Assembly (NCBI GenBank): GCA_037783545.1
Contig: JBBELK010000032.1
Location: 1,054,001 to 1,118,000, forward strand
From: Henricia sp. BOLD:AAB3569
Lineage: Eukaryota; Echinodermata; Asteroidea; Spinulosida; Echinasteridae
Length of the DNA stretch: 64,000 bases
Direction: 5' to 3'
The notes below the pieces were generated by a model that was not told the DNA's origin, made no database searches, and saw only the letters and a list, made by a program, of their open reading frames with translations. The position numbers and the translations under genes are program-made. Position 1 is the stretch's first letter. Each line of letters begins with the position of its first letter. Of the stretch, positions 1 to 64,000 are shown in pieces.

Positions 1-490
1 TATGTGGACGGGAACCAGTCTAATGCGATTGTGGACCGAAATAGACTAGTTTCCTGTCCATTTCATAAATCAAAAGAGGGCGCTACGGAAAACAATCTCG
101 GACTAGGAACCAAGCATCGATGTATATATACACTGGATGAAGAATGCAATAGCAGTTGGCTATACGAGAATTGAAGCCGTGCGCCGGCCGCCATTGTACC
201 CCACAAACAATGTTTGGCCTAGACTGCTCCCCGGTCCATGCCATTGCTTGCATTCCACTTAACACATGTAGACCATGATGTTGACTAGTGAAGACAGTAT
301 GACCAGTCAAGGCAAGGCATTGTATTTTGTCATGTTTGTGGGGTGGCTTCAATTTTAGACGTCGTTGCTTCATCCAGTGATTATATTCGATGTTGTGGAT
401 CGAAATAGACTAGTTTCCTGTCCATATATTTCACAAATTAAAAGAGGGCGCTGCGGAAAACAAACCACGATCTCGGACTTGGAACCAAGT
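1..490. repeat. Two direct copies of an 85-100 nt repeat
   Basis: GAAATAGACTAGTTTCCTGT and AAAGAGGGCGCTACGGAAAAC occur at about 40-110 and again at 400-480. Nothing else is recognised in this stretch. Confidence 0.7.
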
Positions 491-1189
491 CTATATGGTT
501 TGTGCTGCTGACATCACAAAGTTACTATATAGTCTGGTGCCAGTTTCACTCGTCTTGTAGTGTTTGGGGTTCACGACTTAATAATAATACGTCCCCCATA
601 GCAGTGTAAATTAAAGTCAGATTTAATGAACCCACTAACATTTGCAGAAAGTGTAATTTTTAAGAACAAAATAATATTATTGAGTCTGAAACCATGCGGC
701 ATTGTTAATCACATTGTTCAATATCATTGCAACATGAAAAATGATTCTGAACTTCACACCTGCCGCGTACAGCCGGTATGTAGCAACAAACATTTAGTCT
801 GGTTATCTGGTTACTAAGTGTGCACGTGAAAGAAAGTACGTCAAGACATCAGACGCTATTCATGTAAAACATGCAAAACGGCTAATTATTAACAAAGTAC
901 GCATCGTCTAGGTGCTATAGCAACAAGGACCCGTATGCGTAGTCAATAGCAACCCCGTGGCGGCCATTCGTTGTGTGTTGCCGCCGGATGGGTTTATAAG
1001 TATAGCCTAGCTGATACAAATCGATGGTGGATGAATTAAAATTAACATCCAATTAAGTTGCAGTCGCACAAATTGTGTTCGTGTATGTATAGCTGATTAT
1101 CGACTGGTTTCATTTCCCATTTTAACATGTCGGCTTTTCAGAACGTATTGTTGTATGCATGTGTAATTTTTCATAACAGGAGCGTGTGT

Positions 1190-1460
1190 CCATCACATTT
1201 TTTAGCACCACTATTTTCCAATGAGTGTCGACTCTTTGATATATCATGTGTTTTATTTTTCTCATTACCATTCTGAAATTTCATGTTCTCAATCCGTATG
1301 TTTTCAAGGATATCGACAAAAAAACCACTGATGTTTTGTAAACTATTTAACATAATGCAGTGCAGTGACCTTTTTGCTTCCACATCCAAATTGGAGATTG
1401 CAGATTTCTGGTTTTCCCTTCCACGGATAGTACATTTTGGGGAGGTATTTTATGATTTTT
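1190..1460. repeat. Dispersed repeat, also at 35800-36060 and 40790-41080
   Basis: TCTCATTACCATTCTGAAAT and AACCACTGATGTTTTGTAAA are shared; the 35.9 kb copy is reversed. No coding signal. The flanks at 490-1190 and 1460-2300 show nothing I can name. Confidence 0.65.
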
Positions 1461-2304
1461 AGGCCAGAACGAAATTCGTTACTCTACAAACAGGAGATAT
1501 ACATTGTGAAAAACGGAAAGCGCACATCAGCTTCATTTTAATAATTCATTTAACACACACACATAAAAAGTATCTATATTATACGCAATTTACAACAAAC
1601 GGCGTTTACCATTATATAATAAATTAATTTTGCAGTCATATTTACAATTAATTCCACCGCATGAAGAAGGCTGAACAAACAAACAGTGTCTAAAGTACAT
1701 AAACTGAAAAATAAAAACAATCAAAATCTAACCATGTAATTGGGATGGTTTCCCAATTTCTTGAACAGTGAATAAACGTTCGATATTTAAACACTTCCAA
1801 ACACGTTTACGCCAAGCGACAAAACAAACACAGAAATATTATCCACTTTTTAATTGAAAAACGCATGCAGTCCATCTCAGAGTGGAAATGTGCAGTCGTG
1901 ACACAAGACTGCCATGCAGTCAATGCATAATGAAGCTGTTATGTGAATATTTCTATGTCAACTTAATTACAAAAACATTTGCAATTCAGTTTTAATTAAA
2001 CTGAAAATGTGCGTTTCTTTTCTTTAATTAGTTCTATAACTAAATATTGTCAATTTGTTTTGTATATTGGCTCATGATTGGCTTGTGCATTAACTATGGC
2101 GAAATGTCAATGTTTCAAAATTTTGTGCACCGTATCTTTCCGAGAATTCATTGACCCATATTTCAGTCAAATTGTAGCAATTTAGCGAGAAAGGTACTTT
2201 TTTTCAAATTTATATATATTTCGAGGTGGAATCTTTCCTGCGGCACAGGAAAAAATCTCTTTAACAACAGCGCACATTCACCGGGTCTCGTATTCAGTTT
2301 TTCA

Positions 2305-2477
2305 ATAGAGTACTAAGTGCAAACGTCATTCTTTGTTTGTTGTTAAGATTACTGGGTCCACACTAAAACCGGTGAACTTTTTCCATGCGCTTTAGCAATA
2401 GACGTTTCGAAATACCAGCGAATGTTTAGACCCAGTAAACCCTCGGGTACCTGACGTCACACTTTAGCACAGTCTAT
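2305..2477. mobile_element. Diverged MITE of the ATAGAC group
   Basis: Left ATAGAGTACTAAGTGCAAAC, right ACTTTAGCACAGTCTAT; internal GTTTAGACCCAGTAAACC links it to the 8835 copy. Confidence 0.5.
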
Positions 2478-3414
2478 TACACAAAACATCATAATCGACG
2501 GACCCTTATGCAGACGCACATTAACCACATTTATGCATGTGCAAATTAGTCAATGTCATACTGTGTGCATTAGCTGTAAACTAAATACTAGCAACTTAAG
2601 CTATAATGTTCCACCTAATATCGATAAACGATGTTTCTTTTTAGAATTTTAAATAACGAATACTTACATACTGTCGTATAACGAACTACACTCAGTGTTT
2701 TCCCTGAGTTTGCGCGATACATGTATACTGCTGCACAACAAAATAAATACACGTAACTAACAAAACTTTCCCAAAATTTGTTTACAATCTCTTAATATAC
2801 ATGTTATTATTTTTCATGTGTTTTAGTTCACAGATAAGTCTTATATCTTTTACTATAGAAAAAACCACACAAACAAAATTTGGAAATTTTGCAAAAAAAT
2901 TAATTCTTATTATTTTTTTGTATGAAAAGAAAATACATGTATACATTTTCTTCCATCTATTTTAACACAAACGTTTCTTACACATTTTGTCACACTTTTT
3001 TAATAACTGAATTGCATATACACCTGTATATGCACGCTTATGTTGCGACATTGTTGAATCCAGTCGATGTAAAATATCGCATATTAAGGCGAAATGCTGC
3101 AACATGCATACAGACAGCACGACTAAAACAAAAAATACTTATTACACTTTGGAAAACTATTTTGAAATTTCTAGGAAACCTGCATTGCAAAATGGACCCG
3201 GGATTTAAAAAGTCACAAATATGGTAGGGCCCAATCTTATTAAAAATGTGTAAAAAAACAGATTTAAAAAAAATCGTTTAAAAATCAGTGAAACTGATGT
3301 TTGTTTGTTTGTAAATGTAGAAATTATCTCCCCACCCCAAAGTAACAACTAAAAATGTTAATATTTCTGCCAAAAATGATATGACTCGTGCGAAATCAAT
3401 TTAATAAAGTGAGA

Positions 3415-3591
3415 AGTACGAAAAGGCGCCATTTAAGCAAGCAAACTAGACGCGCCTCGTGTCTGTAATGCCTGTCGTGGATGCTGCTTAAAATTTTCGC
3501 CGCAACACAGATTACACCACGAGAGGCATGGCAAACACGCACGAGGCGCGCGTCTAGTTCGCTTGCTCAAATGGCGCCTTTTCGTACTTGA
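3415..3591. mobile_element. Palindromic MITE, GGCGCCATTTAAGCAAGC arms
   Basis: Left GTACGAAAAGGCGCCATTTA, right complement (AAATGGCGCCTTTTCGTAC). Arms about 60-65 nt with a small centre. Confidence 0.75.
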
Positions 3592-3685
3592 GATTGGGAC
3601 AAAGTACATGTAATACGTAACTTATTCATTAATCAGTGATTCTCTAATTGTCTCAGCAGCACGCCCATGTAAAATTCTTTAAAAA

Positions 3686-4018
3686 ATTAACCCGGGTCAC
3701 CACGAGGCAGAGAATCTGACACCTAGTTTGCACGCACATGCTGTACCAAAGTTCAAGTCTCTCGGTCGGAATGTACAAGAGAAACAAACCTGTGTTGTGA
3801 CACTATTGTTATTAACAATGGCTTGTGCCCAATTTTCATTGTTAGTTGCTCATATATGAGGGAAAGCTTTTTTGTATGATTTTCCCTACGGCAGAAATTA
3901 AACCAAGCATGAACTCGGCCTATCTAATAATTTTGCATCCATCGCACGTCCACAAGGGATTATAATTTTTCTTACTATTTTTATGTACCTGCCTCGTGAT
4001 GACCCGGGTTAATTTTTA
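3686..4018. mobile_element. MITE with AATTAACCCGGGTCA ends
   Basis: Left AAATTAACCCGGGTCACCAC, right complement (GATGACCCGGGTTAATTT). Body contains AACAATGGCTTGTGCCCAAT, seen again in part near 4590. Confidence 0.6.
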
Positions 4019-4029
4019 TGTATAAAAAA

Positions 4030-5848
4030 TAGATGCGATAATGTATGTAAATTGCCTCCATCTATTTGGTCATTACGAGGGCACCAAATAAACACTTTAA
4101 ACATGCCCATATACAGCTCGCAGAACAATGAGATGCATACTAGTTTTCAATCCACTGCTGATGAGGCATTTTGTGCTTCTGATTCCAAAAACAATTGCAA
4201 TGACCCAAAATTTCATTTCAGAGTTTGGAAAAAGAAACCTTAGGCCTACTCAAAGTGCTGAGAGCAATGCTAACAAACATCACATAAGTTTACTTCTGTC
4301 CAACATAGAAATTAACAACCGATCTCAGGGTGGTTTTAAAGAACAAAAGGTGTGCGCTCACTAATTTTTGCCATTCACTAAAAACCATGAATATATTTTA
4401 AAGGTTTTTGAAGCATTGCTACGATCATAGAGCAAGAAAAGCCGTCTCGTGTGCTTTCATTTTGAAGAAAATACGATTGTATCAATCGCTAAATTTGGTA
4501 CATGTAATAAAGTTTCATGTATTGTACCTCATAATGCACAAATTGCATTGATTTCACGTATATGACAGTATACACTATGAACATCTAACAATGGAAATTG
4601 GGCACACACCATCGTTACTATAACAATGGGGTTACAATGAACATGTACATGTTCTTGCTCATAGTGATAGCTCATACATCATTCTGGTACATGTATTTAA
4701 AGTTGCACTGCCCGTGTTTGGGCCGATTTGGGCGTACAATTTTTTTTAAAAAGTTAAATAGGTATTTTTCTAGAACAGAAAAAGTTATCAGCTTTCATTT
4801 GGTACCAAGAACGTAAAAATCCGTCAAGGATTAATGCCAGTCGATTAAAAACAAGAAATGATTAAAAGGCTGGCAGGTCATTTAATCGACAGGGTTATGA
4901 CGTAAATGTACATGTGCGCGTACATGTGTACATTGTACACATACTATGTACATATGAGCGTACGCGCACATGTACAACATGTGAAGCACGTTTCAAGAAA
5001 AGGGCTTGTATCTCCAATTCCCGACGTCGGAAATTTAAGTTTTTGATATTTTTCGTTACAGAGACACGTAAGCTTTCTAAATTCGTTCGCTTGTGTAAAT
5101 TAATTTTTTAAATCCTTTCACCGAAACACGGGCAATGCAACTTTAATATAACAAAGGGGGTATTCATTCCAAACATCTGCTTTAGCTTTTTGAGGTTTAT
5201 AAATCCTAAATCGATTTTTACGCGTTTTGGCAAACACAGTTCAATTCAAGATATAGAGCGATGCTACCTTGATCTGTATTCAACGCACGCAGCCTTAACA
5301 ACAATTGCCAATAGAGGCTGACGCCGTTGCTATAGAGGTTGAATGGCGGGGCAAACAAATTCTAAAGGCAGAGACTCACTGGTCTGGTTAATAGCATGGG
5401 ACACCATGTATTCAGTGCTACTAAAATGTTTAGGCTACCTCGTAATTTACGCTATGCGTTTTATGCAATTTGAGAATATTGATGTAGTATGAGTTACGCT
5501 ATCTTTGACTCGGGGCAATTAAAAATCTCGATATAAACCGATGTGTTCGTTTTTGAGTGCGGCATTAATTTCTGTCGAGAAAAATCACAAACGGGAAAGA
5601 TAGAAGGCGTGTACATTGCATGTTGTGGGGTTCGATTCCGCGATTTGTCCATTGCATATGTGCCCTTTGGAGGTACATGTATGGGTAGACATATAAGGCA
5701 TGTACTCCAAATAGTCGACTAGCGACTACCAATCGTAACAAGACTGCGTTCGGGCCAAAATGGTCGAACTATTGAGAAATTCCAATCGGCACGCACAGCC
5801 GATTCCGAATTCTGTTAGGCAGTACGAACTACGAAGTAGAATTTGAAA
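4030..5848. other. Non-coding stretch, nothing recognised
   Basis: AT-rich with a cluster of TACATGT palindromes at 4905-4990. Reading frames are short and have no family resemblance. Confidence 0.5.
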
Positions 5849-5993
5849 TTAGGGCGGTCGGGTTGGCGTAGTGGTTCTTTCCTCGCCTTTTACCTCTGGC
5901 GTCTCGGGTTCGAATCCGGGGCGTGTATGTGGATTGGGTTTGCAGTCCCTACTTGACCGTGTGGGTTCCCCCCCCCCCCCCCCCCCCCCCCCC
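5849..5993 (+). mobile_element. tRNA-derived SINE with 26-base C run
   Basis: Box A-like TGGCGTAGTGG near 5863 and box B GGTTCGAATCC at 5907 mark a tRNA-type polymerase III head. A run of 26 C (5968-5993) follows, so apparent proline/glycine-rich reading frames here are artefacts. Confidence 0.7.
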
Positions 5994-6689
5994 GGGGATT
6001 TCTCTGGGGGTTTTCCCTTCCACTTCTCAAACTTCATCTCCTTCTTCGTCATCTCAAGTTGATAATAAAGTATAGTTAAAGCTAAAACCGTATAGTTGAT
6101 GGCATTAGTTGCCGAAGCTTAGATGTCATAAAATTAACAACAACAGTGTTCACCAGTGTACAACTGTGTGACCGAACAGAACCCAAAATATCAGACTTAG
6201 ACAAGGGACTATTTGCTGCATGTAACGCTGGCAGCCTCGTTCAGATACTGAGCCATATTGTATTATTGTATTACGTCACAAGTCTTTTTATTTGCAAACT
6301 TTATCACAAAAAGCACCGAGACCTCGATATTTCAATGACAATAGTCGTTGCTTGAACTTTCCACACGTTTGCAAATAGTGTACAGAATGAACTTGAACAG
6401 TTCAAAAGCAACGAAGAGTTAGGTTTGTCAAAGTCCAATACTGTTGCAATCATGGTTGAGCCAAAATCACATGACCACAATATTACACAGCTATCGCAAA
6501 AGATGTAACCTGTGGGGTAAAGGTAAACGGGAATGACGTTTGCCGTCGTTATCAGAAAAGCGTGGAACCATATTTCACGTTTACCGTACTGTTCTGTTAA
6601 AGCGCTCGCACGCGTCTTATGCGATATGCGGGCACCTGAATGCTGTGTCAGAACACAGATTTTAACATGTTCATGGGTTTGTACGTATG

Positions 6690-6880
6690 TGACCCGAGTT
6701 TTCGCGACGATAATTATAAATATAAATCTGTGGCGGATATCCACGCTCATTAAAATACAAAAATACAATGGAAGTTCCTGGTACTCCCCAGATACCGACT
6801 GGAATTTCTAGTGTGTTTTGGTATTTTAATGAGCGTGATCCGCCACAGATTTCTACTTATGTTCGCGAAAACTCGACCTA
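6690..6880. repeat. Inverted repeat with 55-60 nt arms
   Basis: CGAGTTTTCGCGACGATAAT and ATCTGTGGCGGATATCCACG at left pair with GAGCGTGATCCGCCACAGAT and GTTCGCGAAAACTCG at right. Overlapping frames in both directions are shadows of the symmetry. Confidence 0.75.
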
Positions 6881-7339
6881 TAGCCTGCGCGTTACCTTTT
6901 TTCCAGAGCGGGTTACATATGGCAAAACACATACACACGGACGTAAATTTGGAAAATTTAAGGCAGTTGGCATGGCAAAAAACTGAAACCTGTGCTTTTT
7001 TTAGTTTTGCAAAATTGTGTGATTTAAATATTGTGCATTGACAAAATAACAGCAAACGAACAACACATCGTTGACTGGATTTTAAAAAAAAGATATACAC
7101 AAAGTATGTATTATACATGTATGACAAAAAAGCACGTGAGAATGTCAAACAGGCCATGCACGTTGAAAGTAGGCCTATTGTGTCATCTTTGGTTCTTTCA
7201 GCAATAAAACGGTGCTCAGCACAACATTTCTTTGTATTGCAAAATGGGTTACCAGCCAAAACCGTGTGTGATGTGTATTACGATTTACTGGTATTCTGTT
7301 ACTGTTGCACGTTGATATTTTTTTGACTGGCAACCCATT

Positions 7340-7831
7340 AAAGGCAGTATACATGATTGGTATCCCGAAACTCAGAAATGTTCACAGATTTACGCCTTAC
7401 TTACACAATATAAACATGATGACCGTAGAAAACTTCCCCTGAAATGGTTTTGTCTGAAGTGCTATATAGTCTTTGAGAAATGAGTAAAACAATTAGTTTT
7501 CGTCTCATATGAGACGAAAATTCAATTCGCCCCAAAACCATTTCGCCCAAGTGCCCTTTCGCTTCGTCCAAACACTACATCGCCCAAATGCCACAAAAAC
7601 CACTTCGCCCTGAACCATTTCGCCCTGAACCACGGCCTGTGCACGAAGTGGTTTTGGGGCAAAATAACTGCTATGCAAACCCTTTTTTGACTGTTTTCTC
7701 AAAAGTTAGACTGTTTTCTCAAAAGTACGGAGCTGGTTTTTGCTCAGGTTGCTTTTAATCATGCATATCTTCAATCACACAGGGGGATAAAAACTATTTG
7801 TAACAGTTTACCAATCATGTACACTATCTTT
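7340..7831. mobile_element. 500-bp MITE with internal TTCGCCC satellite
   Basis: Ends AAAGGCAGTATACATGATTG and ACCAATCATGTACACTATCTTT are inverted. The interior has TCTCATATGAGA / TCTCATGAGACGAAAA and repeats of CCATTTCGCCCAAGTG about 16-17 nt apart. Other copies: 30209, 34940, 60075. Confidence 0.85.
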
Positions 7832-8207
7832 AAGCAAATACATTTTGTGCTCTGCAAGATTTTATGCTGAACAGCTTCATGAAATTGGCCCCTGGTCGTT
7901 TTGAAACTAGAAATGCTACAAGTAAAATCAAAACTAGATGGGAAATAATTACATACAGCGACTCGAATATTAAAGTACAGGATTACAATAAGAAAAGTGA
8001 GCGTGGTCCCATCTTTTCCTTTGCATTCCTGTATTTTAAAATAAGCCTTCTTTTGATGAATTCTCGGACCAACAACGCTACAATTCTGTAGACTATTTCA
8101 AAAGAATTCCAAAATGTAAATCATTCAGCTCACTAAGTTCTCAGTTGGTCACCGCAACGAGGATTTGCCGAAATAAAAACGGACTTCGCAAAATATAACC
8201 AATTAAA

Positions 8208-8560
8208 AAAGCTTGCATGCACGCACACGTTTTAAAAACCATATTTACTTATTTTTCTTAACCGACAAAAATACCATCTCAGGCATAATTTATCATAGTA
8301 TTTCGCAGGTGCCCTGGGTAACTCGCCAATTTCGCAAATGATACGTCGGCATTTAAAGGCGAATGTATACATTAACTCAAGCTTGCATGCACGCACACGT
8401 TTTAAGAACCATGTTTACTTTTGTCCTCGAGAAAAACACCATCTCAGGCATAATAATTTAATAGAGTTTTTCATTGTACCATTTTGCAGGTGCCCTGGGC
8501 AACTCGCCAATTTCGCAAATGATACGTTGGCATTTAAAGACACAATGTAACATTAACTCA
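8208..8560. repeat. Direct tandem duplication of about 175 nt
   Basis: AAGCTTGCATGCACGCACAC to GGCATTTAAAG.. and AACATTAACTCAA occur twice (about 8209-8380 and 8381-8560) with moderate divergence. Confidence 0.8.
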
Positions 8561-8834
8561 ATGTATTAATAGTAATGGTAAAAAATTAAATAAATTGTTT
8601 TTCTTTGAAAGCGTATGCGCTCATTTCAGTATTAGCATTTATTTACCAACAAATGTGCATCTAAACACTGCAGTTCCGGTATATCTCTGTACTTTCTGCA
8701 GGCTGTTTTTTTTCTTCAAAATGCAGTTGCTGCAAACATTAGTAATAAGCATCTGCAAAATGGTACAATAGACCTTTAAAGTTAAGAGACACTAATTATA
8801 TCTTACACTAATTTCACCTATTGTATGTAAAGCA

Positions 8835-9013
8835 ATAGACTACTAAAGTGTGGCGTCAATTGCCATGGTAATTGGGTCTAAACATTCGCTGGCAATCTCA
8901 AACGTCCGTTGCTAAAGCGCAAGGAAACAGTTCACTGGTTTTAGTGTATAGACCCAGCAACCTGGGCAACGGATCGCGGAACAGACAAAGGGCCTTTCAC
9001 TTTAGTGGTCTAT
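8835..9013. mobile_element. Diverged MITE with ATAGACTACTAAAGTG ends
   Basis: Left ATAGACTACTAAAGTGTGGC, right CACTTTAGTGGTCTAT; internal GGGTCTAAACATTCGCTGG and TATAGACCCAGC. A subfamily of the ATAGAC elements. Confidence 0.6.
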
Positions 9014-9564
9014 CGGGCACGGAAATTAAAAGAGGCCCAGTGTTGGCGTTTCACCGAGTCTAGTTATTTTTCAACCGGACGGATCATGAACCACAGCAGG
9101 CCTATAAAGAATAGAAACTTGTAAGTTGTAAACCAAATCGGAAATGAAGCTACTTTTAAACCACGGCTCCAATAAAAAAAGAGGTATTTTTGTCCGACTT
9201 GTTCACAACTAGAATTTCACCAAAGCTGAACGGAAACATTTTGACAAAATTTTGTTCCCTTGAATTTCGCAACACTTGCAAAGAAAATGCAGGTGCGAAA
9301 AAACGGGATTTTTTTCAGAATCATCAGCTAATATTTTAAAATCTTTAAATTCTAGCAGTAACCACATCTTACAAATTCAAAATAATATTAACATACAAAT
9401 TTATAATTTCAGTACTGAAACAGGGGTTCTACTTCGTCGTATGCGTAATACAATAAATATTGTGCTGGAAAATGCATTGTATTGTGCTTGGGGAAACATT
9501 ACCGCTGGGTATAACTGCAGTGGAGGGGTACTACGTGTTGACTTGCCGTACCAGCTTGCCGTCA

Positions 9565-10452
9565 TCAAGATGAAGCTTCGTCAGAATGTTCCGTGCATAT
9601 TTCGTTTGCATCCTCAGGTCGTAGTCTCACTTTGTACATGGCTTGATAGTAAGGAATCGTGACTTCCAATGCCTCCCGTACTTCACATGATAGCTCATTC
9701 AAATCGACTTTCTTGGGTGTCGGTTTCCGGAATCCCGAGCTGGCGAGAGCGCTGTCGTACCACCCCATAAAAAAGTTACTAACTTTTAAGACCCGGGGGC
9801 AATGCCATCTCAAGTTCGATACCTTAGCGGGTTTCCAGTGCATCATCTTCTCGTCATACAGGATGCCTGTTGCCGTGCAGTACTGCTTCAACATTCCTTC
9901 GGGATCATTCACCAGATCATCTGCATCAATAACAATCGGTGTCTTTCTCGTCTTGTGTTCTACATACTCGAAGAGGTCGTACAGTTCTTTGATGGTGTAT
10001 CCTTCGGCTGGTATGCAGCCCAGAATACTCGTGCCGACGACCATCTTGCTGAATCGCGAAGCCTCTAGTCGAGGCTTCAGAGACGCGAAAACCTTCACAG
10101 GGTCTCGGATAAGAAAGGTGTGCTGAAATTCTTCGGGGATGTCATGAAAGTGCCCCTTGACCGCAAAGGCGAAATCCTTGGCGAAGACGACACTGGGGGC
10201 ATGTTTGTTTCGAGCCGCTTTGCGTAGCTTCCTTGTGATCTTTGCATGGGAAAGCGTTGGAGCGAGCGGTGGTATTTTCTTGAGACAGACTCGTTGTTCC
10301 CCGAATAGGAAGGCTGCCGTGTACATTTCATTGTACACATCGGAATCGTCCAGGGCAATGATGGCCCTCTCGAAGACGGTTGAGAGTGAGCGAGGAGCCG
10401 ACCACAACATAACCCTCGGCACAGGTTTGCAACTGCTTGAATCCCACGCCAT
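9565..10452 (-). CDS. P-loop sulfotransferase-like protein, intronless
   Basis: This is a single open frame of 295 codons plus a TGA stop. The first ATG at 10452 is chosen because the frame continues upstream only to a TTG at 10533; this ATG has G at -3 and G at +4, a good start context. Residues 17-25 (WSAPRSLST) resemble the 5'-phosphosulfate loop of sulfotransferase-fold proteins. Residues 113-125 (FLIRDPVKVFASL) resemble the 3'-phosphate-binding strand and helix. No signal peptide or membrane segment is seen, so it is probably cytosolic. Databases often call this family 'branched-chain-amino-acid aminotransferase-like' because of fusions in other organisms; no aminotransferase domain is present here. 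The substrate is unknown and true sulfotransferase activity is an inference. The intact frame argues against a dead retrocopy. A minus-strand ATTGCAG about 35 nt upstream of the ATG could be the acceptor of a 5' noncoding exon. Confidence 0.85.
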   Translation of the reverse strand: MAWDSSSCKPVPRVMLWSAPRSLSTVFERAIIALDDSDVYNEMYTAAFLFGEQRVCLKKIPPLAPTLSHAKITRKLRKAARNKHAPSVVFAKDFAFAVKGHFHDIPEEFQHTFLIRDPVKVFASLKPRLEASRFSKMVVGTSILGCIPAEGYTIKELYDLFEYVEHKTRKTPIVIDADDLVNDPEGMLKQYCTATGILYDEKMMHWKPAKVSNLRWHCPRVLKVSNFFMGWYDSALASSGFRKPTPKKVDLNELSCEVREALEVTIPYYQAMYKVRLRPEDANEICTEHSDEASS

Positions 10453-10533
10453 CTCGTTGACAGTTTCCGCTGCGTCAGCTGCAATGTCTCTGTGCCGAAT
10501 GAGGAGCAACCACACACGTACGAACAAACACAA

Positions 10534-10911
10534 CTAGCCTACGGTACAAATTCCACCCAGGCCAACAACACCACACCCTGGTGATTATTTAGCACGTAAT
10601 CTCCAAAGAATAACAAATCAAACGATCAAAAGCTCTCCACGGCCCTATTGAGCTATATGAATGAGTAGGCCTTCAGTACGTACACAAGCATTGTTCAATT
10701 TTATGGTTGACTGGGCAAACAGCTACCCGCCATTAGCTTTTTTTTTTAGAAAAGGCTCCAGTGATTAATAATGCATGCCTACAGTATGTACACGTTTTAT
10801 GCTGTTGCTAAGCCGTCGTCTGTTCGAACAAGTTGCGCGTAATTGTGTACTACGCGAAGGGGCGCGTCAACGCGACGCGCGCCAAATTCACGCGCGAAAA
10901 CATTGAGCTAC

Positions 10912-10960
<49 letters not shown>

Positions 10961-12060
10961 AATATCAATAGAGCACTCTCCGAAGTTGAATCGGTTTACA
11001 AACACGTATATATGTATAATATATATATAATATATGTATGTAAATCAATGCGCGAAAAGGCTTATACAACGCGCACCCATTACGCGCGCACAACGCGCAT
11101 TGAGAAATGTTTTTATTAGGTGCGTTCAGACGATGGTTGTTAACTTAAAGTTAAGTCGTTGTTAAAGTTAACTTAAAGATAAGCTCGTAAGTAGTGACCG
11201 TGTGGACGCACTTACTTATGAGTTAACAACGACGATTTACCAACGAGAAATCTTATGAGTAGCGCGCTACTTACGAGCGCGCACCGTACCTTTGGTATAT
11301 GGGCCGTGTGCATGCCTGCGCGTCGTTGTTAAAATCACCGTGTGGACACGCGTCGTTATTAGTGGGACTATCGTTGTTAACTTTACTTTCGAAGGTAGTG
11401 CCTGTCTGAAATGTCCTTACTGTTCATTCAGTAAACATTAGACCACCCCACCCCCACCACCCCCCTTCCCCCCGGTAAAAATGGATGCTACCACTACACG
11501 AAGTGCATGCAGTGAGGCGCGTGTGAATTACCGTGATTGGCTCTTTCCCTAACTACCATTCAATTTTGAATCATACATGAATATTCTTGGGTTTCACTTT
11601 CTTGACAACAGGTTGATATCCGCCATTACTGTGTCCATACTATGGCATTACGCCAAAGCGAAAATGATTAAACACTGATAATTTAATGTTGACGCATATT
11701 TTCGCAAATGTTGCGCAAGAAAAAAAGGCGGGGGTACGAGCCAATATTTTCCCTTGTGAATCAAACGATAACAGTGTTTTTAAACGCCCCTTCTGGCAAC
11801 AACCTTTGACCTGTGTTCCCAGAATTTAACACGAAAACTCATGGTGTTCGTTTTGCCGAACATACATACTATTTATTAATTTTTCGTCTTTCAGTAAGCA
11901 ACCCACAATGCTTTTGTGTCACGTGTTTTCGTCACAGAAATGGTATGTGAAGATGTCACATCAGCCCGTCCCAGCGCCCAGTATGGGCGGCGGGAACGAG
12001 CGAACTATCTGTGTAAGCTGCTCGAACGAAACTCATAATGTGGAGTCGTCACTGGGGGCG
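10534..12060. other. Intergenic, low-complexity and simple repeats
   Basis: Contains the AT microsatellite, an AACTTAAAGTTAAG / GTTGTTAACTTT inverted-motif region at 11118-11400, and 11880-12060, which resembles 51500-51725 (ACATCAGCCCGTCC motif). No gene seen. Confidence 0.5.
10911..10960. repeat. (AT)n microsatellite
   Basis: About 50 nt of alternating TA, with a second shorter AT-rich stretch at 11005-11040. Confidence 0.95.
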
Positions 12061-12075
12061 CTATACTCGGGTTTA

Positions 12076-12215
12076 TAGTGAACTCGACCGTTTACCAACT
12101 CGACCGACGTTTACCAACCCGACCGTTGAGCCAACTCGACCGTCGTACCAACTCGTCCATTCACCAACTCGACTTAAACGTCGAGTCAACTCGTCCGTTT
12201 GCCAACTGTAGCCTA
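12076..12215. repeat. Minisatellite CCAACTCGACCGTTTA
   Basis: Seven to nine imperfect units containing CCAACTCGACCG. The reverse complement of this unit forms the array at 16440-16645. Confidence 0.8.
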
Positions 12216-12260
12216 GTTTCCCGGGATATACATGTAATCGTAACGCGCGTACGAAGACTG

Positions 12261-12337
12261 CAACGCAAACACTGACGGAAGCAGTCGGCAAAGTTAAACT
12301 AGGTTCAACTTTGCCGACTGCGTTACTGTTTGCGTTG
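12261..12337. repeat. Short inverted repeat
   Basis: CAACGCAAACACTGACGG / AGTCGGCAAAGTT pairs with AACTTTGCCGACT / GTTTGCGTTG around a centre near 12300. Confidence 0.75.
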
Positions 12338-12472
12338 CTAGTTTGCGGCACTCTCTGCGTTTGTTACGTCTATATGGAAACCGGGCTTTACGGTACTCTC
12401 TGCGTTTGGTACGTCTATATCAGTCCGGGAAAACTCCAAATTCGGCAAATATGGAAACCGGGCTGTACATTT

Positions 12473-13285
12473 TACAGTTATTGGGCCAGCTGCTCCTCCT
12501 GATCTACATAAATAAAATGATCTCCCCGCAAATGTTTCATCAACAGTTCGGCTTTTTGCAGATGACTGCCTCATCTACAATACAAATAAACATGTTTTCC
12601 AACAAGATCTCCAAAAACTGGAACTTTGGCAATCCACCTGGAAGATGAAATTCAACCCTAACAAGTGTACTATAGGAGCCCGGAAACCTATCAAAACTAC
12701 CTACAGCCTTTGTGGACAAATCCTATAGCGTAGACTCCCAAAAATATATTGGGGTCACCATCTCCAATAGTATGTCTTGCAGCAAACATGTGTCAGATGT
12801 GTCCAAAAAACCTCAAAAAGTGTTAGGCATGATCAAACGTAACTTGTGGAATTGCAGTGCATCGATCAAAGAAACGGCCTACAATATGCTGGTTCGACCC
12901 ATTCTAGAATATGCATCACCTGCTTGGGATCCCCACCTAAAATCTGACATCTACCTTTGGAGCAAATACAAAGGCAAGCTATTCGATTCGTCCATAACAA
13001 CTACAGTACAACACCAGGAACAAGTTAACAACCTTGCTTAAAAAACAGGGATGGTTGTCACTAGAAGAACAAAGGAAAATCAGTAGAACAACCATGATGT
13101 ACAAAATTCTCAACAAAGCAGTGGACATTTCTCCTGAAGCATACTGAACCTTAGTAATCGTCCGTCCAGAGGCCACAATGATCAGAAATTAAAGCAGCTT
13201 CGTATACCAGAACCAGAATCTATGAAAACAGCTTTTCCCCCAGAACAATTAAAGACTGGAACAACCTCCCTCCACAGATCATTAA
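12473..13285 (+). pseudogene. Decayed non-LTR retrotransposon (CR1/Jockey-type reverse transcriptase)
   Basis: Read across several frameshifts and stops, the region gives LIYIN, then NDLPANVSSTVRLFADDCLI with the reverse transcriptase FADD box near 12552. Further on are QKYIGVTIS, RPILEYASPAWDPHL and, at the end, RTIKDWNNLPPQIIK. This order is that of the 3' half of a CR1/Jockey-like ORF2. It is broken by at least two frameshifts and by stop codons after 13100, so it is dead. Its right end coincides with the TTAA at 13282, where another element starts. Confidence 0.8.
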
Positions 13286-15879
13286 AGGAACACGTTGCCT
13301 TCGGGTTGCGCTTTATTGGGCGTTTTTGGGCTATTACAAGCGTTTGAAGTATAATAAGCCTTTTTGAAGTATGGCTGCCTTATAGAGGGCGCCCTTTGAT
13401 TTGGGTAAAAGAAACCAAAAAGGCCGACGCTTGTACGTACGTTTGTGCGGGTGGGTGTACGTTTACATTTTTACCGACGGCTAAAGCCGCCTTTTTTAAA
13501 TGACATTTTAGTGCTTAATTACGGTAATGGACGGGTTAAGGATACTCATTTATCTACGGCACAGGATATGTGTTAATCTGGCTGATTTAACCCAGCATTA
13601 AGGCATAGGATGCGCCTAGCCCGTGGCCTACCCAACCCGCGCACGGTCATATATCAAAATGATGGACACATGCAAAGGAAACCGAGCAAAGTTGGGCTAG
13701 GCCTAGTGAAACTTAATAATTTCTGCAAGCCTTGGTCTACTCTATAACGTATCCTTAGCTTAGTAGGGCCTATTTTAACTAGCTAAGTTACGCTATGACT
13801 GTTTCCCAAAAGACCAATCAGTGTGTTATGTTTTAATTTGTGTCTTTTTGCTCTTTTAATTATAGTCCAGATGAATAATGCAAATGACAGTTTGAGTTTA
13901 CAAGCAGTAGATCCTGCATGACTGGCTGAAAACCAACAATGTGCCTTATCATCATTCCTGGAAGAAATTGCAGCTTTTTCCAATTTAACTTGTTATAATA
14001 GTTAAATCTTGAAAAAGAAGAAGAAAGAGTTGGGACCCAAATTTGTCCTTGTTATAAGCATTATTAACAGTGCTCTTATAATCAGTGTTAGACTATTTGT
14101 ATGTAGTTTTCTCGACACAGGCCCTCAATTAATCACCGTTTTTAAGAATTTACCAATCGATAGTACCATTAACTATGCATGTATAGATGCTCTAAAAATC
14201 ACTCCATCTTAAGCTTCCATGTTATGGTACAGTCAAAACTCTGATAAGAGAACTGCTCATTGAACATTCTGCTCATAATGAAGACAATTTCCTATTCTTC
14301 ATCGTGTTCATTCCTAATTATTCATAAAGCTTGACTATGCAAGTTGTGGAACACTAAAAAATACAGCTAGTACATGAAATTTTGTTTTGGCCATGGACAA
14401 ATGAGTGTAAATAAAAAGGCCAAGTGAAACAAGATAACTTGAAGCCGCACGACACTGAGTTTATTCATTGGCAAATCTGAAAATACAGATGTCAAAACTG
14501 TCAAAACTGTCAAAGAACTTTACATGTGCACTTCCAGAAACCACGGGAAAGAATTCATAACTTGACCATATTGTTTTAGACCTTGGAAAGAATTCCATAC
14601 TCGGCCCGTCACATTTTCTAAAGTGCAAATGAAAAAACAAGTTTTGGAGGGGGAAAAAGTGAAGATTTTACGAGGAAAAACTAAGAAATCGTCCGAGATG
14701 TCTTATACGTTTAGTGCAGGAGGGTTTATGTGACGTCCGACTCGTAAATTCTTTCCAAAATATTAATGGTTAAATTATCAATTCTTACCCTATCGGACTT
14801 TAGAAACGTGCGTGAACGAATCAGCATTTTTTGAAGTACGACGTTTTTCACGTATGCTAGGCAAAACAATAACGAAAACGGATCAAAATCTGCCACAAAC
14901 AGACCAAAAGTTGTTCTTATACAATAGAAAATTATCCTATTTCCAAAACCACGTACAATATTGGTCGTCAAGTTATCTCTAAACAATCAAACAGATGAAG
15001 TTTTGATAAGCATTTTAATACAACAACGTACACGCTACGGTAACCGTCTGCCATTTTTAGATGCGTTTACCCAAATGACAGGGCGCCCTCTAGCGACAGG
15101 TATAGTATCCGCCATACCTCAAAAAGGCTTATGAGCACGATCTGAAAGATGTTTAAAAAGTAGAATATAATGATCCACACAAACGTGCCTTAGAAATGCT
15201 TCAATTTTGCGTAATTTCTCGAAGCAGCACGCTCCGCCATTTATGGGAGTCAAAATCTTGACTCCCATAAATGGCGGAGAAATTATATTAGTCTTATTTC
15301 CAGCCTGGAGAAAGAAATTATTTTTCCTTCCTCCGTTGCGTGTGATGTGCCTGTTTTTTAAATTCGTGTCTACAATAACCATTGGGTATTTATAAATCAT
15401 CCAAGTCCTTTCTATCGGTTTGTCCCATGACAATATTCTTACCCTGATTGGCGAGGTTTTCGTTTTTTCTTTTTTGACGCGTCTGCTGTGTTCTCTTGAC
15501 GATCCATTTTTTGACAGCCAGTCGGGGTGTGTGTGTGTGTGACTGTGTTTACATTTCACACATGTCTCGGGAGGCGGAGAATGGTATGGTACTTTGCGTT
15601 CATCTGATAGGTTTACCTGACCACTGGCTACGGCGCCAGCCTAACTCCTGTTCGTCGCTGCATTTTGCCCACTACCCGGACGATCGTATTGACGGCTTGA
15701 AATACGTATACATTTCGCGGGACATGTAGTGGGGGTCAGAGGTCAGTGTTTGTTTTTTTAAATTACCATTCACTAATTATAACACATTAAATGTGTTTTA
15801 TTGCAAAAACAACTCTTAATAAGTATAAGGAACACCCTCAAACGTGAGATTTCGTGAAATCTGAAGGCAACGTGTTCCT
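13286..15879. mobile_element. Candidate TTAA-flanked (piggyBac-like) non-autonomous transposon
   Basis: AGGAACACGTTGCCTTC at 13286 and its complement ending 15879 are each bounded outside by TTAA (13282-13285, 15880-15883). Inner inverted motifs also match (AGAGGGCGCCCTTTGATTTG at 13384; complement near 15065-15090). The right flank of the inner motif is about 700 nt longer, implying a later insertion. No transposase frame is present. The two ends could instead belong to separate elements. Confidence 0.45.
15233..15281. repeat. Perfect short palindrome
   Basis: Arms of about 22 nt, CTCCGCCATTTATGGGAGTC and its exact complement, separated by a few bases. It could form a cruciform or hairpin. 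Confidence 0.85.
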
Positions 15880-15907
15880 TTAATGTTAAGAAAAAAACTC
15901 ACTCCGA

Positions 15908-16080
15908 ATAGACTGCCGAAGTGAATACGTCACCTTTTGTTGGTTGCCTTAGGCAATTGGATCTAAACTAAAAATCACTCAACCGTGTCCCAGTCCTTTT
16001 CCAATGGTGCTTTTCCCGACGGCCATGATAGTTTAGATCCAATTGCCATGGCAACGCACGTCACACTTCGGCTGTCTATT
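15908..16080. mobile_element. MITE with ATAGACTG ends
   Basis: Left ATAGACTGCCGAAGTGAATA, right CACTTCGGCTGTCTAT; internal GTTTAGATCCAATTGCCATG. Family members at 2305, 8835 and 62318. Confidence 0.75.
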
Positions 16081-16439
16081 CAGAGATCAACTTTTCAAGT
16101 TTTTTGGATAAAAGTAGAAACTATAAACTAGACGTTCGCCTCCACACGTATTGCCTACCGAACCAAAAGCTTAGTTGGTGTGATGTTCCCGGAAGGATGC
16201 TTTGCCGACTATATAGATTCAGATTCAGTACGTATAGAGCCACCGTGACGCCGGAATCGCGTAGAATCGATTCCACTTTAGGAATCGGAATCGCGAGTTT
16301 TCAGAAAGTTTAGCTAGAGTTTCACCTTGCGCAAAGGTTCGCAGGGAAATATTTTACGTCATATTTATGTCAGTTTCACTGATGAGTCGCCTTCGCTTTC
16401 ACGAATTTTTCCTGTTGAACGCACAACAGTCGGAATGAC

Positions 16440-16645
16440 GTCTCTGGTCGAATTGCTACAACGGTCGAATTGACTTCTCTTGTCAAGCGCACAACGGTCG
16501 AGTTGGTAGAACGGTCGAGTTGGTAGAACGGTCGAGTTGGTAGAACGGTCGAGTTGGTAGAACGGGCGAGTTGGTAGAACGGTCGAGTTGGTAGAACAGT
16601 CAAGTTGGTAGAACGGGCGAGTTGGTACAACGGTCGAGTTGTCCT
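16440..16645. repeat. Minisatellite GGTCGAGTTGGTAGAAC
   Basis: A 17-nt unit repeated about nine times, with good copies at 16495-16640. Complement of the 12.1 kb unit. Confidence 0.9.
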
Positions 16646-16689
16646 TCTTGCACGGCCATATCATTATTTATCGAGATTGTGCAAAACTG

Positions 16690-16739
16690 CAAAATGTCAA
16701 GGTTAGCTAGCTCTGTAGCTGTCAACAAAACTATCTGCG
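16690..16739 (+). other. Possible 5' noncoding exon of PDE8 with small uORF
   Basis: A strong donor TGCG|gtaagttt is at 16740 and a matching acceptor CCTCTTACAG ends at 18088, 19 nt before the PDE8 start region. An ATG at 16694 would code MSRLASSVAVNKTICGHSP and stop if joined to 18089. This is a guess from splice signals only; the exon start is unknown. Confidence 0.25.
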
Positions 16740-17457
16740 GTAAGTTTGTTATCAATTAGGCCTAACGTTAACCGTGTGCGATGCCACGTTAGTCAGTTAG
16801 TGATGAGTATGGAGATGGCGGTTTTTCCTACCGAAAAATTATGTTGACAACCGCAGCGAACAGGCGAAAGAATTTACGCAGCCAGTCCCCGAGACCTAGT
16901 CATCATGCTAGTTAATAGCGACTTTGGAAAACAATTCAAAATTTCTATTTTGAGTTAAAACCATTTTCACACAACAGACAAGTTGCAACAGATTTTAAAA
17001 ATATTTTGTTTGCAAAATATCATTAAGCGGTTGCTGTTTTATGCTTGTTAAAATGCGTCAAATTTACATGCGGAATCGCGTAAACTTCAAAATTGTGATG
17101 TGATGCAAAGCGCCCTCTTTGACACGAAGCACGCTATTTTTTCTTGTTTAGTCCTAAATTAAAGAGTTATTATCACGTCCTTCAAGATTAGACCCGTGAA
17201 CAGGGTTTCGGAAAATCCTCAGCCTGTTTGAACCCCAAATCTGTGACAAACTCACGCAAATGAAATTTGTCCCTTGGCTCTGATATTTGCTCAATAGGTG
17301 CACTCACCCCAATGTTCAAATATTCCGAAGAGTACGCATCGATCCGATATCTAGTTTCGGTGAATTCGTGGGCAAACTTGAGACTCTCCGTGCGATAAAA
17401 TACAGACCGTTTGCACAAAAATCAAATATGTGCATGCGCGAGAGCGGAGAGGTCAAC

Positions 17458-17548
17458 ACTAGACTGGTTCTCTGTCCTCATATTTACTTCCCTTCGTCTA
17501 CATGCGACGAAGGGGAAGTAAATATAAGGACAGAAAACCAGTCTAGCT
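17458..17548. repeat. Near-perfect 90-nt palindrome
   Basis: Arms of about 40 nt around ACTAGACTGGTTCTCTGTCC and TACTTCCCTTCGTC, with centre TACATGC. It lies upstream of PDE8. Confidence 0.8.
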
Positions 17549-17816
17549 CGAGTTATGCTCGAGTTCAGGAATCATCCTGAGTTGTCTCACGAGTTTCCCG
17601 AATTCACCAACTCGTGAAACTTCTGCTGCTGGCACCAGAGATTTTTCCGTGTGCGAGTAAAAATTGTGAGAGCTAGCCCCAAACTGAGTTGCAGGTTATT
17701 GTGCTAGCCATGTTTTAATGTCTACCTATTAAAGTCTCTGCACGGCCATATTGCTAAATCATGCTTTTGTTCGACATGTACGTACACTGTGTATTTTATC
17801 TCCTTCAGGATTTTAA

Positions 17817-18053
17817 TCCCAACCGGAGTGTGCAGCGTCCCACTACCACCTAACCTTCATCTTCAGTCAGCATGTACATGAGTTTCTATTTTTGTGTTTT
17901 CATTGGAATCTGGAGGTCAATGACATTGAAAAAGGCAACCACACACTCATCAAAGATGTGAATTTCAACAGATTTGCCTTTTGCTGGAAACACGACCAAA
18001 GCGCAGTGAATGGATATAAACCACTTCAGCACCATTATGCCTACAAGTACTAG
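17817..18053 (+). other. Unexplained 78-codon open stretch upstream of PDE8
   Basis: The frame is open between a TAA at 17814 and a TAG at 18051. Its later part reads HWNLEVNDIEKGNHTLIKDV, then FAFCWKHDQSAVNGYK. I recognise no family. It could be a decayed transposon piece or an unrelated exon. Confidence 0.2.
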
Positions 18054-18107
18054 ATGGTCCAAGGACTCTTAAAACGGACCTCTTACAGGGCACAGTCCAT
18101 GAATGAT

Positions 18108-18362
18108 ATGGGTTGTGCACCCAGTATTACAGTATCGCAGAGCGGTGTTGTTTACTGTCGAGACTCGGACGACTCCAACTCTCCCAAGCCTTCTTTTGGA
18201 CAACAAGTTGTACACATTAGAACGAGTAATACGGCTGAGTTGTCGGACACGGGATTGGCGACCGCGGGAACAGCGGTCACGCTTTACCACAAAAAGGGAC
18301 GTAGGGGAACCACAAGTGTTGAAGCCGAGACACAAACGAGTAAATCGGCTGTAAACATGAAG
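18108..18362 (+). CDS. PDE8: PDE8 coding exon 1 (N-terminus)
   Basis: Codes residues 1-85, starting MGCAPSI as in vertebrate PDE8, where Gly2/Cys3 suit N-acylation. The ATG at 18108 has G at -3 and G at +4. An in-frame ATG three codons upstream (18099) has a weak context and would bury the glycine. A CCTCTTACAG at 18088 could be the acceptor of a 5'UTR intron. Donor AAG|gtgaga, phase 0. The middle of the exon is Ser/Thr-rich and not conserved. Confidence 0.88.
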
Positions 18363-21300
18363 GTGAGAGATATTTTTAGTGCTGTAGTCGATTGTAATCG
18401 GATTACAATAAATTCGCAAAAAAATATGTGCGACTCCAATTTTGTCGTTATCGTATTATAATCCGAATCCTTATAATCTATTCCATAAGCCCTTGCTTGA
18501 AAATGATGCCTGGAATGTTTTGTTTACGACGCGCCGCTCAATCCACACGGAGCATTCAGAGCATTAAACATTGGACTTGTGTGCACGTGCGATTCGACTT
18601 TATTACATTACGATTACAATCCGATTACGGTGACCTCGGTCATCGTTAGACATATATTACAATTGTATTACAATCTTATCACAGTCAAGTATTTTCCTGT
18701 GTGACCGCGGCCTTAGATGAGGTACTCGGCTGACTTTGTGTACACATGGTTTTTATGGCACATCCAGACACCCTCAATCACAAAAATGTGTCATTACACA
18801 TTTACGCGTCGATAGTTTGTAATTGAGTTTTCAAATGCCTGTTTTCAGGGAATGAAATCGGAGCTGTCCTTTGGACCAATGAAGATTTGTCAACGAACAA
18901 TGCAGGCAAGTCCGTCTAAACTCTTTTCTTCATTTTGAGTTTTTGTACACTGAGCTTTTTCAAATGATCAGAGCTTTTATTTTTGTAAGAAAACAGTAAA
19001 TGTGTGGTTGGTTTCATTAGCAAGCAAGCTGGGGGCCGTCCATAAAGTACGTACGCACGAGGGGAGCAGGGGGTGTTTTTTATTGACATTGACATTGCGT
19101 ACACCATGCATAAAGGGGGAGGGGGGAGAGAGGGGGGGGGGGGGGGGGGTGGGGGGGGGGGGGGGGTGGGGGGGGGGGTGGGGGTGGGGGGTGGTGGTGT
19201 CCAATCCAATGCGTATGTACGCAAACCAAAAATTTGCTTTTTAGTATTAATCGGGAAAGGATGGACAAGTTGACCATGGTTTCAGACCTTGTACAAAACA
19301 TTACTAGGCCACAAACTTTTTGTCGCTCCTCAATTTAGGTTCTTTTTCATTCAATCTGTATTTACTGATAATTAATGTCATTTTAAGTTTTTAAAAAAAT
19401 GCAAAAGAAATTTATACATTGGAGGCGACATGCGAATTGTACTACATGTAGTATTAAATACAATCTGAGGTATATATGGAATGCGTATGCGTACATGTAA
19501 AGGGGGGAGGGGGTGGGAGTTGAAGCCACTGCGTACGACATGCGTACGGGGGGGAGGGGGGTCTAAAAAGCGTACATACTTTATGCACGGCCCCCTGTCC
19601 ATAAACTAAGTAATTCCTAGTTTAATTCAGTGGTTTTTTTTTTAAATAAGGACATGTGTGACCTTATGTTGGAGAATGGTGGTAAAAGCACCATATCTCC
19701 ATCAAGCTCCATATCTCCATCAAGCACCATGTCTCACAATTTACCATACGCCAACCAATACGACTGTATGGAAGCCCTGGCCTGCAAACAAATCCCCGTG
19801 ATGTTCGGGATTTATACGGTACAGTGAACATGCAGAGCAAATTATCCCCATGCTAGAAAATATTGAGATCCAATTACTAATTAGATTGATCACCAACTGT
19901 CATCAATCATTAGTACACTGTTTGAAATGAGGACAGCGCGTGAGTGGCTGGCTTCCATAATTTGTGCGGGGACCAATTAATGGTAAGGTCATGTTGTAAA
20001 ATACGCCAAAAAAAAGAGAAAGAAATAGGGAAATTGTTGTAACGCCTTTCTAGAGTGTGCTGAGTGTTATATTGCTGTAAATGTACATGTAGCTTTTTAA
20101 AATTTCAACTTGGCTATTATGCACCTGATTTGTCGGTTAAAAAATGTATTTAAACTGTAAAACATATGTTGGCTACAAATGTGTGCATATTTTGGCGAAA
20201 GATGTTGGCTACTTAAAATTTGACAACTGGAACCATGCACCAACTGCAACAGTGCTTTTTTGTTTACATTGGGTCTCCCGAAAGTCAAAATACGTGTGTT
20301 GCAAAATACATGGAGACATAATGGGAAGCCCAATAGGCCTACACGTACTGTACGTGTAAGACAGCCCAATAGGCCTACACGTACTGTACCTGTACGACAG
20401 CTCAATAGGCCTACACATACTGTACGTGTACATGTATACATGTACACGTATAATGCACTGTATGTACGTGTACACGCATACGTACATTGTAAGCGTACAA
20501 TGCAGTAACTGTAATATTTGGTAAACTATTAAAACGGCATGATTTCCACTGGTAATTTAAAGCATAGGTCGAGAAAAATACCTTGTAGAAATTTTAGCCA
20601 CATACCGTAGATGCAGTAATACTTCAGAAAACCGGAAAAATCCAAGTACAATTTTTGTCAATTTTCTCATGAATGGGGGAAATTCAGACAAAATTATTTC
20701 ACAGGATGTTTACGACTATTACCATCTTGATAACAAGTAAGCTTAAAGATAATAATTCAGAATTATTTGGGAGGGTAATTACCGGGGGCGGGGCAGTGGG
20801 GGGTAGACAGGTACCCTTGGCCCCATATCGTGCTGCATACCGTATGCTACACTTTTAATACAACAACTGGCTATTATTTAATCCATGGGGTTTTCAAATA
20901 AATGTTTGCCAGTAATATTTTCAGAAATTAGTCTTCAGATAAGTTACAAAATATTATGCTATAATGTATGTGTAAATGTATATTAAAAACCATTGAAGGA
21001 GAGACCAATTCACAAAACAGTAATTTTTTTATGGACATACATGTGCCTGTCAAAAAACATGTCCTACTTGATTCACAATAACTTTGTCATTTGCCAATGA
21101 ACTAACATGTTCTGTAAACCAACATTTTAGATCATGTAAACAAGGCAGGACAAATTTGAGTGACTTGCATCAGTTTTGTCCAAGAGCGTGAGATTATTTT
21201 ACAAAATTTAAAAACAAAATTGATCTAAAATTTTTTTTTAGAATCTGCCACTTTCGACTTGCATCCTCTTTTTTTAAGGAAATTGTCTACATATATACAT

Positions 21301-24300
21301 GTATGTCGGAGTTCCCTTTGCACCTCTTGATGAGTTGCGCGAAACGATCAAGAAAGTCGTGCACAGAACTGCAAATTCTGCGCACTACTTTCAACACTAA
21401 CGGGTCATTCCATGTCAAATCACCCAATGGGTTAAACCCGACCCTCTTAGATTTTGGTGAAACTTGGTATACTTGTTAATTGGGATCCCACAGCACCAAA
21501 TATCAAAATTTAGTTCAATCGGACCAGTGGTTCCGGAGATACGGCTCCCCGAATTTTGGAATTTTTGACTAAAAACGGCATGGACGTGCACTTTGAATCC
21601 TCGTATCTTAAAACTATATACTGAGCCAATCTTCACAACATTGGTGTTGTTGGAAAGGGGATTAGTCAAGGATTCCAAATTTGCCATTATTTTTGGGATT
21701 AAATTAAGTTGGGGTGCATTGACCCTTGACCTTTGCTATGACCTCGAATTTGACCTTGTGGACCACGTGATCTTAAAATGACCTTTCCTGAAATTTAATT
21801 CCCCACTCATTCACTAAAACTTATAAAATTTTCAGAGGTATAATATTCTTTATTTAGCAGTAATACTGATACAAAAGTTGCCCACCTGCAGAGATGATTG
21901 ATACAGTGCATTACAATGTGCAAAAAAACTCTGTTTGCTAGGATAGGGCGACAATTTGTGTGTAAAAAAGCTATACTAGGGCGACACGCTCAATAGGGCG
22001 ACAATTTGGTGTCGCCCTAATATTTTTGAGTTTAAAAACCATTTTTTAAATTTTTTTTTTATTAGGTCTAGAACTGTCTCTCTTAGGTCTGTAACCATTT
22101 TTGGAAGCTTCGGGTAGAGAAATTTGGTGTCAATTTGACTGATTCTTCCCGAAATTTCGGTGGTCCCCGGGGAAAGGCTTTTCGAATTGTCGCCCTATTG
22201 CGGCATCCAGAGTTCTTACAATATTTCTTCTTATGTCAAGTGAATTCGAAAAAATGCACACTCATTTAAAAACTCATATTTTTCATATTCCCTGGCAGGT
22301 CTTACTAGTCTTCTCCAAGGAGGATGCACAAAGCGATGGTTTCTGGTGGGCGGCGGACCGCGGTGGCTACAAATGTAACATTGCGCGCAATCCGGTTGAC
22401 GCTTTGGAATGTTTCAATGAGAAACAACATGACGTCATAATCATTGATCACAGGCATTCCAAGAACTTTGATGCGGTGGGATTGTGCAGGTAAACCCAAA
22501 TTTGAGTGCTTTACCGGGAGCGCATTTGGTTGTAGTGAGTGCACAGCTGTGCTATTGATAGAAAGGTTGTTGGTTCCAGCCCCACTACAGGATGTATCGT
22601 TATAAGAAAAAGTATAGACTCAAAAAATGGTAGATAAAATGGAGATTGTATTTTATTTGGAAAACTGGCTCATACAAATATTGGTTGAGATAGGTTTCAA
22701 GATTATAATAATGTCATGATCATGATCATAGGCATTTCATGCCTGAATGAACAGGGGATATTTTTTTTTTCTCAACAAGATTGAAATTAATTTGCGCAGA
22801 ATACGGCCAAAGACGAAGATGCACAAACATTAGCATGGCATTTGTGATATAACCGTGGTCATTGCGCCTGCGTAGCACACAAAATGGCGACCGCAGGTAC
22901 CGTGTTTCGTCGCGATTGTCAACGAAAGGTCCGATTAGTATCTAGACGATTTATCGATGAGGTGGAAGCAATATACCATGATCAACGCGGATAAATAAAA
23001 GAGACAACCCTCAGACTGCAACCCCAGCTAAGTACCATTAATGATTGCTGTGGTGCCCCTCCAAGTTCAAGCAAACTGCCGTGATGCCCTTTTTAAATTG
23101 ACAGATTTGCCGTGATGCCCTTGAAATGTGGAAAAAGGCAAGGCAATTATTGCTGTGCCCTTTTGAACACGAATTTTGAGGCCCGAGTTTGGTACACCAT
23201 AATGCAAAGTACATGTTTCTGGGCCAGAATAAGACATAATTTTGAAAAAAAATGCTATGTCACAAAATGTGAACTAACTTCATGGACAGACCCATTAAAC
23301 TACTGGTAATTGTCTGTTGTTCTGTTTTCAGGTCAATCAGAGCAACAAAGCAAAGTGATTACGTTGTCATAGCGGCTGTAACAAGAAAAAGGTTTGTGTT
23401 GGTGCAGGATTTTAAATAAGTGTGTTCAGATTTTCTGGAAAATGAACTTTGATCTACCAGTACACTGTAATTATGCCGAGCAAAAAAGAAGAAAAAATGT
23501 TCAGTTTAATTAAAATATGAAAATTTATGTTGTAATGAAGTTGACATCGAAATATTGACATTTAACAGCATCATTGTGCATGACTGCACAAAGCTTGTGT
23601 GTGCAGAAAATATTAAAGCCGTGTTGGGCCGGGTAGTTTTCCTGCTGTCGGAAATCGACTCATTTAGCTTTAAAGGGGCTGTGTTATGGTCTGCGCATGC
23701 GCCAAATCTTTGCAACGTTTTGGCTTACCGTACATGTGCGTGCGCGCTCAGACGTGTACTGTAGGGCTATACATGTAGTCATTGGTTATTTGCGCATTTA
23801 TTGAACGGGCGCGTTGCACCCGTCATGGATGCGTGCTGTTCGATTTAACAACAATACAAAACACACAGTCCATGCAATGGATAGCTCCTTGCTATGGAAG
23901 GAGTCCCAAGCTCCCGGATTTCTCTATTATACCGGTACGACAAATAGTGCAAGTTCGAAAGGAAATGATGCATTCGGGATAACAACCAGACACTTAAACT
24001 ACACCATAGTCTGAATTACTGAAGTATTACAAAGGATGGCCAAGATTGAACGAGATATGCATTATTCAAACTTGAAAAAGTTAGGCCAACTTTTTCTGTT
24101 TTGCTATGCATGCGCAGATGTGACATAGCCCTGTTAACACGCTGTTGTTTTGTAGTTGCAAAACTACAGAAATGCCACTAACGGTTAGGGATAGCTATGC
24201 GCATGCTTACGCAATTTCGTCAGCTTGCAAAACCTCTCAATTAAAGGTCTGGAAAGTCCTGCTTTGATCTGGAACATGTTAAATATCGCAGTACGTACAT

Positions 24301-27300
24301 GTACATGTACGCCTGTATGCGGTTTTTCCCTATATTGTTGAAGGTATGCGGGTATGCCATTCGTATTGCGCTATTGTACGCGTCCCTGTTTTACTTCCAG
24401 TTCATCAGACAAGGACGAGGCCAGCGTCACGCCCCTTCTCAGTGCCGGCTTCAATCGACGCATTATTGAGAATCCAAATACAACGGCCTGCTTGAACGAA
24501 CTGCATCAACTGGAACACACAGATGTTAGCGTACAACTTAAACTTAGGTAAAATCAATACAGAAGAATTGTACCCAAGAAACGAGACATTATGCTGAACA
24601 CATGTAACTGGTACACTGTTTTTACACAATGAACAAGAAATTTGACCCGCTAAAAATTGAATACAAACCTCACAAAGAATGACTTATTGGCGCTGCCATT
24701 TTGTCCGGAAACTGGGAATTATGTTGCTGCGAAGATGTCATTTCAGTCAAGTCCAAGTCTGCAGCCGATTTCATGAAGCCTTATGCACTGCGTAAGCCCG
24801 CTTGCGCAAAGTTTAACTTGCATAAGCTGCGCAACATTCCTGTGATAATTACACTCAAGCCTATTGTGGGGTGTTATGGCCGAGCGGTCTAGTGCGTCGA
24901 ACTTAAGTTCCTGTGCTAGTACTAGAATGTAGGTTCGATTCCTGGCCGTGACGGGTTGTGGCACCTGTGCCCTTGAGCAAGGCACTTAACCACACTTGCT
25001 CCCATTCCTGTAATTGGCGGTCCTTCCGCTGTTGGATGTGGTATATAAATTTTTTCGTGAAATTGGCTGCAGGTCCCAAGTCATTTCAATCAAGTCCAAG
25101 TCGAGTCCCAAGTCATTTCAATCAAGTCCAAGTCGAGTCCCAAGTCATTTCAATCAAGTCCAAGTGGAGTCCCAAGTCATTTCAATCAAGTCCAAGTCGA
25201 GTCCCAAGTCATTTCAATCAAGTCCAAGTGGAGTCCCAAGTCATTTCAATCAAGTCCAAGTCGAGTCCCAAGTCATTTCAATCGAGTCCAAGTCGAGTCC
25301 CAAGTCATTTCAATCGAGTCCAAGTCGAGTCCCAAGTCATTTCAATCGAGTCCAAGTCGAGTCCCAAGTCATTTCAATCAAGTCGAGTCCCAAGTCATTT
25401 CAATCAAGTCGAGTCCCAAGTCATTTCAATCAAGTCGAGTCCCAAGTCATTTCAATCAAGTCGAGTCCCAAGTCATTTAAGATCAAGTTCCAAGTCATTC
25501 AAAAATCAAGTCTTAATCAAATTCAGTCAAGTCTCAGGTCCCAAAATATTGTCAGTCAAGTTCAACTCGAGTCTCAAGTCAGGGACTTGAGTCACCAACC
25601 ATTGAGTGTAAATTGACCAAAACTAAATTTTAACAAAATTTTTTTAAACAATTTTTTTTCGTGAAATTGGCTGCAGGTCCCAAGTCATTTCAATCAAGTC
25701 CAAGTGGAGTCCCAAGTCATTTCAATCAAGTCCAAGTGGAGTCCCAAGTCATTTCAATCTAGTCCAAGTGGAGTCCCAAGTCATTTCAATCGAGTCCAAG
25801 TCGAGTCCCAAGTCATTTCAATCGAGTCCAAGTCGAGTCCCAAGTCATTTCAATCGAGTCCAAGTCGAGTCCCAAGTCATTTCAATCGAGTCCAAGTCGA
25901 GTCCCAAGTCATTTCAATCAAGTCGAGTCCCAAGTCATTTCAATCAAGTCGAGTCCCAAGTCATTTCAATCAAGTCGAGTCCCAAGTCATTTAAGATCAA
26001 GTTCCAAGTCATTCAAAAATCAAGTCTTAATCAAATTCAGTCAAGTCTCAGGTCCCAAAATATTGTCAGTCAAGTTCAACTCGAGTCTCAAGTCAGGGAC
26101 TTGAGTCACCAACCATTGAGTGTAAATTGACCAAAACTAAATTTTAACAAAATTTTTTTAAACAAAATTTTTTCGTGAAATTGGCTGCAGGTCCCAAGTC
26201 ATTTCAATCAAGTCCAAGTGGAGTCCCAAGTCATTTCAATCAAGTCCAAGTCGAGTCCCAAGTCATTTCAATCAAGTCCAAGTGGAGTCCCAAGTCATTT
26301 CAATCTAGTCCAAGTGGAGTCCCAAGTCATTTCAATCGAGTCCAAGTCGAGTCCCAAGTCATTTCAATCGAGTCCAAGTCGAGTCCCAAGTCATTTCAAT
26401 CGAGTCCAAGTCGAGTCCCAAGTCATTTCAATCGAGTCCAAGTCGAGTCCCAAGTCATTTCAATCAAGTCGAGTCCCAAGTCATTTCAATCAAGTCGAGT
26501 CCCAAGTCATTTCAATCAAGTCGAGTCCCAAGTCATTTAAGATCAAGTTCCAAGTCATTCAAAAATCAAGTCTTAATCAAATTCAGTCAAGTCTCAGGTC
26601 CCAAAATATTGTCAGTCAAGTTCAACTCGAGTCTCAAGTCAGGGACTTGAGTCACCAACCATTGAGTGTAAATTGACCAAAACTAAATTTTAACAAAATT
26701 TTTTTAAACAACATTTTTTCGTGAAATTGGCTGCAGGTCCCAAGTCATTTCAATCAAGTCCAAGTGGAGTCCCAAGTCATTTCAATCAAGTCCAAGTCGA
26801 GTCCCAAGTCATTTCAATCAAGTCCAAGTGGAGTCCCAAGTCATTTCAATCGAGTCGAGTCCCAAGTCATTTCAATCAAGTCGAGTCCCAAGTCATTTCA
26901 ATCAAGTCGAGTCCCAAGTCATTTAAGATCAAGTTCCAAGTCATTCAAAAATCAAGTCTTAATCAAATTCAGTCAAGTCTCAGGTCCCAAAATATTGTCA
27001 GTCAAGTTCAACTCGAGTCTCAAGTCAGGGACTTGAGTCACCAACCATTGAGTGTAAATTGACCAAAACTAAATTTTTTATTATTTTTCAGAGCTGCCAA
27101 TGCATTATTCGCAGCCCTTGAGTCGGGCACCGAGCCCGTTGTGATCGCTAGCGAGAATCGAGTTGTCCAATATGCCAATTCAGCCATCGAACATCAGATG
27201 GGATATACCAGCAAGAGCGTTATCGGCCAAGAAATGGAGGATATGCTTCGTTGTGCCAAGAACAAGGAATTATTGGAATCTGTCTATTCTCAGCTCAAAA

Positions 27301-30300
27301 AGCCCAAGGTATAAACCATTGTGGGGTGTTATGGCCGAGCGGTCTAGTGCGTCGAACTCAAGTTCCTGTACATGGCAGTACTAGAATGTGGGTTCGATTC
27401 CGGGCCGTGACGGGTTGTGCCACTTGTGCTCTTGAGCAAGATACTTAATCACACTTGTTCCGTCCTTCGGAAGGGATGTAAAACCGTTGGTCTAGTGTGT
27501 TAGGTTTCAGTAACGCACTCTAAAGATCCCAGAGCATTCTTTCGTGAAGAGCAAGGGGAGGGATTCCCTGGTGTCTCTGGCAGTTTATAATTCAACTTAG
27601 AAGTTGTTAGTTATTCGAATATCTAATTGATCCCATTCCTGTAATTGGCGGTTCTTCCGCTGTTTGATGTGGTTAATAAATAAGTAAATAAATCAAAGAT
27701 AAATAAATTCCAAGAACTCCTTCCCTGTACACGTCTGCCATAGCTGGGATGCAGCTTTTTACAGTGCATGGACTGTGTGTGTTGTGGTTAAATCGAACAG
27801 CGCGCATCTACAGGTATGACGCATACAACTAGCACTTCGCACACACAAGTTTAGGGTGAGTTCACACTGAGCCTATTTGCACATAATCGCGATTTGCGTT
27901 GCTTTGAGAAAAAGCGGTGTGGTAGGAATTTTGAGTAAAACGATGCACTGAAAATCACTGAATTATAAAAACATTTTCCGTCCAAGCTAATTCTGTGGAA
28001 GGAATTTGGGGTGAAACAATGCACTGAAAACCACAGAATTAGCTTGGACGGAAAGTGTTTTTTCCCCCAAAGCGACGCTCTTTGCAATTATGCATGAAAA
28101 GGCTCGGTGTGAATCCTCCCTTACAATAAACATGCAATTTTTCGAAGTGACGACAGTTTAATGACTCAACATCATCATATAACACATGTAGTTGGGCACT
28201 AGCCAGGTACCAGCTATTTGCAGAGATACAGCGAAGGAGTCAGTTACTGGAATGGTCTATAGACTGCTTTACGGTGACGTCATGCCTTCTGCCATTTTGG
28301 GTGTCATTTGATGATTGTGGCCCGAGTGCTAAGCAGCAAAATGAGTGAGAAAAGTGTATTGGTTGCATTTAGCTCCATTGCTTTACCTAGTTATTGTGCC
28401 ATGGCCGTTGTGTTGAATAGGATAAAATGTCCTTCAGGCTAGTGTACATCAAGTGAAAAACACTTTCACTTTTACAAACTCAGTAAAATTGTGCTCATTA
28501 AAAGGCACAGGCTTGTCAGCAATGCGTGCACGCCAAATTCGTGCCACAAAATATGCAGCTCCATAGCAAATGCATGGAGCTGCGTATTTCGTGGCATGAA
28601 TTCGGTGCGCGAGCATTGCTGACGAGCGTGTGACTTTAAAAACACGTTCATGGACTTGAGAGGGGAATCGAGACTTGGTCTCAAACATTTTGGGCTTAAA
28701 TCAAGACTTGCTGTCCAAGACTTGGGACTTGAAATGAGACTTGATCTCTAAGACTTGAGACTTGAATTGAGACTTGCTCTCCAAGACTAAGCACTTGAAA
28801 CAAGACTTGCTCTCCAAGATGCGAGACTTAAATTGAAACTTGGCACAGGAACCTGCCGACAACCGTGTTATTGGTTTTTTTTACAGCCTTGGGATGGAGT
28901 GCTGTATTTCAAGAAGAAAAATGGAGAAACTGTACCTCAATATGTAAATATTAAACCAGTAACCGGACAGGGAAGGTAAGAGTACTTCTGAATAAAAATT
29001 TAACAAAAACAACCTGATTTACCTGTAAAACATTAGTAGGTATTGAAGTCGTTTACTGGCTCATATGGCCGGTACTCATCCCCGGTTTCTACTTATCCTG
29101 GATGGAAAGCCAGTCCATCGCAGGTCTACCCCTACCAATGCATAGTTCCGAGTTTGCCCAGTTAACTCCGGCCCCTTTGATATTGTTGCTATGCCTCACA
29201 CGCTATCGTCAAAATGGCGACACACTACGCACAAAGCAATGGGACTTTCAACGGAAAACACAGATTCATTGGAGAAAACTCCAAGGTATTCATGTTTCAG
29301 GGTCAACAGTTATCTGAGTAAAGGGCCAGTAATACAGGGATGCCATAACATCATGAAATACATGCTTTCTTACCTTTGAACAGCAAATCGTCTGGCCTTG
29401 AAACAAAAAATTCACCCGGATCACCGCATACAACACTGTACAAACTGTATGTTGTTGTGTTGTTGTGAGGCAATGCACTTTGACCTATGTGGGCGATGTC
29501 TGCTAGCTCTGTTGTGATTGGTCGGCTTGATTGACAGGTCGGACCTATGCATTGGTTGAGTTTCCTGTATTTACTGGTACCCATTTATACACCTGGGTGG
29601 AGAGAAACGATGTGGAGTGAAGTGTCTTGTCCAAGGGCACAAAACGGTGCAATGACCAGGCTTCGAACCATGGACGTATCGACCAAAAGTCCGACGCGCT
29701 ATCCACTAGACCACAACGTTAGTACTGCAAGTAATTCCATACAAACTAAAACAGAGCCTCCATAGTGCTCGACAAAACACGTTCTTGTCGGTCACAAATG
29801 AACATCCACAGATCGAAACTATTGACTCCTAACATTCTGCTTATTTTTTTGTCTCAAAAATTGTCCCACATTGTATAATTATCATCATATTAACGACACA
29901 ACAATGAATAACTCTATTCCTTTAAAGGCCTTATGTATCATATGCAAGATCAAACTTTTTACAGATTCCTGGAATAAGAGTGTAACATATCTAAAGAAGA
30001 ATGTTGGTAAACTAGCCTGAGGTAATTTTAGCTACTTAGATGCATCAATGCAAATTTTGAAAATCTATATATGGATTTTGTGTACAAGTGAATGGTAAAA
30101 AAAGTCCCGTGCACAGGACTTTTTGCTATCAACACTTTGAGTATAGTTTTTTTTGGTCAACTCATGAAAAACAAAATTGGGTCATTGCAAATGATACAAT
30201 GGGCCTTTAAAGATAGTATACGTGATTGGTAAACTGTTACAAATAGTTTTATCCCCCTGTGTGATTGAAGATATGCATGATTAAAACCAACCTAAGCAAA

Positions 30301-33300
30301 AACCAGCTCCGTACTTGGTCTAACTTTTGAGAAAACAGTCAAAAAAGGGTTTGCAGTCATTTCGCCCCAAAACCACTTCGCCCTCAACCATTTCGCCCTG
30401 AACCACAGCCTGTGCACGAAGTGGTTTTGGGGCGAAGTGGAATTTGGCGATGTAGTGTTTGGACGAAGTAATTTGGGGCGAAATGGCACTCGGGCGAAGT
30501 GGTTTGGGGCGATATGGCACTTGGGCGAAATGGTTTTGGGGCGAAATGAATTTTCGTCTCATGAGACGAAAACTAATTGTTTTACTCATTTCTCAAAGAC
30601 TATAGCACTTCAGACAAAACCATTTGAGGGGAAGTTTTCTACAGTCATCATGTTTATATTGTGTAAGTTAGGCGTAAATCTGTGAACATTTCTGATTTTC
30701 GAGATTACCAATGATGTATACTGCCTTTAAGTGAAAGTTTCCCCATTTCTCTTACAGCAAAGTGAGGCATCATGTTTTCAACATTAAGGCACCTGTGGGA
30801 GTATCCAGCCAGAATGTGCCAGTATTCAGCCAGGAATTACAACATGTTGACAAGATAAACTCAGACTATTCAAATGGTAGGATATTTTTCATTTAAAGCC
30901 AAATAAATAAAAATGTTATTTCATGTACAAGTTGTTACCCTGGGGTTTCCCAAGCTAGTGTTAACATTAAATTTCATTTGTAAATACCTTGGACAGTTTA
31001 CGCATCCTTATTGGTTGAGAGCACGTCACGTGGCCAGTCTTAAATGGATGATAAAGACCTGGCCAGCATTTGTGCTCGGCCCTAGTCAGCGCGTTTGGAA
31101 CACGCACACGCACATGAGTCTTTCCACAGTAGTGGGGGCATTTTGGCAACACAGACCATATTTTCCAAAAAATAACTTTGTCTGGTCTGAAAATAAATGA
31201 AATAAATTTCAGTTGTTCTGAAGAGATAAATTGGGCCCAAAAAGGGTTACAAACAGTGTGACAACATGCCTTTCCAAAAACCCTGTGTACAAATTTCTAA
31301 TATACGCTCTTAACCGGGACGGCCTAAAATGTCCATCCCGGTTTTGTGTTCGAATATACGTGTAACGTGCGATGGGCGCGGTCCACTTGACAGTGCCCCT
31401 TACGCGTTCAGGAATACGGCGTTTTATCCAAATTATTTTTTAGGACAATTCGCCCTGTGCACTTAAAATATACAGTACATCATTTGTACTTGCCCTAAAA
31501 TTTGTCTTCATGACAGAGTTGACAAGAAAAATCTGACTAAACGTCAATGGTAACAAATGCCACATGATTTTTTTTCCTGTACCTTTTTGTAGGAGAGAGA
31601 AAAAAAAACACACTTTTGAAAATTATTTTTTTACCATTTATTAAACACAAAAACTATGCAGGATTTTTTTTTTTTTTTAGGTTTTCTGAAGTATTACTGC
31701 AGTATGTCTGTTTTTTTATATTTTAAAAATTTATTTCACTGTTTCACTGTTTCCGTTAAAGGTACATCAGTGCGTCGTCATTCCATAGCCAGAATACACT
31801 CAATGACCATAGAGGCACCCATTACAAAGGTAATATTTAGTTGTGTATAATTACATACATGTATCTTCGGAGAAGAGCCGTTATTTTTATAAATACTACG
31901 TGTCAAAAAAAAACTGTCCTATTTTTAATCTTGAATAACCTTGTCATTTTCCAATGGATTGGAATCAAAATTTCACATCATGTAAACAAGACCTGACAAA
32001 TTTGACTGAGTGAGTTTCATCAGTTTTGTAAAAGAGGGTGAGATTTAATGGCCATACGAAAACAAGTCATTCAGTGCAGTTCGTGTACATATTTATTTTA
32101 CCGTGCTAAACGTATTACAACTTTGTTCTCTAATATGTGCGATAAATCGATCCCCGAAATCAGACAAAAGGCCGACATAGAGTTAAGAGGAGGTAGCTGC
32201 TATATGTTGAACATTTGGGCTGACAATTCTATCCAAAACCAGCTCGATGGAACAACAAGAGATAGCAATATTTGGAGAAGGAGATAACTCGCCGCAATGC
32301 AATGTGGGGATTTTCAAATTTGACCTGTGTTGACGGCCGGCCGTGTGTGTAGTGTGAAACGATCGCACGATACACGGGTAGAAAAAAATATTGCGTTTAG
32401 TAGTGTGAAAACGTAGCTGATTGGACCCGTGTTGATTTTTTTTTAAAAGTCTACACGGGTTGGAACCGTGTAGATTTCGACACGGGTCAAACGTTCATAG
32501 TGTGAAAAGGCCTAAAGTAACCTTTTTTTATTTCTTTTTATTTAGGTCATAAATATCATTAACGCAGCCCAGGAAAACAGCCCAGTGACGGTCGTCCAAG
32601 CATTGGATAGAGTCCTTGAAATCTTGCGTTCATCCGAGCTGTATAACCCCCAGCTGTGCTCACAACAAGTGAAGGAGGAAGACCAGATGACCACGGATCT
32701 CGTTGGTGGACTTATGACTGTAAGTTACATGCAGTCGGATTGTGAAAACACAGAATTACAATAAGATCTGTCCAGATCACTTCTTTGACCTTCCCATGGG
32801 TGGTGAGATTTTGTTACCATATCATGTCATATGAGAGCACGTGTGGTCTAGTGGGTACGCAGCCATGCTCCTGATAGAGGGGTTATGGGTTCTAGCCCCA
32901 CTTGTGCTAACGTGTTTGTATCTGTGGGCAAGACACTTAATCTCAATTGCCTCGTCAACCCAAACGATATTTGTGGAGCTGTTGGGAATGCACGATACCT
33001 TGTTTTTTTGTTTCCCCCAGCACGGTGGCTATAATACCAAGAGAAGAATGTCTGGACCTGAAGGCCTCTGGTCAAAAGTCTCAAGTAAGTGGTGGGATGT
33101 CAATGTTGTATAGGGCTTGGGAATCGACGTCACGACGCCATTATTGACGTCATTCTTGGCCGCCATACATCAAGGTAGTGAGTGGTTGCTGTGCGAACTG
33201 GTGTGCAGCCTCGTCAAGTTTGGATATGCGTGCGGCACCCACGCGATTCCATATCACGCAAACAACGACCTACTTAATTGAATTCCACATGTCGTGGCGC

Positions 33301-36300
33301 GCGCGCCCTGCACGCGTGAGAACAAGACAAGCTGAACGTACTTCGCGCACGTTACTGGCAACAAACATGGCGGAAACCACTGCATTGTGACGTTGCATGA
33401 CATCACATTCCCAAGCCCTATAACAGATATTTATAATTCAGTGCATTTAGTATAAAATGTTTGCAGCGATCAGGGGCGGATCCAGGGGAGGCGTGGGGGG
33501 CGCACGCACACTTTTTCTGCTTAAAGTGGTTAAATATTGCCTCAGATTGCACCACAGCATCTAGAATCCATCTAGAAGCCGTCAGGGCTTCGCGCTACGC
33601 GCTCGCTATTTCATTGTCATTCGCATTTCATGCTTAAAAATTTCACGCCCCCCCCTTTTCAAAATCCTGGATCCGCCCCTGGCGATCAGGAAATGTTTCC
33701 AGCAGCTGGGAATGTTTTCACTTGCCATTTGCAACAGTGTTTTTGACAGACCTAGAGACCACTCTGCTAAGCGTGTTACAATCCCCTGATAAAATCCCAG
33801 CAAAGCTTTAAAGCTGTTGCGCTTAGCGAACGCATACACGAGTCATTTGGATGTAATTTAATCCAATTGGTCATGTGTTTTGCTAACAAAAATAATTTCT
33901 ATAGTTTCTATCCGAAATTGGATTAAGTTTTTTGTTCTTTATGACTATACCTTCCTACCTAAATTTCTGTCGCCTCTTCCACAACGAAATAGGGCAAATT
34001 TCAACAGGGTCTTTAACATGCGAGTAGAAGAGTGAGTTTAAATAGCCCCTGTTGCAAGAGTGGTGGTCCTGATTTTCTACTGGTCTTACATTTCTAGACC
34101 ACTGGTGAGTTTTTGACGTCCTCTTCTTTTCAGGCTCGCCTCACCAGTCTCCCAGCAATCTGCCCTCCCAACTTAGCCAGGCTCCTGCTGAAGTCCAGAA
34201 GGTTCTGGAAGACGATGCGGCATGGGATTTCAATGTAATGGAGCTGGAGAGGCTTACTACACACAGGTACAGTAAACTCAGTACTTGGTGTTGTTCAGAG
34301 AATAGTAAGCCACATAGGAACTCATTTAGCAACTTTAAAAATGTCCGCTATGCGGCCGACTCGGGAGCCATAAAAATATCTAATCCATCAAATTAAAAAA
34401 AAAAACCCTAAGGTAGCGCTGTAAATACTTTTTTATGTACATTTTTTTCTCCCAGACCACTCGTCTATCTTGGGTTAAAGATATTCAGTCGTTTTGAAGT
34501 CGGACGTTTTCTAATCCATCAAATTAAAAAAAAAAACCTAAGGTGGCGCTATAAATACTTTTTTATGTACATTTTTATTCCCAGACCACTCGTCTATCTT
34601 GGGTTAAAGATATTCAGTCGTTTTGAAGTCGGACGTTTTCTGGGAATCTCGGAGACGGTACTCCGTAACTGGCTTCAGGTTGTTGAAGCCAATTACCACG
34701 GTTCCAATCCGTATCACAACTCAACACACGCATCTGACGTATTGCAGGCTACTGCCTACTTCATACGCAGAGATAAACTCAAGGTAAATATTGGTTGTTG
34801 ACTGGGACTTGAGAGTTCTTCTTGGTTCAAAAATTTAGCAGGGTCGAATCATGTATATTTTCACTGCTTAAGGGTTCTCTCAATGAATTGTATGCCTTGC
34901 CTTGCACATGATTGGATAATGTTTATTATATTAAGTGTTAAAGATAGTATACATGATACTATATTTGTTTTTAAAAGCATCAATTCCTTGGCCCCGCAGT
35001 ATATGGCAAGCCTATTTACACCTTACGTACAAACTCGTGAAACTTGTCAATCTGCCGAAAAGACACTGAAAATTCCCTTTGCACGAAAGGTGTCTTTCGC
35101 CTCGAGTTTTGCTGTAACTGGCGCCGCAATTTGGGCACACCCTGGGTAAATAAATGGAATAAATAAATAAATAAATAATTTGGTAAACTGTTACAAATAG
35201 TTTTATCCCCCTGTGTGATTGAAGATATGCATGATTAAAACCAACCTGAGCAAAAACCAGCTCCGTACTTCGTCTAACTTTTGAGAAAACAGTAAAAAAA
35301 GGGTTTGCAGTAATTTCGCTCCAAAACCATTTCGCCTTGAACCATTTCGCCCTCAACCACGGCCTGTGCACGAAGTGGTTTTGGGGCGATGTAGTGTTTG
35401 GACGAAGTGATTTGGGGCGAAATGGCACTCGGGCGAAGTGGTTTGGGGGTGAAATGGCACTTGGGCGAAATGGTTTTGGGGCGAATTGAATTTTCGTCTC
35501 ATGAGACGAAAACTATTTCTTTTGCTCATTTCTCAAAGACTATAGCATTTCAGGGGAAGTTTTCTACGGTCATCATGTTTATATTGTGTAAGTTAGGCGT
35601 AAATCTGTGAACATTTCTGATTTTCGAGATACCAATCATGTATACTGCATTTAATGCTATTTTTGTCATAAAATTATTTTTCTAAATTTGTGATCAGGAA
35701 GCAACCAAACTTGGGATGAGAGAAAAATCGTAATTTCAGCTACATAGATGCATCAAGAAGCAAAATTTAAAGGAGCGTGTTCAGATTTTTCAAAAAAAAG
35801 GATTTATTTTTGAGATACTTCCCCAAAATACTATCCATGTGAAGAAAACAGGAAATTTGCAATCTCCAATTTGTATGTGGAAGCAAAAAGGTTGGTGTAC
35901 ATGTAGTTACTGCACTGCTTTATGGAACCAGATAAATTAGTTTACAAAACATCGGCGGTTTTTTGACGATGTCCTTGAAAATATACGGATTGAGAATGCG
36001 AAATTTCAGAATGGTAATGAGAAAAATATGACTATTGATATGGTATCAAAATCTCTATACGCATAGGAAAATGGGTGGGTCAAAAAAAAATCAAAAAATC
36101 AAAATTTTAAAAACCTAATATTTGATCCTTGGATTTCACAAAATTGTGCAAACACCAAAGCACCCAAATAAACAATGCGTTGACACATGGCGAGTCCACT
36201 CACAAATAATGATAGCGCTGCTGCATCTTGCACTTTGGCTAACTAGCTAAAAAATAAATGTCTTTTTGCTTGGATTCATTCAATTTCCGTAAACTGCCTT

Positions 36301-39300
36301 AACACGCTTTTTTCATGGGCTGTCCAATTAAAAATAGATAAATTGCTTTTTTTTTGCATTGATTTTGAATATTCGGTTTCCAAATGTTGAAACCGGATTG
36401 TACTTATCAAAATCGAATATTCAAAAAGTCCCAACATTTGTGGTTTTATGTTTCCGCAGACATGTTTTGAGCCTGCTGATGAAGTAGCGTCATTAATTGC
36501 TGCCACGTTACACGACATTGATCATCCTGGAAGGACGAATTCATTCCTTTGCAATGCTGCCAGCGATCTTGCCATACTGTATAATGACATGTAAGTTTTA
36601 AGAGTTTTAATTAATAATACGTTTCTTCAGTGCACTTTATTTTCCCCTGTTTCTTGAACTCAATATCATTCCTTAATCCTCAACTTCCTTGGGAGACGGG
36701 TCATTCCACGAGGTTGGGTACAAAAAGTGTGACATACCAGATCTTAATATGAGTAACATTCCAGCCCAGCTACTTTAGTAAGTATATTCATTTCATAAAG
36801 AAACGCATGTTACACTACAATAGAAGTATTTACATCACATTGTAACAAAACTACAGACCTCCAAAATGTACTGGTAGTGTTAAACATATGTGGTGTCCAT
36901 GTTGCGTAGGTAAGACAAATATTTCATGATCTGTGAGAGATTGGTCAGTGAAAACAACATGATTATATTGGGACACCTAGCCATATTCAGTACAACAAAT
37001 ATTTCACCAGATAAATAATTGTCCAGTCTTTAAATAAAAAAACTTGTACCATCGCAACATGGACACCGCTTTTTTTATATACCCAACCTCACGGAATGAC
37101 CTATTTGTCTCACGGCCGTGTGAAGCCAAAACGCCCCAAAAGTCGACTGCACCTGAGCTGACAAGCTACATGCTGCGCAAACCGCCACAAATGAATTTTT
37201 GCTCAGATCGCCCTCATGTGCAGCAGGCTTTATATATGGTACGTACATTTACCTATAAGGTAATTTACCTCTTTGTAAATTTATGATTTCAGAGCTGTTC
37301 TGGAAAGTCACCATGCAGCGCTTGCATTCCAGCTCACGACGAGGGAGGGAAGGTGCAACATATTCAAAGAATTAGACAGGTTGGTTATAGACAGTTTACA
37401 TGATCGAAAAACAACTGCTGTACATAACTAAAGAATAATGTTGATAAACTGCCTTGTACACACGTAGAAAATGCAGCCACATAGATGTAGTAGGACCAAA
37501 ATACAAAAGGAAAAAAATAGAATAAAATATGTTTAGCGTTAGCGCGCGTGTCACTTTCAACTCTGCGTGTCAAAATCTTCTTATTTTTTTTAACGGCCCC
37601 CAAAAAAATTCAAATATTGTCAGCGCGCACACGTCACTTTAAACCCTGTGCGTCAAAGTTTTTTTGTTTAACTTAGACACGCACTGTCTGTTGATTGTTT
37701 CGATTAAAAACATGCCTTTAGTGCTTGGAATCCACTACAAAAAAAATAAAAACGCAAAACAAAAAAAGCAGCGTCATCCCGTCATTTTGGGAGACTTCAA
37801 CTAATGCTAAACATAGTTCTTTTTGTTTTTGGCCTAATACTTCAGAAAACCTTAACAATCCATGCATGGTTTTTGTGTTGAATGAATGTTAAAAAATAAT
37901 GCGCAGACAACTTTTTTTAAAAGCACCTACAGTAGTTGTTTGTTATTGCTATCAACACTTTAGTCAGGTTTTTCTTGTTAGCTCGTGGAGTTAACATTTT
38001 AAGTACTGCAGCAGCCGATTTCACGAATCCTTACGCACTGCGTAAGCCCGCTTGCGCAACTTTAAATTGCGTAAGCAACATTCCTGTGATAATTACACAC
38101 AAGCCTATGGGGCTTATGCCAATTTCAAAAATTGCGCAAGCTACGCAATTTTTCGTGAAATCTTTTGCTGATGTTGTATTGTGGCTTTATATTCCAATTC
38201 ACTTTTGCTTAGTAACTCTAAAATTATTTTGTGATGACAAAAAGTCTCTGGCTTCTGTCCAGAAGCAACCAGTGGTATTCGCGTTTATGCGGACAATAAT
38301 GGCGAGTGTGTTTTTGCTTTCATCAAAACTCAATCCTCTCCTGAAATACAAATCAATGCAATAAAACAAATATTGCCTCGGGGAGATTCCAAGCCTGCTG
38401 TCTCAAGATCCCCGAGGGGCATTAGTGCCATATGGAGTACCATATGGCTGAACGGTCTGGTGTATTGAATTCAAGACCGTACTTAAAATCTGCAGTTGTG
38501 GGTTTGAATCCTGGCCCCGACTAAGGTGCGTGTGCCCTTGGGCAAGGCACTCTGCCATAAGTTGCCTCTCTCCACCCAGGAGTTAATGGGTACCTGCAAG
38601 GGTCGCAGACGTTAAGCGCTTGTGTGTCAGGCTGCCGGGGGCTGTGTACTCCCCAGGGAGTTGTGCCCAATGACCAGGGTGATAATGTGTAAAGTGCCAT
38701 GAGTATCCTACAGGATAGATATGTGCGCTATATAAGATGCCGTTATCATTAGTTTACACCAATATTTGGATACCATTGTGGTCAATATTTATATACCATT
38801 CACATGCATTTGTACAGGGAGGACTACCGTGCTATGCGGCACACCATAATCGACATGATTCTCGCGACGGAGATGACAAAGCATTTTGAACATCTGTCTA
38901 AATTTGTCAACTGCATCAACAAGCCAGTCTTACGAGACGGTGAAGACACACTGTCGTTGGTAAGAATTGTCAAAAAAATGCTCTTATACATGTACCAGGC
39001 ATATGTTTTGCTTTGTGACAAATATGACCGGCTCCAGCAAAACCCAACACTTGTGATGAAAATTCAAAATTTAAGTTTTGGTATCAGCTTAGTGTGTATA
39101 CAAAAAGGTATCTTTTAAAACATGTTTGAGGAAATTCTGATAATTTTTGGCGAAGTTATGACTAATTAAAGTATGACAGATCAGAAAAAGTGAAATGGAG
39201 TTATTGGTCTTTAAAGTTTGACAAACTAGTTGATTATTTAATTTTTTGTCAATAATATGAGGAATTTTGAGATAGTTCAAACAACAAAACAAATCTTGAA

Positions 39301-42300
39301 TGTATCCCGATGTTGATTCTGCCAAATGTTCAAGTTGGTCCCAGAGGCCATTTTTTAAGGTTGTGGGCCCATATCACGTAATGGGAAATGCCGAGAAGCG
39401 TCAGGTTTTGCCAGAGTCGGTCACAAATAGTGCACGTCTGTGTGCCCGATGGACTGTGAGTGACCACAAGAGGGTCCTATACTACATAGACATGTACACA
39501 CGAACGTACAGTTGAAGTCGGAAGCTTACATACATGTACATCACTACCATCATCACCCAAAATGGTAAACAGGACTACCCGAACCACTTCAAGGTGTGCA
39601 AGCTATGTTTTAAGTACTGCAAGCATGTGAGGAATTCCACAAAATTTTTGTAAAGACTGTTACAAAAATTGTGACAACGCAAGTTTAAGCACACCAGTTT
39701 TAACACAGTTGTATGTAAATTTCTGACTACAACTGTACATGTCACTCGTGAGAAGGGGTCTGCCTGGGTCACAAGTCATGAATATGCATTACCATTAATA
39801 TATTTGATTGGTCGCCGGTAAGCCAATCAGAATCAACCCCGTTTTAAGAAAAAGGCTGGTATCTCCAATTCCCAATGTTCGAAATTTTTGTTTTGTTGTA
39901 TTTTTCGTTACAGAGACACGTAAGCTTTCTAAATTCATTCGCTTGTGTAAATTATTTTTTTAAACCTTTCACTAAAACACAGACAGTCAATTTTTAAAGA
40001 AACCTTGTTTCAGATTTTGAGTTTCTGTTCAAAGGGCGCAGAAATCGTTCACTATTTTTTTTAACAGCAGAGTACTGGCAGAAGTACCCCTGACTCGTCA
40101 AGTTTAGCAAGTCCTGAAAACCGAGCATTGATTCGCCGGATGTTGATCAAGTGTGCTGATGTTTCCAATCCGACCAGACCTTTGGAGATGTGCATGGAAT
40201 GGGCCCGCAGAATATCGGAAGAGTATTTCGCACAAGTAAGTGTATTAGTTGTAGTCGCAGAGCGTGTTTCTGGTGAGCACGATAACGGAAATGTTTCCTT
40301 TGAGTAAAAAAAGCTTTGATTAAAAAACCGTGTCTCTATCACATTTGTGACCAGTCATGATGAAATGAGCGGAATTTGCAAAAATTTGAAATTTGGTATT
40401 TTTGAATTTAGCAGAAAAAGAGCCTTCCAATGGTATATAATACATAAGGTAAATCTATTCCCCCAATGCAACACAGCTTAGAGAAGTGGTATTGTTCAAA
40501 CAAATTTTACAAATCTTACAAAATTTCTTACGAGCCACAAATAAAGCTATCGTCAAAATTGGTCTGAAAATGATGTTTTTAATTGTTGGATGATGCTAAA
40601 AATTTTGAATCAAATAGAATAGGAGCTACTCTTTCCAAATATTAAAAAACCCTAAAATTGACCTCCCCTTCAATTTTTGACTTTAAACCGTCCTCATAGG
40701 AAAAAGCAAAGTGCAACTTTACGCTCATTTTGTCGTGACAGGTCACATTTTTTTAACCCCCCATTTTTTCGTGACAGGTCACATTTTTTAACCCCCCATT
40801 TTTTTCCAGATTTCAGATTTTTGTTACCATGTCATATTTTTCTCATTACCATTCTGAAATTTCGTGTTCTCCATCTATATTTTCAAGGATATCGTCAAAA
40901 AACCACTGATGTTTTGTAAACTAATTTGTCCATTCCATTAAAGCAGTGCACTGATTACACCAACCTTTCTGCTTCCATATCCAAAATGGAGATTGCAAAT
41001 TTTCCGTTTTCTTCCCATGGATAGTATTTTTAGGAGGTATTTTATATGATTGTTAGATTAAAACGAAACCCATTTTCTAGACAAGACTTGCCAGTTGTGT
41101 ATCAAATCTCCCAGCTGGACCTTGCACAAACAGGCGACAGAATTAGCAATGTAACTTTACAAACGTCTAAATGTAAAAATGTCTTTTGTAAAAATACTTG
41201 TCGAATAAAATAAAAAATCTTCCAAAATTTAGACGGATGAAGAGAAGAAGAGAGGACTGCCGGTGGTGATGCCAGTGTTTGACCGCTTGACGTGCAGTAT
41301 TCCCAAGTCTCAGATTTCATTCACTGAATATTTCATCATGGACATGTTTGATGCTTGGGATGGTAAGATTGCAACAAATTGTGTCCTTTTTACATATAGA
41401 CCGTATCGACTAGCTGCCATCTTGTAGGGCAGTTTCTTTGTTCCGCAAGGACATGTGTGGATAGGCATTTTGTGCTTGCATTAATTGTTGACCAATTTAA
41501 AACAATTTAAAACAACAAATGTTGCCATACAAGATAGCAGCTTTTCAATACGGTGTATAGACAGCTTTCCTGTGACATCATTCTTTCTGCCATTTTGTGT
41601 CATTTTGACGATCTTGACCCACATGGCCCAAGTACTAACCAGCAAAACGAGTGTGCGCATTACACGCGTATTGTACGCACAGGCACACAGCCCGGAAAAC
41701 TTAATTTTGTTGTCACAATGTGTCAAATTTGGTTCTGGGTGTGTGCGTGTTCGCGTTCTCCACTACCGGTTTTGTCCGGGCGCGACGACCAGACAAAATC
41801 ATCAGAAGTACCATTAGCCCCCGAAAAAAAAAAAACTTGGCCGCCCGGACAAAGATAATTAATTTCCCCCTCTAAAATACTCTCCATGGCAGTTGCATGC
41901 ATTCGGCTTGAAAACCCCCCTTATGCGGCGAACACTGATTCGGACAAGATTTTTAGCAGTGGGGAACACTACATGTGTGTTTCAAATGTGCTGAAACTGA
42001 CTACCGGTAGGGCACAGTGGGCCAGACCAGAAGGTGTTTAAAACCGGTCTGTTTATGACTGGCCATGTGACGTGCTCTCGGCCAATAGTGATGCGTAAAC
42101 TGAGGTATTTATGAATGCTTAATATGGTGGCAAGTTTTAAATCCTTTCTTAGTATGCAGGAGGTTGTGTGTTCGAGTCCCACCCGAGCACGCTATGACGT
42201 TTTTCTCATACATGTAGTATCTCTAGGAGCACTAAGTACATGTATACAGTGCTAATCCAGTTACATAGGGTAAGGGCAAAACAAACCCTAATGAATATTT

Positions 42301-42690
42301 ATTCTCCCTAACGCAAGCCAAATCGCATTCTCTCCTCAGTTGCGGTACCCACTGCTAAATGATTCAAACCGGCTGCTCAACACCAGCTAGCTCAGTTGTT
42401 AAGTGGTTAAGACATCTGCCCAGCATGCAGGAGGTCGTGGGTTCGATTCTCACCCGAGCACGCTATGAATATTTTCTCCTACTATCTCAAGGAAGCACTA
42501 AGCATACCGTGCTAATCAAGTTACGTAGGGTAGGGCAAATCAAACCCTAATTAAAATCCTTTCTTTTTTTTAACATTTTGCAGCATTTATCGACTGTCCT
42601 GAGGTAATGGAAAATCTGAAGAATAATTATAAATATTGGAGTACTAAAGAACAGAATGAATGCAGTGAGCAGGACCAGGAGTGTCGATAA
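18108..42690 (+). CDS. PDE8: PDE8-type high-affinity cAMP phosphodiesterase, complete, 19 coding exons
   Basis: Exons: 18108-18362, 18849-18905, 22299-22489, 23332-23391, 24401-24547, 27092-27308, 28887-28975, 30758-30876, 31762-31829, 32546-32719, 33021-33084, 34134-34266, 34585-34783, 36460-36590, 37293-37379, 38818-38959, 40068-40235, 41233-41362, 42584-42690. All phases agree and give 845 residues, close to human PDE8A (829) and PDE8B (885). The enzyme hydrolyses cAMP to AMP. Domains: MGCAPSI N-terminus (acylation-type), receiver-like region about 105-230, PAS about 240-345, PDE8 signature [14 protein letters not shown] about 388-401, catalytic domain about 480-825. Metal-site residues visible are H573, H609, D610 and D742, within [10 protein letters not shown] and [10 protein letters not shown]. 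The purine-selective glutamine is Q794 and the clamp is F797. RRHS (383-386) is a possible PKA site. Intron 2 is GC-AG; exon 17 has an NAGNAG acceptor; exon 13 is preceded by a partial copy of itself. The family assignment is firm; invertebrates usually have one PDE8, so A or B is not assigned. Confidence 0.95.
18849..18905 (+). CDS. PDE8: PDE8 coding exon 2 (57 nt microexon)
   Basis: Codes 19 residues including SFGPMKI, matching the QFGPMRF stretch before the receiver-like domain of human PDE8A. Acceptor ttttcag. The donor is CAG|gcaagt, a GC donor with an otherwise perfect consensus. Phase 0 on both sides, so skipping would keep the frame. Confidence 0.88.
19031..19595. mobile_element. MITE with GGGGGCCGTCCATAAAG ends and G-runs, PDE8 intron 2
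   Basis: Left GGGGGCCGTCCATAAAGTAC, right complement TACTTTATGCACGGCCCCC. Near both ends are long G tracts (19108-19196 and 19501-19561). Apparent poly-Pro/poly-Gly frames come from these tracts. Confidence 0.75.
20330..20440. repeat. Three tandem 40-nt units, PDE8 intron 2
   Basis: CCAATAGGCCTACACGTACT followed by GTACGTGTAAGACAG occurs three times with minor changes, then TACATGTA palindromes. Confidence 0.85.
21940..22215. repeat. AGGGCGACA repeat, PDE8 intron 2
   Basis: GATAGGGCGACAATTTGTGT to GCGGCATCCAGAGTTCTT matches 50108-50413 over most of its length. GGGCGACA and TGTCGCCC motifs occur in both orientations. Confidence 0.75.
22299..22489 (+). CDS. PDE8: PDE8 coding exon 3 (receiver-like domain)
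   Basis: Codes VLLVFSKED, then a stretch ending [10 protein letters not shown] and GLCR, very close to human PDE8A (VLLVFTKED, DIIIIDHRNP). This is the response-regulator-like fold. Acceptor cctggcag, donor CAG|gtaaac, phase 2 at the end. Confidence 0.95.
23332..23391 (+). CDS. PDE8: PDE8 coding exon 4 (receiver-like domain)
   Basis: Codes [20 protein letters not shown], the counterpart of RSIRSSKLSENTVIVGVVRR in human PDE8A. Acceptor tgttttcag, donor AAG|gtttgt. Phase 2 on both sides. Confidence 0.93.
24401..24547 (+). CDS. PDE8: PDE8 coding exon 5 (end of receiver-like domain)
   Basis: Codes a stretch containing [15 protein letters not shown] and QLKLR, matching ISAGFTRRYVENPN and QLKLR of PDE8A. 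Acceptor acttccag, donor TAG|gtaaaa. Phase 2 on both sides. Confidence 0.95.
24761..25071. mobile_element. MITE with GCAGCC ends, split by a SINE
   Basis: Left end GCAGCCGATTTCATGAAG and right end TTTCGTGAAATTGGCTGC are inverted repeats. Internal GCGTAAGCCCGCTTGCGCAA is shared with the copies at 38011 and 62938. The SINE at 24865-25048 sits inside. AAGTC-type satellite sequence lies on both sides, so the MITE landed in an older satellite. Confidence 0.75.
24865..25048 (+). mobile_element. tRNA-derived SINE, short subfamily
   Basis: Starts TGTGGGGTGTTATGGCCGAG with box A, then box B GGTTCGATTCC, then the conserved tail CTTGAGCAAGGCACTTAACC and TAATTGGCGG. Compared with the copy at 27320 it lacks about 170 nt of the body, as does the copy at 62520. 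It is inserted inside a MITE (24761-25071). Confidence 0.85.
25056..27074. repeat. Higher-order minisatellite in PDE8 intron 5
   Basis: Basic units are 32 nt (GTCCCAAGTCATTTCAATCA plus AGTCCAAGTCGA) and a shorter 26-nt form lacking six bases. They are arranged in four larger blocks that each begin with the MITE right end CGTGAAATTGGCTGCAG (at 25056, 25660, 26174, 26720) and end with ACCATTGAGTGTAAATTGAC. Blocks are about 604, 514, 546 and 355 nt. Serine-rich open frames here (SPKSFQSS repeats) are by-products of unit lengths and not genes. Confidence 0.95.
27092..27308 (+). CDS. PDE8: PDE8 coding exon 6 (PAS domain)
   Basis: Codes the first part of the PAS domain, including [18 protein letters not shown] and VIGQEM, the counterparts of RFIQYANPAFETTMGYQS and LIGKEL. 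The acceptor tatttttcag lies just past the end of the intron 5 satellite, and a SINE begins about 11 nt after the donor AAG|gtataa. Ends in phase 0. Confidence 0.95.
27320..27700 (+). mobile_element. tRNA-derived SINE, full-length subfamily
   Basis: Same head and box B as the 24865 copy, but with the extra body containing AAAGATCCCAGAGCATTC, and an AAATAA-rich 3' end. It starts 11 nt after the PDE8 exon 6 donor. Confidence 0.85.
27852..28121. mobile_element. MITE with AGGGTGAGTTCACAC ends, PDE8 intron 6
   Basis: Left AGGGTGAGTTCACACTGAG, right GTGTGAATCCTCCCT. Two inner inverted GTCCAAGCTAATTCTGTGG segments. Related to 43050-43281 and a fragment at 57040-57175. Confidence 0.75.
28501..28637. 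mobile_element. Palindromic MITE, AAAGGCACAGGCTCG family
   Basis: 137-nt fold-back: AAAGGCACAGGCTTGTCAGC at left, complement at right, centre CCATAGCAAATGCATGG. In PDE8 intron 6. Confidence 0.85.
28655..28850. repeat. Degenerate AAGTC satellite, opposite orientation, PDE8 intron 6
   Basis: Repeated GACTTGCTCTCCAAGACT and GAGACTTGAATT motifs are diverged reverse complements of the intron 5 satellite unit. Confidence 0.65.
28887..28975 (+). CDS. PDE8: PDE8 coding exon 7 (PAS domain)
   Basis: Codes [20 protein letters not shown], corresponding to EWQGIYYAKKKNGDNIQQNV of PDE8A, then [11 protein letters not shown]-type sequence. Acceptor tttttacag, donor AAG|gtaaga, ends in phase 2. Confidence 0.95.
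29050..29733 (-). mobile_element. SINE family B, interrupted, PDE8 intron 7
   Basis: Left part (29070-29160) and right part (29570-29733) match the 57187 copy. About 410 nt between them has no counterpart there and looks like a later insertion. Confidence 0.6.
30209..30728. mobile_element. 500-bp MITE with internal TTCGCCC satellite, PDE8 intron 7
   Basis: Same family in reverse orientation relative to 7340. It ends about 30 nt before the PDE8 exon 8 acceptor. Confidence 0.85.
30758..30876 (+). CDS. PDE8: PDE8 coding exon 8 (PAS end and linker)
   Basis: Codes [13 protein letters not shown] (PAS end; PDE8A has GKIRHYVSI) and a poorly conserved linker. Acceptor tctcttacag, donor ATG|gtagga, ends in phase 1. 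Confidence 0.9.
31762..31829 (+). CDS. PDE8: PDE8 coding exon 9 (PDE8 signature)
   Basis: Codes [20 protein letters not shown], nearly identical to PDE8A. RRHS is a candidate PKA target. Acceptor ccgttaaag is pyrimidine-poor near the AG; donor AAG|gtaata; ends in phase 0. Confidence 0.95.
32546..32719 (+). CDS. PDE8: PDE8 coding exon 10 (linker helix region)
   Basis: Codes [20 protein letters not shown], then [17 protein letters not shown] and DLVGGLM, all recognisable in PDE8A. Acceptor tttatttag, donor ACT|gtaagt. Phase 0 on both sides. Confidence 0.95.
32838..32998 (+). mobile_element. Degraded tRNA-derived SINE before PDE8 exon 11
   Basis: tRNA-like head GTGTGGTCTAGTGGGTACGC and box B-like GGGTTCTAGCCCC, then GGGCAAGACACTTAATCTC, which is the conserved SINE tail motif. 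Confidence 0.6.
33021..33084 (+). CDS. PDE8: PDE8 coding exon 11 (variable linker)
   Basis: This exon is needed to reconcile the phase of exon 10 (0) with exon 12 (1), and 64 nt does so exactly. It codes [15 protein letters not shown] and following residues, comparable to DGLRRLSGNE of PDE8A. Acceptor tttcccccag, donor CAA|gtaagt. A degraded SINE lies directly upstream and a MITE starts about 30 nt downstream. Confidence 0.8.
33113..33422. mobile_element. MITE with TATAGGGCTTGGGAATC ends, PDE8 intron 11
   Basis: Left end TATAGGGCTTGGGAATCGACGTCA-like, right end complement (CATTCCCAAGCCCTATA). About 310 nt, no coding capacity. It starts 29 nt after the exon 11 donor. Confidence 0.75.
33471..33681. 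mobile_element. MITE with CAGGGGCGGATCCAG ends, PDE8 intron 11
   Basis: Left end CAGGGGCGGATCCAGG, right end CCTGGATCCGCCCCTG. GCGAT is present on both sides (33466-33470 and 33682-33686). The ends resemble hAT-like elements, though those usually duplicate 8 bp. Confidence 0.75.
34134..34266 (+). CDS. PDE8: PDE8 coding exon 12 (start of catalytic domain)
   Basis: Codes a Ser/Pro/Gln-rich linker, then [15 protein letters not shown], corresponding to WDFDIFELEAATHNR. Acceptor cttcttttcag, donor CAG|gtacag, ends in phase 2. Confidence 0.93.
34380..34639 (+). repeat. 129-131 bp tandem duplication spanning the exon 13 acceptor
   Basis: Copy 1 is 34380-34510 and copy 2 is 34511-34639. Each contains an A-run, about 75 nt of intron, the acceptor, and the first 55 nt of PDE8 exon 13. 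The copies differ by only a few bases. The acceptors are 129 nt apart (34455 and 34584). The stretch between them has no stop in the PDE8 frame. Confidence 0.95.
34585..34783 (+). CDS. PDE8: PDE8 coding exon 13 (catalytic domain, first metal motif)
   Basis: Codes residues 525-591: [13 protein letters not shown], then [19 protein letters not shown] with H569 and metal ligand H573. Acceptor atttttattcccag, donor AAG|gtaaat. A near-identical copy of this acceptor and the exon's first 55 nt lies 129 nt upstream. Confidence 0.95.
34940..35652. mobile_element. Same MITE family, interrupted by a LINE fragment, PDE8 intron 13
   Basis: Left end AAAGATAGTATACATGAT breaks at the LINE piece (34955-35181), then continues TTGGTAAACTGTTACAAATAG, as in the uninterrupted 30209 copy. 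Confidence 0.85.
34955..35181 (+). pseudogene. 5'-truncated LINE 3' end (CR1/L2-like) inside a MITE
   Basis: A 60-codon open piece reads [18 protein letters not shown], then the terminal GAAIWAHPG, typical of the last residues of L2/CR1 reverse transcriptases (lap.Yl..l... then g..lWn). It is followed by an AAATAAATGG and TAAA-repeat tail. It splits a 500-bp MITE whose two halves continue on either side. Confidence 0.75.
36460..36590 (+). CDS. PDE8: PDE8 coding exon 14 (HD motif)
   Basis: Codes residues 592-635 including [20 protein letters not shown], with metal ligands H609 and D610. Acceptor tttccgcag, donor CAT|gtaagt, ends in phase 2. Confidence 0.96.
36698..37101. mobile_element. MITE with GGGTCATTCCACGAGG ends, PDE8 intron 14
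   Basis: Left GGGTCATTCCACGAGGTTGG, right complement (CCAACCTCACGGAATGACC). About 404 nt. Confidence 0.75.
37293..37379 (+). CDS. PDE8: PDE8 coding exon 15 (catalytic domain)
   Basis: Codes [20 protein letters not shown] then CNIFKEL, matching [20 protein letters not shown] and CNIFKNM. Acceptor gatttcag; the donor CAG|gttggt is weak. Phase 2 on both sides. Confidence 0.96.
38011..38170. mobile_element. MITE with GCAGCC ends, PDE8 intron 15
   Basis: Starts GCAGCCGATTTCACGAATCC and ends near TTTTTCGTGAAATCTTTTGC; about 160 nt, with a GCGTAAGC-rich palindromic body. The right end is slightly eroded. Confidence 0.75.
38438..38750 (+). mobile_element. tRNA-derived SINE in PDE8 intron 15
   Basis: Box A ATGGCTGAACGG, box B GGTTTGAATCC, tail CCTTGGGCAAGGCACTCTGC and a 3' end GCGCTATATAAGATGCCGTT. 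Same superfamily as the 27320 element with a different tail. Confidence 0.75.
38818..38959 (+). CDS. PDE8: PDE8 coding exon 16 (catalytic domain)
   Basis: Codes [20 protein letters not shown] then [17 protein letters not shown], matching the PDE8A helix bundle. Acceptor tgtacag, donor TTG|gtaaga, ends in phase 0. Confidence 0.96.
39509..39735. mobile_element. Tc1-type MITE with Sleeping-Beauty-like ends, PDE8 intron 16
   Basis: Starts CAGTTGAAGTCGGAAGCTTA and ends TTTCTGACTACAACTG; TA is present on both sides (39507-39508, 39736-39737). Length 227 nt, no transposase. The terminal sequence closely resembles the ends of fish Tc1/mariner elements of the Sleeping Beauty group. Confidence 0.85.
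40068..40235 (+). CDS. PDE8: PDE8 coding exon 17 (catalytic domain, fourth metal ligand)
   Basis: Codes a Ser/Thr-rich insert, then [20 protein letters not shown] with metal ligand D742 and the helix ending [10 protein letters not shown]. The acceptor is an NAGNAG (aacagcag), so the exon may start at 40068 or 40071, with or without one Gln. Donor CAA|gtaagt, phase 0. Confidence 0.95.
41233..41362 (+). CDS. PDE8: PDE8 coding exon 18 (substrate pocket)
   Basis: Codes [20 protein letters not shown] followed by QISF: the glutamine-switch residue Q794 and clamp F797. It ends [10 protein letters not shown]. Acceptor aaatttag, donor ATG|gtaaga, ends in phase 1. Confidence 0.96.
42131..42300 (+). 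mobile_element. SINE copy 1 in PDE8 intron 18
   Basis: Box B part GTTCGAGTCCCACCCGAGCA followed by CGCTATGACG and a tail ending GGGCAAAACAAACCCTAATG. Its tRNA 5' half is eroded. Closely related to the next copy. Confidence 0.65.
42381..42552 (+). mobile_element. SINE copy 2 in PDE8 intron 18, close to exon 19
   Basis: tRNA-like head CAGCTAGCTCAGTTG with an intact box B GGTTCGATTCT, then the same CGCTATGAATA and GGGCAAATCAAACCCTAATT tail as copy 1. It ends about 30 nt before the exon 19 acceptor. Confidence 0.7.
42584..42690 (+). CDS. PDE8: PDE8 coding exon 19 (C-terminus and stop)
   Basis: Codes [19 protein letters not shown], like the C-terminal helix of PDE8A, then a 16-residue acidic/polar tail ending ECR and TAA. 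Two bases after the stop is AAG|gtaaaa, a plausible donor for a 3'UTR intron. Two tRNA-derived SINE copies sit just upstream in intron 18. Confidence 0.94.
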
Positions 42691-43049
42691 AGGTAAAATC
42701 TAAATGTCAACCAATCTTTTAAATAATTGAAGAGTTTCATCGCATAACGCTATATATTCCTTTTTGGCCTTTAAGAAAACTGTTATTTTGTTTTACAACT
42801 AATACCATAAATTTTCAGACGTCGCTCCTTATACCCCGGGCAGCTTATATTAAACAAATTACGGTTAAGTAAAACAGTTTTTTGTGGGTATAACACAGTT
42901 TGCCAATGAACTATTTGACAAATGTGTGGGACCACCAATCGAAAATGTACTGAAATCTTTATTTTTTTTGACTGTTTATTGCGTTTTGCGATGCTGCCCT
43001 AAAGTTTTTGTTCCCTGAAAAATACATAATTCTGTGCGCAACGTCTTTG

Positions 43050-43281
43050 AGGGTGGATTCGCACGTAAATTTGACTCGCATCACTTTCAGAAAAAGCGCC
43101 GTGAAGGAAATTTGGAGTAAAACAACGAATTAAAAATTTCTGAATCGCAAAAATAATAATTTTCTTCCAAGTTGATTCTGTGGTTTTTGAGTGCGTGGTT
43201 TCACTCCAAATTCCCTACATGCCGCTTTTTCTCAAAGGGACGTGCGTGAAAATTACGCACAAACAAGAGGCTCACATCCAT
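43050..43281. mobile_element. MITE with AGGGTGGATTCGCAC end, after PDE8
   Basis: Shares the AAAAAGCG.CGTG body and the TTCCAAGTTGATTCTGTGG motif with the 27852 copy. The right end is less clear. Confidence 0.55.
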
Positions 43282-46200
43282 CCATGAGTTGTCACTGTGG
43301 ATTGGGATTCTCTTCATCATGGGACTTTCCAGAGTGCGCAACCTAAGAGACTACTGGAGCTGCCTGCCTGTGTGAATCCATCCTAACCGTTCTGTTTTCT
43401 ACTGGAGACAAAATACAAAATAACGTGTTTTTTTTTTGATGACGTACCCCATTAAAAAGCATTAGGGAAGACACACAAGTCTAACCGCCGGTACCAACAG
43501 CGGTACCGGCGGTGTATTTTAAGCGGTATCACCTGCACGAAGGGAGAAACCACAATCTTCCTCCCTTTGTGCAGGCAGTACCGCCAGAAAAAACCCCTCC
43601 CCCTTCCATTATTCCCCCATTGTGTCAAACATCCAAGGAATTTCCTTCCAGGTTTTAGGGGGGTAGGGGGGGTGGGGGGAGTCGTTCGGTAGGGGGTGTT
43701 CACTCTGTCTCATATCGTGCAGCATATGCCTTTCCCATCTAATGTGAAATATTTCTTCACCAGAGGCACACTTGTCGCTGTGTCGACCGAAGAATGCATG
43801 ATACGGGTCTCATGAGTCGCGCTTGATGCTCTTTATACAACTCGCTGGTGCAGTTTGGCATAGTTCCTCCGTCCTGCCTACAGATAACAACTACCGTAAT
43901 TTCCAAAAATTCATTTTGGATGAATGATACAACAAAAAAAAAACGGCGTCTCAAAACAGTAATGGATCGCTGCCTACAGATTGCTACATGCATTAGGATC
44001 TTGAATGTAAATGTTTGTGTCGCACATCAGTTGCACCATATTTCGAATAAATATTGAGCAAAACACACTCGTGTTATAAACATTTTTCACGATGTGCGTA
44101 CGCATACCTAATGGCGTTTAATACGCGGTTGTATTTTTTCGACGAAGATGTGAAAGGGGTATTTTCAGAGAGGTCTGCGAGATGTTTTTGATTATTCAAG
44201 TCAATTTTGTCTTTGTTGTTCATTCGTCGTAAATATTGTCTTGATATTTCATTATGTTGCTGTAGTGATTTCCCATAATATGTGCTATTTTTCCACCAAG
44301 CATAGAAGCTTTATATTTCCTGAAGGTGACAATTTGTAATTAAAAAAAATTTGGAAGTATGCAATAGAAATGATATTATATAAGCTAGATCAAATTTAAT
44401 TTTATATTACTTGGGCCCAAAAAAAATGGTGTGTTTACGGTAACCCGACCTACCTGGAATTTGAGGTCAAATTACCGACCTCAAACTTTTTATTGCCAAT
44501 TTTTAAGTTGATAATTTTAAATGAGCACCATTTGCAATAATTTCCAACGAACATAACATTTTCTGCACTTGTACATGAACATGGTTAATAGTGTTAATAG
44601 TGAGTTTCAAACATTGCAAAACAACACGCAAATGTATGAACTAAAATGTAAAAAAAATAACAAAATTAAATTATTTTCCTACATACCTACCTGGATTTTG
44701 TTTAGGCCGTTACCGTAAACGCATCATTTATTTTGTTTGGCCATATACGACTTTATTACGATCTCTCATGATCGGTTGCGAAGATACGACCGTTAACAAA
44801 CAAAATTTTTGAACATTCCAAACGAGTTTGTAATGACTTTGCGACCAACCGGAATCATTACGAACATTTAAGAATGTTTACAATAGTTTATGAATATTTA
44901 TGATGGTCTTTATGAATGTTTACGAATGCCCTTGCGAATGCTCACAATTCGGGGGTGGGGGGAAGGGGAGGAGAGGGGGAAGGGGAGGGGGAAGGGGGAG
45001 GAATAGATTGAGGTATAGAAACTCCAAAAAGCACATTTACTTTCTCACATTTTGCACGTCACTCAAACATGTATCTAAGTGATTTTGAGTAGTGTAGTCA
45101 GGCACCCAGTGCTTTCTATTCCAGACCTATTTAATGTAACAGGTTGTGAGTCAGACTCCAGGATACATCCATTGTGTGTGTCCTTGGGCAAGGCACTTTG
45201 CCATAACATGTCTCCACCCAGGAGTAAGGTGTGTTTGATTACCTCAACAAGCCTAATATGCTGCATGCTCCCCAGGGAACTAATATAATATACCTTTATC
45301 ATGGTGCAGCAATCTTCCTTTCCCCCTTGTTAACCACTTCGTGGCGACTAGGCATTTTCCAATTTATTCCTCTGGAGCGGGAGACTGCACTTGCAGTTTT
45401 GGTTATGCAGTATACATGTACCCGGTATGTCTCTGGGGCTGGGGACTTGATGACTAGTTTTTATTTTAAGTCGTAAATCAATCTTATTTATTTCCCAAGT
45501 CCAGTCACAAGTCAAAAACCAAAAAACTGACTTGACCCCAAGCCAACAAGATGAGAGACCAGCTGTGCCCTGCTAGTACTGACCTATGGGCTAGTTCTGT
45601 ATAACCGCCCCCAAGACAGTCAAACTTAGAACTGCATATGCAGCTAGTTCCCCGTCGCAAAGGGGTTAAGAATGTAACCAAATAGAGGCTTCGAGGAAAA
45701 AGTTTGACCCCGTGTTCAAATTGTTCATTGTGTGTATCGCGATCAAGAAAACGAGCAGTGATGCTCTCAAAACAGCGGAGGATTACACGCGCTATTGCGC
45801 GGTCACGCAGACGCATGATCGTTTTCGACACGTACTGTGGGGAACAAGACAAAAATGGACGCACTGTGATAAAGGTCAATAGGGCCCTAAACACCTCGTT
45901 TTCTAGATTTGTGCATTTGTGCATACAAGAACCTACAATTTACCAAACCATTTTGTATTGCTTTATAATTGACACGGTACCAAATTTACTATAGAATCAT
46001 TCCACCAGAGAGATATTTTTTTTATATGGAAACATATAAACATATTTTCTTATGAGTTTCGTTAATAATATTGCCGTCATGATCAAATATAGTTAGTCGG
46101 CAATGCAAGTTCTTACAATTTTTTTGGCAAACGCTCAAGCGGGCTTGAGTGTGCCCTGAACTTACCAACTTTAAAATTCCATGTTAACAACTGATGATTT

Positions 46201-47419
46201 ACAGTTTAAGGTCTCAAAATCATGTTGATATAGACCCTGTTCATATCTTTGAACGATTAGTAATCAGGCCTCCTGAGTCACTTCTATTGAATGCAAGCTG
46301 CGGATCGGAAAGATGCCCGACTACTTATGCGTTCCATGCCTCGTCTTCAGGTCAAGGCTAGACAAGGTTACCTCGGCTCGAATTTGTTCATGTGGTGTAA
46401 TCTTTTAGAGCCGAGGTTACCTATGAACATGAACACGCTATCTGAAAATAAGTTATTTTTAGATCACGTCTGGTAACCAATGCGCATTGGTATTCCTTTG
46501 TACACAGACTAGAGACAGTATATTTTTTAACGCAAGACAAAAACGGCTAGGCTGTAAGCATACCGGTTTGTTTCGCTGGAATTGTTGGCAAAATTTTTAT
46601 CGTGGCTGGTTATTTCCCTCAAGGACCTGCGTAGTGGTTATGCCTGACGAGGTTTGGGTGAGTCCCAGGGGGGAATTAGTGTGTCACGGTGAGAAAATGA
46701 CACATTTGTTTTGTCCTGTTTTGTGATAGTGTGTTCATGTTCTTAAACATTCTCAGCTCTACTGGTGAAAAGACCACATCCCAATGAAAAATGATAAAGC
46801 AAGAGCTGAGATTATCTTAGCTAGGTCAAGGCTTGCAATGCATACATAATTAACACCTTTCCAATTAGCAGTTGGGATTGTACTGAACTGATTTAGAGAA
46901 CACTTGTGTGAATAGGGTAGATAAAGCAAGAATTTTCACATCAACAATTTGAAATTTCTGAAGTCTGTATAGTTTAATCACTTTATTATCCTTTTTTGTA
47001 ATGAATATAAAGCCGAGACTATGGCTAAGCTGGATAGCCAGCTATACTAGGTCTCTTAGACCGGTTGCAATTCACCCCTTTTACGTAATAACAGTAGTGG
47101 GCCGTAACAAAAACAAACCAACAATAAAATTCACGAAAGAAAAAAAGCTACAATGCACTGGCGTGGTACACTAAAAAAATACTCCTCAAAATTTGCTAAT
47201 GACTGATATTTTCATATTTTAATTACAAGTAAAAATTAAGATTTTGTTAAGGAAAAGGTAGGTTTATTGATCCAGTATGTAAAAAAACATATTACAAAGC
47301 AAGCATCTTGCATAATTTTCCAGTATTCAAAAACAACAAAAAAATGTATAAAAAGTAGTAAGTAATCCTTAGCAAACTTACACCTTTCGCAGTGGTTTGC
47401 ATGCCCACTACTACTGGTT
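43282..47419. other. Intergenic after PDE8, no gene recognised
   Basis: G-rich tracts at 43652-43700 and 44950-45003. A SINE-like fragment (CCTTGGGCAAGGCACTTTGC) at 45180-45210. The AATAAA at 44047 is the first clear poly(A)-type signal I noted downstream of PDE8, but it is 1.35 kb from the stop. Confidence 0.4.
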
Positions 47420-47678
47420 CGTCCGTCCCAACCACTGCAGAACTTCGCAATGTATCCTGCGAAGCGCGTGCGTGACGTCACCCAACGCAAGTGCTGGATA
47501 ACACTTGCCATGATTGTCACCTGATGCAGTAAACATGACAGTCAGGTGACATATTTAGCGTGTCAGGTGAAGGAGTTTGGCCAATCATGTCAAGTGTTAT
47601 CCAGCACTGATGTTGGGTGACGTAATGCACGCCCTTCGCAGGATACATTGCGAAGTTGAGCAGCGGTTGGGACGGACG
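47420..47678. repeat. Fold-back element A
   Basis: Arms of about 95-100 nt, beginning CGTCCGTCCCAACCACTGCA and ending in a near complement (GCGGTTGGGACGGACG). The centre has CACCTGA / TCAGGTGA motifs. No coding capacity. Confidence 0.85.
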
Positions 47679-47683
47679 CACTA

Positions 47684-47839
47684 CAAATATTGACTGCTGT
47701 TTATTCTGGTCGTTTCTCGGTGATTTCGAAGCCATGACTATGCCCCATGGCGGAAGCCAGGGGGCATAGTCATGGCTTCGAGATCACCGAGGGCCTATAA
47801 TCTTAACAAACGACCAGAATAAACAGCAGTCAATATTTG
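47684..47839. repeat. Fold-back element B, adjoining A
   Basis: Arms CAAATATTGACTGCTGTTTA and complement, with a nearly perfect inner stem around CCATGACTATGCCCC and GGGGCATAGTCATGG. It starts five bases after element A ends. Confidence 0.85.
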
Positions 47840-48912
47840 TTTTATAGCAAATTTTGAGTGGTATCCTATTATGAATCCAGTACATTTGTTCACTTTACGT
47901 ATTCTTCAAAAGTTCAGTAATTGCTGAATGTCAGAGTAGAATTGTCTGTGTCACTGATGATGTACGTATTTCTGTCCATCTTGTATATTTTGTCTAAATT
48001 TAATTGCTCGCTTTTTACGATTGTTCGTCCTAATTAGACCCCAATTATGTAAATGTATATGTGCCAAACAAAATTAGGAAAATATAAGAGTATATTGTGG
48101 GTGCAATTAGTACTTAATTTGTGGTAACCTACCTGGTATTTTTCATCTTGTATTTTACACTTTGCATGTTGGTCTTTCCACAGTGATGGGGTACATTTGA
48201 AAAATAAGTAAATAAATCCTTTATATACCGGTATGTCTTTATATCTCATAATTTAAGCAATTTCCTTGTACTGTTCTCAGGAGATTACTTTTGCCCCAAA
48301 AAGTGGGAAATTGCTGCCACAACATACATTTTTCCCCTTTACGTATGTAACGTGGACAGACCAATTGTGACATTGGAAAATGTGTGCACAGGGTTTTCAC
48401 AAATGTAGCCTATGTTGTACATGTAGGACTATTTTTCCTACTCCTTGGTGCAAAAGTTATTTCTTCAGTTTAGCTGCATTATTTAAAGATAAATTAAGAC
48501 ATTTAAAGTAAACTGGGACCCAAGATCTTGTATGTCACACAAATTTACCCCATTACTGTGGAAAGGCTGGCTTACTTATGTGACAAACAACTGAAAGAAT
48601 AACAAGTGACATTTTCTGTAATATTATTTTGGAGGTATTTTATTGTCTCATAACGACTAGTACAGCTAGTGTATAACCAAGAAACTAAAGACCTTCCGAT
48701 GGCAATGCAAAAAAAGGTCATTCGTGGCCCAGTTTTCGGACAAAATGGCGGCTCCCATACTACAAGTCATCGTTGCAGTTGCAATTCTGTGTGAAGTTCG
48801 TATTCACATTTCAGTGGTACAATCATGTAAAATGTTGTGTTCTTTGTTTAACATTAACGTACGGGCTGCACTTGTTGAACAAAATGTCTTTTGTTTCTTG
48901 GGTATCCTTTTT

Positions 48913-49607
48913 AAAGGCACACGCGCCAAATTCGTGCCACGAAATACGCAGCTCCATGCCTTAATGCTGCTCTCACACTGTGGCGAATATTCTAGCGAAT
49001 ATTAATATTTGAATTTCGCGGTGATTTCGCCCAAAAATTGGGATTGGATAGTGAATATTTTCATCTTGGTCGTCCCTCGACCTCTCTCCTTAAATCTTAC
49101 GAATATATTACGAATGCTTACCAACGCTTGCCAATGCTTGCCAATGCCTTACGAATAGCTAACGAACGTTCCCAACGCTTACGCACGCTTTACCAACGTT
49201 ACCAATGGCTTACCAATGCTTACGAAAATCTACGGCGAATGACCGTCTTCACAACATTCGCTGAAATTTAGGAAGCGCTTCCTAAATTGACCGATCTTCG
49301 TAAGGAGGTGGAGAATGACTTGTGAACGTTCCGAATTTGTTACCAACGCTTACGAAGACACGACGAATGTTGCGAAGTTTGAGCGATTGTCAAATATTTC
49401 CATTGGTAAGCACATTCGCTAGCATATTCGCCACAGTGTGAGAGCAGCATAAGGCTGTGCCTATCAAATATTCGATCAGCATTTTACCAAATTGAATATG
49501 TGCTTTTTCCACTCCAAACCAAACATGTACTTGCATGCCTTTGCTATGGAGCTGCGTATTTCGTGGCACGAACTTGGCACGCACATTGCTGACGAGCCTG
49601 TGCCTTT
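48913..49607. mobile_element. MITE (AAAGGCACAGGCTCG family) disrupted by a second MITE
   Basis: 48913-48962 and 49535-49607 are the two arms of the element that is intact at 54040 and 55831. Between them, 48964-49450 is another element with about 37-nt inverted ends (ATGCTGCTCTCACACTGTGG and complement). Its interior has a 10-11 nt periodic motif (CTTACGAATG, CTTACCAACG, CTTGCCAATG) from 49092 to 49245. Confidence 0.8.
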
Positions 49608-50107
49608 AACTTTCCAAATCGGGTGTTTAAAAAGGTGACAAATATTTTTGTTGTATGTTTGTAATTATTGTCTGCAGCAATAATTATATCATAATTTTAG
49701 ATTTTATGCCTTGTCAACTCTGGAAATCCCCAATAGCGAGAACGGGTACCTTTTGTAATTTATCTTATTTATTTTATTTTAGAGTTAGGCTGCGTTCCAA
49801 ATACACGTAATTCGCGTAAATGGAATGCAGCCCTTGCCAAATTGTGGTGCATGTACTCTTGGGCAAGGCACTTTGCTATAAATAGAATAAATACACACTG
49901 ACGCCACTTAATTGTCGTTGACGTGTTGTGATTTCTCATGGAGGTACGACCTGTTTGCTTCCCGACAGCTCTTGTACATGTAGAAAAGGTAGGGAGCTGA
50001 AAAGGGTGCATGCAATACATTTACATGTAGTCCTCGCATCCTCAAATGAAACTTGATGCTTAGGACACTCAATAAAATATCTAAACATTAAAAACTATGA
50101 ATGGTAG

Positions 50108-50413
50108 GATAGGGCGACAATTTGTGTGTAAAAAAGCTATATTAGGGCGACACGCTCAATAGGGCGACATTTTGGTGTCGCCCTAATATTTTTTTTTTTA
50201 AAATCATTTTTTAGGTCAAAAAACATTTTGTTTAAGGTCAAAAACCATTTTTATTGGGACTTGAGTTGTTTTTTTAGTTGGTCTGGAACCATTTTTAGAA
50301 GCTTTGGGTAAAAAATAAGATGTCATTTTGAGTGACTCTTGCCGAAATTTTGGTGGTCCCCGGGGAGAGTCTTCCCAAAATGTCGCCTATTGCAGCATCC
50401 AGAGTTCTTTAAA
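50108..50413. repeat. AGGGCGACA repeat, second copy
   Basis: Same order of motifs as 21940-22215, ending GCAGCATCCAGAGTTCTT. It joins directly to the SINE array. Confidence 0.75.
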
Positions 50414-51400
50414 TTATTGTTATTATTATTATTGTTATTTCTTTCCGGTATTCATACCAAGGATTCCTCTGAAGTGCATATTGCACTGTCACTCGCAAGC
50501 GCGAGGAAACCATGAAGAATTCGAAATTAGAAATGGCCAGAGACACCGGGGAATCCCCTTGCTCTTCACAAAATAATGCTCTGGGATCTTTAAAGTGCGT
50601 TACTGTTCGCCCCCAACACCTTTGACACACCAGGCAGATGATCTACCACCTGAGCCATTAGGCACAGTGGTATACTACCTCGGGTTTACCCAAGACATCT
50701 GACAAACCAGGCAGACTAGATACTCTAACAGCTGAGCTATGAGGCACAGTGGTAGACTACCTCAGGTTGTCCCCTAGACCTCTGACACACCGGGCATATG
50801 CTCTAACAGCTGAGCTATAAGGCACAGTATAGGGGTTTACTTCCTCAGGTTCCCCCCAAGACCTCTGACACCGGGCAGATGCATGCTCGACAAGCTAAGC
50901 TATGAGGCAGTGGTATACTCCCTCTGGTTCTCCCCCTCCCCACCAAGACCTCTAACACATCAGGCAGATGATCTACCAGCTGAGCCATGAGGTACAGTAA
51001 TATACTTCTCAGGTTTCCCCCAAGACGTTTGACACACCATGCAGGCAGATGGTCTCCAGCTGAGCCATGAGGCACATGGTATACTCCCTCGGTTTTTTTC
51101 CAAGACCTCTGACAAACCAGCTGAGCCACGAGGCACAGTAGTATACTCCCTCAGGTTTCCCCCCAAGACCTCTGACACACCAGACAGATGCTCTACCAGC
51201 TGAGCTTTGAGGCACAGTGGCCATAGTATACTCCCTCGGTTTTTTCCAAAACCTCTGACACCAGGCAGATGCTCTACCAGCTGAGCTATGAGGCCCTGCA
51301 TGCAGTGCTGTACTGCATTAAGGTTTTCTTGAAGACCTCTGACACTCCGGGCAGATAATCTACCATCTGAGCCACGAGGCACAGTGGTATTTTTCCTCGG
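50401..51400 (-). repeat. SINE tail followed by ten-unit tandem array of tRNA-like heads
   Basis: 50410-50620 is a minus-strand SINE body (shared motifs: GAGACACCGGGGAATCCCC, TCTGGGATCTTTAAAG). From about 50620 to 51400 a unit of roughly 70-90 nt repeats about ten times. Each has a version of CTCTACCAGCTGAGCTATGA (the complement of a tRNA D-arm / box A), then GGCACAGTGGTATACT-type sequence and CCAAGACCTCTGACAC. The units differ in length and base changes. Confidence 0.8.
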
Positions 51401-51986
51401 GTTTTTCCTACAAATGTAATTTTATATGCCAAGTGTTGCATGTGGATATGTCAAGACGAACAATGCCAGATATGGGGTGCCTTGGCAACAAGCCATCTCG
51501 GTTGCAGCATACCGGACGCTGCCATACGTATCTCGGTATTGTGCTGTTACACGCCTCTTGGCTTTGCCTCACGTGTTTCCTTCACAGAAATCTGTGAAGA
51601 CACATCAGCCCGTCCGCCCAGTGCGTAAGACGGTGGGTACGAGCCAAAGATGGTAAAGCGCGCGTATATCTTTGGTACGAGCGAAGTTCCACTCGGAATT
51701 GTTGGCGACGATAGAGGGCGCACATGCACATCGCACGTGCTATGCAGTATGCACTAGTACAGTGCTAGCTGTGCATGTGTCTGATACATGATATGTGCGC
51801 TATCTGGTTCGTGTTATCGTGATGATCAATACGGAGGTAAGTATTTTAAACAGCTAGTATCGCCCCATCCCCGGCCCCCCGTCCACATTGTTTTTAGTTT
51901 TCCTGTTTATCATGGAGGTGTATGTGTCTACAACACCATCACAACTTGTTTTACACCAAAAATCAACAACATTTTGTTTAAAACGC

Positions 51987-52632
51987 AATAAACCTTATCG
52001 ACGTTCTCAATGCATTATGGGATTGGATGACAAAATTGCCCGGCCAAATGTGCATAAACCTATGAGGCGGACACCAACTAGGCAACTTTTTTACTCATTT
52101 TCACGAAAACCAAAAAGAGTTCAAGAATCAACCTCCCACCACTTTATCTTGGACACATATCAAACATATTGACAAACATGTCCCGAAACAGAAATGTTGC
52201 AAATGCGGGAAATCATCGGGGATTCCCTTCGTATCGGTAGTGCGAGTACCACGCTCGCAGCTCGGTATGCGCTCCCCAACACACGCCGTATCGGCACTGC
52301 GAGTCCGTGAGGACGGACTCGCAGCCGGCGTGTGTTGCATACTGTAGCGCATACCGAGCTGCGAGCGTGGTACCCGGACTGCCGATACGAAGGGAATCCC
52401 CGATGATTTCTCGCATTTGCAACATTTCTGTTTCGGGACATGTTTGTCAGTATGTTTGATATGTGTCAAAGATAAAGTGGTGGGAGGTTGATTCTTGAAC
52501 TCTTTTTGGTTTTCGTGAAAATGAGTAAAAACGTTGCCTAGTTGGTGTCCGCCTCATAGGTTTATGCACATTTGACCGGGCAATTTTGTCATCCAATCCC
52601 ATAATGCATTGAGAACGTCGATAAGGTTTATT
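51987..52632. repeat. 646-bp fold-back palindrome
   Basis: Two arms of 287 nt each (51987-52273 and 52346-52632) are near-perfect inverted copies, starting AATAAACCTTATCGACGTTC and ending in its complement. The 72-nt centre contains a second palindrome (ACACACGCC with GGCGTGTGT, and GAGTCCG with CGGACTC). It is probably a fold-back type transposon; no transposase is seen. Confidence 0.9.
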
Positions 52633-53874
52633 CAGTTCCGACCCCTTAACCCGAAATTCTGAAACGCTCGAGGTCACTTGGTTTGTTGATAAACAGGGTT
52701 TGACGTCATCCTGAGACGAGCACAAAATGGCCTGTGCAGTATTGAATGGAAAATATACAAAGTGTATGTTATAATGTTCATCATGCCTGTTTTGTCCTTG
52801 TTGTAATTCAAAATATAAACGTGAAAAACACTTGATATAAAACGACAATAATCTACTCGGTCTACTGTTACTTTTTTGTGAAAAAAACGGTGAAATTGTG
52901 GCTCACAATGAAGCTCTTTTGAAGTAAATACTGGTACATTGCAACCGGTGGTTTTGTCGAGGAACGAACGGCACACAGTGGTCCGTGGTTCCCACGTGTT
53001 TGAAATTGGCACAACATGGTATGCACATCGGCCGGTACAAGTTAGAACGAGCGACTAATTTTTCTCTCTCTTGGTAATAAAAAAGAAAACATTTCTGCTC
53101 TTTTTTTTTCTTGTCTGGTAAAGCATACAACTACACAACTACTGGGCACATCTCTGGCTTTTTGCACGAGAACAATTCTTCAAAAAACACCACTGAACAG
53201 AGACGGTTTTCAGAGTTTTTTGCGTGTAAACGTATGGAACTGCCGACGGTGTTTAATCGTTTTTTCTCAGGAATGCGTCACGGGGTCATGCGCATATCAT
53301 TAATACTTAATGAGCGTTTCAGAAATCGCAAAGATTTCATTTAGTGTTGCTAAATTAAATATCTGGTTTTAACGTTATCTTAAACATTCACTTATGTAGT
53401 TAAAACCACCAAAAATCCCAAACAAATAAAGTATACATCTTATAGACGGAAATTGTACAAGAGCGAAATCACACAGACCATCTGAAGCCGAATCTAGAAC
53501 TTTTGACAACGGTAGTATAATGCAATGTATTTATGCCAACTGCACGGCGCGAAAATATTAGCGCCACATGCGGACTACCGGCGCACAGTGGGCCAGGTCT
53601 GGTGGGAATGCAAACTGTGCCAAAATAGGCAAATGGTAATTGTTTTAAAAATTAATAACGTTACATTTGTTAGGTTTGTGTGGGTCTTGAAAATACTTTT
53701 CTTGCTCTGTTCCATAAACACGGCATCTCAGTGGCGACCAATGATTGGAATTCATACTGTACTTTTCCTCAGACCACACTGCCTGTTTGTTTTCTTTGAT
53801 GTGACATTTCTTCTCTTTGCACAGCATGTGTCTATTGAAGCTAGTGCCCATTGAGTCTTCACATTAGTTGAAAC
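52633..53874 (+). promoter_or_regulatory. Presumed CDK7 upstream region
   Basis: It lies between the large palindrome and the CDK7 start. I see no TATA box at a convincing distance and no open frame of note. The function is inferred only from position. Confidence 0.25.
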
Positions 53875-63383
<9,509 letters not shown>

Positions 63384-64000
63384 GTAGGTTCACATACTAG
63401 TACTGCAGAGCTGCCAACCCTCCCGGATTTTGCAACAGATTCTTCAGAAAATGACTAATTTCATGAGTCCTGGCATGGATAAAAATCTTCCTGGATTGTG
63501 TCAATTAACAACCTTGGGGATTGTTAGATGTGTTTGGAGTCACAGGATGAACCTGTTTTCACAGATGTATTCCCCCAAATCCGGGAGTGTTGGCAGCTCT
63601 GGTACTGGCTTGCTTGGAGAACTACCAAAACTTGTGTATGGGTTTACGGTAGCACCATGTGAATCTCTTTTGTATATGTGTGGTTCTGAAAAGAACCGGT
63701 GAGTGTGAACTCAACATTTTCGAACAGCGCGCTCTGTTCGTCTTCAGGAGTAATGCCGGACTTGTGATGATGCAGGGCTAATAAGTACTGGTTAAGGGGA
63801 ATTAAGTGTACAATGTGTGCACTGAAGCGGAAGGGCTTGGGTTGATGAGGCGTGGTTGTGCTAGATCCTAATACTGTGGTTAGCACTGGTGTGTGTCACT
63901 GTGGCAGTGGCTGTTGTGGGGGTGGGAGGGGGTGGTGCGACCTAGGGTATAGGTGACCCATCGGTCTGGTTGGATAATAGGGAGTGCCAGATATTGCCGA

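Follow-up and report, generated by a model that had tools for sequence, protein, structure and literature searches.

A tandem duplication across an intron-exon boundary may allow a longer form of PDE8 in a Henricia sea star

The stretch of DNA analyzed here, hereafter the window, is 64,000 nucleotides long and comes from the sea star Henricia sp. BOLD:AAB3569 (assembly GCA_037783545.1, contig JBBELK010000032.1, positions 1,054,001 to 1,118,000). A PDE8 gene lies on its + strand, and seven of its exons were placed between 34134 and 41362. The peptide obtained by splicing these exons matches the catalytic domain of human PDE8A (PDB 8yta and 3ecm) over 319 query residues, with an E value of 1.5e-146. 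PDE8A is the best match across the catalytic domain, Pfam recognizes PDEase_I in the spliced peptide, and a PAS domain is found upstream, in the translation of 27087-27311. To judge from its position and strand, the PAS exon is probably part of one transcript with the catalytic exons. At 25073-27077 lies a satellite-like array whose 32-nt units are organized in a higher-order repeat. Its last part contains 1.9 copies of a 386-nt unit at 98%, and the array stops 14 nt short of the final base of the acceptor AG of this PAS exon (27091). Related 16- or 32-nt tandem repeats, of the GGGGCGAAATGGC and CGCCCCAAAACCACTT types, were detected by TRF at 30358-30548, 35313-35485, and 60257-60391, and two of these three sites sit between mapped PDE8 exons.

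Two of the mapped exons are of direct concern here. The one that precedes the duplication (34134..34266, + strand; exon 12 in a preliminary description of this DNA) ends in CACAG, uses the donor CAG/GTACAG (the slash marks the splice junction), and its translation aligns to the human PDE8A catalytic domain. The following one, as it is conserved in PDE8 (34585..34783, + strand; exon 13 in the same description), was delimited by its PDE8A match and by inspection of its splice sites; it measures 199 nt and ends at the donor AAG/GTAAAT. The intron between them is 189 nt or 318 nt long, depending on which of the two acceptors described below is considered, and the next intron reaches 1676 nt. Further along the gene, the acceptor at 41224-41232, before TDEEKKRG, is very weak (1.31 with a general matrix, pyrimidine fraction of 0.45), and the exon behind it nonetheless aligns well with PDE8A.

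The end of the intron and the start of the second exon are contained in a two-copy tandem repeat at 34379-34641. TRF gives it a period of 129, 2.0 copies, 96% matches, and a score of 491; the comparison of the window with itself by blastn aligns 34379-34512 with 34510-34641 at 96.3% identity over 134 columns. Given this length and this identity, a chance similarity of the copies is excluded. The upstream copy covers 131 nt (34379..34509, + strand), its match being prolonged to 34512 through a shared TCT, and the downstream copy, with a unit of 129 nt, covers 34510..34641 (+ strand), its match taking in the terminal TCT. Each copy contains the end of the intron (77 nt upstream, 75 nt downstream), then the acceptor, and then 54-57 nt of exon, a range given because the three bases TCT are common to both breakpoints. 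The two near-identical copies adjoin each other and both span the 3' splice site with part of the exon, so that the duplication proposed in the preliminary description is recovered by TRF and blastn. Its unit of 129-131 nt also stands, and resolves into 131 nt for one copy and 129 nt for the other, while its estimate of about 75 nt of intron and 55 nt of exon is adjusted to the figures above.

By global alignment, the two copies differ by three substitutions and two single-base indels; a further 3-nt gap reflects the point at which the upstream copy was cut and is not counted as a difference. All these differences are intronic, and none is found within the 57 exonic bases. The probability that the five of them fall in the intronic part by chance is 0.054 if this part is counted as 74 of 131 columns and 0.059 if it is counted as 77 of 134; for the substitutions alone, it rises to 0.18-0.19. 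Such values are insufficient to establish that the upstream copy is constrained in its exonic bases. The breakpoint is blurred over three bases, as the TCT with which the upstream copy opens also closes the downstream copy; this overlap is compatible with a microhomology-mediated duplication but does not prove it. A transposable-element origin was rejected: within the window, besides the two copies, the unit and the intron find only blastn matches of 12-19 nt.

Behind the single donor of the preceding exon, the duplication places two plausible acceptors, TTTTTTTCTCCCAG at 34442..34455 and TTTTTATTCCCAG at 34572..34584 (both on the + strand, by inspection and matrix scores), whose AGs end at 34455 and 34584. 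They are separated by 129 nt, i.e., 43 codons without any stop, and use of the upstream one would add 34456..34584 (+ strand) to the mRNA. The spliced seven-exon forms are open in both cases, with 0 stops each, and encode 329 residues with the downstream acceptor and 372 with the upstream one. The arrangement is that of a putative alternative 3' splice site, and the second in-frame acceptor of the preliminary description, with the 43 residues that its use would add, is borne out. The combined chance of a kept frame and of an absence of stops is around 0.06 (1/3 for the length and, for the stops, a first-order Markov model of the intron), which is too high to argue that selection kept the frame open. 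It is the two one-base indels between the copies that set the distance of 129 nt. With the upstream type of intronic half at both places, the spacing would be 131 nt and reading from the upstream acceptor would meet a stop. One could imagine that, after the duplication, selection tuned the downstream copy and converted a decay-targeted product into a translatable one, so that a long and regulated PDE8 would carry a 13-residue segment twice; we consider this very improbable.

The relative strength of the two acceptors was estimated with two matrices. A general matrix gives 14.18 for the upstream acceptor and 9.91 for the downstream one, and places the nine other acceptors of the gene between 1.31 and 13.38. 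On the contrary, with a matrix built from these nine other acceptors, the upstream acceptor scores 5.11 and the downstream one 10.32, the nine sites ranging from -3.03 to 10.28 by leave-one-out. Two of the exons used to build it, after 28886 and 32545, are presumably PDE8 exons, an assignment that we base on the resemblance of their translation. In this own-gene matrix, the upstream score is reached by 183 of the 3346 + strand AGs and the downstream score by 31, counts in which the two sites, and whichever of the nine training acceptors score as high, are themselves included. Whichever matrix is used, the scores of both acceptors lie inside the range of the nine others or exceed it, and on paper both are competent sites. 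Both copies also carry a branch-site candidate, TTTAT, located 19-20 nt before the end of the AG, and a CTAAT located 70-72 nt before it. The preliminary description had credited the upstream acceptor with the cleaner pyrimidine tract. A greater strength of this acceptor agrees with its longest pyrimidine run (11 against 7 downstream) and with the general matrix, but not with the own-gene matrix, and it is not robust, since the order flips with the scoring matrix.

Exon length and position also bear on the choice between the acceptors. Exon length favors the downstream one, which gives an exon of 199 nt against 328 nt, the other six mapped exons measuring 87-168 nt. Position would rather favor the upstream acceptor if intron definition applies, because the preceding intron is short and the next one is long. 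Indeed, a human survey finds that, of two competing 3' sites with a distance of 20 nt or more, the upstream one is preferred, and that sites flanked by a short intron upstream and a long one downstream behave as under intron definition, the latter comparison bearing on pairs of near-equal strength (PMC9225289). This human rule may not hold in this animal. The competing 3' sites of the human ALTssDB, described in the same source, resemble those of PDE8: a single donor faces two acceptors, each of which has a tract of its own, at a distance of more than 20 nt from each other (PMC9225289). They differ in that the PDE8 acceptors both descend from one by duplication, and hence the sequence behind each of them is identical for 57 nt.

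At the protein level, the 43 residues would be inserted after THR and would consist of 19 residues repeating the start of the exon, followed by 24 mostly intron-derived residues ending in IFIPR. The insertion point falls within the region aligned with the solved PDE8A chains, 42 residues before the start of the Pfam match and 43 residues ahead of the first histidine of HNSTH. With this distance, the location "next to the active-site helices" given in the preliminary description is a loose one. The aligned solved PDE8A chain (8yta, 3ecm) has no 43-residue insert before PLIYLGLK, and no Pfam family was found in the exon when read from the upstream acceptor alone.

The explanation that we favor, and to which we give an even chance of being right, is that of a young tandem duplication that has created two competing acceptors, with the upstream one partly used and the 43-residue form probably impaired. 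A microhomology-mediated repair event or a replication error, of which the TCT at the breakpoints would be the trace, probably produced the duplication, by copying the 3' end of a short intron together with the initial 54-57 nt of a catalytic exon of PDE8. Two complete acceptor modules (i.e., branch-site candidate, pyrimidine tract, and AG), placed 129 nt apart, would then compete for one donor. Because both acceptors give an open frame, the mRNA made with the upstream one should escape nonsense-mediated decay and deliver an enzyme carrying 43 more residues in the N-terminal part of its catalytic domain. Judging from the sequence, the duplication may thus allow a version of PDE8 that is 43 amino acids longer. 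A mixed use of the acceptors would be expected, the downstream one leading to the functional enzyme and the longer form being impaired or inactive. The exon of 328 nt, longer than all the other six mapped, counts against upstream use. Moreover, selection would act against a fixed duplication if much of the mRNA were thereby spent on a damaged enzyme; it is then more likely that the upstream acceptor is little used or that the allele is rare, and the duplication may be a polymorphism that segregates in the population. If it is real and recent, it constitutes a natural experiment in 3' splice-site competition within a conserved signaling enzyme, in which the acceptors have 57 identical bases behind each of them and differ only in tract and position. 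It would also show how a fresh acceptor is tolerated until it gives rise to an isoform or to a new intron, or disappears.

The same duplication could be real but silent, the downstream acceptor being the only one spliced (the upstream one at trace level at most) and the upstream copy being simply intron. The own-gene matrix and the exon of 199 nt, closer in length to the six others, both point in this direction. However, the pyrimidine run is longer at the upstream acceptor, whose score is close to the top with the general matrix and whose position is closer to the donor. Some change might also be expected in a free intron, yet the 57 upstream exonic bases are identical to the downstream ones, although this last argument does not reach significance. 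We regard a silent duplication as fairly unlikely. The repeat could also be absent from the animal and result from the assembly, by the joining of overlapping contig or haplotype ends that were left unmerged. The copies are about 2-4% apart (three substitutions, or five events, over 134 columns), a divergence also attained between the haplotypes of heterozygous individuals in many invertebrates, so the differences between the copies are no proof of a true duplication, and a 3-nt overlap at the breakpoint can arise by chance. Furthermore, outside the satellite at 25000-27100, this is the sole adjoining two-copy unit of more than 100 nt in the list of self-comparison matches, the other adjoining pairs, at 16493 and 20327, being arrays of short units. 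Against such an artefact, which we hold to be unlikely, the whole window contains 0 N, no join is visible within 33900-35100, and tandem repeats of many kinds are common in the window (50 TRF rows, some of which describe the same array).

Tandem duplication across an intron-exon boundary is a class of event that is already known, and no report of such a duplication in PDE8 was found among the matches listed by our search of the PDE8 literature. In the potato RdRp gene PGSC0003DMG402000361, a tandem duplication gave rise to a new intron, documented by 106 RNA-seq reads, the upstream exonic copy having supplied a cryptic GTAAG donor (PMC4974935). In PDE8 as in potato, the duplication crosses the boundary and copies the branch site, the pyrimidine tract, the 3' splice site, and the exon start; the potato copies differ at ten nucleotides, against five events between the PDE8 copies (PMC4974935). 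A similar outcome in PDE8, in which the upstream copy would become a small exon whose cryptic donor is spliced to the downstream acceptor, was omitted from the preliminary description, which listed an isoform, a splicing hazard, a polymorphism, and an artefact. Besides the matching geometry, the GT at 34474..34475 (+ strand; TGG/GTTAAA, exon end 34473) would define an in-frame microexon of 18 nt and a new intron of 111 nt ending at 34584, but this donor is weak (-0.77 in the general matrix). The best cryptic donor, AAG/GTGGCG (GT at 34543..34544, + strand; exon end 34542), scores 4.50 in the general matrix, like two of the ten assigned donors (4.06 and 4.28). However, among the eight GT sites of 34456-34584, seven score less than 0.4 in this same matrix, and the eighth, this best one, leaves an intron of only 42 nt before the downstream acceptor. 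A new intron is in our view very improbable, and an alternative acceptor is the likelier outcome because the cryptic donors of PDE8 are weak, at least by the general matrix. Recursive splicing at the upstream acceptor was rejected by inspection, as the joined end, CACAG/ACC, has no GT.

A Drosophila study describes intron gain through the tandem duplication of proto-splice sites (PMC2891723). Here too, a short tandem duplication alters the choice of splice sites, and alternative forms are permitted when its length can be divided by three; in Drosophila, what is duplicated is exonic and contains a proto-splice site, whereas the unit of PDE8 carries a ready-made acceptor (PMC2891723). A far larger duplication is described for another gene (PMC7605655).

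Elsewhere in the window, two matches to tRNA exceed the Rfam gathering score, at 42389-42461 and 56933-57014. A histone 3' UTR stem-loop, also above the gathering score, is present on the - strand at 63657-63702 and suggests that a histone gene lies near the end of the window.
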